From positions 1 to 50,816 of the forward strand of contig CAIWWK010000098.1 of the NCBI GenBank assembly GCA_903916325.1: a DNA stretch of 50,816 nt. Direction: 5' to 3'. Origin of the DNA: Candidatus Firestoneibacteriota bacterium. GTDB lineage: Bacteria; Oederibacteriota; D2-FULL-39-29; CAIOVX01. Position numbers and translations under genes: made by a program. Of the stretch, positions 1-50,816 are shown in pieces. The notes under the pieces were generated by a model. The model was not told the DNA's origin and searched no databases. It saw only the letters and a list, made by a program, of their open reading frames with translations. Positions within the stretch are counted from its first letter, which is position 1; the number at the start of each line of letters is the position of its first letter.

Positions 1-264
1 GTTCCGCACTCCGGCCTGCGCGGCAAGGTGAAAGACATACTGCGCTCTCTTAAGAAGTTTCGAAAGATCTGTTTTCAGGATATCGCCGCGGTAAAAAGTG
101 AATTTTTCATATTTTTTAAGCAAACTGATATTTGTCTTTTTCAGGTTTTCATGGTAGTAAGGCGAGAAATTATCCAAACCTGTCACGCAATGCCCGCCGG
201 CAAGCAATTTTTCTGAAAGCGCCGAACCTATGAAACCCGCAGCCCCGGTAACCACGCAATTCAT
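1..264 (-). CDS. NAD-dependent epimerase/dehydratase (N-terminal part; truncated by window edge)
   Basis: Reverse complement from ATG at 262-264 reads MNCVVTGAAGFIGSALSEKLLAGGHCVTGLDNFSPYYHENL...VFHLAAQAGVRN, a Rossmann GxxGxxG plus HLAAQAGVR as in UDP-sugar epimerases. The start overlaps the stop context of the next region. Confidence 0.85.
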   Translation of the reverse strand, partial: MNCVVTGAAGFIGSALSEKLLAGGHCVTGLDNFSPYYHENLKKTNISLLKKYEKFTFYRGDILKTDLSKLLKRAQYVFHLAAQAGVRN

Positions 265-1274
265 GATTTCTCCTTCTCACGCGTTGCGCCGAGAATATCC
301 CCGAACTTTAAACTCTCTTTTATAAGGAAATACCAGCCGGCAAGCGTAAGTACCGCAAAGACCATGAAATTGCTCACAAGCGAAAAGCTCAAGGCGTCCG
401 GCTGGCCGACATTGTACCAGGAGAGGCAGTATATTGCGAAGAACTGCGTCGTGCCTACACCACCAGGAGAAGGCGGAATCACGACCCCGAGAGTCATTAC
501 TATAAAAACAAAGAAGGAGGAAACCGGGGTTAAGTTTATTCCGAACGCCAGCATCATAAGGTAGGTCATAAGGCCGGAGAGACACCACTGCCCGAGCGAA
601 ACTATAAATATTTTCGCGGCATTCCACGGGTCGTCAAGGGGACGCAAACCCTCGGCAAAAGAAATGACAAGACCGGAAATTCTTTCCGCTGCCTGCTTTG
701 AGAAAATCCCGGCGGCCTTTCCGGCATATTTTGCGGCTTGCGCCGTCCAGAATTTTACAGCCAAAAGCGCAGTGAGTATTCCTATGAAACCGGCCGCCGT
801 AGTAATGAACCCGGCGAGCATGATGCCGGAACTTTTGAAAACTATTCCGCGCTCAACCGGCGACGCGAGGGCAATTACGACAAGGAAGAAGATCAGCGCG
901 AGAAAATCAAAAACCCTTTCCAGTATTATGGTGCCGAAAGTCCGGCTCACATTCACGCTATCGCTCTTGCCTATGATAAAAGCCCTTGCAACTTCACCGA
1001 GTTTGGCCGGAAAGATATTATTCGCCATAATACCGATAAGGATGGAAGAAAGGCGGCCGCGGAAGGAAGGAATCCGGCCGGGCCTGAAAATCAGCCCCCA
1101 CCTGTAGGTTCTAACGACAATATAGAGAGCAAGCGCAGCCATTGACGGGATAATATAGATGTAGTCGGCTTTTTGGAAAGCGGCAAGAACGTCAGAAAGG
1201 TTAACACCCTTAAAAGCGAAATAGAGAAAAGCGCCCCCGATAACAACACTCAGGAAAAGGTTCAGCTTTTTCAT
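261..1274 (-). CDS. Flippase-like / lysylphosphatidylglycerol synthase TM-region family membrane protein
   Basis: Polytopic membrane protein with GIMANNIFPAKLGEVARAFIIG and ERVFDFLAL motifs and a PPSPGGVGTTQFF motif, typical of the UPF0104/LPG_synthase_TM family. Confidence 0.8.
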   Translation of the reverse strand: MKKLNLFLSVVIGGAFLYFAFKGVNLSDVLAAFQKADYIYIIPSMAALALYIVVRTYRWGLIFRPGRIPSFRGRLSSILIGIMANNIFPAKLGEVARAFIIGKSDSVNVSRTFGTIILERVFDFLALIFFLVVIALASPVERGIVFKSSGIMLAGFITTAAGFIGILTALLAVKFWTAQAAKYAGKAAGIFSKQAAERISGLVISFAEGLRPLDDPWNAAKIFIVSLGQWCLSGLMTYLMMLAFGINLTPVSSFFVFIVMTLGVVIPPSPGGVGTTQFFAIYCLSWYNVGQPDALSFSLVSNFMVFAVLTLAGWYFLIKESLKFGDILGATREKEKS

Positions 1275-2137
1275 AGCCGCCTGAGATAATCCCGCAGTTT
1301 CCTCCCGACTTCTTTGTCCCGCAGGGCATATTCAATTGAGGCCTTCATGTAGCCGAGCTTGTCGCCTGTATCATACCTTTTGCCTTCAAGCTTGACCGCG
1401 TAAACAGGTTTTTCGCGGCAGACTGCCTTAATAGCGTCTGTGAGTTGTATCTCGCCGTTCTTACCGCTCTTGACCGTGCCGAGAGCGGATAGGACATCAG
1501 GGGTCAGGATGTATCTGCCGATTATTCCGAGGTTAGATGGAGCTTCTCTGCGCGAGGGTTTTTCCACGAGGTCTTCTACCCTGAAAACGTTCCCGCCCAG
1601 GCTTTTCCCTTTGATGATGCCATAGTTTGAAACCTGATCGCCCGGCACCTCAACCACCCCGAAAACAACACCCGGGAATTCGGAGTATACCTTCTTGAGT
1701 TGTTCAATGCCGCTGGACTTTACGTTGTAGATGAGATCGTCCGCCAGAAAGACCGCGAAGGGTTCGCTGCCGATAGCCGACCTTGCGCAGTAAACAGCGT
1801 GCCCCAGGCCCAGGGGTTGCTTCTGTCTGACATAAAATATGTCCACCATTTTGGCCACCTGCTCGACTGTGTCAAGCAGTTTTTTATATCCACGCTTCTT
1901 CAGGTAGTACTCAAGCTCAAACGATTTGTCAAAATGGTTCTCAATTGCCTGTTTTCCCCTGCCGGTAACAAGCACTATGTCCTCAATGCCGGCGTCAACA
2001 GCTTCTTCAATTATATATTGTATGGCCGGTTTGTCAAAAATAGGAAGCATCTCTTTTGGCTGGGCTTTCGTCGCGGGCAAGAACCTGGTTCCAAGCCCCG
2101 CCGTAGGTATGACCGCTTTTTTTATTACGAATCTCAC
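1271..2137 (-). CDS. galU: UTP--glucose-1-phosphate uridylyltransferase
   Basis: KKAVIPTAGLGTRFLPATKAQPKEMLPIFDKPAIQYIIEEA; GTG start immediately after the nusB stop. Confidence 0.95.
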   Translation of the reverse strand: MRFVIKKAVIPTAGLGTRFLPATKAQPKEMLPIFDKPAIQYIIEEAVDAGIEDIVLVTGRGKQAIENHFDKSFELEYYLKKRGYKKLLDTVEQVAKMVDIFYVRQKQPLGLGHAVYCARSAIGSEPFAVFLADDLIYNVKSSGIEQLKKVYSEFPGVVFGVVEVPGDQVSNYGIIKGKSLGGNVFRVEDLVEKPSRREAPSNLGIIGRYILTPDVLSALGTVKSGKNGEIQLTDAIKAVCREKPVYAVKLEGKRYDTGDKLGYMKASIEYALRDKEVGRKLRDYLRRL

Positions 2138-2581
2138 TTACTTGCCTCCATTGTCATGCTTAATTATATCCTTGTCTTTCTTGATCTTGTCCAATATGCC
2201 GTTTACGAATTTGCTTGATTCCTTGCCGCTGTAATCCTTGGCTATCTCAATAGCTTCGTTGATAGTCACGGCTACAGGGATCTCGTCACGGAACACAAGT
2301 TCATAAACCGCGGACCTTATGATGTTTCTGTCAACGCTCGCTATCCTGGAAAAATCCCAGTTCTTGAGCCTTTCTTTGATGAGCGCGTCTATCTTTTCAA
2401 GGTTTTCCAGCGTGCCTTTCGCAAGCTGGTAGGCAAAATCTTTTATTTCAGGGTTCTCATCCTGATTCTCGAGGAAATCCTTCCTGCAGTCCTCCAAAGT
2501 TAAAGGCTTCTCGTCCTTTCCCAGATCAATCTGGAAGAGTATCTGCAAGGCAAGTTCTCTTCCTCTGCGCCGGTCGCCCAT
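2138..2581 (-). CDS. nusB: Transcription antitermination factor NusB
   Basis: RRRGRELALQILFQIDL...; RNIIRSAVYEL...; VTINEAIEIAKDYSGKESSKFVNGILDKI. Confidence 0.95.
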   Translation of the reverse strand: MGDRRRGRELALQILFQIDLGKDEKPLTLEDCRKDFLENQDENPEIKDFAYQLAKGTLENLEKIDALIKERLKNWDFSRIASVDRNIIRSAVYELVFRDEIPVAVTINEAIEIAKDYSGKESSKFVNGILDKIKKDKDIIKHDNGGK

Positions 2582-2615
2582 ATTTTTCCTTATACGAAAA
2601 TCGCGTCTTTTAAAA

Positions 2616-2642
2616 GTTTATAAGGTTCTTAAGGTTTATGAG
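2616..2642 (+). repeat. Three tandem 9-bp units GTTTATAAG/GTTCTTAAG/GTTTATGAG
   Basis: Direct reading: 2616-2624, 2625-2633, 2634-2642. Confidence 0.85.
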
Positions 2643-2645
2643 CCT

Positions 2646-2739
2646 CCCCGGCCTAAAGTCCGGGGTGTCTCTGCTGTATTGTAAACATTATTCGTGCCAA
2701 ATTCATCCCCGCCATGAATGGCGGGGTGTTCTTTGGCAC
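2646..2739. repeat. Two GC-rich hairpins in the nusB-ribH spacer
   Basis: CCCCGG(2646-2651)/CCGGGG(2660-2665) and CCCCGCCAT(2707-2715)/ATGGCGGGG(2718-2726). The second is nested inside GTGCCAAA(2694-2701)/TTTGGCAC(2732-2739). Confidence 0.8.
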
Positions 2740-2747
2740 AAGCGCAT

Positions 2748-2838
2748 AAAGTTTGTAAGGTAAGGTCAAAACCAAAACTGAGCACTATACACCTTACAAA
2801 CCTTACAAACTTTTTTTCTTTTACCTTACAAACTTTTA
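2748..2838. repeat. Inverted 9-mer microrepeat array (GTTTGTAAG family)
   Basis: Perfect 14-bp inverted repeat AAAGTTTGTAAGGT (2748-2761) / ACCTTACAAACTTT (2800-2813). Tandem minus-strand units at 2802-2810, 2793-2801 and 2784-2792; a further copy spans the ribH stop codon. Confidence 0.85.
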
Positions 2839-3290
2839 TAAAGATTTACCATCTCTATCGCCGACATCGCGGCTTCCGCGCCCTTATTCCCTGATTTTGT
2901 TCCCGCGCGTTCAATTGCCTGCTCAAGGTTCTCCGTGGTAAGCACTCCAAAAACCACAGGTATTCCGCTCTCCATCGCCGCTGCTGCCACGCCTTTTGAA
3001 ACTTCGGCGGCAATGTATTCATTGTGGGTGGTGCTTCCCTTGATAATAGCCCCAAGACAGATGACTGCGTCGTACTTTTTGCTCTTCGCTAGCTTGCTTG
3101 CAACGTAGGGTATCTCAAAAGCGCCCGGGACCCAATAGATGCCTATATCCTTATCGTCGCCGTCGTGCCTTTTTATGGCGTCAACCGCTCCTTCAAGGAG
3201 TTTTCCCGTAATAAACTCGTTGAACCTGCTGACTACTATACCAAATTTGCAACCTTTTGCAATCAATTTCCCTTCATATACCTTTGCCAT
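2826..3290 (-). CDS. ribH: 6,7-dimethyl-8-ribityllumazine synthase
   Basis: [83 protein letters not shown]. Confidence 0.97.
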
Positions 3291-3361
3291 ATTTCCTCCT
3301 TTAAAAGGTGATTAAAATGATTTGTAAAAAGCGATTACGCAGATTAAATAAGGCAGTTTTT

Positions 3362-3446
3362 GCGCGTCCGAGCATCCGCGCATCTGAGCATCCAAATGTT
3401 CTACGCCTTTAGGCCTCCAACCATCTAACCTTCCAACCCTCCATCA
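3362..3446. repeat. Two imperfect 8-bp-period tandem arrays between ribBA and ribH
   Basis: GCGCGTCC GAGCATCC GCGCATCT GAGCATCC (3362-3393) and CTCCAACC ATCTAACC TTCCAACC CTCCATCA (3415-3446). Confidence 0.75.
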
Positions 3447-3455
3447 AAGGCTACA

Positions 3456-4667
3456 CTATATATGCAGAAAGTGTCCCATCTTTTTCTGCTTAGTCCTCAG
3501 GTACTTCGCATTGACCGCGTTAGGCTTGATCTCTATCGGGACCCTCTCAACAACCTTCAGGCCGTAACCTTCAAGCCCGACTATCTTTCTCGGGTTATTT
3601 GTCAGCAGGCGCAGGTTCTTAATTCCAAGATCGCAGAGTATCTGCGCCCCAATCCCATAATCGCGCAGGTCAGGCTTGAACCCGAGTTTTACATTGGCCT
3701 CGACGGTATCATAACCCTGGTCCTGCAGGGCATAGGCTTTTAGTTTATTGATTAATCCTATCCCCCTACCCTCCTGCCTCATATATACAATCGCTCCGGC
3801 TCCTTCCTTTGAGATTATTCGCATCGCATCTTCCAGCTGGTCGCCGCAATCGCACCTATAACTTCCCAGGATGTCTCCTGTGAGGCACTCGGAATGCATT
3901 CTTACCAGCACGCTCTTCTCTTTTGAAATATCCCCGAGTACGAGCGCAATGGGAAAATCGTGGTCCGCCAGGTTCTCATATGCGATAGTGCGCCACTTTC
4001 CGTACTTATTCGGAATCACCGTTTCCACGGCTCTCTTAATGAATTTCTCGTTCTTGCGCCTGTATTCTATAAGCTCAGCAACGGATATTATCTTCAAACC
4101 ATGTTTTCTGGCGTAAGGAATAAGATCAGGGAGCCTTGCCATAGTCCCGTCTTCTTTCATTATTTCGCAGATCACCCCCGCCGGATAAAGCCCTGCCATT
4201 TTCGAAAGATCGACCGAAGCCTCCGTCTGTCCCGCGCGTTTTAATACTCCTCCAATATTCGCCCTCAGGGGGAAAATGTGTCCGGGGCGGACCAGATCCG
4301 CCGGTTTAGTTTTCTTGCTAACAAGGTCTATTATGGTTTTGGCCCTGTCGGCCGCCGAGATGCCGGTAGTGGCGCCGTGCTTAGCGTCAACCGAGACGGA
4401 GAAAGCCGTCTGGTGCATTGAGGTGTTATCGCAGACCATATCGGGCAGCTCAAGTTCGTCGAGCCTCTCGCCTTCAAGCGGGACGCAGATGAGCCCCCTG
4501 CCGTATTTCGCCATGAAATTCACTTTGTCCGGAGTTATCTTCTCCGCGGCAAGGACCAGGTCACCTTCGTTCTCGCGGTCCTCGTCATCTATAACGATAA
4601 CGAATTTGCCCTTCCGTATGTCTGCGACTGCCTCGGGGATTGTTGCTAATACTGTTTTCTTTGGCAT
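3456..4667 (-). CDS. ribBA: Bifunctional 3,4-dihydroxy-2-butanone-4-phosphate synthase / GTP cyclohydrolase II
   Basis: [14 protein letters not shown] (RibB) and [24 protein letters not shown]...[11 protein letters not shown] (RibA). Confidence 0.97.
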
Positions 4668-4689
4668 AGACCGTCCTGTCCTCTAAGAG

Positions 4690-4778
4690 TTTGTAAGGTT
4701 TATAAGGTAAATACGAACCCTGCTTAACAGACTTTATATACCTTATAAACCTTATGAACTTTGCTTTTACCTTACAAA
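4690..4778. repeat. Inverted 9-mer microrepeat array between ribE and ribBA
   Basis: Perfect 15-bp inverted repeat AAGGTTTATAAGGTA (4695-4709) / TACCTTATAAACCTT (4739-4753). Minus strand reads GTTCATAAG GTTTATAAG GTATATAAA GTCTGTTAA in a 9-bp register. Confidence 0.85.
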
Positions 4779-4781
4779 CTT

Positions 4782-5417
4782 TTATAAAAGAAACCCCTTC
4801 TCTTTTAAAAACTTCTCGTCAATCTCCCTCTTATTCCCCTTCGCTTTAAGGACATATTTTACAAGCATATCCGTTTCAATATTGACAATATCGCCTTCCT
4901 TCAGCGAAATAAGCGTAGTTTCCTTCAAGGTATGGGGGATAATGTTCAAAACAAACGCGTCAGGTTTAAGTTCCATTATGGTGAGACTGACCCCGTTTAC
5001 CGCAACAGACCCTTTATGAACCATATAGACGAGCAGCTCGTCCGCCACGGCTATCTCTATGGCCGCCGCCGAAGAGTTCTTTGACAGGCGCCGGACGCTT
5101 CCCGTCCCGTCCACGTGCCCCGCCACAAAATGCCCGTCGAACCTGCCGTCGGCCCTCATCGCTCTTTCCAGATTAACCTCGCTCCCGCTTTTCAGGAGCC
5201 TGAGGTTAGTCGCGGCAAGAGTGGCTTTTGTCGCTTCAACCGTGAATTTCCGGCCGCCGAAAGCTACCGCCGTCAGGCAGGCTCCGTTAACGGCTACGCT
5301 CTTTCCAATTGAGATATCAGAACTAATGAGCGGGGCGGATATCTCAATAAGGATATTATCGCCGGAAGCTTTTATCCCGTCCACGCGGCCTATTTCTTCA
5401 ATTATTCCGGTAAACAC
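4782..5417 (-). CDS. ribE: Riboflavin synthase (alpha subunit)
   Basis: MFTGIIEEIGRV; VNGACLTAV; RADGRFDGHFVAGHVDGTG; HKGSVAVNGVSLT. Confidence 0.96.
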   Translation of the reverse strand: MFTGIIEEIGRVDGIKASGDNILIEISAPLISSDISIGKSVAVNGACLTAVAFGGRKFTVEATKATLAATNLRLLKSGSEVNLERAMRADGRFDGHFVAGHVDGTGSVRRLSKNSSAAAIEIAVADELLVYMVHKGSVAVNGVSLTIMELKPDAFVLNIIPHTLKETTLISLKEGDIVNIETDMLVKYVLKAKGNKREIDEKFLKEKGFLL

Positions 5418-5441
5418 TATTCCCTCCGACTGATTACAACG

Positions 5442-6521
5442 CTAAAATCTTCCCTCAACAAGGATGTCATCTCCCGATATCGAGTATTTCACATCCTTAA
5501 GTTTAATGGAATCCTTCATTTTCCTGATTCCGATATCTCCGGTAAGGCCCAGCCCCCTGCCGCAAAATTTTGGCGCTATAAAAATAACGGCTTTATCGGC
5601 AAGTTTTTCTTTCATTAAACCCGTGAGGATCCGGCTTCCGCCTTCTGCAAGCACCGACGAGATTCCGTAGGCAGGAAGCTTAAGCATAAGGTCTTTAAGG
5701 TCAAGCAGTCCGCCTTTCATCTTTACCGTGAGCAGGATAACGCCTTTGTTCCTGAAGGCGCGCTTTCTGCTTTCACCTGCCTTCCTGGAAACTGCTATTA
5801 TCGTGCCTTCTCCCGCGATTTTCGCGGAAAGCGGGGTTTTCAAGAGCGGGTCAACAACTATCCTTACGGGATTTCGTCCCTTCACAAGACGAACCGAAAG
5901 TTCCGGGTCGTCCGCAAGCACCGTATTTACGCCTACCATTACCGCGTCATTAAGCGCCCTTAGCCCGTGGACTCTCCGCCTGCTTTCAAGGCAGGAAATC
6001 CATTTTGAATCGCCCCCGGAAGCCGCAATATTTCCGTCCAGCGTGACAGCCGCCTTTATCGTTACAAGCGGGCGGCCGGCGGATACGCATTTAATATACG
6101 GGGCATTAATCTCCCTGCAAGCAGACTCCTGCCCTGACTCGGCAACTTTCACGCCTCTTTTCCTCAAAAATTCTATCCCTTTGCCCGAGACTTTTGGGTT
6201 CGGGTCTCTCATGCCTATTACAACCTTCTTTATTCCGGCCTCGGCCAGCCGCTCCGCGCAGGGCCTGGTTTTTTTTCCGGAAAACCAGACACAGGGTTCA
6301 AGAGTAACGTAGGCAGTCGCCCCCCGGGCTCTCTTGCCTGCCTTTTTAAGCGCCATCGCCTCGGCGTGATCTTTGCCGAAGGCCGCGTGGAAACCTCTGG
6401 AGATTACTCTTCCGCCTTTAACGAGCACGCAGCCGACAAGAGGATTTGTCCTGGTACGGCCTTCTCCGAGGAGAGCCTCCTTTATGGCGAGAGCTATGTA
6501 TTTGCCGTGTTTGTTGTCCAT
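5442..6521 (-). CDS. ribD: Bifunctional diaminohydroxyphosphoribosylaminopyrimidine deaminase / 5-amino-6-(5-phosphoribosylamino)uracil reductase
   Basis: RTNPLVGCVLVKGGRVISRGFH; HAEAMAL; ATAYVTLEPCVWFSGKKTRPCAERL. Start taken at MDNKHGKY (6519-6521) because the longer ORF start lies inside the riboswitch terminator hairpin. Confidence 0.95.
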   Translation of the reverse strand: MDNKHGKYIALAIKEALLGEGRTRTNPLVGCVLVKGGRVISRGFHAAFGKDHAEAMALKKAGKRARGATAYVTLEPCVWFSGKKTRPCAERLAEAGIKKVVIGMRDPNPKVSGKGIEFLRKRGVKVAESGQESACREINAPYIKCVSAGRPLVTIKAAVTLDGNIAASGGDSKWISCLESRRRVHGLRALNDAVMVGVNTVLADDPELSVRLVKGRNPVRIVVDPLLKTPLSAKIAGEGTIIAVSRKAGESRKRAFRNKGVILLTVKMKGGLLDLKDLMLKLPAYGISSVLAEGGSRILTGLMKEKLADKAVIFIAPKFCGRGLGLTGDIGIRKMKDSIKLKDVKYSISGDDILVEGRF

Positions 6522-6534
6522 TTTCCCTGATAAC

Positions 6535-6564
6535 AAAAAAGCCTTGCCCCTTTCAGGGCAAGGC
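6535..6564 (-). terminator. Intrinsic terminator = expression platform of the FMN riboswitch
   Basis: Minus strand GCCTTGCCC-TGAAAG-GGGCAAGGC-TTTTTTGTTA: 9-bp perfect stem plus T run, just before the ribD ATG. Confidence 0.92.
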
Positions 6565-6585
6565 ATAAGAGATGCAAAAAGAAAA

Positions 6586-6701
6586 ACCCTCTTCTATCCG
6601 GACTTTAACCGTCGGCACCGGAATTTCACCGGTTCAGTCCGTCACGGTGACGGAGTAGCGGGCTTTACCGCCGGTAGGGAATCTCACCCTGCCCTGAAGG
6701 T
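6586..6701 (-). promoter_or_regulatory. FMN riboswitch (RFN element)
   Basis: Minus strand CCTTCAGGGCAGGGTGAGATTCCCTACCGGCGGTAAAGCCCGC...CCGGTGAAATTCCGGTGCCGACGGTTAAAGTCCGGATAGAAGAG, which matches the RFN consensus blocks. Confidence 0.97.
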
Positions 6702-6707
6702 ATTTAT

Positions 6708-6736
6708 ATTATATACTCTAAAATCCCGGAAGTCAA
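6708..6736 (-). promoter_or_regulatory. Sigma70-type promoter of the riboswitch/rib operon
   Basis: TTGACT - 17 bp - TATAAT on the minus strand, immediately upstream of the RFN element. Confidence 0.85.
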
Positions 6737-6752
6737 GGCGCTCCGGCCACTG

Positions 6753-8390
6753 CTATTTTCTTGGGCCATAAACCGGCAATGGCAGCCCCTTTTCAATTGC
6801 GCCCATATCCGGAGCCTTCCCCGCAAAACCATCGGTAATGTTCGGTATTTCCACGCCGGCGTCTATGGCAGGACATCCGTCTTTGAGTTCAAACATCGGC
6901 GCCGGAGAAATGACAGCGGGAGGCGCGACTATGTCCCAGTCCGCGGCAAAAAGATTCTCTTTCTTAACGACTATCCCGTGCTTTTCCTGGTCAATATCAT
7001 CAAAGAAATCCCCTGCAGTTACTCTCATCTTGCTGGCAAAGCAGTCGTAGTCAAGATCATAGCCCTGGTTTATCGGTCCGACATCGTGATAATCAAGCGG
7101 CCCCGCCCAGCAGGAATATATATTATTCCTGGAATAGACATGGTTAATGAGCGATCCTTTTGTATTGTTCAGAAAAGTATTGTTGATGAAAATAGCGCCG
7201 TTCGAAAGATACCTGTCTTTGAAATAATTCTCCCGGAAGCCGGCAACCTGGTTCCTGATAAAGTAAACCGGGCCGCCGAGATAGGGCTGAAAACTCATGC
7301 CGTTGTGCAGGCAGGAGTAGAACCTGTTGTTGAAAATCCTCAGGTTTGGCCCGCTGTCATCGGTTTCAATACCATCGTCCGAGGAACTGAAAGAATCGTT
7401 CCCGAACACATCGCTGTTCGGCGTCTCAATAGACATCGGATCGGCCACTCGCGTAATCTTGTTGAAGCAAATAACCTGCCCAACGCCGGCATGAGTCTCA
7501 ATTCCTTCACCGTCGTTGTTTCCGTCGGCGGGAATATTGTCTCCTTCGATATAATTGTCCGCGATATAATTCTCTCCCGATTTGACTTCAATGGAATAGT
7601 GATTTCCTATCAGCTTGCAGCGCATTATTGATGTCCTATCTGCGCCAGGCATAAGGTGGAGCGCGTATGGAAAGCCTTTTAGCGTTATGCCGTAGAGCAT
7701 TGCTCCGGGGACGCAGAAATCCACACCCCGTTCGAGCTCTTCTGAACCGTGTTTCATTGAGCCTTCTATTATTACCTCTCCGTCGCCTGCAGCCATAATC
7801 GTGATAGGGGCAAGCACCCTGAAGTTGCCGTCGTAGGTACCGGCGTGAACCAGAAGGACATCCCGGTCTTTCGCGGCAAGTACGGCCTTCCTCAGCGCCC
7901 CCCGGGTAACAGGGTAAACATCGGTGATTTTTGAAGACTTCAAATCCGGCAGAATTGGATAGCTTCTTGTCTTAACAGAAAGAACTTCCTGAGCTCCCCC
8001 TCCATCCGGGTCTTTCAGTGACACTTTAACTTCGTATTCCGTTCCATCTTTGAGGTTAAAAATAGAGCCCGCGAGGTAGTTCAGTTTCCAGTGCTCTTCG
8101 ACATAAACACTCATATGATTTTTCCAGCCGCGGGCTGTTTCCAATGAACCTTTATCGGGAGTGACCGCGCCGGCGCGGAAAAGATCCATGGCTTTCTTCC
8201 ATTCAACCGTTCCTTTCTCGCGAAACTCAACCGCGCATGCCGCGTTATTATTGCTGTCTCCCTCGATATTCCACTGTATGCCGGCGCATTGCATGGTCGC
8301 GTAGATTGAAGGTTTTTCTTTCAGGACAGTTTCGTTTCCGGCGTGCAGGAACGAAGAGAGCAAAAGGGCAGGCAGAAGCAGTTTTTTCAT
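6753..8390 (-). CDS. Secreted right-handed parallel beta-helix protein (pectate-lyase-like fold)
   Basis: Signal peptide MKKLLLPALLLSSFLHAG; beta-helix rungs such as NYIADNYIEGDN..., DGIETDDSGPNLRIFNNRFYS, NGAIFINNTFLNNT. RBS cggagg before ATG at 8388-8390. Confidence 0.75.
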   Translation of the reverse strand: MKKLLLPALLLSSFLHAGNETVLKEKPSIYATMQCAGIQWNIEGDSNNNAACAVEFREKGTVEWKKAMDLFRAGAVTPDKGSLETARGWKNHMSVYVEEHWKLNYLAGSIFNLKDGTEYEVKVSLKDPDGGGAQEVLSVKTRSYPILPDLKSSKITDVYPVTRGALRKAVLAAKDRDVLLVHAGTYDGNFRVLAPITIMAAGDGEVIIEGSMKHGSEELERGVDFCVPGAMLYGITLKGFPYALHLMPGADRTSIMRCKLIGNHYSIEVKSGENYIADNYIEGDNIPADGNNDGEGIETHAGVGQVICFNKITRVADPMSIETPNSDVFGNDSFSSSDDGIETDDSGPNLRIFNNRFYSCLHNGMSFQPYLGGPVYFIRNQVAGFRENYFKDRYLSNGAIFINNTFLNNTKGSLINHVYSRNNIYSCWAGPLDYHDVGPINQGYDLDYDCFASKMRVTAGDFFDDIDQEKHGIVVKKENLFAADWDIVAPPAVISPAPMFELKDGCPAIDAGVEIPNITDGFAGKAPDMGAIEKGLPLPVYGPRK

Positions 8391-8414
8391 GATTCCTCCG
8401 GGCAAAAAGACTGA

Positions 8415-9329
8415 CTAGCGGGAAGCTTTTCCTATGATAGTGGGAACAGAACCGAGGGAGTTGTCTTCAAAGTATTTTTTCAGGTCTTTTATGATTTTTA
8501 CCGGAACTAAAGGGTCATAAAAAGAAGCGGTGCCGACGGCGACCGCGGAAGCGCCGGCAAACAGGTATTCAACCGCGTCTTCGGCTGAAACTATTCCGCC
8601 CGTCCCTATGATAGGCACTCTTACCGCAGAGAAAGCTTCATAGACTGCCCTTACTCCCACTGGCTTTATGGCAGGTCCTGAGAGTCCTCCGATTATATTC
8701 GCAAGTTTTGGTTTTCCCGTGTTTATGTCAATGGCCATTCCCCTCAGAGTGTTGATAAGAGATAACCCGTCCGCGCCGGCCCTCGCCGCCGCTTTCGCTG
8801 TTTCTTTGAAGTCGCTTACTTCGGCGGAGAGTTTTACAAATACCGGAACTTTGCTCTTCCTCTTCACGGCCTTTGTTATGGCAAAAACATCCCCGAGGTC
8901 CTGGCAGAACAACCCGGAATTCTTGTGCTTTACATTCGGACAGGAGATATTCACTTCCAGAGCTGACACTCCTTTTGCTTTTCCGAGCAGCCGGGCAAGC
9001 TCCGCGTATTCGTCTTTTGAGTTCCCCGCAATATTGACAAAAACAGGCAGGTCAAATTGGCGCAGGAACGGAAGCTTCTCGTTTATAACAACTTCAACTC
9101 CGGGATTCTGCAAACCTATGGAGTTAAGCATGCCGTACGGGGTTTCCGCGGCCCTGGGCGGTTTGTTCCCGTCCCTTGGTTTAAGCGTTGTTCCTTTTAC
9201 TATTATACCGCCAAGCAGGTTTAAGTCAAAGATACGCGAAAACTCTTCACCAAACCCGCAGGTCCCGGAGGCCAGCATTACCGGATTCTTCATCTTTATT
9301 CCGGCTATTTTTACATTTAGGTTCGCCAA
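8415..9329 (-). CDS. pyrD: Dihydroorotate dehydrogenase B, catalytic subunit
   Basis: NPVMLASGTCGFGEE; LEVNISCPNVKHKNSG; PVFVKLSAEVSD; IIGTGGIVSAEDAVEYLFAGASAVAVGTA. Confidence 0.95.
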   Translation of the reverse strand: MANLNVKIAGIKMKNPVMLASGTCGFGEEFSRIFDLNLLGGIIVKGTTLKPRDGNKPPRAAETPYGMLNSIGLQNPGVEVVINEKLPFLRQFDLPVFVNIAGNSKDEYAELARLLGKAKGVSALEVNISCPNVKHKNSGLFCQDLGDVFAITKAVKRKSKVPVFVKLSAEVSDFKETAKAAARAGADGLSLINTLRGMAIDINTGKPKLANIIGGLSGPAIKPVGVRAVYEAFSAVRVPIIGTGGIVSAEDAVEYLFAGASAVAVGTASFYDPLVPVKIIKDLKKYFEDNSLGSVPTIIGKASR

Positions 9330-10111
9330 ACTATCTCCCTTGAATCAAATACAGGCCCGTCGGCGCAAATCCGTTTATACCCCGTGTCAATTCCTTCTTT
9401 AACAGCGCAGACACAGGACAGGCAAACTCCTACGCCGCAGGCCATCATTGACTCCATTGAAACCTGGCATTCTATCCCGTGTTTTTCCGAGACTTGCGCA
9501 ACTGCCTTAAGCATCGGGACGGGACCGCAGGCAAAGACCGCGGAAGTGCCGCAGGAAAGGCCTGAGCATGTCTTTTCCAACCGCCCTGTAACCAGCCCTT
9601 TGAATCCCAGGCTGCCGTCTTCTGTGGTAATCTCCGGCAGGTTAAACCCTTCTTTAAAGACCAACTTTTTATTCTTTGCGCCTATGATTACGGTAGTCTT
9701 TATTCTCAAACTCTTGAGTTTCTCATGGAGGAAAGCAATCGGGGAAACACCATAGCCCCCTGCTATGAGAACGGCGTGCTTCAGCCTTTCGTTAACGGTA
9801 AACCCGTTTCCGAGAGGTCCCAGCACGCTAATGCTTTCGCCGGCCGTCTTTCTTGAGAGCAGTTCCGTTCCTTTACCTGCAGTTTTGAAGAGGATTTCAA
9901 TAAACCCATTCTTTGCGGAAAGCACGCCCATCGGCCTTCTTAGCAGAGGCATTCCGCGCTCATTTACCTGCAGACTGACAAACTGCCCGGGTTTTGCCAA
10001 CGCGGCAATATCCGGAGCCGAAAGCTTCATTTTGAAATAGCCTCCCTGTGTCTCTCTTACGGACAGGACAGCGGCGTCAGAAATCTTTATTTCATATTTT
10101 TGCTTTTTCAC
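9317..10111 (-). CDS. pyrK: Dihydroorotate dehydrogenase electron transfer subunit
   Basis: FAD/NAD-binding LLRRPMGVL, AGGYGVSPI; C-terminal [2Fe-2S] cysteines MACGVGVCLSCVC. Confidence 0.93.
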   Translation of the reverse strand: MKKQKYEIKISDAAVLSVRETQGGYFKMKLSAPDIAALAKPGQFVSLQVNERGMPLLRRPMGVLSAKNGFIEILFKTAGKGTELLSRKTAGESISVLGPLGNGFTVNERLKHAVLIAGGYGVSPIAFLHEKLKSLRIKTTVIIGAKNKKLVFKEGFNLPEITTEDGSLGFKGLVTGRLEKTCSGLSCGTSAVFACGPVPMLKAVAQVSEKHGIECQVSMESMMACGVGVCLSCVCAVKEGIDTGYKRICADGPVFDSREIVWRT

Positions 10112-11486
10112 CGAGTTTTGGCACCTTAACCTTTAATTTTAACTTCTTTCTCAGGAAACTCCCGAATTTAAGCGCTGAGCTCTCTTCCCCGTGCACCACA
10201 AAAACCTTTGGCTTCTTGCTTTTGAAGTTTGAAACCCAGTTTAAGAGGCCTTTGCGGTCGGCATGGCCCGAAAAACCTCCGAGCGTGTATATTTTTGCGT
10301 TTACGGCTATCTCTTCTCCAAAGATCTTTACCGTCTTATTTCCTTTAATTATGGCATCGCCGAGTGTTCCTCTGGCCTGAAACCCGGTAAAAACAATGTT
10401 ACATTCCTTTCTCCAGAGGTTATGCTTGAGGTGATGTTTTATGCGCCCGGCTTCGCACATACCGCTCGCTGATATTATTATGGCCCCGCTCTTCACTTCG
10501 TTCAAGGCCTTTGAATCGTCGGCTCTCTTCGCGAATATCAGGCTTGGAAAATCGAACGGCTCCATGCCTTTCTTCATCCTGTTTTTTGTCGTCCTGTCAA
10601 AAAATCCGGTATTTGCCCGGAAGATCTCCGTGGCGGCAATGGCAAGCGGCGAGTCAACGTAAACCGTAAAGCCTTCAAGTTTCTTCTTGTCATAGAGCAT
10701 GCGAAGCTCGTAAATTATTTCCTGTGTCCGTTCTATCGCGAATGCAGGGATTATTATGTTGCCGCCGGTGTTCTTTGTCTTCTTTATTATGCCGGCAAAC
10801 TCTTTAACGGTCTCCTGCCTCGACTTGTGCAGCCGGTCGCCGTAAGTTGACTCCACTACAAGGTAGTCCGTGTCCTTTAGTTTAGTCGGGTCGCTAAGGA
10901 TCTCCTGCCTTTCATTCCCGACATCACCCGAGAAAACCACCCTTTTGCTCTTGTTCTTTTCGGTATAGCTTATCTCAACTATTGCCGAGCCCAGGATATG
11001 CCCGGCATCCACAAACCTCACCTTGAAACCATTGACGGGAAAAGCTTTGTTATACTCCCTTGTCTCAAAATTTTTCATGCATTCTTCGGCATCGGAAACA
11101 GTATACACCGGGTCAAGCGGCTCTTTGCCGGCGCGTACCCTTTTGCGGTTCCTCCATTCAAGTTCTATGCTTTCCACATGGGCCGCGTCGATAAACATTA
11201 TTTTGCAAAGTTCCATCGTCGGTTTCGTGCAGAGGATTTTTCCCCTGAAGCCTTTTTTCACGAGCCTCGGGACCAGCCCCGAATGGTCAATGTGGGCGTG
11301 AGTCAGTATCAGATAATTAATTTCCGAAGGCTCGAACGCGAAATCCTGATAGTTCATCTCGGTCAAATCTTTAGTGCCCTGGAACATCCCGCAGTCCACC
11401 ATAATCTTGTGCTTGCCGTCGGATATGAGATATTTTGAACCGGTAACTGTCCTTGCGGCGCCTAAAAAGGATATTTCTATGGACAT
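10092..11486 (-). CDS. MBL-fold / beta-CASP RNA-specificity metallo-hydrolase
   Basis: LTHAHIDHSG; VDAGHILGSAIVEI; FSGDVGNERQEIL; SASGMCEAGRIKHHLKHNLW; GFSGHADRKGLLNW. Confidence 0.92.
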   Translation of the reverse strand: MSIEISFLGAARTVTGSKYLISDGKHKIMVDCGMFQGTKDLTEMNYQDFAFEPSEINYLILTHAHIDHSGLVPRLVKKGFRGKILCTKPTMELCKIMFIDAAHVESIELEWRNRKRVRAGKEPLDPVYTVSDAEECMKNFETREYNKAFPVNGFKVRFVDAGHILGSAIVEISYTEKNKSKRVVFSGDVGNERQEILSDPTKLKDTDYLVVESTYGDRLHKSRQETVKEFAGIIKKTKNTGGNIIIPAFAIERTQEIIYELRMLYDKKKLEGFTVYVDSPLAIAATEIFRANTGFFDRTTKNRMKKGMEPFDFPSLIFAKRADDSKALNEVKSGAIIISASGMCEAGRIKHHLKHNLWRKECNIVFTGFQARGTLGDAIIKGNKTVKIFGEEIAVNAKIYTLGGFSGHADRKGLLNWVSNFKSKKPKVFVVHGEESSALKFGSFLRKKLKLKVKVPKLGEKAKI

Positions 11487-11497
11487 TGACCCTCCGG

Positions 11498-12289
11498 CTA
11501 ATTTGTTTTCTTGCGTTTTACCGATAGCTTTGTGTTTCCTTTACCCGTAAAGACCGCGACTATTATCCCCAATTCATAAAGCAATATCAAGCAGGCCGAA
11601 AGCACCAGCATAGATACCGGGGTAGGATCAGGAGTTAAAGCGGCAGAAAATATAACGATAATCATTATCGCCGCCTTTCTTGAAGCCCTCAGTTGTTTTG
11701 CCGAAACAACACCGGCCCGCGCGAGCATTCCTATCACGAGAGGAAGTTCGAAGGGTATAGAAAATATCACTATCATCAAGAGCAGGAAATTCGTGAAGCT
11801 TCCCATTGCTATCATGGGAACAGCGCCCGCTGATGCACCGTATTTTACGAAAATATCTATGGTCACCGGAATAAGCAGGAGATATGACACGATGGCGCCC
11901 GCGGCAAAAAACAAGATTGACCCGAATGCAACGTAAGCCAGCAGGATCCGGTCCCTTTTTGAGAATGCCGGAGAAATGAAAGCGTATGCCTCCCAGGCAA
12001 GGACAGGAGAAACCGCGGCTGCCCCGATAAAGGCAGCCACTTTCATGCCGGCAAAAACCGGGTCAAGAGGCTGGGTGAAGATGAGCTTAGGAGCTTCGAG
12101 CAGTCCGAACTCACCTGCTTTGGGCATAAAATGCTCGAAGAGATACTTAAGAAGCCTTGCAGCGTAGGAATCGAAGAAATTGGGAAATATAAGAGGAATA
12201 GTAAAGAAGAGCAGGAAACATCCGATAACTACCAGAAGCCTCCGGCGGAGCTCGTCCAAATGCCCGACAACCGTCTTGCGTCCGTCCAT
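11498..12289 (-). CDS. tatC: Twin-arginine translocase subunit TatC
   Basis: GHLDELRRRLL; multiple TM segments; FELPLVIGMLARAGVVSAKQLRASRKAAIMIIVIFSAALTPDPTPVSM. Confidence 0.93.
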   Translation of the reverse strand: MDGRKTVVGHLDELRRRLLVVIGCFLLFFTIPLIFPNFFDSYAARLLKYLFEHFMPKAGEFGLLEAPKLIFTQPLDPVFAGMKVAAFIGAAAVSPVLAWEAYAFISPAFSKRDRILLAYVAFGSILFFAAGAIVSYLLLIPVTIDIFVKYGASAGAVPMIAMGSFTNFLLLMIVIFSIPFELPLVIGMLARAGVVSAKQLRASRKAAIMIIVIFSAALTPDPTPVSMLVLSACLILLYELGIIVAVFTGKGNTKLSVKRKKTN

Positions 12290-12355
12290 TCCCGTCCTTT
12301 GCAGCTGATAATTGCAACGATTACTGAATCCTTAAAGTTTTGAATTTCGAATTTG

Positions 12356-15300
12356 TTATTTTTTTAGATAGTCCTGCAAAGCGCGGACATTCAAACCCCT
12401 CTTCATCATCGCTTCAATTCCGTTCACGGCCGCCTGCGCTCCGGAAATGGTGGTTATGCACGGCACACCGTGCACTATCGCTGCTCTCCTGATCTGATAA
12501 CCGTCGTTCTTTGGACCTTTGCCCGAAGGCGTATTAATGATGAGCGCAATCTCTTTGTTCTTGATTAGGTCGACTATGTTGGGCCTGCCTTCGAAAACTT
12601 TATTCACCGCCTTGACTTCAAGGCCGTTCTTTTTGAGGGTCTCGGCCGTTCCAGCGGTCGCCACAAGTTTGAAACCGAGATCCGCAAGCTGCTTGGCGAC
12701 AAATATTATGTCGCGCTTATACCTGTTTATGACAGAAAGGAATACGGTGCCTTTTACGGGTAAAGCGCTCCCGGCCGCTATCTGTGACTTCGCGAAGGCC
12801 CTTCCGAAATCCGTATCTATTCCCATAACCTCGCCGGTTGATTTCATTTCCGGACCGAGTACGGAATCAACACCCGGGAATTTAACGAACGGGAAGACTG
12901 ATTCCTTTACGGAAATATGTTCAAGCACCGGCTCTTTGGTTATGCCGAGCTGTTTCAGTGTTTTTCCCGCCATCACCCTTGCCGCGACCTTAGCCCAGGG
13001 TATACCGGTGGCTTTGCTGACAAAAGGCACGGTCCTGGACGCCCTTGGGTTAACTTCCAGCACGTAGACGGTCTCTCCTTTAATAGCGTACTGAATGTTC
13101 ATAAGGCCTTTCACTTTGAGGTGTTTGGCAAGCAGGTAAGTGTATTGTTTTATCGTGTCTATCTGGGCTTTCCCAAGCGAGAACGGCGGGATGACACATG
13201 CCGAATCGCCGGAATGTATGCCGGCTTCTTCGATATGCTCCATGATACCGCAGATTATGGTCTGCTTGCCGTCCGAGACAGCATCAACATCCACCTCTTC
13301 AGCGTCATCCAAAAATTTATCTATAAGCACCGGGTGCTCGCCGGAAACGAGCAGGGCGTTGCTGGCAAACTGCTCCATCTGGGATTCGTCGTAAACTATC
13401 TCCATAGCTCTTCCGCCGAGCACGTAGGACGGGCGGACCAGCACAGGATATCCTATTCTATCCGCGACCTTGTAAGATTCCTTGAGCGATCTGGCCGTGC
13501 CGTTCGCCGGCTGCGGAATCTTGAGCCGGTCCAGCAGGGCGCCGAAGAGCTTTCTGTCCTCGGCGACGTTTATACTTTCCGGAGTCGTTCCTATTATTCT
13601 AACATTCTCTTTCCAGAGAGGAACTGCAAGCTTGAGAGGCGTCTGCCCGCCAAACTGAACTATCACCCCGTAAGGATTTTCGCGCTTCATTATATGCATG
13701 ACATCTTCAAAGGTAAGAGGCTCAAAGTAGAGCCTGTCTGAAGTATCATAGTCCGTGCTTACGGTCTCAGGGTTACAGTTTATCATTATCACTTCATAGC
13801 CGTCGGCCTTGAGCGCGAACGCGGCGTGAACGCAGCAGTAATCAAACTCTATCCCCTGCCCTATTCTGTTGGGCCCGCCCCCGAGGATAGCAATTTTCTT
13901 GCGCTTTGTAGGAAGAGCTTCATCCTCTGTTTCATAAGTGGAATAGAGATAAGGGGTATAGGCCTCAAACTCCGCGGCGCAGGTGTCAACCATTTTATAA
14001 ACAGGCACTATCCCGTTCTTTAGGCGGAACTTTCTGATATCCTGTTCTTTCTTCCCGAGCAGCAAGGCTATAGCCTTGTCGGAAAACCCTTTCTGTTTCG
14101 CGCTTCTTATTATAGCGGGTAAATTTTTCTTTTTGCCTTTGGTTGAGGAGATGATATCTTCTTCGTCAATAATATCTTTCATTTCCGAGAGGAACCACCT
14201 GTCTATACCGGTAAGTTCAAATATTCTGTCCATTGAAAAACCGGATTTAAAGGCATCTCGAAGGTAGTAGAGCCTTTCCCAGTTTGGTATCTGAAGTCTT
14301 TGTTTAATTTCTTCATGTGAATACTTTTTATCCCTGTTAAAGAGGCCGAACTTGTCTATTTCCAGAGACCTTATCGCTTTCTGGAAGGATTCCTTGAAGG
14401 TCCTGCCGATGGCCATTACTTCACCGACAGATTTCATCTGTGTTCCAAGCACCTCATCCGCCCCGGGAAATTTCTCAAAAGCCCAGCGCGGTATCTTTGT
14501 CACGACATAATCGATTGTAGGCTCAAATGCCGCCTTTGTGTATCTGGTAATATCATTGGGAATCTCGTCAAGAGTATAGCCGACCGCGAGCTTGGCTGCT
14601 ATCTTTGCTATAGGGAAACCCGTCGCTTTTGAGGCCAGAGCAGAGCTTCTTGAAACGCGCGGGTTCATCTCTACGACAACTATGCCGCCGTTTTTCGGAT
14701 TGACAGCGAATTGCACGTTGGAACCGCCGGTATCAACGCCTATCTCCCTCATGATGGCAATGGAAGCATCGCGGAGTTTTTGATATTCCTTGTCGGTAAG
14801 CGTCTGGGCGGGCGCGACCGTAATACTGTCGCCTGTGTGCACTCCCATTGGATCAAAGTTCTCAATAGAACATATAATGACAACGTTATCTTTCAGGTCT
14901 CTCATGACCTCCAGCTCGTATTCTTTCCAGCCGATTACCGACTGCTCAAGCAGGACCTGCCCTATCATGCTCGCTTCTATCCCTATTTTTGACTTATCGC
15001 GGAGCTCATCAAGATTGTAGGCAATACTCCCGCCCGTGCCTCCAAGCGTAAACGAAGGCCTTATGATAAGAGGGAATCCGAGCTCTTTTGAAATGTTAAC
15101 AGCCTCTTCAACGCTGCAAGCCGGATGGCTAGCCGGCACTGAAAGTCCTATCTTTTGCATTGCTTCTTTAAAAAGTATCCTGTCTTCCGCCTTCTTAATG
15201 GCCGGAAGCTTGGCTCCTATCAGTTCAACGCCGAATTTCGCTAGAACGCCGCTCTCAGCAAGCTCAACCGCTACATTCAGGCCGGTCTGCCCTCCTATGG

Positions 15301-15565
15301 TGGGCAGTATCGCATCAGGCCTCTCCGCCTCGATTATTTTGGCGACCATCTCCGCGGTAACAGGCTCTATGTAGGTCCTGTCCGCAAATTCCGGATCTGT
15401 CATGATTGTGGCAGGATTGCTGTTCACAAGAATTACGGTATAACCCTCTTCCTTTAGCGCTTTACACGCCTGAGTGCCGGAATAGTCGAATTCGCAAGCC
15501 TGACCGATGACTATCGGACCGGAGCCTATCAGGAGGATTTTCTTTATATCAGTTCTCTTTGGCAT
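12356..15565 (-). CDS. carB: Carbamoyl-phosphate synthase large subunit
   Basis: [37 protein letters not shown]; two ATP-grasp halves; C-terminal MGS-like domain. Confidence 0.98.
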
Positions 15566-15575
15566 TTTTTCCCTT

Positions 15576-15611
15576 TTTAAAAAGCCGCGCCCGCCAAAAA
15601 GCGGACGCGGC
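15576..15611 (-). terminator. Intrinsic terminator downstream of the YHS/Ala-Pro protein
   Basis: Minus strand GCCGCGTCCGC-TTTTTG-GCGGGCGCGGC-TTTTTA, 11-bp stem with one G-U. Confidence 0.85.
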
Positions 15612-15635
15612 CTGAAGTCTTTTCAATCAAAGCCG

Positions 15636-16571
15636 CTATTTCTCTTTAGTTGTATCCGCCGCAGGCTCTGCAGCCTTCTTTTTTTTGTCTTCTACAGGCT
15701 TTTTTAGTACGGTCCTCAAATACATCTTATCAGCGTCTATGTATTGCAGAGGACTCGCCTCAAACATAGTTTTGTGCGTGTTACCGCAAAAGAAATAGGT
15801 TCTGCCTTCATACCTTGCATCCGGAAAAGTATTTCTCCCGCGCCCTCTTATCTTGTCCTGCTTGCCGCAAACCTGGCACGTTACTATATCTTTAGAATAT
15901 TTCCACTGGTTTTTGTCAAACTCTTTTTTCCTTGCCTCGTCAATGAAATAATATCTTACACCGTGATACTCGGAAGAAGGCGTCTTTTCCGTAACTTTAA
16001 TGCTTGTTCCTGTGACCGCGCAAACTGTTTCGGTAAGTATAGTCGAATCCGCCTCGGCGGGAACCGGCATTTTTTTTACTGCCTCTGGTTTTACCGCCGG
16101 AACAGCTGCAGGAGCAGCCTGGGCCGGAACTGCAGGAACTGCAGGAACTGCCGGAGCTGCCGGAACTACCTGCGCCGGAGCCATGGGAGCGGGCTTCGCC
16201 GGAGTGGCAGGAATAGCCTGCACCGGAGCTGCAGGAACAGCTTGCGCCGGAGCTGCAGGAGCCGCCTGTGCCGGAGCTGCAGGAGCCGCCTGTGCCGGAG
16301 CTGCAGGAACAGACTGCGCCGGAGCTATAGGAACAGACTGCGCCGGAGTTGCAGGAATAGCCTGCACCGGAGCTGCAGGAACAGCTTGCGCCGGAGCTGC
16401 AGGAGCCGCCTGTGCCGGAGCTGCAGGAACAGTTACCTCCACTTTTTTTTCTTGAATAACGGCTTTAGGGGCGGATTTTTTTTCAGGCGCCGGCTCGTCC
16501 TCATCAAAAGCCTGGCCAAAAACTCCGACGGAAAGGAAAAGAACACCTAGGATTGTTACTATTAACCTCAT
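15636..16571 (-). CDS. Secreted Ala/Pro-rich repeat protein with two C-terminal YHS/TRASH-like domains
   Basis: Signal peptide MRLIVTILGVLFLSVGVFGQA; (AAPAQAVP)n repeats; ETVCAVTGTSIKV...YHGVRYYFIDEARKKEFDKNQWKY and VTCQVCGKQDKI...YEGRTYFFCGNTHKTMFEASPLQYI. Promoter and RBS place the start at 16571. Confidence 0.75.
   Translation of the reverse strand: MRLIVTILGVLFLSVGVFGQAFDEDEPAPEKKSAPKAVIQEKKVEVTVPAAPAQAAPAAPAQAVPAAPVQAIPATPAQSVPIAPAQSVPAAPAQAAPAAPAQAAPAAPAQAVPAAPVQAIPATPAKPAPMAPAQVVPAAPAVPAVPAVPAQAAPAAVPAVKPEAVKKMPVPAEADSTILTETVCAVTGTSIKVTEKTPSSEYHGVRYYFIDEARKKEFDKNQWKYSKDIVTCQVCGKQDKIRGRGRNTFPDARYEGRTYFFCGNTHKTMFEASPLQYIDADKMYLRTVLKKPVEDKKKKAAEPAADTTKEK
16100..16440 (-). repeat. 24-bp (8-aa AAPAQAVP) tandem repeats with a 144-bp higher-order period
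   Basis: Octapeptide units; the segment starting gcaggaatagcctgcaccgg recurs at 16207 and 16351 (144 bp apart). Confidence 0.8.
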
Positions 16572-16607
16572 AAAGGATACCTCCTGAGGATTAAACTTAA
16601 CTTCGTA

Positions 16608-16636
16608 ATTATGCCACACATGGCTGGAAAAGTCAA
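16608..16636 (-). promoter_or_regulatory. Sigma70-type promoter of the YHS/Ala-Pro protein gene
   Basis: TTGACT - 17 bp - CATAAT on the minus strand. Confidence 0.7.
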
Positions 16637-16660
16637 CAAATTCATGTTTTTTGAATAACC

Positions 16661-16689
16661 TTGATAATTCAATTTGCTAATGTTATTAT
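16661..16689 (+). promoter_or_regulatory. Sigma70-type promoter of tRNA-Leu
   Basis: TTGATA - 17 bp - TATTAT, 14 nt before the tRNA 5' end. Confidence 0.7.
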
Positions 16690-16703
16690 TGAAACTCTAA
16701 AAT

Positions 16704-16787
16704 GCCGGAGTGGTGGAATTGGTAGACGCAGAGGACTCAAAATCCTCCGACTTCACGGTCATGAGAGTTCGATTCTCTCCTCCGGCA
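16704..16787 (+). tRNA. tRNA-Leu (anticodon CAA)
   Basis: GCCGGAG acceptor pairs with CTCCGGC + A discriminator. Anticodon stem GAGGA/TCCTC with loop CTCAAAA (anticodon at 16738-16740), long variable arm, GTTCGATTC T-loop. CCA not encoded. Confidence 0.95.
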
Positions 16788-16796
16788 TATGATACG

Positions 16797-16831
16797 ATTG
16801 CTGATTACTAATTGCTTATTGCTAATTCACC
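16797..16831. repeat. 7-bp-period microrepeat (ATTGCTR)n
   Basis: ATTGCTG ATTACTA ATTGCTT ATTGCTA ATTCACC directly downstream of the tRNA. Confidence 0.75.
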
Positions 16832-16864
16832 TCTTCCCAGGGTTCAACGTCAAAAAGGACGGCA

Positions 16865-17506
16865 ATGAAAACGGAATTCATAGACATTACTTTACCGGTA
16901 AAGCCGGGCATGCTCAGATGGCCAGGGGACGCATTGGTTCGTGTAAGGAAAATCAAAGAAATGAATAAGGGCGCCGGAAACAACCTTAGCTCGATTTCTC
17001 TTGGCTCGCATGCCGGCACGCACATGGACGCTCCTCTTCATTTCTTTGCGAACGGGAAAAGCCTGGATAAGATGCCTATAGAGGCGGTTATCGGACCGGC
17101 AAGAGTTGTTGAAATTAAGGATGAAGAATGCGTGAAAGTCAGTGAACTGGCGCGATTCAATTTCCGCAAGGGCGAGCGGATACTTATTAAAACCAGGAAC
17201 TCATGTTTTATTAAGGAGCGCAGCTTTAGGAAAAACTTCGTTTACATCTCTCTTCCGGCCGCGAAATACATTGTGTCACGAGGTGTTATGACAGTTGGTG
17301 TAGATTATCTTTCCGTTGGAGGGTTCAAAAAAGACGGTCCCGAGGTGCACAGAACCCTTCTTGGAGCCGGAATTTGGATCATCGAAGGACTGGACTTAAC
17401 CAAGGTCAGATCCGGGAAATATAACCTTTTTTGCCTGCCACTGAAAACCACAGGACTTGAAGGCGCTCCGGCAAGGGTTGTGGTAAGAAAACAAAAAGGG
17501 TTATAA
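16865..17506 (+). CDS. Cyclase / kynurenine-formamidase-like family hydrolase
   Basis: GSHAGTHMDAPLHFF (HxGTHxDxPxHF) motif; ITLPVKPGMLRWPGD N-terminus. Confidence 0.88.
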   Translation: MKTEFIDITLPVKPGMLRWPGDALVRVRKIKEMNKGAGNNLSSISLGSHAGTHMDAPLHFFANGKSLDKMPIEAVIGPARVVEIKDEECVKVSELARFNFRKGERILIKTRNSCFIKERSFRKNFVYISLPAAKYIVSRGVMTVGVDYLSVGGFKKDGPEVHRTLLGAGIWIIEGLDLTKVRSGKYNLFCLPLKTTGLEGAPARVVVRKQKGL

Positions 17507-17521
17507 AGTTTATAGGTTTAT

Positions 17522-17587
17522 ATGCCGCGCTCCGCGTGTCATATTTTAACAGGTAGGATATTCTTCATGCCAGACTCCGTCTGGCAT
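17522..17587. repeat. Two related small hairpins sharing the layout ATGCC-N4-TCC-N4-GGCAT
   Basis: ATGCCAGAC-TCC-GTCTGGCAT perfect (17567-17587); ATGCCGCGC-TCC-GCGTGTCAT imperfect (17522-17542). Confidence 0.75.
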
Positions 17588-17622
17588 AGCAAAAATAGGT
17601 TAGTAAAGTAAGAGCCTAACAA

Positions 17623-18537
17623 CTATTTTGAATCGAACATAAACGAAACCGAGAAAGTATGCGTGGTTCCGAGGTCTCCGAAGGGCACATAGGCGTAGTC
17701 TACGCTGATGTTTCCGATTACCAAACCTGCTCCCGCGGTCAGTCCAACCACATCGCTGTTCTTTAATGTGTATCCAACTCTTAATGCTCCGGACATGGAA
17801 CTGTCCAGCCTGAGTTTGTATTCCGCTCCCACAGCTGCGTACAGGCTTGAATCTGAAGGCGCTACTGCATCTACCGCCAACAGCAAGTCTTTCATTACAT
17901 TCCCAGATATACCCGCTTTTACAGATAGCGGCACTGTGAATGCGTCCGAGACAAACTTTCCTCCGAATCCCAGGTTGTAAATACCGATTGCTCCTGTTGC
18001 CTGAATATCTCCAAGTTTTAGCGGCTGCATAACTCCCGCGTCAATACAAAACGCGCTGGCCGTAGACACGATGCTCAACGATGCGTACTTTACCGTTACT
18101 CCCAGACTTAAATCATTCAGTTTAGCAGCATAGCTTGCCTCTATCACAAGATCCGCCGGGTTGAAGGTTCCTGTGGTGAGTCCCGTCGTGTCGGTCTGCG
18201 GGATGCTCCCGTAGTTCAAGTACTTCACCCCAATACCTACCCTGTCATTTCCCATCGGCATCGCAACCGAGACCCATTCGTAGCTCGTATCTCCAAACCA
18301 GATGGAGTGCATGAAGGTTGCTGTGGGTTTCGTCAGGGTGTTTAATCCTGCCGGATTCCAAAACACAGCCGTTGAATCATCAGCTATTGAAGTAAACGCT
18401 TCTCCCATTCCTTGCGCTCTCGCTCCCGCAGGCAGGTTCAATACTGCAGCTCCCGTCGTTCCGTTGTCGCTACTACTGAAGGCCAGCGCTGCAGTTGCCA
18501 TCAATGTTCCGGCTACGATAATAATTAGTTTTTTCAT
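17623..18537 (-). CDS. PorV/PorQ-family outer-membrane beta-barrel protein
   Basis: Signal peptide, then GAAVLNLPAGARAQGMGEAFTSIADDSTAVFWNPAGL, the PorV/PorQ signature; C-terminal aromatic beta strand FSVSFMF. ATGA overlap with the upstream giant gene. Confidence 0.88.
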   Translation of the reverse strand: MKKLIIIVAGTLMATAALAFSSSDNGTTGAAVLNLPAGARAQGMGEAFTSIADDSTAVFWNPAGLNTLTKPTATFMHSIWFGDTSYEWVSVAMPMGNDRVGIGVKYLNYGSIPQTDTTGLTTGTFNPADLVIEASYAAKLNDLSLGVTVKYASLSIVSTASAFCIDAGVMQPLKLGDIQATGAIGIYNLGFGGKFVSDAFTVPLSVKAGISGNVMKDLLLAVDAVAPSDSSLYAAVGAEYKLRLDSSMSGALRVGYTLKNSDVVGLTAGAGLVIGNISVDYAYVPFGDLGTTHTFSVSFMFDSK

Positions 18538-21500
18538 CTCTGCACCGCCAGTTTAAACATCCGCTGCGTCCCGCCGCCTTTTATCAACACCACATACACT
18601 CCGCTTGCCACCTTCTGACCGGAATTATTAGTTCCGTCCCAGGTAGTTATGCCGCTTCCGGCTACAACATTAATCGACTTTACCTTGATTCCCGTTATCG
18701 TATACATAGATATCGTGCAATCGCTTATCAGGTTCGCAAATGTAAAGACCCCGTTATTGGGGTTATACGGATTCGGGTAAAGATTGACATTCTGAAGGTT
18801 TGCAGATGCCTTCATCATCAGGATTGCAAAGGTCGTAAAGTGCCGAAGCGTTGCCTCCACCCTTCTTTCCGCAGGGTAAACCGTGGAATGCAATATTACC
18901 CACCGGTTGTTGATTGTGTCATAATACCCTATCTGGAAGCCGGTCTCCTCATACGCCGCGGCTTCCGCGGCCGTATAATACAGATTGATGGTGATATCCT
19001 GCTGCGGAGTGAATCCCACCGGGCCTGTAATCTCTACTCCCACAACACAGGGGGTAAGCCCATCCCTGTCAGGCGCAGGAATAGACGCCGTCGGCTTAAT
19101 GGTCAAGGTTACTGTTCCCGTAAAAGTTCCCGCAGGCACCTCCACGTCTATCTGCCCGTGACCTAAATCCGCCGCCTGGACGGTTACGGTGGTGGTAGAG
19201 CTCTGGGAAACTGTAACCGTCGTTGCGGAGCTGGTCACTACAAACTGCAGGCCGCTTGAGGCGTTTGTTCCTCCCGCAGCTGTTACAAGCAAATCATAAG
19301 TTCCCGCGGCTATGCCTGTGGGAATGACCACATTGTTTATCGCGGTATCGGCAGTTACGCTAAAGGAGGATATTCCCGCGCCGCCAAGAGTTATTGCAGT
19401 TACGGTATTACTGTTGATTCCTCCAAAGAAACCGGAGCCGGTCACATTCAGGGTCACTATGGTAAGGTTGGAGCTTGTGGTTAAGCTTAGGCTGCTGACC
19501 GTGGGAGCCGGCGTTGTGACGGTGAATCTGTCTGAGGCTGATGTTATGCTGATTCCGCCAAGCGCTGTGACCGTAATATCGTAAACTCCAACTGCTTTGC
19601 CTAACGGTATTACCACTCCCGTTATCGTGCTGTCGTTTATTGCGGGGCCTGAGGGAATAACCTGGCTTCCAAGTTTGACTGAGGAAACTGTATTGCTGTT
19701 CACTCCTCCGAAGAATCCGCTGCCGGTTATACTGATAGTTGTTGCTCCAAGATTGGAGCCCGTGTTTACGCTTAAATTGCTGATGACCGGTACAGGCGAA
19801 ATGACTGTTATGGCCGTTGTGGCCGCAGCGCTCTCGTTGCCTATCGCGTCAAGCGCAGTCACGCTGAAGTTGTTTACCCCGAGCACAAGATTAACAGTCT
19901 TCTGCCAGGCGGTTGAAGAAACTATGCTCACGCCTGTCGTGCTGCCGTTAACTTTCATTGAGGCAGCGTCAGTTGCTTTTGTTCCGCTGAGCAACTGTGT
20001 AGTTATACTTGTCGGTGAAGTTACTGCGCTTATAATCGGTACTGACGGCGGTATCGTATCTAACAAGATTGCGGTTGTTGCAGTCGTGCTTGAGTTTCCT
20101 GCCGCGTCAAGCGCCGTTACGCTGAAGCTATTATTCCCTTCTGACAAGTTGACTGACGCCTGCCAGGTCGTTGACGACAGGATACTTACTCCGGTCGTTC
20201 CGCCATTAACTTTGATGACCGCCGCATCCGTCACCTTCGTTCCGGTTAGCATCTGTGTAGTTACATTTGTAGGCGATGTAACCGCATTGATTACCGGAAC
20301 CGCAGGAGGTATGGTATCCAGCGTAATTGCCGTTGTTGCCGCTGTGCTTGAGTTTCCGACAGCGTCAAGCGCTGTCACGCTGAAGTTATTGACTCCCTCG
20401 TTCAGATTAACTGCGGCCTGCCAGTTCGTGCTTGAGAGTATGCTTACTCCGGTTGTGCCGCCGTTAACTTTGATGACCGCCGCATCCGTCACCTTCGTTC
20501 CGGTTAGCACCTGCGTAGTCACATTTGTCGGTGAGGTAACCGCATTGATGACAAGTACTGCGGGAGGTATCGTGTCAAGCGTGATTGCCGTTGTTGCAGC
20601 CGTACTTTCGTTACCTACAGCGTCAACCGCTGTTACGCTGAAGTTATTTACTCCCTCGTTCAGGTTAACTGCTGCCTGCCAGGTCGTTGACGACAGGATG
20701 CTAACTCCGGTTGTTCCGCCGTTAACTTTGATGACCGCCGCATCCGTCACCTTGGTTCCGGTTAACATTTGGGTAGTCACATTTGTCGGCGATGTCACCG
20801 CGTTGATGGCAGGTACCGCAGGCGGTATCGTATCTAACAAGATTGCGGTTGTCGCTGCAGTGCTTGAATTTCCAACCGCGTCAACTGCCGTCACGCTGAA
20901 GCTGTTTGCTCCCTCGTTCAGGTTGACAGACGCCTGCCAGGTTGTTGACGACAGGATGCTTACTCCCGTCGTTCCGCCGTTAACTTTGATAACCGCTGCG
21001 TCTGATGCCTTTGTTCCTGTGAGAAGTTGTGAAGTCACATTTGTAGGAGATGTCACCGCGTTGATTACCGGTACCGCAGGCGGTATCGTATCCAGCGTGA
21101 TGGCCGTTGTAGTTGCTGCGCTCTCATCGCCGACCGCGTCAAGCGCCGTCACGCTGAAGCTGTTGTTCCCTTCTGTCAAATTGACTGACACCTGCCAGGT
21201 TGTTGACGAGAGTATGCTGACTCCCGTCGCGCTCCCGTTTACTTTTATTGCATTTGCGATTGTCGCTTTCGTTCCCGTCAGGAGCTGGGTAGTTATATTC
21301 GTGGGAGAGGTCACCGCGCTAATGGTTGGCGCCGCCACAGTTGTGGTTACTGTGAATCTGTCGTTAGATGAGGTGGCGCTTATTCCCCCTGACGTCGTTA
21401 CCGTAATATCGTATGTTCCTATTGTTAATCCCGCAGGGATGATCACACCGGTTATCGCGCTGTCATTTGAAGCTGTGTATGCCGTAAGGGCAGTTGTCCC

Positions 21501-24500
21501 GAGTGTAACCCCTGAAACTATGCTGCTGCTTCCTCCCCCGAAAAATCCGGAACCGGTGATATTCAGCGATGTTGATACAAGGTTTGATCCGCTGTTCGTA
21601 CTGATACCGCTCACAACAGGCACTGGCGTCAGCGAAGTTACTGTGTACTTATCCGCCGAAGTGGTCGCACTTGTTCCGCCGAGAGCTGTTACAGTTACAT
21701 CGTAGGTTCCCGCCGACAAGCCGGAAGGTATTACTACTCCCGGTAGCGTGCTGTCATTTGAAACTCCGCTATACGCCAATGTTGTCGTGCCCAGCATTAC
21801 CGCAGATACAGTGTTGCTTCCGACTCCTCCAAAGAACCCGCTTCCGGATACCGTTATCGTCACATTGGAAGTATTCGCTCCGTTATTTGCGCTAAGAGCC
21901 GTTACGGTCGGCGCGGGCGTTGTCACCGTGTATTTATCCGCCGAAGTGGTTGCGCTTATGCCTCCGGGGGTTGTTACCGTGACATCATACGTTCCAAGAC
22001 CAAGCCCCGCCGGGATTATTACTCCGGGTATTGTGCTGTCGCTGGACGCTGGGCTGAAGGGAAGGCTTCCGGTCCCGAGCTTTACCGCTGAAACCACGCT
22101 GCTTCCAGCGCCCCCGAAGAAGCCGTAACCGGATACCGTTATCGTCGCGGGACTAATATTTGCTCCGTTATTCACGCTCAATCCCGAAACAACGGGCGCC
22201 AGGGCAGTTACCGTATATATGGAAGTCGCTGTCGCGCTGTTTGACATCCCTCCCAGCATTCCTACCGCCGAGATTGTGGCCGAGGTTGACTGCGTGAACG
22301 GGCCTGAATACACGGTCGAGCCGCCGTTCGGCGTTGTTCCGTCCTTGGTGTAGTATATTGTGGCGCTGCTGGTCGCCGTGGAAATGGTTATTGTGACCGC
22401 GCCGGTGTAGGTTCCGGACGCAGGGGTAATTACCGGCGTTGCTACAGGAGAAGCCCCGATAACTCCAAACTTCTGTGAACTCGCAGAGTTTGTTCCGATA
22501 TGCGTCGTTACCTTTATGTTGTATGAACCGCCGGCTATGCCCGCAGGAACAACTGCTCCGCTGATGGAAGTGTCCGTTATAAGAGCGCCGATAATAGCAA
22601 GCTGTGTGTTTCCCGCATCGTCAAACGCAACGGAAGTAACATCCGCGCTCCCCACGCTTCCGTAGAAACCGCTTCCGGTAATGGTCACGGTTGTCACTGC
22701 CGCTTGCGCCGCGCTGACAGGCGTTACTCCCGTTACAACCGGCGCGTCCTTAGACTCGTAGAACCCCGCGTCCCACTTTACATCTCTCGTTGCGCCAAAG
22801 TAGTCCGTCGTGAAAACAGAAGACAGGTCTGCCCCGAGGAATTTCGCGGGAGACAACCGAGTCAGTTTATAATCACCGGGCGTGGCACCGTTGTTGTTAA
22901 CCAGAGCAGGATCGCCATATATAGAATTTGTGTCTCCACCAAGCCCGCTCGCTTTCCATGAAGCAATATTTGCATAAACAGTACCGGCCCACGAAACCAG
23001 CCCTCCTGTCCCGCTCACTCCAGATGGTATATAGTAGCAGTTGTTATTTATCGTGGTATTTGAGACAGAAGTTGGGGTAAGGGTGATCAGCTGTTGATTG
23101 GAAAGGACCGGCTTGTAGCAAACGATATTATTTAGAAGCGTTGAGCCCGCGTTTGTGCTGGTGCTGGTATTGAGTAAAGCGCCGTTGATTATAGTGTTAT
23201 TATATATTTTAAAGGGAGTGATGTTCGTATACGAATATATCGGCCCCCTGGACTGGCTGATAAACAAATTATTATAAATAGCGCAATTGGTCGCGGTGGA
23301 GGCGCTCCAATATATCCCGTCAGACCTGCTCGGATAATTATTGTAGAACATATTATTCCTTATTATATAATTATCCGCGGTCGGCTGTGTGACATAAAGA
23401 TGAGTCCCTGCGCTGGAGGCCGTTTGCGGGATAACCTGATTGAAAAGTTTGTTCCCGTCAATCACCATCATTGTGGCTTGCATCTGAATCCCGGTATTAT
23501 CAAAAATATTATTAATAATAGTCGTATACGAAGTATTAACTTTTGCGCCTGTGTTTATGCCCCAGGCTGGAAGCGCTCCGGACTTAAAATAGCAATTTGT
23601 CACAACGGACCCGCCGGTAAACAGGTTGGAGAAATTAATCCCGTAACTCAAACAATCGGTAATCGTCAGGCTGTCATAGGTTGTATTGGTGGCATTCGCC
23701 CCGAGGCCTATTCCGTTAGCGGCATTCTTTATTGATAGATTTGAGAATGTAATAAAACTTTGCGCCCCGGTAATGGTTATACAAACCGGTCTGGTATTTT
23801 GCCCGTCTATGACCGCGGTCTCGCCTAAGGCGCCTGCAATTGTCAGCGGGTGAGTCCCGCCTGCAACGCCAAAAGTCTTGTTTAGTGTAACGGTTTCCGG
23901 ATAAGTTCCGGCATGAATCCTCACAAGGACGGGTTTCCCCATATCAGCCGCGTAGGCGCCGTCAAGGCTCATTTGGTTTATTGCGGAGGTGATAGTATTA
24001 AACGGATATCCGCCCGGCCCGACTTCGTAGACAGACTGAAGCAAATTGGCGGCGGGCCTGTAAAAGAGTCCGCCTGCTGAAGTGCTGTTTGTTCCTCCGC
24101 CGTTGGTAACCTGGGCGTAACATGTTACAGCCGAGCTGCTCGTTCCGGCATTCGCGACAAAACCCAGAGGTATCACGGCTACAATGGTTGCGTCGTCCGT
24201 CGCTGTGAAAGACGAAGGCGCGAGCAGTATGGTGGCAATCGCCGGAGACGTTACTACAAGCCTCAGAGCAGAAATATTTGGGGAGCCCGTGCCTCCGAAG
24301 AATCCGCTGCCTGCAATGGTAACTGTCGCAGGCGCTGTACTCCCGCCTGTGTTCGGAGTTACGGCCGATACCGCCGGACCAGAAACGGCGGAAGTAAGCA
24401 TAAAACCTGTGGAAGCGTTCACTGGGCTTGTGTTGCTCAGCGCCGTGGTCATCGTTCCCGTGCTGTTCTTTATCCTCAGATTATAGGAACCCTGCTCAAA

Positions 24501-27500
24501 ACCCGCGGGAATGATAATATTGGAAATACTGCTGTCTGATGCGACGCTGTAGGACGACATAACAATAGTGGAGAGAGTTCCCGACGCCTTCTCGAGAGTT
24601 ACGGAAACAATATCTGCCGAGTTTGAACCGGCAAAGAATCCAGTGCCGCTGACAGAGACCGTGACCAGGGCGGAGCTTGAACCATTGTTGGGTGTTATTG
24701 AAGCCACCGAGGGCGCAGGAGTTGAAACAGTGAATTTAGTTGAAGATACCGCGTTTGCCGTTGACCAGGTTGACACCAATACATTATAGATTCCCGCCCG
24801 GACACCCGCAGGGAAGATCGCGTTGGTAATCGCGGCTGTTCCCACGCCTCCGAAGACCGTCGTAACCGTCGGAGAAGTTGTGTCAAAAGCGATCCCCGTG
24901 ACTATTACGCCCGAAGTATAGCTCGCGACCGCGAAATTGGTGCCTGTAATAGTGCTTATGGTGATAGACGAAGTGTTGACTGCGGTTAAGGGGCTTAACG
25001 CGGTAACCGTCGGCAGCATTATGACCGTGACCACCGAAGATGAGTTTATCTGGCTTGTCACATTTGAAGTGGAAACAACTCTCGCGTTATAAGTGCCGAA
25101 GGTCATGCCGGAAGGCGCCAGTATGTTATTGATAAGCGTATCGCTTACGACTGAGAAGGAAGTTATCGCGTAATTGCAGAGGCTTGCGGCAAGTGTCGTC
25201 GAGGGTGTTCCGACCGTGTTTGAGGTCCTCTCAAGCCTGAGGCTTGAAACCCCTCCCAGGAAACCGCCGCCCGTTACGGAGATAAAATTAGCTGAGGAAT
25301 TTGTGATAGCGCTCGGAGAAACACCGGAAACCCCGAGTATCAGCGTGAATAAACCCGCGGATGATGTTACGCTTGTTCCTCCGAGAGCCGTGACCTGCGT
25401 ATAATATGAGCCGAGCGGAATGCCGGGAGGAATTATCACACCGGGCAGAGCAGTATCGCTTGAAGCAGGACCGAACGTCAGGCTGTTCGTTCCCAGCTTT
25501 ACGGAAGAAACCGTACTGCTCCCTATTCCGCCGAAGAAGCCAACGCCGGAAACTGTCAAGGTGACTGTGCCGGAGCCGATTGAAGAGCTAAGGGCTGTTA
25601 AGACCGGCAGGGGAGTTGTTACAGAATACCTGTCTGAAACAGAAGTCGGGCTTGACCCTCCCCCCGTTGTAACCACAAAATCATAAGTGCCGGTCATAAG
25701 GCCCGGAGGAACAATAACGCTTGCTATGGAACTGTCATTTACCACGCTGAATGAAGAAATATTATTTGGGCCAAGCGCCACAGAGTAAACATTGCCGCTT
25801 CCCGTGCCTCCGAAGAAGCCGCTTCCACTGACAGTAATAGTAGCAGGAGAAAGGTTTGACCCTGCGGCGGAACTCAACCCGCTTACGGTAGGAGCCGCTG
25901 CCGAAATAGCGTATTTATCAACCGAGGAGGTCTGGCTTGCCGCGCCTCCGGACGTTACGATCAGGTCATATGTACCTGCAGGAGTTCCCGCCGGAAGGAT
26001 CGCCCCTGTAATGCTTGAATCGCTTACAACAGAATAGCCGTAAAGAGTAGCCGGTCCGATATTTACGGCATTTACGGAATTGACCCCGATGCCGCCGAAG
26101 AATCCCGACCCGGTAATGTTCAGCGTTGCCGGAGCAAGATTGGAACTTGCGTTCAGGCTAAGTCCGTTGACGGAGGGAACTATGCGGAAAACCTCATATT
26201 TGCCGCTAGAGGAAGTGACGCTGGTTCCTCCGAGCGCCGTAACCGTCAGGTCGTAGGTACCAAGTGCAATACCCGGCGGAATTACTACCCCTGGTATTAC
26301 GCTGTCGCTTGACGCGGGGCCGTAAGACAGGGATAGCGTTCCAAGCATTACCGATGAGACCGTACTGCTCCCAACGCTTCCGAAGAACCCGGAACCTGAA
26401 ACATTTAGAGTAACCGTCACATAAGTTGACCCGGCGGACACGCTCAGACTGTTGACGGCAGGAACAGGCGCGGTGGTTGTTGCCAAATATTGATCTGCAA
26501 TGGAAGTGAGGCTCGTCCCGCCTAGCGCGGTCACGGAAATGTCATAAGTTCCTTTCTGGATTCCGTACGGGATGACTACTCCCGGAATTAAGCTGTCGCT
26601 CGTTGCCGCTCCGAAAACAAGACTCATTGTTCCAAGGTTTACAGCCATGACAGTGCTGCTTCCAAGCCCGCCGAAGAAGTTTGAACCGTTTATGCCGATG
26701 GTTACGGGGCCGAGGTTTGAACCGGTTGGCGGGACCAGAGATGTGACAACAGGCAGTGGAGCTGTCGTGGTTACCGCGTATTTGCCTCCGGCTGAAGTAA
26801 CGCCTGTTCCTCCAAGAGTTGTCACCGAAATATCATAGGTCCCGATCCGGAGAACTCCGGGAATCACGACGCCGGGCAGGGTACTGTCATCCGAGGCCGG
26901 GCTGAAGGCGATTGAAAGCGTGCCGAGCTTCACTCCCGTCACAATGCTGCTGCCCGCGCCTCCGAAGAAACCGGTTCCGTTTACGTATATCGTTGTCGGA
27001 GCGCTATTCATGCCGCTAGAGGGATTAAGCGAAACAACGGCAGGAACCGGCGGGATTATAAAGAGGTTTGAATTTGAGACAGCGCTTGTTCCGGCAGACG
27101 TGCTTATCTGCAGGTGGTAGACTCCGCGCGGCGTTCCCGCAGGGACCACCACTCCGTTCATTGCCTTGTAGCTTACTACAGAGTACGAACTGAGCGTCAC
27201 TGTCGTTCCTGTTGTGCCGGTAAGCTGCACGCAAGTCACCGAATTGCTTCCGGTTCCCGCGTTGAAGCCTTCTCCGTTTACTGTCAGGGTTGCCGCTCCG
27301 CCGTTTACCGCCATACCCGGCGAGATGTCAATTATCCTTGGCACCGGCGGAGTCAGAATGAACTGTGTGAAGGCGGTCATCGCGCTGATGCCCGTGCCGT
27401 TCACGATGCGGAGGTCGTAAGTGCCCAGAGCTGCTCCGCGCGGAAGCACTGCCCCGGTGATTATGCTGTCGTTCAGGACTGAGTATCCTGACAGCGTGAT

Positions 27501-30500
27501 AACGGTTGATCCGTTCAATAACACCGTGGAAACATTATTACTTCCGGTCCCTCCGAAGAAATTGTACCCGCTGATGCTGAAAGTTGCGGCGTTTGAATTG
27601 GTGGCAGAAGCCGGCATAACAGAGTTTATCACCGGCACCGGGCCGGTTGAGATCGTCGTAAAGGTATTGTCCGCCGAAGCCGTTAGGTTGCCCGCGGCGT
27701 CCTGCGAAATAACCCGGTAATGATATACGGTAGCCGGCAGCAGCCCGCTTAAGGCAACTGAATGGGCCGTAACGCTTGTAGTATTAATATCGGTCTTGAT
27801 ATCGTAAGGCGAGGCTGAAAGCCCATATTCAGCCTGTGTATTTGAGGGTTTGTTCGTGTTCCATACAATGGACCCTGCCGAAGTGGTTACCGAAACCGCC
27901 TTTACCGCCGACAACACGGGAGGATTCAAGTCTCCCCCCTGCGGCTGGGCCATTGAAGGTTTTCTTAAATAGGAAGTTGAATAACCGCCCGCATTTGTCA
28001 GCTGAATCACATTGCTGCCGTCAGAATTCATTGTGTAGAAATAGTTGGGGCTCGTGAGGAAGACTATTTTTGCACCGTCCGCGGAATAAGAAGGATAATA
28101 ATCCGTTTCGCCGGAAATGCTGTGCAGCAGCGTGACATTTGCTCCGTCGGCGTTCATTCTGTAGATTGCCTGTATCCCCCCGTTCCTGTTGCTGGTGAAG
28201 ATTATCCTGGTGCCGTCCGGAGACCAGGAAGCATCCCTGTCTTCAGCAGGATTATTTGACAGGTTTGTCACCCTGGTACCGTCGCTGTTCATCACCCAGA
28301 CTTCACCGTTGCCTGAGGCGGCGGAATAATACAGGAGTTTTGCGCCGTTGGGCGAAGGTTTGGGAAGAGCAAGCGTCCAATCGGAACCGGTTGTCAATTT
28401 CAGCAGGTTGGTTCCGTCTGAATTGATTCTGTAAAGGCCTATTGTGGAGGCACCGTCATCCCACCTGAAATACATATAATTCCCGTTCGGGCTGAAAACC
28501 GGAGTATTTATGGTCCCGGTAGCAGCCGTATAAACTTTTTTCTCACCGGTTCCGTCCGCGTTTATAATATAAATATACGGGCCGTAGGCATTTATGTCCG
28601 CCCTTACAAAGACTATCCTTGTTCCGTCCGCGGAGAATGACGGGTCATAATCATACGCCGAGTTATTTGTGAGGCGGACAAAATTACTGCCGTCCAAATT
28701 TATTTTATAGATCTCGGATTCCAGGTCTGACTCATAATAGTTATTCGGCTTGCGGTCGAAAACCACCTGATTGGTCTGCGGGGCAGGCGTAGTGGTGAAT
28801 GTCGCGTCAACGGACATGCCGAGCCCTCCGCTCCCGTTGTCGGACTTCACCCTGTAATGATAGCCGCTTCCCGCCGAAAGGCCTGTCACCACGACAGTAT
28901 GAGTAGTCACAAGATTGTTGTCGATCAGCGTCAAAAAGCCGTAGCCGCTCGAAGGCCCGTACTCCACCTGGGATTTTGCGGCCAGGTCTGTTGTCCAACT
29001 TATTGTCGCCGCTGTCATTGCCGTGGACGCGGCAATATTTGAGTTATTCGGCGCGCCGGCATTCTGCACGGTGTATTTTACTTTCAGCTGGGGACGAAGA
29101 GCGGTGCTGCCGTTGTTTTCCGTGTTTAGGGTCAAGTCGGCCCCGTTATTAAAATAAATGAGCCAGCCCTGGTTCGGGGCGCTTCCGGTTCTGAAGGATT
29201 CCACTGCGGCGGTAACATTATGGTTGTACCAGCCGGTTGCGGAATAGTACTGCGAGCCGCCCGTTTCAGCCGCCAGGCAGGAATTTTCCAGATTGTTGCT
29301 TACCGAACTTGTGGAAGTGTTTGTCCAGTAAACGCAATCCGAAAGAAGCGTCGCGGACCTTCTGTAGGCTTTGGTGGCTCCGCTAACGATGCAATTTCCC
29401 CCGTAAGTTGAATAATAGAACGGGCAGATTGCCCAGCCTGAGGGGAACCCGCCTCCGAGATTGTCAGGGTCAATTATTTGTCTCGCGGCCACGGTATCTG
29501 CGGTGCTTTTCGTGGAACAGCAGAGGGCCAGCGTCGCGCCGGTAATCGTCCCCCAGTTGTAGGTATTGCCAAGGTCAAACCTCAGCAGCCACTCTCTCTT
29601 GGATTTGTCATTCGCCCCGCCGATTCTGTATGTAGCCCCGTAACCGACACCGGTATTCCAATTGTATGTATTTGGATCCCAGGAAGCGGTTCCCGTGCCT
29701 GCTACGCCGTTATAGGTGCCTGAAGGCGAAACTCCCTGCTGGTAAATAACAGTTGCGGTAATTGCCGGCTGCCCGAGACCAAGCGAGGGCGTTACGCTTA
29801 CCTCGCTTGAGTTAGCGCTTGTGGAATTCGCAATAGTCTTTACGGCATAGAAGTAGGTTGTGGAGTTTGCCGTCCCTGTGTCCCTGTAGTAAGTCGTCTG
29901 TCCCAGGCGTGTTACCGAGGTTGTGTAGACTCCCGACGCGGTTCCTCTTGAGATGATATATCCGGAGACCAGCGGATTAAGGACAGGATCCCACGTAAGA
30001 TTTACTATGGAATCTCCGGGTACTGCCGCGACATTCGCAGGCGGAGAAAGCGGCGCGGGCGTCGCGGTAGCCTCACTGCTCTTTGTACCCTCGCTCAGGC
30101 TGTCAAACGCGGATATCATATAGTAATAGGGCGTGCCGTTCGCAAGTCCGTTGTCCGTGTAAGAGGTGACTTTACCAACCGAAGCGATAAGAGATTTGCT
30201 GCCGGTCCCAGGGGCAAAACTTCTATATATCTTGTAACCCTGGAGATCTGTTTCCGTGTTCGCAGTCCAGGTCAATATTATTGAAGAGTCCGAGGAGGTC
30301 GCGCCGAGGCCTGACGGAGCAGCGGGCGAAACAGCTCCCGTCGTGGTAAATGTCTGGTCGGCCGAGGCCTGCGGGTTTCCGGCAGGGTCAGTTGATCTCA
30401 CACGGAAGTGATAGGTAGTTCCCGCCTGCAGCCCGGTAATGGTTTCTGTATGGCGGCAGGACATCCATTTGTCGTAGAGTGTCGTGTTGCCGTAGGCGGA

Positions 30501-33500
30501 GGTCAAACCCCAGTCAACTATAGCGTCAGCGGGTTCGTCGGTTTCCCAGTAAATTGTCTCCTGCGTGTCCGTGTAGCCCGTTACCCCTGAAGCCGCTATA
30601 TTTGTTATGGCCGGCGGAGTTGTATCAACCTGCGGATTCTGCGGCAGCCTGTAAATAGGGTCTCCGAAAAACGCCTGAGTCCAATTTAAGTCCGGCATTG
30701 ACATAAAACAGGCTTCGGCAAAAGTGTAACCCTGAAGGAATGCCTGGTCAAAAACACTGTTATAACTGTAGCCGGTGAGATAGGGTTCTGCTGTCGCTCC
30801 AAGCGTTGCAGTGAATCCTTGAAGCAGCATGCGGTTTGTGTACCAGGCGCCGGTCTGCTCCATATTGACCTGCCTGATCTGGTTTGCGGTATATGAGGAG
30901 GAATGGAATCCTACCGCTCCAACCATCGGAGCAAAACAATCGGCATTGACCCCCGTATAATTGCCGTTATATAAAATCATATTGGGACAATATGTCAGCG
31001 AAGGAAATTGACCGAAGAGCCCGCCGTTGGTGTCATAAACATTTTTATATCCAAAAGCATTAAACAATCCCTGGCATTGCACAAGGTTCCACGGAGCGCT
31101 GCTGGCCAGGCCTGCATTATCCACATAGGCAACCCCGCTAGCCGGCAAACCATATTTTTCCGCGTATACCGCCTTATCAACCATCGCAAGACAGATTTCC
31201 GTCGTAGGGCCGTCCAGATGGGTAATCAGGTAGAATGTGTTTGAACCGGAACATACCGGGGAACTGAACCTGTATTCTTTCTGCAAATATGGATTTGAAG
31301 AAAAACTGCCGTAAGGATCGCAGAGATAGGAGTCGATTGCGTTGCTGTCCACCCTATATGGAAGCCCCTTCGCGATTACAATATACCTGACCGTGTTTTT
31401 CAGCGCGCTGCCGTTCGCGTTGAGAGCCGCCAATAGTTGATTTTTTATGGCGAGGTAATCGGCGCCCGTGGAAACAACATTGTCAACCTGGTAGGCGGAA
31501 TAATCGCTGATACCGGTGACCGTGACCACATTTCCCGCCGGAATGTTCCTTTTCTTCGCATAATAATTCGCAATAGTCAAAGATGTCGGACTGTTGGCAT
31601 TGGCCATGATGAGCACCTGGCTCGGGTCTATTGTTGTGTAGTTCGCCGGGACGACAGGCGTCGTGAAATCAGGCCCTGCGCCGGAGCCCCAGGCGTTTGA
31701 ATACCTCAGCCTGTAATGATAGGTGTTTCCGGCGGCAAGTCCGCTCAGCCTGACGGCAAAACCCTGAGAAGAAGTAATCGCGGTAGTCTGCATGCCGTAA
31801 GAGGTTGTAGTCCCGTATTCGACAGTGCAGGTAAAAACGCTTCCGTTGCAGCCGCCCGGCAAACCATAGAGCATCTCGCAGTTTGTCAGATACTTAATGG
31901 AGGCCTTTGAGGTGTCCCAGCCGTCAAACATAAATCGCTTGTCGCTGCCCGCGTAGGCATTGTGGCTTGAGTATTCCCCGTACATAGACTCAAACCCACC
32001 CGGGATGCTGAGGTAATTGCCTTTGGTCTGGCCGCTTCCCCCGGTTGAACAGGGCTGGAAGGCATAAGCGTAGGAACCCAGGGAAGCCGAAATCGCGACT
32101 GAGTGGTTCGTCACCAGCGCCGAATCCGTGACACTGCTCTCGGCAGACCAGGCAAAAGTTGACATTTCCACAAAATTTTTATAATTAAGCTGGCTTGAGG
32201 ACGGAATATCGGTATTCCAGGTAACGGTCAAAGTCGAAGAATTGCCGGTGGACCATTGCACATTGGAAATAGTGGGGGCAACATTAGGGATAACAGTGCC
32301 AGTAGCCACATTTGTGACGCCGTTGTCCACGATTACTGAACCTGACAAATTTTTGATGCCGGTCGCTTTTATGGAAAAGGTTGTTCCCGAGGTCAAGGTA
32401 AGCCCGCTGATAGTCACCGTGTTTGTGGCGCCATTTAAGGTTATTACAGCCCCGGAAAGAGAGACCGGCGTGCCGAGAGGGCACTGAAGGCTATAATTGG
32501 CTTTATTGACCGCATCAGTTGAATTCAAGCCCGTGTTGAATAACAGCAAAACAGCGGCGGTTGTCGCCTGCCCGTTAACAATGGCCGGCGGCGCATTATA
32601 GCCTCTCGCCCCGTATACTATTCCGTTCCCGCTCCTGTAATCCACCCATGACATCAGGGAATCACCTGCTCCGTCAGGCGCTAAAACACCGGAATCCCTG
32701 CTCCCTGCATCGTTGCAGATAGTGGCTCCTGCCTGGCCCCAGAGCAGATTCCCGGAGGCGTCTATTTTTTGCCCCTGGGCTGTGAGACCATCACTAAAAG
32801 ATATTACCGCCCCGCCCGCGCCGTCAGAGACAAGACCGGCATACCACTGATTCTTCCCGTTGTTTGAAACCGCGACGCCTCCCGCAGGCCAGCCAGTGGC
32901 AACGGCGCCGTTCACATCAAGTTTCAGCACATAAAGACTCGTAAAAGCGCCGCCGGTATCCCAACAAATAATCGTTTCTCCGGGCAGGCCCTGAAGCAAT
33001 AGCGGGTCTTGCTGGTTTCCTGACGCGGTGCAGACCGCGCTTCCTCCCGAAGCCCACTTCACGTCGCCTGCTGAATCAACCTTCTGCGCGTAAACATCCC
33101 ACCCTGTGGTTAGCGGAGTGTAAACGCTCCAGGCTAATACTCCCCCTCCGCTGCCGTCTCCGAGCAGGTTGGACCCGTACACTTGATTTGAACTGGTAAC
33201 AACTGTGGTATTGACAGACCAGGTTGCCGCTCCGGAAGCCGGGCCTAAATGCTGCATCAGGTATATGTAGCCCCCTGAATATATCTTCCAGGTTACCACC
33301 GCTCCGCCGGCCCCGTCGCTTTTTATCCGTCCTTCGCTCGGGGTGCCAGTATTGCTGATAGTTACCCCGCCTGCCGTCCAGAGCGCGTTGCCCCCGGAAT
33401 CTAATCTTTGGGCGCTCACCGTGTGCAGGGCATAGTCGCTCCAGCACAGCAGGACCCCGCCGCTGCCGTCGCTCGCTATCCAAGGATCGTTTATGCCGTT

Positions 33501-33941
33501 TGACGCGCCGCTTACCGCTATCCCGTCCGCCGCCCATTTTACATTTCCGGAAGCATCAATCCTCTGCGCGTAAATGGCCGTGCTTGCTCCGCGGCTATCC
33601 TGCCAGGCAATAATAGCCCCCCCCGCCCCGTCTGTTACGATCACGGGCGCGTACTGATTTGCAGTCGCGCCGCAGACAACTGTTCCATCGGCGCCCCAGC
33701 CGGAAACAAGACTGCCGTTTGCATCGCGCCTTTGCGCGTAGATATCATAATTTGTGGAGCCGTTCCGCTGATCCTCCCAGACAATTATGCTCCCGCCCGC
33801 CCCGTCGCTTATCATCTGCGGGTTTGACTGGTCGGATGTAACTGTTGAGGTTAGCGGAAAGGCGGTTGACGGCCAATTGGCGTGGGATATCCCGGCTAGG
33901 GCAGAGAATATCAAACAAAGGAGAGAAAACCTCTTCATCAT
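18534..33941 (-). CDS. Giant (~5,135 aa) multidomain secreted surface protein with C-terminal T9SS/FlgD-like sorting domain
   Basis: Single open frame with signal peptide MMKRFSLLCLIFSALAGISHA. Contains a TIGR03790-like domain, FN3-like modules, TolB-like propeller, IPT/TIG repeats, beta-helix, CHB_HEX_C-like domain and Ig repeats. C-terminus NVNLYPNPYNPNNGVFTF...GQKVASGVYVVLIKGGGTQRMFKLAVQR. Start at either of two adjacent ATGs (33941 or 33938). Confidence 0.9.
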   Translation of the reverse strand: MMKRFSLLCLIFSALAGISHANWPSTAFPLTSTVTSDQSNPQMISDGAGGSIIVWEDQRNGSTNYDIYAQRRDANGSLVSGWGADGTVVCGATANQYAPVIVTDGAGGAIIAWQDSRGASTAIYAQRIDASGNVKWAADGIAVSGASNGINDPWIASDGSGGVLLCWSDYALHTVSAQRLDSGGNALWTAGGVTISNTGTPSEGRIKSDGAGGAVVTWKIYSGGYIYLMQHLGPASGAATWSVNTTVVTSSNQVYGSNLLGDGSGGGVLAWSVYTPLTTGWDVYAQKVDSAGDVKWASGGSAVCTASGNQQDPLLLQGLPGETIICWDTGGAFTSLYVLKLDVNGAVATGWPAGGVAVSNNGKNQWYAGLVSDGAGGAVISFSDGLTAQGQKIDASGNLLWGQAGATICNDAGSRDSGVLAPDGAGDSLMSWVDYRSGNGIVYGARGYNAPPAIVNGQATTAAVLLLFNTGLNSTDAVNKANYSLQCPLGTPVSLSGAVITLNGATNTVTISGLTLTSGTTFSIKATGIKNLSGSVIVDNGVTNVATGTVIPNVAPTISNVQWSTGNSSTLTVTWNTDIPSSSQLNYKNFVEMSTFAWSAESSVTDSALVTNHSVAISASLGSYAYAFQPCSTGGSGQTKGNYLSIPGGFESMYGEYSSHNAYAGSDKRFMFDGWDTSKASIKYLTNCEMLYGLPGGCNGSVFTCTVEYGTTTSYGMQTTAITSSQGFAVRLSGLAAGNTYHYRLRYSNAWGSGAGPDFTTPVVPANYTTIDPSQVLIMANANSPTSLTIANYYAKKRNIPAGNVVTVTGISDYSAYQVDNVVSTGADYLAIKNQLLAALNANGSALKNTVRYIVIAKGLPYRVDSNAIDSYLCDPYGSFSSNPYLQKEYRFSSPVCSGSNTFYLITHLDGPTTEICLAMVDKAVYAEKYGLPASGVAYVDNAGLASSAPWNLVQCQGLFNAFGYKNVYDTNGGLFGQFPSLTYCPNMILYNGNYTGVNADCFAPMVGAVGFHSSSYTANQIRQVNMEQTGAWYTNRMLLQGFTATLGATAEPYLTGYSYNSVFDQAFLQGYTFAEACFMSMPDLNWTQAFFGDPIYRLPQNPQVDTTPPAITNIAASGVTGYTDTQETIYWETDEPADAIVDWGLTSAYGNTTLYDKWMSCRHTETITGLQAGTTYHFRVRSTDPAGNPQASADQTFTTTGAVSPAAPSGLGATSSDSSIILTWTANTETDLQGYKIYRSFAPGTGSKSLIASVGKVTSYTDNGLANGTPYYYMISAFDSLSEGTKSSEATATPAPLSPPANVAAVPGDSIVNLTWDPVLNPLVSGYIISRGTASGVYTTSVTRLGQTTYYRDTGTANSTTYFYAVKTIANSTSANSSEVSVTPSLGLGQPAITATVIYQQGVSPSGTYNGVAGTGTASWDPNTYNWNTGVGYGATYRIGGANDKSKREWLLRFDLGNTYNWGTITGATLALCCSTKSTADTVAARQIIDPDNLGGGFPSGWAICPFYYSTYGGNCIVSGATKAYRRSATLLSDCVYWTNTSTSSVSNNLENSCLAAETGGSQYYSATGWYNHNVTAAVESFRTGSAPNQGWLIYFNNGADLTLNTENNGSTALRPQLKVKYTVQNAGAPNNSNIAASTAMTAATISWTTDLAAKSQVEYGPSSGYGFLTLIDNNLVTTHTVVVTGLSAGSGYHYRVKSDNGSGGLGMSVDATFTTTPAPQTNQVVFDRKPNNYYESDLESEIYKINLDGSNFVRLTNNSAYDYDPSFSADGTRIVFVRADINAYGPYIYIINADGTGEKKVYTAATGTINTPVFSPNGNYMYFRWDDGASTIGLYRINSDGTNLLKLTTGSDWTLALPKPSPNGAKLLYYSAASGNGEVWVMNSDGTRVTNLSNNPAEDRDASWSPDGTRIIFTSNRNGGIQAIYRMNADGANVTLLHSISGETDYYPSYSADGAKIVFLTSPNYFYTMNSDGSNVIQLTNAGGYSTSYLRKPSMAQPQGGDLNPPVLSAVKAVSVTTSAGSIVWNTNKPSNTQAEYGLSASPYDIKTDINTTSVTAHSVALSGLLPATVYHYRVISQDAAGNLTASADNTFTTISTGPVPVINSVMPASATNSNAATFSISGYNFFGGTGSNNVSTVLLNGSTVITLSGYSVLNDSIITGAVLPRGAALGTYDLRIVNGTGISAMTAFTQFILTPPVPRIIDISPGMAVNGGAATLTVNGEGFNAGTGSNSVTCVQLTGTTGTTVTLSSYSVVSYKAMNGVVVPAGTPRGVYHLQISTSAGTSAVSNSNLFIIPPVPAVVSLNPSSGMNSAPTTIYVNGTGFFGGAGSSIVTGVKLGTLSIAFSPASDDSTLPGVVIPGVLRIGTYDISVTTLGGTGVTSAGGKYAVTTTAPLPVVTSLVPPTGSNLGPVTIGINGSNFFGGLGSSTVMAVNLGTMSLVFGAATSDSLIPGVVIPYGIQKGTYDISVTALGGTSLTSIADQYLATTTAPVPAVNSLSVSAGSTYVTVTLNVSGSGFFGSVGSSTVSSVMLGTLSLSYGPASSDSVIPGVVIPPGIALGTYDLTVTALGGTSVTSSSGKYEVFRIVPSVNGLSLNASSNLAPATLNITGSGFFGGIGVNSVNAVNIGPATLYGYSVVSDSSITGAILPAGTPAGTYDLIVTSGGAASQTSSVDKYAISAAAPTVSGLSSAAGSNLSPATITVSGSGFFGGTGSGNVYSVALGPNNISSFSVVNDSSIASVIVPPGLMTGTYDFVVTTGGGSSPTSVSDRYSVTTPLPVLTALSSSIGSGTVTLTVSGVGFFGGIGSSTVSSVKLGTNSLTFGPASSDTALPGVIIPPGIPLGSYYTQVTALGGTSVTSSAGLFTLILGVSGVSPSAITNSSANFISVTGGGFLGGVSSLRLERTSNTVGTPSTTLAASLCNYAITSFSVVSDTLINNILAPSGMTFGTYNARVVSTSNVTSQINSSSVVTVIMLPTVTALSPLTAVNTSSITISTITGTNFAVASYTSGVIVTGIAFDTTSPTVTTVFGGVGTAAITNAIFPAGVRAGIYNVLVSTWSTANAVSSTKFTVSTPAPSVASITPNNGSSSALVTVSVSGTGFFAGSNSADIVSVTLEKASGTLSTIVMSSYSVASDSSISNIIIPAGFEQGSYNLRIKNSTGTMTTALSNTSPVNASTGFMLTSAVSGPAVSAVTPNTGGSTAPATVTIAGSGFFGGTGSPNISALRLVVTSPAIATILLAPSSFTATDDATIVAVIPLGFVANAGTSSSAVTCYAQVTNGGGTNSTSAGGLFYRPAANLLQSVYEVGPGGYPFNTITSAINQMSLDGAYAADMGKPVLVRIHAGTYPETVTLNKTFGVAGGTHPLTIAGALGETAVIDGQNTRPVCITITGAQSFITFSNLSIKNAANGIGLGANATNTTYDSLTITDCLSYGINFSNLFTGGSVVTNCYFKSGALPAWGINTGAKVNTSYTTIINNIFDNTGIQMQATMMVIDGNKLFNQVIPQTASSAGTHLYVTQPTADNYIIRNNMFYNNYPSRSDGIYWSASTATNCAIYNNLFISQSRGPIYSYTNITPFKIYNNTIINGALLNTSTSTNAGSTLLNNIVCYKPVLSNQQLITLTPTSVSNTTINNNCYYIPSGVSGTGGLVSWAGTVYANIASWKASGLGGDTNSIYGDPALVNNNGATPGDYKLTRLSPAKFLGADLSSVFTTDYFGATRDVKWDAGFYESKDAPVVTGVTPVSAAQAAVTTVTITGSGFYGSVGSADVTSVAFDDAGNTQLAIIGALITDTSISGAVVPAGIAGGSYNIKVTTHIGTNSASSQKFGVIGASPVATPVITPASGTYTGAVTITISTATSSATIYYTKDGTTPNGGSTVYSGPFTQSTSATISAVGMLGGMSNSATATSIYTVTALAPVVSGLSVNNGANISPATITVSGYGFFGGAGSSVVSAVKLGTGSLPFSPASSDSTIPGVIIPAGLGLGTYDVTVTTPGGISATTSADKYTVTTPAPTVTALSANNGANTSNVTITVSGSGFFGGVGSNTVSAVMLGTTTLAYSGVSNDSTLPGVVIPSGLSAGTYDVTVTALGGTSATTSADKYTVTSLTPVPVVSGISTNSGSNLVSTSLNITGSGFFGGGSSSIVSGVTLGTTALTAYTASNDSAITGVIIPAGLTIGTYDITVTTSGGISATSSNDRFTVTTTVAAPTISAVTSPTNITTQLLTGTKATIANAIKVNGSATGVSILSSTTWQVSVNLTEGNNSFSVTALDAVGDESAATTTAITLDTIPPAVPVINAVTSPTNVTSQLLTGTKASDAAVIKVNGGTTGVSILSSTTWQASVNLNEGANSFSVTAVDAVGNSSTAATTAILLDTIPPAVPAINAVTSPTNVTTQMLTGTKVTDAAVIKVNGGTTGVSILSSTTWQAAVNLNEGVNNFSVTAVDAVGNESTAATTAITLDTIPPAVLVINAVTSPTNVTTQVLTGTKVTDAAVIKVNGGTTGVSILSSTNWQAAVNLNEGVNNFSVTALDAVGNSSTAATTAITLDTIPPAVPVINAVTSPTNVTTQMLTGTKVTDAAVIKVNGGTTGVSILSSTTWQASVNLSEGNNSFSVTALDAAGNSSTTATTAILLDTIPPSVPIISAVTSPTSITTQLLSGTKATDAASMKVNGSTTGVSIVSSTAWQKTVNLVLGVNNFSVTALDAIGNESAAATTAITVISPVPVISNLSVNTGSNLGATTISITGSGFFGGVNSNTVSSVKLGSQVIPSGPAINDSTITGVVIPLGKAVGVYDITVTALGGISITSASDRFTVTTPAPTVSSLSLTTSSNLTIVTLNVTGSGFFGGINSNTVTAITLGGAGISSFSVTADTAINNVVIPTGIAAGTYDLLVTAAGGTNASSGLQFVVTSSATTVTVSQSSTTTVTVQAADLGHGQIDVEVPAGTFTGTVTLTIKPTASIPAPDRDGLTPCVVGVEITGPVGFTPQQDITINLYYTAAEAAAYEETGFQIGYYDTINNRWVILHSTVYPAERRVEATLRHFTTFAILMMKASANLQNVNLYPNPYNPNNGVFTFANLISDCTISMYTITGIKVKSINVVAGSGITTWDGTNNSGQKVASGVYVVLIKGGGTQRMFKLAVQR
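19789..21336 (-). repeat. Six tandem 258-bp (86-aa) Ig-like repeats inside the giant gene
   Basis: Unit INAVTSPTNVTTQxLTGTKxTDAAVIKVNGGTTGVSILSSTTWQAxVNLNEGxNxFSVTAxDAVGNxSTAATTAITLDTIPPAVP. The DNA marker acatttgt recurs at 20521, 20779 and 21037 (258 bp spacing). Confidence 0.92.
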
Positions 33942-34036
33942 AAGCTCCGCATTGTACTGCAATTTCTATAATTTAGCATAATTCCCTGCAAGCCGTTAAG
34001 TAAATATTATCACATTGCCAGACAATATTATCAATG

Positions 34037-34066
34037 AAAAAGGCCTCCGTTTCCGGAGGCCTTTTA
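34037..34066. terminator. Bidirectional intrinsic terminator upstream of the giant gene
   Basis: AAAAGGCCTCCG-TTTC-CGGAGGCCTTTT: 9-bp GC-rich stem extended by A-T pairs. Confidence 0.85.
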
Positions 34067-34083
34067 GTTTCTTTTGGATACCC

Positions 34084-34551
34084 TTACTTTACAGGTATAT
34101 CAACTACTTTCTTGAACGGCTCGCCGCACTTGGGGCAGAAGCCCGGCAGGCCGGAGGTGATATTATCCGGCACGCAGGTATAGATCACCCTGAATTTTTT
34201 GAGCTTTACGCCTTTGTCAATCGGGCAGTTCCCCGCCTTGCTGGTCGAATAGCCGCAGACCGGGCATTTGAAAGTAAAGCTCTTTGTCTGTTTGATCAGA
34301 TCCTGTTTACAGATCGGGCATTTGCCGGGCGCGAGTGATTCTATCTTTTCGTGCTTCTCGCAGCAATACCGCTCCTCTGTTACACAGTCCTTGTCTTTCA
34401 TCACAGTTTTGTCCGCTGCCTTTACTGCAGGAACAGCTGTTGAAACCGCCGCCGGGGCGGTTCCTGTTGCCGGCGCCGGAGTCTTTGCCGTCTCCGCGGA
34501 AAGAACAAACCCGAACAAAGAAACAATAACCACGACCATAAATGTTCTCAT
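34084..34551 (-). CDS. Secreted zinc-ribbon / heavy-metal-binding-domain-like protein
   Basis: Signal peptide MRTFMVVVIVSLFGFVLSAE; CCEKHEKIESLAPGKCPICKQDLIK, FKCPVCGYS, YTCVPDNITSGLPGFCPKCGEPFKK. Confidence 0.65.
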   Translation of the reverse strand: MRTFMVVVIVSLFGFVLSAETAKTPAPATGTAPAAVSTAVPAVKAADKTVMKDKDCVTEERYCCEKHEKIESLAPGKCPICKQDLIKQTKSFTFKCPVCGYSTSKAGNCPIDKGVKLKKFRVIYTCVPDNITSGLPGFCPKCGEPFKKVVDIPVK

Positions 34552-34563
34552 AATTTCCTCCCT

Positions 34564-35031
34564 TTACTTCCTGTCAGTTAAAGCCCTGCGTATCTCCCTG
34601 TTCACTTCTCTTTTTTTGATAGTCTCTCGCTTGTCAAAATCCTTCTTGCTGCGCCCCAGCCCTATCTCCGCTTTTACCACATTTCCTTTCAGATAGATAC
34701 GGAGAGGAACCAGCGTAAGATTTCCTTCCGTCAGCCTTCCCATCAGGCGGTTAATCTCGCGCCTGTGAAGCAGGAGTTTCCGTTTCCTTTCCGGGTCAAC
34801 ATTGTTATAACTGCCGAATGAATACGGGCTTATATGAACATTATATAGGTAGAGTTCTCCATTGTCAATGCGGGCAAATCCGTCTTTGATATTTACCTTG
34901 CCGTCCCGCGCTGACTTCACTTCTGTTCCCGTAAGAGCCAGCCCCGCCTCATACCTTTCCAGTATTGAGTAATCAAAGGTCGCCTTCCTGTTGGCAGAGA
35001 TCAGTTTCTCAATTATTTTTTCTTCGGTCAC
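34564..35031 (-). CDS. smpB: SsrA-binding protein SmpB
   Basis: NRKATFDYSILERYEAGLALTGTEVKSARDGKVNIKDGFARI; YLKGNVVKAEIGLGRSKKDFDKRETIKKR. Confidence 0.97.
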   Translation of the reverse strand: MTEEKIIEKLISANRKATFDYSILERYEAGLALTGTEVKSARDGKVNIKDGFARIDNGELYLYNVHISPYSFGSYNNVDPERKRKLLLHRREINRLMGRLTEGNLTLVPLRIYLKGNVVKAEIGLGRSKKDFDKRETIKKREVNREIRRALTDRK

Positions 35032-35807
35032 GCAAACCTCGTAAGAGCCGCCACGCTTTGCAGCACATAATCAGGATGAAACTTTGTTGGTATCTTTTTC
35101 AGGTCTTTCCTTGTGGTAATCCCGGTCAACACAAGCGCTGTCTTAACCCCGGCATTCCTTCCGAAGAGAATGTCGGTTTCATACCTGTCCCCTACTACAA
35201 GTGTTTCTTTGGTGCCATAACCGGTATTCTCAAGCAGCTTTTCAAGCATATATGTGCCGGGCTTCCCGACCACAAGAGCCTCTTTCCCTGACGCGGCTTC
35301 AACCGAAGCGACTATGCTCCCGCAGCCCGGGAATACCGTGTTGTTTGCTCCGGGGTAGGTAGCGTCTTTGTTTGTAGCCAGCAGGTTGGCTCCGCCCAGG
35401 ATGAATTGCTGGGCCGCGAGCAATTTTTTAAAACTGAACTGCCTGTCAAGACCCACAACGACAAAATCGATTCCTTTCACGGAGTGATTCTCACCGATTA
35501 TGAGGGTGCCGGTTTTTCTGATTTCATCCCTCAGCCCTTTCGAGCCTATTACAAATACCTTTTTTGCCTTCTTCTTCCTGAGAAATTCGCCTGCAGCATA
35601 GGCCGCACACATTATCTCTTCAAGTTTGACATTGAAACCCATTCCGCGGAGCTTCTTTTTGTACTGCTCCCTTGAAAGCAGCGCGTTATTGGTAGCATAA
35701 GTTACCTTGTGCCCTTTGTCCTGCAGGTACGCAAGTGTTTCCACAGCTCCTTTTACTACCTGGGACTCCCTGTAAATACAACCGTCAAGATCAAGAACAA
35801 AGAGCAT
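35028..35807 (-). CDS. HAD-IIA family hydrolase (NagD-like)
   Basis: MLFVLDLDGCIYRESQVVKGAVETL; VTYATNNALLSR; VGKPGTYMLEKLL; VVGDRYETDILFGRNAGVKTALVLTG. Start at 35807 gives a TAATG junction with the PHP gene. Confidence 0.9.
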   Translation of the reverse strand: MLFVLDLDGCIYRESQVVKGAVETLAYLQDKGHKVTYATNNALLSREQYKKKLRGMGFNVKLEEIMCAAYAAGEFLRKKKAKKVFVIGSKGLRDEIRKTGTLIIGENHSVKGIDFVVVGLDRQFSFKKLLAAQQFILGGANLLATNKDATYPGANNTVFPGCGSIVASVEAASGKEALVVGKPGTYMLEKLLENTGYGTKETLVVGDRYETDILFGRNAGVKTALVLTGITTRKDLKKIPTKFHPDYVLQSVAALTRFA

Positions 35808-36643
35808 TATCTGCCTCCGGCCTTCAGCCTTAGCTGTTCCACATATTCGTACGGGATAAGGATTGTTCCGAGGAGCATCTTGTTCTTGCTCATACCGTGA
35901 CAATCCGAACCGCCTGTCATCACCAGGCCGTTCGCCTGGGCCATGTTCCTGTACCTTTCCACAGCGGCGGTATTATGCTCTGTGTGATAGACTTCTATTC
36001 CGTCAAGGCCCATCGGTATCATACTCTTAACCAATTCGTCGTTATTGAGCACCACCGGATGCGCCAGCACGGCAACTCCGCCGGCGGCCTTTATCATCTT
36101 AATAACCTCAAGCGGACTCATTTTGTGCTTGCCAACATAAGCAGGTCCGTTTTGGCCGATGTAGCGTCTGAACGCGTCTCCGATGGTTGAGACATGCTTC
36201 GCGTCTTTCAGAGCGCGGGCGATGTGAAGCCTGCCCACGGAAGTGTAGGATTCCGTCAGCTTAAGCACATCCTCGAGTTCAAGGTTCACATTCTGCCCCT
36301 TAAGTTTCTGGATTATGAGTTTTGCCCTTTCGAGCCTTGATTCCCGGAGCATCTTTAGAGTCGCGGCAAAAGCCGGGTCCTTGTGATTGATAAAATACCC
36401 GAGGATGTGTATCTCTGCCTGGCCTTCTTCAGCGGACAGCTCTATGCCTGGAATGACTTCTATGCCTGCTTCCTTCCCGAGCAGAAGCGCCCGGTCAAGA
36501 GAATCAACCGTATCGTGATCGGTTATGCCGACCGCCGAAAGGCCGACAAGCTTGGCGTTTAGTATTACCTCGTCCGGGCTGAAAGTTGAATCCGAAGCAT
36601 TGGTGTGCACGTGCAAATCAGCGTAACCGTTTTTTATGGTCAT
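35807..36643 (-). CDS. PHP-domain phosphoesterase
   Basis: ADLHVHTNASDSTFSPDEVI; VGITDHDTVDSL; GGVAVLAHPVV; MTGGSDCHG. Confidence 0.92.
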   Translation of the reverse strand: MTIKNGYADLHVHTNASDSTFSPDEVILNAKLVGLSAVGITDHDTVDSLDRALLLGKEAGIEVIPGIELSAEEGQAEIHILGYFINHKDPAFAATLKMLRESRLERAKLIIQKLKGQNVNLELEDVLKLTESYTSVGRLHIARALKDAKHVSTIGDAFRRYIGQNGPAYVGKHKMSPLEVIKMIKAAGGVAVLAHPVVLNNDELVKSMIPMGLDGIEVYHTEHNTAAVERYRNMAQANGLVMTGGSDCHGMSKNKMLLGTILIPYEYVEQLRLKAGGR

Positions 36644-37389
36644 TTTATCCCCGCAATTTTATGGACCTGCGGCGTTACCCTAAGGTCCTTTAGAATCCCT
36701 TTTAAAAGCGCCGGGCCGAACTTTTTCAACGCCCCTTTTATCCCGAGCGCCGGGTCCGGCTGGATACAGGCAGTTATTCCGGGCGAAACCTTCTTCAGCA
36801 TCCGAAGAGCGAAGATAAGTTCCTTCTCTGCCGTAGAACCGGTTACAACTATCTTCACGAAAGCTTTTTTCCCGGAAAGCCTCAGAAACTCGCGGTGTTC
36901 TTTCCAGACCGCCTTTCTTCCTGTAGCGGAAGGCAGCTTGATATCCGCCGAGATAATATTCGTATATTTCAACACCTGCTTCAGCGCCGCAGGATGCGCC
37001 GCGTTCGTTTCAAGATAGGTCTTGTATCCTGCCTTCTTCAACTCCTTCAAGAGCCCGAGCATAAACTCAGGCTGTTCCAGAGGCTCGCCGCCTGTTATGC
37101 TTACAGAATGGACCGGACCAAACGCTTTTACCGCGCGAATCACGGCCGCAACCGAAACCGGATTTATTGCCTTCTTCCCGGCGAAGTCAGCCTTCTTTAC
37201 CCGTTTTCCGGCGTGCTTCGTGTCGCAGTAAGCGCACCCGAAAGAACAGCCGGATAACCTTACAAAAGCCTGCCTCACACCGATATACGGGCCTTCACCC
37301 TGCAGGGAAACAAAGACCTCGCTAATCCACCCTTTACTCAAAATAGGCCGCACAAGACCGCTCGGTCTCCCAGACGGAAACACGCGCAA
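36640..37389 (-). CDS. queE: 7-carboxy-7-deazaguanine synthase (radical SAM); start uncertain (TTG at 37341 is an alternative)
   Basis: ISEVFVSLQGEGPYIGVRQAFVRLSGCSFGCAYCDT (CxxxCxxC); SITGGEPLEQ. Confidence 0.9.
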   Translation of the reverse strand: MRVFPSGRPSGLVRPILSKGWISEVFVSLQGEGPYIGVRQAFVRLSGCSFGCAYCDTKHAGKRVKKADFAGKKAINPVSVAAVIRAVKAFGPVHSVSITGGEPLEQPEFMLGLLKELKKAGYKTYLETNAAHPAALKQVLKYTNIISADIKLPSATGRKAVWKEHREFLRLSGKKAFVKIVVTGSTAEKELIFALRMLKKVSPGITACIQPDPALGIKGALKKFGPALLKGILKDLRVTPQVHKIAGIK

Positions 37390-37702
37390 TCTTGACTCCC
37401 TTTAGTTTTGCTTTCTTTTTAAGTTCCAGGTAAATATGCCTTGCGATGTTCTCCGCCGATGGATTTATCTTTTTAAAAGGCGCAAGTTCATCGAGAACTT
37501 TATGGTCAAGGGTCTCAGTTATTTCTTTCAATGCCGCTTTTACATCGCCGAAATCAACGGCGAGTCCGATGCTATTTAGTTTCTTAGCTGCAACCACCGC
37601 CTCAAGTTTGTAATTGTGGCCGTGCATATTCTCGCACTTGCCTTTGTATCCGCGAAGATAATGGGCCGACTCAAACCCTCCGAGCACCTTAACTTCAAAC
37701 AT
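37334..37702 (-). CDS. queD: 6-carboxy-5,6,7,8-tetrahydropterin synthase
   Basis: GFESAHYLRGYKGKCENMHGHNYKLEAVV; DFGDVKAALKEITETLDHKVLDEL; NPSAENIARHIY. Confidence 0.92.
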   Translation of the reverse strand: MFEVKVLGGFESAHYLRGYKGKCENMHGHNYKLEAVVAAKKLNSIGLAVDFGDVKAALKEITETLDHKVLDELAPFKKINPSAENIARHIYLELKKKAKLKGVKIARVSVWETERSCAAYFE

Positions 37703-37790
37703 TTTCCCTCCGCGAATACCGTATTAAAACTATTATTCGACTTATTACCGTTGATGACACAAACCCAACACGGTTTAGTTCCTGCCTTAC

Positions 37791-37825
37791 GTTATAAACT
37801 TCATGAACTTTACAAGCTTTATAAC
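37791..37825 (-). repeat. 9-mer microrepeat array overlapping the ispG stop
   Basis: Minus strand GTTATAAA GCTTGTAAA GTTCATGAA GTTTATAAC. Confidence 0.8.
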
Positions 37826-38874
37826 TTTTTTAGCTCTTTAATCAACTCTTCCACCAACTTATCTTCCCTCACCCTCTTTATCACCTTCCCGTTCTTAAAC
37901 AACATTCCCATTCCTTTGCCGCAAGCTATCCCAAGATCAGCTCCAGACGCCTCGCCGGGCCCGTTTACAACGCAGCCCATTACAGCTATTCTTACCGGTT
38001 TTTCCAGACCAGCCACAAGTTTTTCCACCTTTTCTGCTAGAGCGAAAAGATTTACACCGCACCTGCCGCAGGTAGGGCAGACTATAAGGTCGACCCCTTT
38101 CTCCCTGAGCTTAAGCGTCCTTAATATGCCGTAACCCACCCGTATCTCTTCAAGAGGATCCCCCGCCAGAGAGACGCGAATTGTATCTCCGATGCCGGAG
38201 TGCAGCAGCACCCCTATGCCGACAGAAGATTTTATCGTGCCTCCGGAAATCGTCCCTGCCTCAGTTACGCCAACGTGGAACGGGTAATCGCACTCTTTTG
38301 CCATCCGCGAATAGGCCTCGATTGTGGCAAGAGTGTCGGAAGCCTTTAGCGAAAGTACAATGTCCTCAAACTTGTTCCTCTCAAAAAACCTTATAAAAGA
38401 AACCGCTTTCTTCACCATCTTCTTCGCCGTCTCAGCCGCGCTGTCTTTTCTCTGTTTCCCTGAATACTTTTCAAGAGAACCGGCGTTTACTCCAATCCTT
38501 ATCGGGATACGCGCCGATTTTGCGGCAGCTATTATTTCCTTAACCTTCAAATCGCTTCCGATATTGCCAGGGTTTATGCGTATTTTGTCGGCTCCGGCTT
38601 CAATAGCGAGCACTGCCAACTTGCTGTTGAAATGAATGTCAGCGACGAGCGGTATTTTTATGCCGTCCTTTATCTGTTTTATCTTTCCAGCGGCTTCTTC
38701 GTCCAAAACAGCGCATCTGATGATTTCGCAACCTGCGGACTGCAGCTTTTTTATTTGCGCGATTGTAGCCGCTGTGTCCCTGGTGTCTGTCTTGGTCATC
38801 GACTGAACCGAGACAGGAGCTGTGCCGCCTATTGTTATGTTTCCGGCCTTTACCGGCCTTGTTACGCGTCTCAT
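37819..38874 (-). CDS. ispG: 4-hydroxy-3-methylbut-2-en-1-yl diphosphate synthase
   Basis: VSVQSMTKTDTRDTAATIAQIKKLQSAGCEIIRCAV; LVADIHFN; IRINPGNIG; CPTCGR; MGCVVNGPGE. Confidence 0.97.
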   Translation of the reverse strand: MRRVTRPVKAGNITIGGTAPVSVQSMTKTDTRDTAATIAQIKKLQSAGCEIIRCAVLDEEAAGKIKQIKDGIKIPLVADIHFNSKLAVLAIEAGADKIRINPGNIGSDLKVKEIIAAAKSARIPIRIGVNAGSLEKYSGKQRKDSAAETAKKMVKKAVSFIRFFERNKFEDIVLSLKASDTLATIEAYSRMAKECDYPFHVGVTEAGTISGGTIKSSVGIGVLLHSGIGDTIRVSLAGDPLEEIRVGYGILRTLKLREKGVDLIVCPTCGRCGVNLFALAEKVEKLVAGLEKPVRIAVMGCVVNGPGEASGADLGIACGKGMGMLFKNGKVIKRVREDKLVEELIKELKKL

Positions 38875-40232
38875 CTGTTAATGGTCCTCAATATCATATT
38901 GAATATATCCAGAGAGAAAACTCCGATTATCATTACCAGAACCACAGCCCAGCCGGCGTACATCAGGGCCATCTGGGTTTTTAAAGGAACCGGTTTCCTG
39001 ATTATGCCTTCCGCAATATATATAAGAATCAGCCCGCCGTCAAGTACGGGAACAGGAAGAATAAGATTTAGTGCGCCGACTATAGTACTGAGAAGCGCCG
39101 TGAGGAATAGGAGCTGGGTTATGCCCTTTTCCGCCGCGTCTCCGGCCATCTGAAACATCATGATAGGCCCTCCGACAGAATCCCTCACCGACTGTTTGCC
39201 TTTAGCCATAAGCCAGAGAGCCTTTACCTGAAGCAGGGTCAACGAGACCGGTTTATCAATTGCCATGAGAAATGAATCTTTGACGCCGTACGCCTTCTTA
39301 TAGAACATCAACGGTTTTGCCGAGATCCCTATCATAAACCTCTTGGATATAATATTGTCCTTCACGGGAGTTACCGTCCTAAACTGCTGCTTGCCCGCGC
39401 GGTCGACAAGGAATACTATATCTTTTCCCCCGCAAGTACCTACAACATCATAAATATCCGCGAATTGAGTAATTTGCTTATTGTTTGCTTTGAGTATAAG
39501 ATCGCCGTTCTTGATGCCTGCTTTATAGGCAGGGGTTCCGACACTGACTTCGATAACCGCCGGCATGAACATTACCAGCCCGAAAGGCTTATCCGGGAAC
39601 AGCTCCACTTTCAGGTCTTTTTGCTTACCTGCCCGTTCGACAGTTGCCGTGAATTTTTTCTTTTCGCCTATCTCATCGTACAGTTTGTGCGTGAGTTCCG
39701 CCGGTTTGCCGTCAACAAGAACGACTTTGTCTCCTTTCATAAAACCGGCTTTTTCGGCTATTGAGTTTTTCTCCACAGAGCCCACCACAGAAGGGCTGGT
39801 CCCGTACTGCACGCCGGTTACGAAGACAAAAAAGAATATAACTACTCCAAGAACCAGGTTTATGAAAGACCCGGCGAAGGTTATGAATATTTTAGACCAC
39901 CACGGCTGACCAAGAAATTCGTATTTCTCGAAAGTATCCTTGCGGCGGAGTTCGTTATTGACCTCTTCCGCAGGTTCGTCGCCGGCCATCTTCACATAAC
40001 CGCCCAGCGGGAACCAGGAAATCATGTACTCAGTGTCACCTTTTTTAAAACCGGCAAGTTTTCCGCCCCAGCCCAGAGAGAACTTAAGCACCCTGACGCC
40101 CATTATTTTAGCGGCCAGAAAATGCCCGGCTTCGTGCACGAAAACTACCACCCCAAAAGCGAAGAACGCGGCAACATAGGGCAGCGCTCCCGCGGCAAGA
40201 GCCAAAACATCCCGTAGTAAATTACCTGTCAT
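38871..40232 (-). CDS. rseP: Site-2 intramembrane zinc protease (RseP/M50)
   Basis: VVFVHEAGHFLAAK (HExxH); GGYVKMAGDEP; PDZ modules; NLILPVPVLDGGLIL. Confidence 0.95.
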   Translation of the reverse strand: MTGNLLRDVLALAAGALPYVAAFFAFGVVVFVHEAGHFLAAKIMGVRVLKFSLGWGGKLAGFKKGDTEYMISWFPLGGYVKMAGDEPAEEVNNELRRKDTFEKYEFLGQPWWSKIFITFAGSFINLVLGVVIFFFVFVTGVQYGTSPSVVGSVEKNSIAEKAGFMKGDKVVLVDGKPAELTHKLYDEIGEKKKFTATVERAGKQKDLKVELFPDKPFGLVMFMPAVIEVSVGTPAYKAGIKNGDLILKANNKQITQFADIYDVVGTCGGKDIVFLVDRAGKQQFRTVTPVKDNIISKRFMIGISAKPLMFYKKAYGVKDSFLMAIDKPVSLTLLQVKALWLMAKGKQSVRDSVGGPIMMFQMAGDAAEKGITQLLFLTALLSTIVGALNLILPVPVLDGGLILIYIAEGIIRKPVPLKTQMALMYAGWAVVLVMIIGVFSLDIFNMILRTINR

Positions 40233-41388
40233 TTGCTATCTCCTTTTCAGCGGCTGACCTGGCCCAGTCACCGGCAGAAAGTATCTCCGTGAGCTTCGGG
40301 TTCTTGATAGTCTTATGGGCAGTCATAACCTTTTTTATTATTTTTGGAATATCCAGAAAGCCGGCAGATTTAGAAAGAAACGCGTTAACAACCGTCTCGG
40401 CGGAGGCCGCGAGCACCGCCGGCATAGTACCTCCCTTCACAAGCGCCGCGTAGGCGAAACTCAGGCATTCGAACCTTGCGATATCCGGCCTCGAAAAAGT
40501 AAGCGGGCCGCAAGACGAGAGGTTCAGCCTCGGAAGATTGTTGTTTATTCTCTCAGGCCAGCTCAAGGCGTACTGTATCGGAAGCTTCATATCCGTGATG
40601 CCGAGCTGAGCCATCATTGAACCGTCCGAGAACTCGACCAGCGAATGAACAATGGATTGAGGGTGCACCAGCACGTCAATCCTATCCGGAGGCATGTTGA
40701 AAAGATGATGCGCCTCTATTACCTCAAACCCTTTGTTCATCAGGGTCGCTGAGTCAACCGTAACTTTACTTCCCATATCCCAGGTGGGGTGCGCGAGAGC
40801 GTCCTCAACCGTAACCTTTTCAAGTTCCTTTTTGGAGAGGTCCCTGAAAGGCCCGCCTGAAGCCGTGAGTATCAGCCTCCTCACGCTTGCCTGCGATTCG
40901 CCGTTCAAACACTGAAAGATAGCCGAGTGCTCGCTGTCAACGGGAAGTATCTTCACGCCTTTTGCGCGGGCAAGCTTCATTACATAATCGCCTGCCGTAA
41001 CGATAGATTCTTTGTTAGCGAGCGCCACACTCTTTCCCCGCTTTATTGATTCAAGCACCGGCACCAGGCCGGCGGAACCTACGACAGCGACAAGGACCAG
41101 CTCGGCCTGTGTTTCGCGGACAAGTTTTATAATCCCGGATATTCCTGCGTAGACTTCAGGCTTGTACTTGCCGCCGAATGAGGACGCGAGCACCCCTGCT
41201 TTCCCTTCATCTTTTATGCAGAGTAGGGACGGCTTGAATTTCGAGGCCTGCTCTTTCAAGAGGGCAGCGTTCCCCCAGGCAGAAAGCGCGACAACCTCAA
41301 AGCGCGCAGGGAAAGCCGCAGCGACCTTGAGAGCGTTAACGCCTATGGAACCGGTTGAGCCGAGTATTGCTATCTTTTTTCTTGTCAT
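40222..41388 (-). CDS. dxr: 1-deoxy-D-xylulose-5-phosphate reductoisomerase
   Basis: KKIAILGSTGSIGVNALKV; ALANKESIVTAG; LPVDSEHSAIFQCL; TASGGPFRD; HPTWDMGSKVTVDSATLMNKGFEVIEAH. Confidence 0.97.
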   Translation of the reverse strand: MTRKKIAILGSTGSIGVNALKVAAAFPARFEVVALSAWGNAALLKEQASKFKPSLLCIKDEGKAGVLASSFGGKYKPEVYAGISGIIKLVRETQAELVLVAVVGSAGLVPVLESIKRGKSVALANKESIVTAGDYVMKLARAKGVKILPVDSEHSAIFQCLNGESQASVRRLILTASGGPFRDLSKKELEKVTVEDALAHPTWDMGSKVTVDSATLMNKGFEVIEAHHLFNMPPDRIDVLVHPQSIVHSLVEFSDGSMMAQLGITDMKLPIQYALSWPERINNNLPRLNLSSCGPLTFSRPDIARFECLSFAYAALVKGGTMPAVLAASAETVVNAFLSKSAGFLDIPKIIKKVMTAHKTIKNPKLTEILSAGDWARSAAEKEIANDR

Positions 41389-42197
41389 ATAAAATATTTC
41401 ATGAGCAGTATGAAAACCGGCGCCGCCAACAGGAAAGAATCCAGTTTGTCAAGCAGACCGCCGTGCCCTGGTATTATATTTGAGGAATCTTTTACGCCGG
41501 CAAACCTTTTGATAAGAGATTCGGTAAGATCTCCCGCCTGCGCGCTAAGTCCCAGAATCACTGCAAAGAGCACAGCCCTCCCGGTATCAATCCCTATGAA
41601 CCGGGCGCCAGTAGCCAGCTTTAGAGCAAGTGCCGCTATGGCAACCACGGCTAACCCACCCAAAAGGCCTTCAATTGATTTCTTTGGGCTGACCGGCTTG
41701 AGAAGCTTGTGCCTTCCGATTGCCGTACCTATAAAATAGGCGGCGCTGTCGTAGATCCAGACTACGCCGAAGAGGAAAAGCGCGTAGTAAGGGTCAAGGT
41801 GAATAACCTGAAGCAGTTGAACGCCAAGAACTATGATGTAAAAGCCGCCTAGAACGGTAAAAGCCATTGAGAGCATCCCGTTTTTAATATCCTTGTTGAA
41901 GATAGGCGGAACCAGCACCAGCGCGGCATATATTATCATAAGCGCAAATACCTTAAGGATGTCAAAGGCCGGCGGGTTTCTGTTAAGAAATTCGTAAATA
42001 CAGATGGCAAGGAAGAGCAGGTTGGCCCAGAGCATTGTCTCAATTCCTGTCTTTTTCAGCATAAGATGGTATTCTATCAGCGCTCCTGCAAGGGCGCCTA
42101 TTATTATGATGTCATAAACGACGGGGCTCTGAAAGACCGAGAATAAGAAAACAGGAAGGAATACAAGAAATACCGCTATACGAACAAACCTTTCCAT
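41385..42197 (-). CDS. cdsA: Phosphatidate cytidylyltransferase
   Basis: VSPKKSIEGLLGGL; QAGDLTESLIKRFAGVKDSSNIIPGHGGLLDKLDS. Confidence 0.95.
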   Translation of the reverse strand: MERFVRIAVFLVFLPVFLFSVFQSPVVYDIIIIGALAGALIEYHLMLKKTGIETMLWANLLFLAICIYEFLNRNPPAFDILKVFALMIIYAALVLVPPIFNKDIKNGMLSMAFTVLGGFYIIVLGVQLLQVIHLDPYYALFLFGVVWIYDSAAYFIGTAIGRHKLLKPVSPKKSIEGLLGGLAVVAIAALALKLATGARFIGIDTGRAVLFAVILGLSAQAGDLTESLIKRFAGVKDSSNIIPGHGGLLDKLDSFLLAAPVFILLMKYFI

Positions 42198-42883
42198 CAG
42201 ATCCCCCCGAAACGCCGGTCGCGTTTCCTGTATGCTTCCAGCGCCTCGTGCAGGCTGGATGCCGTGAAATCCGGCCAGAGCGTCTGTGTTACATAAAACT
42301 CGGAATAGGCTATCTGCCAGAGCAGGAAATTTGAGACTCTCATCTCTCCGCTGGTGCGGATGAGCAGGTCCGGGTCCGGCATGCCGCCCGTGTAAAGATA
42401 ATCGGAAATCAGGTCTTCATTTACTGCCTGCGCCGCGCTTTCGGGAGTAATTCCCGCGCCTGAAGAGAGAACATCCGAGACCACCTTCCTTACCGCGTCG
42501 ATAATCTCAATCCTTCCGCCGTAATTCAGCGCTAAATTCAGGACCATCCCTTTGTTCCGTGAGGTTTCTTTCATCGCCTTCACGAGTTCTTTTTGCACAA
42601 AAGCCGGCAACTCTTTGTACCGGCCTATAACATTGAACCTTATGTTATTCTTCATCATGGTTCTTTTTTCTTTGAGCAGGAAGAGCTTAAGCAGCCGCAT
42701 AAGAAAACTGACTTCTTTCTCCGGCCTTGACCAGTTCTCTGAAGAAAAGGCGTAGAGCGTAAGATACTTCACGCCGATACGCCTGCATTCGGTAACTATA
42801 TCTTTAACTACATTGACGCCGCGCCTGTGCCCTTCGATCCGCGGCAAACCGCGGTTCACGGCCCAACGGCCGTTGCCGTCCAT
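42197..42883 (-). CDS. uppS: Isoprenyl (undecaprenyl) diphosphate synthase; true start uncertain, see finding
   Basis: MDGNGRWAVNRGLPRIEGHRRG; LTLYAFSSENWSRP; LNYGGRIEI; PDPDLLIRTSGEMRVSNFLLWQIAYSEFYVTQTLWPDF. Confidence 0.95.
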   Translation of the reverse strand: MDGNGRWAVNRGLPRIEGHRRGVNVVKDIVTECRRIGVKYLTLYAFSSENWSRPEKEVSFLMRLLKLFLLKEKRTMMKNNIRFNVIGRYKELPAFVQKELVKAMKETSRNKGMVLNLALNYGGRIEIIDAVRKVVSDVLSSGAGITPESAAQAVNEDLISDYLYTGGMPDPDLLIRTSGEMRVSNFLLWQIAYSEFYVTQTLWPDFTASSLHEALEAYRKRDRRFGGI

Positions 42884-42932
42884 TATTATCGCTATGTGGG
42901 CCGGGATCTTAGGTTTGATTTTCGGGCCTGCC

Positions 42933-43484
42933 TTAAACTTCCATTATTTCCTTTTCTTTGTTCACGAGGAACTTATCAACATCGGCAATATATCTGTCCA
43001 GCATCTTCTGAACCGCGTCCTTGTTCCTTTTACAGTCATCTTCTGACATCTCCGCGGATTTCTTTGCCTTGTCCAGCTCGTCATTGGCGTCGCGCCTGAT
43101 GTTTCTAAGGGAAACTTTGCCTTCCTCGCCGAGTTTTCTCGCGTATTTCGAAAGCTCTTTCCTTCTCTCTTCCGTTAACGAGGGCACATTGATGCGGATT
43201 AGCTTTCCGTCGTTCACCGGGGTTAGCCCAAGGTCGGATTTCATAATGGCTTTCTCTATGTTCTGGAGCGCAGAAGGGTCAAAAGCTTTTATCTCTATGG
43301 TCCTGGCCTGTACTGACACATTTGCAACCTGCTTGAGAGGAACATCCGCGCCGAAATATTCCACCTTTATATTGTCAAATATAGCGGTTGACGCGCGTCC
43401 CGTACGGATGGTCGCAAGCTCTACGCTGACATGCTCTGCGGCCTTTTTCATTTTGTCTTCTGTCACTTTGATATTGAAAGGCAT
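42933..43484 (-). CDS. frr: Ribosome recycling factor
   Basis: ELATIRTGRASTAIFDNIKVEYFG; LRNIRRDANDELDKAKK. Confidence 0.97.
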   Translation of the reverse strand: MPFNIKVTEDKMKKAAEHVSVELATIRTGRASTAIFDNIKVEYFGADVPLKQVANVSVQARTIEIKAFDPSALQNIEKAIMKSDLGLTPVNDGKLIRINVPSLTEERRKELSKYARKLGEEGKVSLRNIRRDANDELDKAKKSAEMSEDDCKRNKDAVQKMLDRYIADVDKFLVNKEKEIMEV

Positions 43485-43514
43485 ATTGTCCCTCCTTAAT
43501 ACAGTTGACTCGTT

Positions 43515-44225
43515 TTAAGAAACGATTGTTCCTATCTTTTCGCCGGATATTGCCCTGGAGAAACTGCCGGAAGCTCCGGAATCGAACACTATGATAGGGA
43601 TGTTATTTTCCATGCAGAGGGTCACGGCAGTCGCATCCATGACCTTAAGTTTGTTCTTTATTACTTCCATGTAGCTTATTTCGTTGAATTTCTTGGCGGC
43701 TTTGTCCTTTTTGGGATCCGAAGTAAAGATACCGTCAACCTTGGTGGCTTTAAGCAGGACATCTGCTCCGATCTCTATCGCCCGCAGCGCAGCCGCGGTA
43801 TCCGTCGTAAAGTAAGGATTTCCGGTGCCGGCCGCGAAAATAACCAGCCTGCCCTTTTCCATATGCCTTATCGCCCTTCTTCTGATGTAGGGTTCGGCGA
43901 CTTTTTCTATCTCCAGGGCGGTAAGAACTCTGGTAAAGACACCCTGCTTCTCGAGCGCGTCCTGGAGCGCGAGCGCGTTAATTACAGTGGCCAGCATGCC
44001 CATGTAGTCGGCCGAGACCCTGTCCATGCTCTTGGCGTAGGACCCTCGGAAAATATTCCCGCCGCCGATAACTACCGCAAGCTCGATGTGCATCTGCTCT
44101 TTTGTTCTTTTTATTTCCGTCGCAAGTTCTTTGAGTATGGTCGGGTTTAATCCCTGCTGGGCCTCGCCCGACAGCGCTTCACCGCTTATTTTCAGAAGCA
44201 CCCTTTTATATTTTGCCTTGCGCAT
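43515..44225 (-). CDS. pyrH: UMP kinase
   Basis: [66 protein letters not shown]. Confidence 0.97.
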
Positions 44226-44264
44226 CTTGCCCTCCGGAGACCTGGCGTTTTAGCTCTCGGATAC

Positions 44265-44291
44265 AAAAACCGCGGGCTTTTGGCCCGCGGC
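44265..44291 (-). terminator. Intrinsic terminator between tsf and pyrH
   Basis: Minus strand CCGCGGGC-CAAAA-GCCCGCGG-TTTTT. Confidence 0.85.
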
Positions 44292-44296
44292 TCTTA

Positions 44297-44890
44297 TTAT
44301 TTTTCTCCGACCTTGAACCTGGAGAATCTCTTGATTACGATATTCTCCCCGGTCTTGGCTATTTTAGCCGTGACCAGGTCTTTTATGCACTGCTTGTCAT
44401 CCTTTATGAAAGCCTGCTCGACAAGGCAGACATCCTTGTAGAATTTCTCTACTTTTCCGTCAACAATCTTTTCGGCTATCTTTTCCGGCTTGCCGGACTT
44501 TATGGCCTCTTCTTTGAAGATAGACCTTTCTTTCTCAAGCACTTCCGGAGCGATATCTTCGCGTTTCACATAGAGCGGGTTCATCGCGCAGATCTGCATA
44601 GCTATATCCTTGCAGAGTTCCTTAAAATCATCGGTCCTGGCGACAAAATCAGTCTCGCAATTGACTTCGACCATCGCGCCTACCGTGCCTTCCATGTGAA
44701 TGTAGGAGTAAACCAAGCCTGAGGCAGCGACCCTTACCGATTTCTTCTGGGCGGTAGCAAGCCCTTTTTTCCTTAAGAATTCAACGGCCTTTTCAAGATC
44801 GCCCTTTGAATCATCAAGCGCCTCTTTGCAGGCCAGCATGCCCGCGCCGGTTTTTTCCCTGAGTTCCTGGATCTCCTTCGTGCTTGCCAT
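44297..44890 (-). CDS. tsf: Elongation factor Ts
   Basis: LREKTGAGMLACKEALDDSKGDLEKAVEFLRKKG; VNCETDFVARTDDFK. Confidence 0.97.
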   Translation of the reverse strand: MASTKEIQELREKTGAGMLACKEALDDSKGDLEKAVEFLRKKGLATAQKKSVRVAASGLVYSYIHMEGTVGAMVEVNCETDFVARTDDFKELCKDIAMQICAMNPLYVKREDIAPEVLEKERSIFKEEAIKSGKPEKIAEKIVDGKVEKFYKDVCLVEQAFIKDDKQCIKDLVTAKIAKTGENIVIKRFSRFKVGEK

Positions 44891-45735
44891 TATTCTACTC
44901 CTCCCTTGCCGGGTTTCTTCTTAAGGCCCGTCTTGTCATCCTGGAATTTTTCTATTACAGTTTCCATCTCTTCATCTATGTCAGCGGGGAGTTCTTTCGC
45001 TTCCGCAGCCGCGTCAGCCGCTGCTTTCTCGGCCAGAAGCGCTTCTTCCGCCACGCCTCTCTTGCCTTCAAGAACAGATTCGGAGATGAGGTAAGTCACA
45101 AGTTTTATAGCGCGGATTGCGTCATCGTTGCCGGGAATTACATAGTCAACTTCATCAGGATCGGAATTGGTGTCTGCTATGCCTATTACTGGTATCTCAA
45201 GCCTCTTCGACTCAAGGATTGCCGTGTGTTCTTTCTTGGTGTCGACCACATAGACCGCGGCAGGCAGCCTGTCCATGTTGCGGATGCCGCCGAGCACCTT
45301 GGAAAGCTTCGCCATCTCTTTCTCAAAGCCAAGGACTTCCTTTTTGGTGAACTTGGAGAAAGTGTCGTTCGCTTTCATCTTCTCAAGATCTTCAAGCCTC
45401 TTGATACTCTTCTTGATGGTTTTGAAATTTGTGAGCATCCCGCCGAGCCACCTGTAAGAGACATAGAACATCCCTGCTCTCTTGGCTTCCTCGGTGATAA
45501 TCTCCTGGGCCTGGCTCTTAGTGCCGACGAAAAGAACATAGCCTCCCTTTGCCGCAGCGTCTTTAACAAAATCGCAGGCTTCCTTGAGTTTCTTTACGGT
45601 TTTCTGGAGGTCGATAATATAAATACCGTTCCTCTTACCGTAAATGAATTTGGCCATCTTGGGGTTCCAGCGTTTGGTCTGGTGTCCGAAGTGAACACCA
45701 GCTTCGAGCAACTGCTTGATTGAAATGACCGGCAT
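44890..45735 (-). CDS. rpsB: 30S ribosomal protein S2
   Basis: [58 protein letters not shown]. Confidence 0.98.
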
Positions 45736-45882
45736 AACAAACCTCCTTAAGGTTTTTACCTCCGCTCATTCGGCCCGCATTCCCGGGCGCCGGTTGGCTC
45801 CGCGGGACCTGTGCGTGCATTTATGAAGAGCGTGTGAATTCCCGGCCGAATTACCGGGTCTGCGCCTTGGCGGCGCGTTAGT
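45736..45882 (-). promoter_or_regulatory. Structured rpsB 5' leader (candidate r-protein autoregulatory element)
   Basis: ~147-nt GC-rich leader between a strong promoter and the rpsB SD. Long-range pairing ATTCGGCC/GGCCGAAT (45768-45775 with 45844-45851) and a 5' hairpin GCGCC-GCCAA-GGCGC. Confidence 0.45.
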
Positions 45883-45888
45883 ATATGA

Positions 45889-45917
45889 ATTATATAGGAA
45901 TTTAAAGCAAATTTCAA
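45889..45917 (-). promoter_or_regulatory. Sigma70-type promoter of rpsB-tsf
   Basis: TTGAAA - 17 bp - TATAAT on the minus strand. Confidence 0.85.
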
Positions 45918-45974
45918 TATATTTGTGAGGAGCCGGCTGCAAAAACCGTAATTTCCGCCTTTAATACAAGGGTT

Positions 45975-47192
45975 TCAGGACAATTTCCACTTCTTGAATT
46001 CCTGTATTACGCGGTTGACCAGCTTAAAAGTCTCGAACGGCCTTAACTGCGATGTATCCGCTTCATATCCACCGTTTACAAAGGCGTTTACGTGCGGCAT
46101 ATAGCTCAGGTAACCCGTTGAATTATAGAGTATATATGTTTTCTTGAACGGGGAATTCCATTTAATCTCAAGGCCGGGCTCCGCCAGCAGCTCCCCCGGA
46201 ACACCCGCGAAACAAACATCTCCTATTCTGAGAAAAACTACTTCCGCGGTTTCAGTTTTCTTTTTCTCAAACAGCGGCATCATGTGCTTCTTATTCGACG
46301 TGTTAATTGCCATCGTAACTTTTATGGACCTGGTCTCAACAACAGGGTTCTTTATCCTGCAGCGGGTTTCCCTGAGCACCCGGGAAAGGCTCCCTGAAAC
46401 TTTCAAACCAAGACGCCGTCCGAGGCTCTCCATCTTTTTGAAACCGCCTTCGTAGTCATACGGGTGCAGGTCCCCGCAGGCTCCGGTCGTAAAAACGCAA
46501 AAACCTCCGAGATTTCGCTCCACGGTTCTTCTTAACGCTCCGGGGTAATCCGAAGTTATCTTCAGCGACTTGCCTCCGCGCCTCTGGGACGCGAGCGGAT
46601 GGGCGGAATAATTCACTATGTTCGCGAAGTTTTTTCCGGTTCTTCTGCTGATGAAGAAAATAATCCCGAGTTCAGGGTCTGTCACTCCGTCGGCAACGGG
46701 TTTCAAATATTTTTCGTCCGGCAGATAAGCAAACCTGTTGCCGGCAAGCAAAACCCTCCTGTTAATATTCTCATAGACATTTACCGAATGACGGTAGACA
46801 TCTACGGGTTCCATACCGAAAAAAACACCTTCTAAGACTTCGAGCGTCCTCCCGATAAGCCATTCAGAATACTTTTCATCTCTTAAAGATTTTCTGGAAC
46901 CCGAGCGCGAGTGCGGCCCTGAATGAGTATGCGTACAGGCAACAATAATACCGGACTCTTTTATACCCGCCTTCTTCGCGGCCCGCTTCCGAAGCTCAAG
47001 AATGAGAGGCCTGTCCATGCCGATAAGGTCGTAACTGAGCAGCAGGGACTTCCTTCTGCCGTCATTGAAGGCTATGCCTGAAAGCAGCAGATCATCATAC
47101 ACGCCATTGGAAACATTGTCCGGCCCGTATCCCCCGAGCAGGGCGCCGACCTCAGGCGTTATTTTGTTCCTGAAAGTTTTAATTCTCAGCAT
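45975..47192 (-). CDS. Neutral/alkaline non-lysosomal ceramidase N-terminal-domain-like protein
   Basis: KITPEVGALLGGYG...VYDDLLLSGIAFNDG; IVACTHTHSGPHSRSG; GACGDLHPYDYEGGF; FAGVPGELLAEPGLEIK. Confidence 0.75.
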   Translation of the reverse strand: MLRIKTFRNKITPEVGALLGGYGPDNVSNGVYDDLLLSGIAFNDGRRKSLLLSYDLIGMDRPLILELRKRAAKKAGIKESGIIVACTHTHSGPHSRSGSRKSLRDEKYSEWLIGRTLEVLEGVFFGMEPVDVYRHSVNVYENINRRVLLAGNRFAYLPDEKYLKPVADGVTDPELGIIFFISRRTGKNFANIVNYSAHPLASQRRGGKSLKITSDYPGALRRTVERNLGGFCVFTTGACGDLHPYDYEGGFKKMESLGRRLGLKVSGSLSRVLRETRCRIKNPVVETRSIKVTMAINTSNKKHMMPLFEKKKTETAEVVFLRIGDVCFAGVPGELLAEPGLEIKWNSPFKKTYILYNSTGYLSYMPHVNAFVNGGYEADTSQLRPFETFKLVNRVIQEFKKWKLS

Positions 47193-48130
47193 GATTTCTT
47201 CCTTTTTACGGCGGCGGCCCCCGCTCTCGCGATATCGACATCTTTTAACCCGTACTTTGAGAGCAGTTCTTCAGGCTCGCCTGACTCTCCGAAAGAATCT
47301 TCAACAGCGACAAATTCCACCGGAACAGGGAATGAACATGAAAGCGCTTCCGCGACAGCCGACCCCAGCCCGCCGTTCCTTTGGTGCTCCTCGGCAGTAA
47401 CTATGCATCCGCACTTTTTTGCCGCGTCCTCAACAGCTTGTTTATCAAGAGGTTTTATCGTTGCCATATTAATTACCGCCGCATCCACTCCGGACTTTTC
47501 AAGTAACGCAGCCGCCCGGAGCGCTTCCGGAACCATTATCCCGCAGGCAATAATTGCCAGATCCTTCCCCTCTCTGAGCGTCACTGCTTTCCCGATGGCA
47601 AAAGGGGTTTCTTCTTTTGTTATGATTTCCGAGGCCGTTCTCGCCGTCCTGATATAAACCGGCCCGATGTGCTCCGCGGCCGCGCGAACAACCTTCTTCA
47701 CTTCAAGAGCGTCTGCCGGGCAGATGACCGTCATGTTCGGGAGCGCCCTCATAAGCGCCAGGTCTTCAAGACATTGCGCGGTAGCCCCGTCGGACCCGAC
47801 CGAGATGCCGGCATGCGAGCCTATAAGTTTCACATTGGATTTATTGTAACAGACGGTTATGCGTATCTGATCATAAGCGCGGTTAGTCAGGAATACCGCA
47901 AAGGAACAGACAAAAGGGATAAAACCTTCCTTAGCCATGCCCGCCGCAGTTCCGACCATGTCCTGCTCCGAGATGCCGAGGTTGAAAAACCTGAGGGGAA
48001 ATTCCTTTTTGAAGCCGGCGGCCTTTGTAGAATCCTCCAGGTCGCCTGAAAGGACTACAACCCGTGATTCTCTTTTCCCGAGTTCAACCAACTCTTCTCC
48101 GAACCCGTCCCTGATAGCCCTTAATTCCAT
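47186..48130 (-). CDS. Transketolase, C-terminal subunit
   Basis: LSGDLEDSTKAAGF; RFFNLGISEQDMVGTAAGMA; GSHAGISVGSDGATAQCLEDLALMRALPNMTVICPAD. Confidence 0.93.
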   Translation of the reverse strand: MELRAIRDGFGEELVELGKRESRVVVLSGDLEDSTKAAGFKKEFPLRFFNLGISEQDMVGTAAGMAKEGFIPFVCSFAVFLTNRAYDQIRITVCYNKSNVKLIGSHAGISVGSDGATAQCLEDLALMRALPNMTVICPADALEVKKVVRAAAEHIGPVYIRTARTASEIITKEETPFAIGKAVTLREGKDLAIIACGIMVPEALRAAALLEKSGVDAAVINMATIKPLDKQAVEDAAKKCGCIVTAEEHQRNGGLGSAVAEALSCSFPVPVEFVAVEDSFGESGEPEELLSKYGLKDVDIARAGAAAVKRKKSC

Positions 48131-48951
48131 TTTTCAAGCTCCAGAAGCGCCGCCGCCAGTTCCATATCGTTTGGGGCCTTGCCGTGCCAATGAGAGTTAA
48201 GTTCCATGAACGAGACGCCTTTCCCCTTAATGGTATTTGCCTTGATAAAATACGGAATGCCCGGCTCTTTTCCGAAAGCGCTAAGCGCCCGAAGTATCTG
48301 CGCCATATCATGTCCGTCTATTTCTTCAACTTTCCAGCCGAATTCCCTCAACTTTCCTGCCGTTGGTTCTATATTTTTAATCTGCGCGACAAGACCGTTC
48401 TGCTGGACTCTATTAGCGTCCAGGATAACGCAAAGATTGTCCAGCTTGTGATGCGCCGAGGTAAGGAAAGCCTCCCAGACCTGGCCCTCCTGCATTTCTC
48501 CGTCTCCCAGCATGCAGTAGATTCCGTGTTTCTCGCCTTTAAGTTTGGCGGCAAGCGCCATGCCGTTCGCGAAAGAGAGCCCCTGTCCCAGGCTGCCGGT
48601 AGATAGTTCAACTCCGGGAACACCGGCATAAACATGCCCCTGAAGCAGAGCCCCCAGCTTCCTGAACCTGTCAAGTTCCGCCTTCGGGAAAAATCCCTTT
48701 TCGGCAAGCACGGTATACAGGGCCGGACTTGCGTGGCCTTTTGACATAATAAATCTATCGCGGGCAGGACTCTGCGGTTGATCAGGGAAAACATTTACTT
48801 TTGAGAAATAAAGCGCCGTGAGGAGGTCAATGCAGGAAAGCGAACCGCCCGGATGGCCGGCGCCCGCCTTGTTTATCATCTTCAATATCTCTATCCGGAA
48901 CTTCCCGGCTCTTTGCTCCAGTTCCTTTATGTCGTTTTTATCCGGCTGCAT
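48121..48951 (-). CDS. Transketolase, N-terminal subunit
   Basis: MINKAGAGHPGGSLSCIDLLTALYF; DRFIMSKGHASPALYTVLAEKGF; GSLGQGLSFANGMALAAK; YCMLGDGEMQEGQVWEA. Start at 48951 preferred because of promoter position. Confidence 0.92.
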   Translation of the reverse strand: MQPDKNDIKELEQRAGKFRIEILKMINKAGAGHPGGSLSCIDLLTALYFSKVNVFPDQPQSPARDRFIMSKGHASPALYTVLAEKGFFPKAELDRFRKLGALLQGHVYAGVPGVELSTGSLGQGLSFANGMALAAKLKGEKHGIYCMLGDGEMQEGQVWEAFLTSAHHKLDNLCVILDANRVQQNGLVAQIKNIEPTAGKLREFGWKVEEIDGHDMAQILRALSAFGKEPGIPYFIKANTIKGKGVSFMELNSHWHGKAPNDMELAAALLELEKWN

Positions 48952-48960
48952 GCTTGTCAT

Positions 48961-48989
48961 ATTATACAACACTTTCGACGCCCTTTCAA
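48961..48989 (-). promoter_or_regulatory. Promoter of the split transketolase genes
   Basis: TTGAAA - 17 bp - TATAAT on the minus strand, -10 abutting an ATG. Confidence 0.7.
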
Positions 48990-48995
48990 AACAAG

Positions 48996-49024
48996 TTGAC
49001 AAATCCGCGCGGCTGGAATAAACT
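48996..49024 (+). promoter_or_regulatory. Promoter of the diguanylate cyclase gene
   Basis: TTGACA - 17 bp - TAAACT. Confidence 0.65.
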
Positions 49025-49049
49025 TGAATTGAATTAACGGAGGGAACTT

Positions 49050-49979
49050 ATGGTTGAGAGCGCAGCGAAAGATTCCTTTGATGAAATGCAAAAACCGGGA
49101 GCAGACTTCTCCGAAGCGTCGGCTTTCAGGACCCAGGCATTTAAGTATCTCTCGGAAAGATCGAGAACATTCGGCTTTATCGCCGGCTTTCTCTCTCTTG
49201 CTGCCGTCGCTTTTCTTGATTACGCAACCGGCAATGAAATTGTGATGGTCTTGCTCTATCTTATCCCAATCATATTGACTTCCTGGCTTTTAAGCAGGAG
49301 GGCAGCTTTGATCTTCCCTGTTTTATGCGGTCTTTCCCTGATTAGCATAGACCTGCTCAACGGTCATGTTTACAAGAATAGCCTGGTGCTTGTCTGGAAC
49401 GGAGCCACAATACTCGCAACCTTCATTATCATTACACTTGTATTCCAGGCGCTGAAACAGGCGTATCTGGATGAAAGAAAACTTGCGCGTTACGATATCA
49501 TGACCGGCATCCCGAACAGGAAGATGTTCTACGAGGAACTCGACAAAGAAGCCTACAGGACAGGCAGGTACGGAAGGCCTTTCACGGTAGCCTACATAGA
49601 CATGGATAATTTCAAGCGCATAAACGACACGCTCGGGCACAACAGCGGGGATGAACTCCTCCGGTTCGTAGCGAATTCCATCCGTAGAAACATCCGTATT
49701 TCAGATATAGTCGCGCGGATGGGAGGGGATGAATTCATCCTGCTTTTGCCGGAAACCAATCAGGAGAGGGCAAGACTGGTTATTTCCAAACTGCTCAGGC
49801 ATCTGAACTCCGCCATTAACAAAGAAATCTGGCCTGTTTCTTTCAGTATAGGCGTTTTAAGCTGTGAATCCGGTTCCTGTAACGCCAGGGAAATGATTAA
49901 GAAAGCGGATGAACTGATGTATGAAGTAAAAAGGACCGGCAAGAACAGCGCGAAATTCGGGAAGTTCGGGAAATACTGA
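49050..49979 (+). CDS. Membrane-anchored GGDEF diguanylate cyclase
   Basis: N-terminal TM segments, then YDIMTGIPNRKMFYEELD...MDNFKRINDTLGHNSGDELL...RISDIVARMGGDEFILLLPET. RxxD I-site (RISD) sits five residues before GGDEF; cggaggg RBS. Confidence 0.93.
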   Translation: MVESAAKDSFDEMQKPGADFSEASAFRTQAFKYLSERSRTFGFIAGFLSLAAVAFLDYATGNEIVMVLLYLIPIILTSWLLSRRAALIFPVLCGLSLISIDLLNGHVYKNSLVLVWNGATILATFIIITLVFQALKQAYLDERKLARYDIMTGIPNRKMFYEELDKEAYRTGRYGRPFTVAYIDMDNFKRINDTLGHNSGDELLRFVANSIRRNIRISDIVARMGGDEFILLLPETNQERARLVISKLLRHLNSAINKEIWPVSFSIGVLSCESGSCNAREMIKKADELMYEVKRTGKNSAKFGKFGKY

Positions 49980-49998
49980 CGCTTTGCCGGGCTTCTGC

Positions 49999-50816
49999 TT
50001 AGGGATTTAAGTTTTCCAGTTCATGTGACAGGTTAAGCCACTCTTCCTGCAGTTTCTTGGCTTTCTCTTCGTCAAGTTTAAGCTGTTTTACCTGCTCCGG
50101 ATGGCCGGGGTCTTTGTAAAACTCCGGGCTCTCCATCTCTTTTATCATCTCAGCGTTCTTGGCGTGAAGCACGGTCATCTCCAGGTTTATCTCTTCTATT
50201 CTCGCGGCAAGTTCTTTCTTCTTGTGCGCGACCATAGACGGATTCACCCTTTTTTTCTTTTCCTGAGGCGCGGGTTTTACCGCAGGCTTCTCTTTCGGAG
50301 CAGTTGTTCTTTCTTTTAAGGGAATCCCGACGGTCTCTCCCATGAGCTTCTTTTTCTCGACATAATAATCATACCCGCCCGCGAAAGGAATAAGGCGGCC
50401 ATTATTCACCTCTACAATTTTATTGGAGATTGAGCGGATAAAATGCACGTCGTGGCTGATGAAACAGATAGTACCTGTGTAGTCATTGAGGGCCTTTATA
50501 AGGATGTCCCTTGACGGAATATCCAAATGATTCGTCGGCTCGTCCATCAGTATGAAGTTTGGGGGGTTTATCAGCACTTTTGCAAGGACCAACCGGCTTT
50601 TTTCCCCGCCGCTTAAGACTTTCACTTCCTTAAAAACATCGTCGCCGCGGAACATAAACATGCCCAGCATCTTCCTAAGCGACAGTTCTGCCGCCATCGG
50701 CGCCGCGGAATCAAGTTCCTGGAGCACCGTATTATCAGGATTAAGCACATCAAGCCGGTACTGCGGGTAGTAAACCGCGTTCACGTTGAAACCCAGTCGC
50801 CGCTTTCCGCTCTCGA
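49999..50816 (-). CDS. ABC-F family ATP-binding protein (C-terminal part; truncated by window edge)
   Basis: LSGGEKSRLVLAKVLINPPNFILMDEPTNHLDIPSRDILIKAL..GTICFISHDVHFIRSISNKIVEV. Open frame continues upstream (..LGFNVNAVYYPQ) to the window end. Confidence 0.93.
   Translation of the reverse strand, partial: ESGKRRLGFNVNAVYYPQYRLDVLNPDNTVLQELDSAAPMAAELSLRKMLGMFMFRGDDVFKEVKVLSGGEKSRLVLAKVLINPPNFILMDEPTNHLDIPSRDILIKALNDYTGTICFISHDVHFIRSISNKIVEVNNGRLIPFAGGYDYYVEKKKLMGETVGIPLKERTTAPKEKPAVKPAPQEKKKRVNPSMVAHKKKELAARIEEINLEMTVLHAKNAEMIKEMESPEFYKDPGHPEQVKQLKLDEEKAKKLQEEWLNLSHELENLNP

Follow-up and report, generated by a model that had tools for sequence, protein, structure and literature searches.

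In Flavobacterium, all type A C-terminal sorting domains (CTDs) of type IX secretion system (T9SS) cargo use one PorV; cargo with a type B CTD often comes with a genetically linked PorP/SprF shuttle of its own (PMC12618676). Cargo-linked shuttles that act as anchors have precedent (PMC12618676; PMC9143113), and the gliding adhesin SprB of Flavobacterium johnsoniae is a protein of 669 kDa (PMC9143113). Reviews still confine the T9SS to Bacteroidetes (PMC7463736) or to the Fibrobacteres-Bacteroidetes-Chlorobi group (PMC11205867), and we found no description of a T9SS in Firestonebacteria in the literature searched. The locus described here lies in a window (the whole stretch of DNA that was analysed, 50,816 nt) from an uncultured member of Candidatus Firestonebacteria. 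The original prediction, made from the DNA alone, proposed T9SS-type export in this non-Bacteroidetes lineage, and this is well supported by a CTD recognisable from both sequence and fold, an SprA homologue, an adjacent PorV-family gene and many sibling cargos.

The uninterrupted frame of ~15.4 kb on which that prediction was built, with no strand given, is indeed present on the minus strand (18534..33941) and encodes 5,135 aa from an ATG. The longest version of the frame (18534..33962, minus strand; 5,142 aa) begins at an in-frame TTG further upstream; the ATG at 33941, which has GGAG just upstream, is the better start, and from it we compute a product of ~523 kDa with a pI of 4.8. A stop-free run of 5,142 codons is expected by chance with a probability of ~1e-106 at 50% GC, and there is no N in the sequence of the window. 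A sister copy of the gene in a related bin (L077) aligns collinearly over 10,067 nt, with substitutions mostly at third positions and dN/dS values of 0.04-0.23 where the copies differ, the lowest (0.038) falling inside the TIGR03790 domain; the gene is under purifying selection wherever the copies differ. Length alone rules out a chance open reading frame, as does purifying selection, and we describe the product as a half-megadalton, many-module, putative surface protein.

Read from the N- to the C-terminus, with every feature on the minus strand, the protein begins with the Sec signal peptide that had been predicted, MMKRFSLLCLIFSALAGISHA (33876..33941), recognised by eye in the translation. 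DGAGG-type repeats follow (32523..33875), by eye probably a beta-propeller; homologues from a sister family lack these repeats and start at the module before the TIGR03790 domain. That module, found with Pfam, is fn3/phosphatase-N-like and has an insertion (31623..32285). Beyond the TIGR03790 domain (30681..31619), Pfam identifies phosphatase-N-like and fn3 modules (30069..30584) and a second phosphatase-N-like module (28791..29045), with a weak DNRLRE match between them (29079..29282; 22 bits, below the cutoff of 34), and family models place a TolB/PD40-type beta-propeller at 27993..28784. There are about 18 IPT/TIG-type repeats in total: ~12 at 24153..27665 (motif scan and Pfam TIG) and, from the motif scan, one just before a CHB_HEX_C_1/Fn3_assoc domain (22224..22424; Pfam), three at 21333..22205 and two further ones at 19218..19790. 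A probable right-handed beta-helix, identified by eye, occupies 22803..24152, and six Ig-like repeats (Glucodextran_B/Big_13; 19767..21314; Pfam and motif scan), each of 86 aa and encoded by a 258-bp unit, are near-identical to each other. A pre-CTD domain ending in ...HFTTFAIL, delimited by alignment (18828..19175), leads to the CTD; similar endings precede some other CTDs of this lineage. Pfam holds no family for the N-terminal repeats, the beta-helix-like region or the pre-CTD domain. The mix of modules is unusual, as had been suggested, but giant CTD proteins as such look common in the phylum: the CTD matches listed in relatives, taken as listed, include frames of 4-7 thousand codons. One CTD-ending frame of 24,245 codons (G013:C1, around 223271) was discarded, since at least 10 kb of its length is masked as N.

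The TIGR03790 domain matches its family model over the full length (145.4 bits; cutoff 67). Its predicted structure (pLDDT 71, pTM 0.81) has only two matches with E-values below 1e-3, 4rbm and 6i9a, both gingipain K (TM 0.55-0.57, rmsd ~7), which suggests a gingipain-like fold. The likeness to gingipain K and Peptidase_C25 is confined to the fold level, where it is the best and only significant match; there is no detectable sequence similarity. Specifically, hhalign of TIGR03790 against C25, with shallow alignments, gave a probability of 0.1, a profile search of the PDB found no chain, Pfam reported no C25 match for the domain, and the canonical HG and Cys motifs are not conserved among eight TIGR03790 sequences. 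C992 and H1020 are invariant in these eight, in an arrangement different from that of gingipain, and we read the domain as a gingipain-like fold in which any catalytic function has possibly been lost. Of 45 genomes from the phylum, 7 contain TIGR03790. A literature search on TIGR03790 found nothing, and the gingipain-like fold suggests where this unexplained family belongs. A free-standing TIGR03790 plus fn3 protein of 635-657 aa, lacking a CTD, also occurs in the same genus and in the sister family (L082:2184-4157, L083:5203-7176 and L091:4412-6319, all on the plus strand).

The C-terminus that had been proposed as a type IX secretion signal is present, and its domain (18540..18782, minus strand) exceeds the curated cutoff of TIGR04183 (25.1-32.2 bits; cutoff 23); the FlgD_ig model, named for checking alongside it, stays below its own cutoff. 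The type B model, TIGR04131, is not among the matches listed for this CTD. A structure model of the C-terminus is a seven-stranded sandwich (pLDDT 86), the strand number reported for type A CTDs (PMC12618676). Foldseek ranks PorZ (E 5e-7) and PorU (E 2e-5) highest, and mirolase, RgpB and the NucA CTD from an SprA complex also match. An alignment of 16 CTDs, taken from this genome and related ones, shows K or R as the last residue of every sequence, and the resulting profile matched the CTDs of PorU (E 5e-10) and PorZ (E 5e-9) over nearly its whole length in a search of solved structures. WD-40 chains topped this search and were disregarded, as they reflect a short propeller strand pattern with no stretch passing alone. 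Judged by the features tested, the giant belongs with T9SS cargo of a type A-like kind.

The original prediction made T9SS export depend on core genes elsewhere in the genome, and the genome, which is 87.7% complete with 5.5% contamination, contains SprA alongside 11 matches to the PorV family and over ten proteins with a CTD; the refutation proposed for it, a genome lacking T9SS core genes, therefore fails. The SprA homologue (1,763-1,767 aa) exceeds the equivalog cutoff of 200 bits, scoring 202.8, and SprA matches were found in 36 of the 40 genomes searched; phmmer with SprA as query gave no hit in the PDB, despite the above-cutoff score with the family model. PorU had also been named as a component to look for, but no C25 (PorU) match was found in four genomes of the genus (G000-G003), one of them 98% complete. 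The same search returned strong matches in G018, G040 and G041, and the C25 protein of G018, a member of the same phylum, is related to PorU. The matches to the PorU model that are listed in this genome fall within the CTD part of the profile. The GldL/GldM (PorL/PorM) motor was not detected with models that are weak at this distance and gave only weak matches in other lineages. The system found is not a canonical T9SS: no PorU-type C25 sortase was found, and GldL/GldM are undetected with insensitive models. Weak but adjacent GldL-like and GldM-like genes occur in relatives of a Bacteroidetes bin (G060:C1:3894457-3896033 and G051:C176:51214-52868), where they may represent a divergent motor. 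Regarding the surroundings of sprA, we noted by eye that the gene is divergent from two lptF/lptG-like genes in this genome (L040:3715-11400), in G002 and in G008, and that lptF/lptG-like genes are near sprA in G005, so a link between SprA and LPS transport is possible. In G013, from the same phylum, the gene directly after sprA encodes a protein of 1,056 aa whose C-terminus is CTD-like (L117:8786-18293).

The gene for a PorV/PorQ-family outer-membrane barrel of 304 aa (17623..18537, minus strand) overlaps the stop of the giant gene by 4 nt. Its product scores below the PorV and PorQ equivalog cutoffs but above that of the subfamily model NF033709 (152 bits; cutoff 90), and it matches PorV of the SprA-PorV complex 6h3i (E 1.9e-5); the PorP/SprF model TIGR03519 is not among the matches listed for it. 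Six PorV-family genes of this genome, on contigs C98, C73, C208, C162 (two genes) and C213, touch CTD genes, and their gaps to CTD genes, or to each other, range from -17 to 20 nt. Random gene placement predicts ~0.12 such adjacencies, a figure that treats neighbouring pairs as independent. In G008, from the sister family, each of three homologues of the giant gene has a PorV-family gene directly before it, i.e. on the opposite side. The linkage rule is not absolute, as solitary PorV-family genes and solitary CTD genes also occur, and PorV proteins may be shared between cargos. Given one shared PorV for type A CTDs and linked shuttles for type B, the present linkage looks like a type B layout built with type A parts. 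Two side observations concern other genes: two unannotated phage records carry a PorV-like gene, and the window also encodes a protein that looks secreted and carries a long PAQAxPAAPA repeat, rich in Ala and Pro (15636-16619, minus strand).

We propose, with a probability of roughly 70%, that the giant reaches the cell surface through Sec and a T9SS and that its gene is paired with one for its own PorV-family shuttle, with the CTD kept, the barrel serving as anchor and an Ig-like stalk presenting the other modules. The chain would enter the periplasm via Sec and cross the outer membrane through the SprA-type translocon of the genome; the adjacent PorV-like barrel would bind the type A-like CTD and draw the chain off SprA. 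The CTD would probably be retained, because no PorU-like C25 sortase was found, and the barrel would then act as an anchor, the role that SprF has for SprB. The Ig-like arrays may build a long stalk on which the propeller, gingipain-like, fn3 and other modules are held at a distance from the cell, where they might bind polymers or other surfaces; putative adhesion to particles or polysaccharides would be in keeping with the types of module present.

The chief alternative is that the protein is a canonical T9SS cargo, which would lose its CTD to a sortase that our searches did not recognise and be attached to a glycolipid at the surface; PorV would only shuttle, and the adjacency would reflect co-expression. 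A divergent or unrelated sortase could cleave the CTD, and this reading draws on the PorU cleavage of type A CTDs (PMC9143113), on their normally sharing one PorV (PMC12618676), on the PorU-related C25 protein of G018 in the same phylum and on the incompleteness of the genome itself. We nonetheless consider it unlikely, since no C25 protein was found in the four genus genomes, including the one that is 98% complete, and since repeated adjacency of shuttle and cargo genes fits dedicated shuttles better. Less probable still is that the Ig-like domain at the C-terminus is merely of the general FlgD-like kind and plays no part in sorting, in a protein that is periplasmic or exported otherwise. FlgD structures do match both the CTD model and the profile, but more weakly than PorZ and PorU, which outrank them in both searches; TIGR04183, and not FlgD_ig, is over its cutoff; sixteen unrelated proteins, each with K or R as its last residue, carry the domain at their very C-terminus; and the genome has SprA and linked PorV-family genes.

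A different kind of doubt concerns the assembly, in which two related, repeat-rich copies of the gene could have been joined into the single frame; the exact product would then exist in no one cell. A second copy does exist, and near-identical patches sit between diverged stretches: the giant and L077 share 1.54 kb with 2 mismatches (window 28499-30038) and 996 bp exactly (window 23814-24809), flanked by stretches with dS near 0.7, in copies that otherwise differ by ~15-19% in DNA. These patches reflect either segment exchange between the copies or an assembly crossover, and the contig of the other copy stops within one of them. Against a join, the sister copy carries the same modules and aligns collinearly for 10 kb, such that either copy would be a giant, and an independent assembly confirms the 3' end of the gene together with the PorV gene: CAITPB010000167.1, from a separate public Candidatus Firestonebacteria bin, is 99.94% identical over 5,029 nt that span the last 2.3 kb of the giant gene, the PorV-like gene and beyond. 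We give an artefactual join only a very small chance. The bin of that contig also has a second CTD and PorV copy, with 84% DNA identity. The sister copy of the first part of the giant gene is found in two bins, G003 and G001, with 99.98% identity over 6.2 kb; these bins differ by ~13% in the SprA region, which suggests a mis-binned contig or a recent transfer and leaves the species that owns the copy uncertain. Positions 20.8-23.8 kb of the window are covered only by the source assembly, and the apparent number of repeats in the 258-bp array is provisional; the general architecture of the giant is independent of both the repeat number and a possible join of copies.

An SprA/PorV/CTD system across most of a candidate phylum, lacking the known sortase and having its shuttle genes next to those of the cargo, would split a minimal translocation-and-shuttle core from possible later additions, namely sorting, a motor and gliding, and it offers testable cargo-shuttle pairs. 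More tentatively, and at somewhat less than even odds, the locus may represent a PorU-less T9SS branch outside Bacteroidetes, in which type A-like CTD cargos, giants included, are encoded with dedicated PorV-family barrels, which both draw these cargos out of SprA and stay as permanent anchors.

Compared with described systems, this one departs from the canonical T9SS in its host lineage, in having no recognised sortase and in its cargo-linked PorV-family genes. It shares with type A cargo and PorV of Porphyromonas and Flavobacterium a signal peptide, a seven-stranded TIGR04183 CTD, SprA and a PorV-family barrel; unlike those systems, its host lies outside Bacteroidetes, PorU is not recognisable, the motor is undetected, and the PorV-family genes are multiplied and placed beside cargo genes. 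From SprB/SprF, whose cargo has a type B CTD, it differs in its type A-like CTD, in a barrel of the PorV/PorQ rather than the PorP/SprF family, in its unrelated repeats and in the lack of a detected gliding motor, whereas the two are alike in pairing a giant, repetitive surface protein with the gene for a shuttle or anchor barrel directly downstream.
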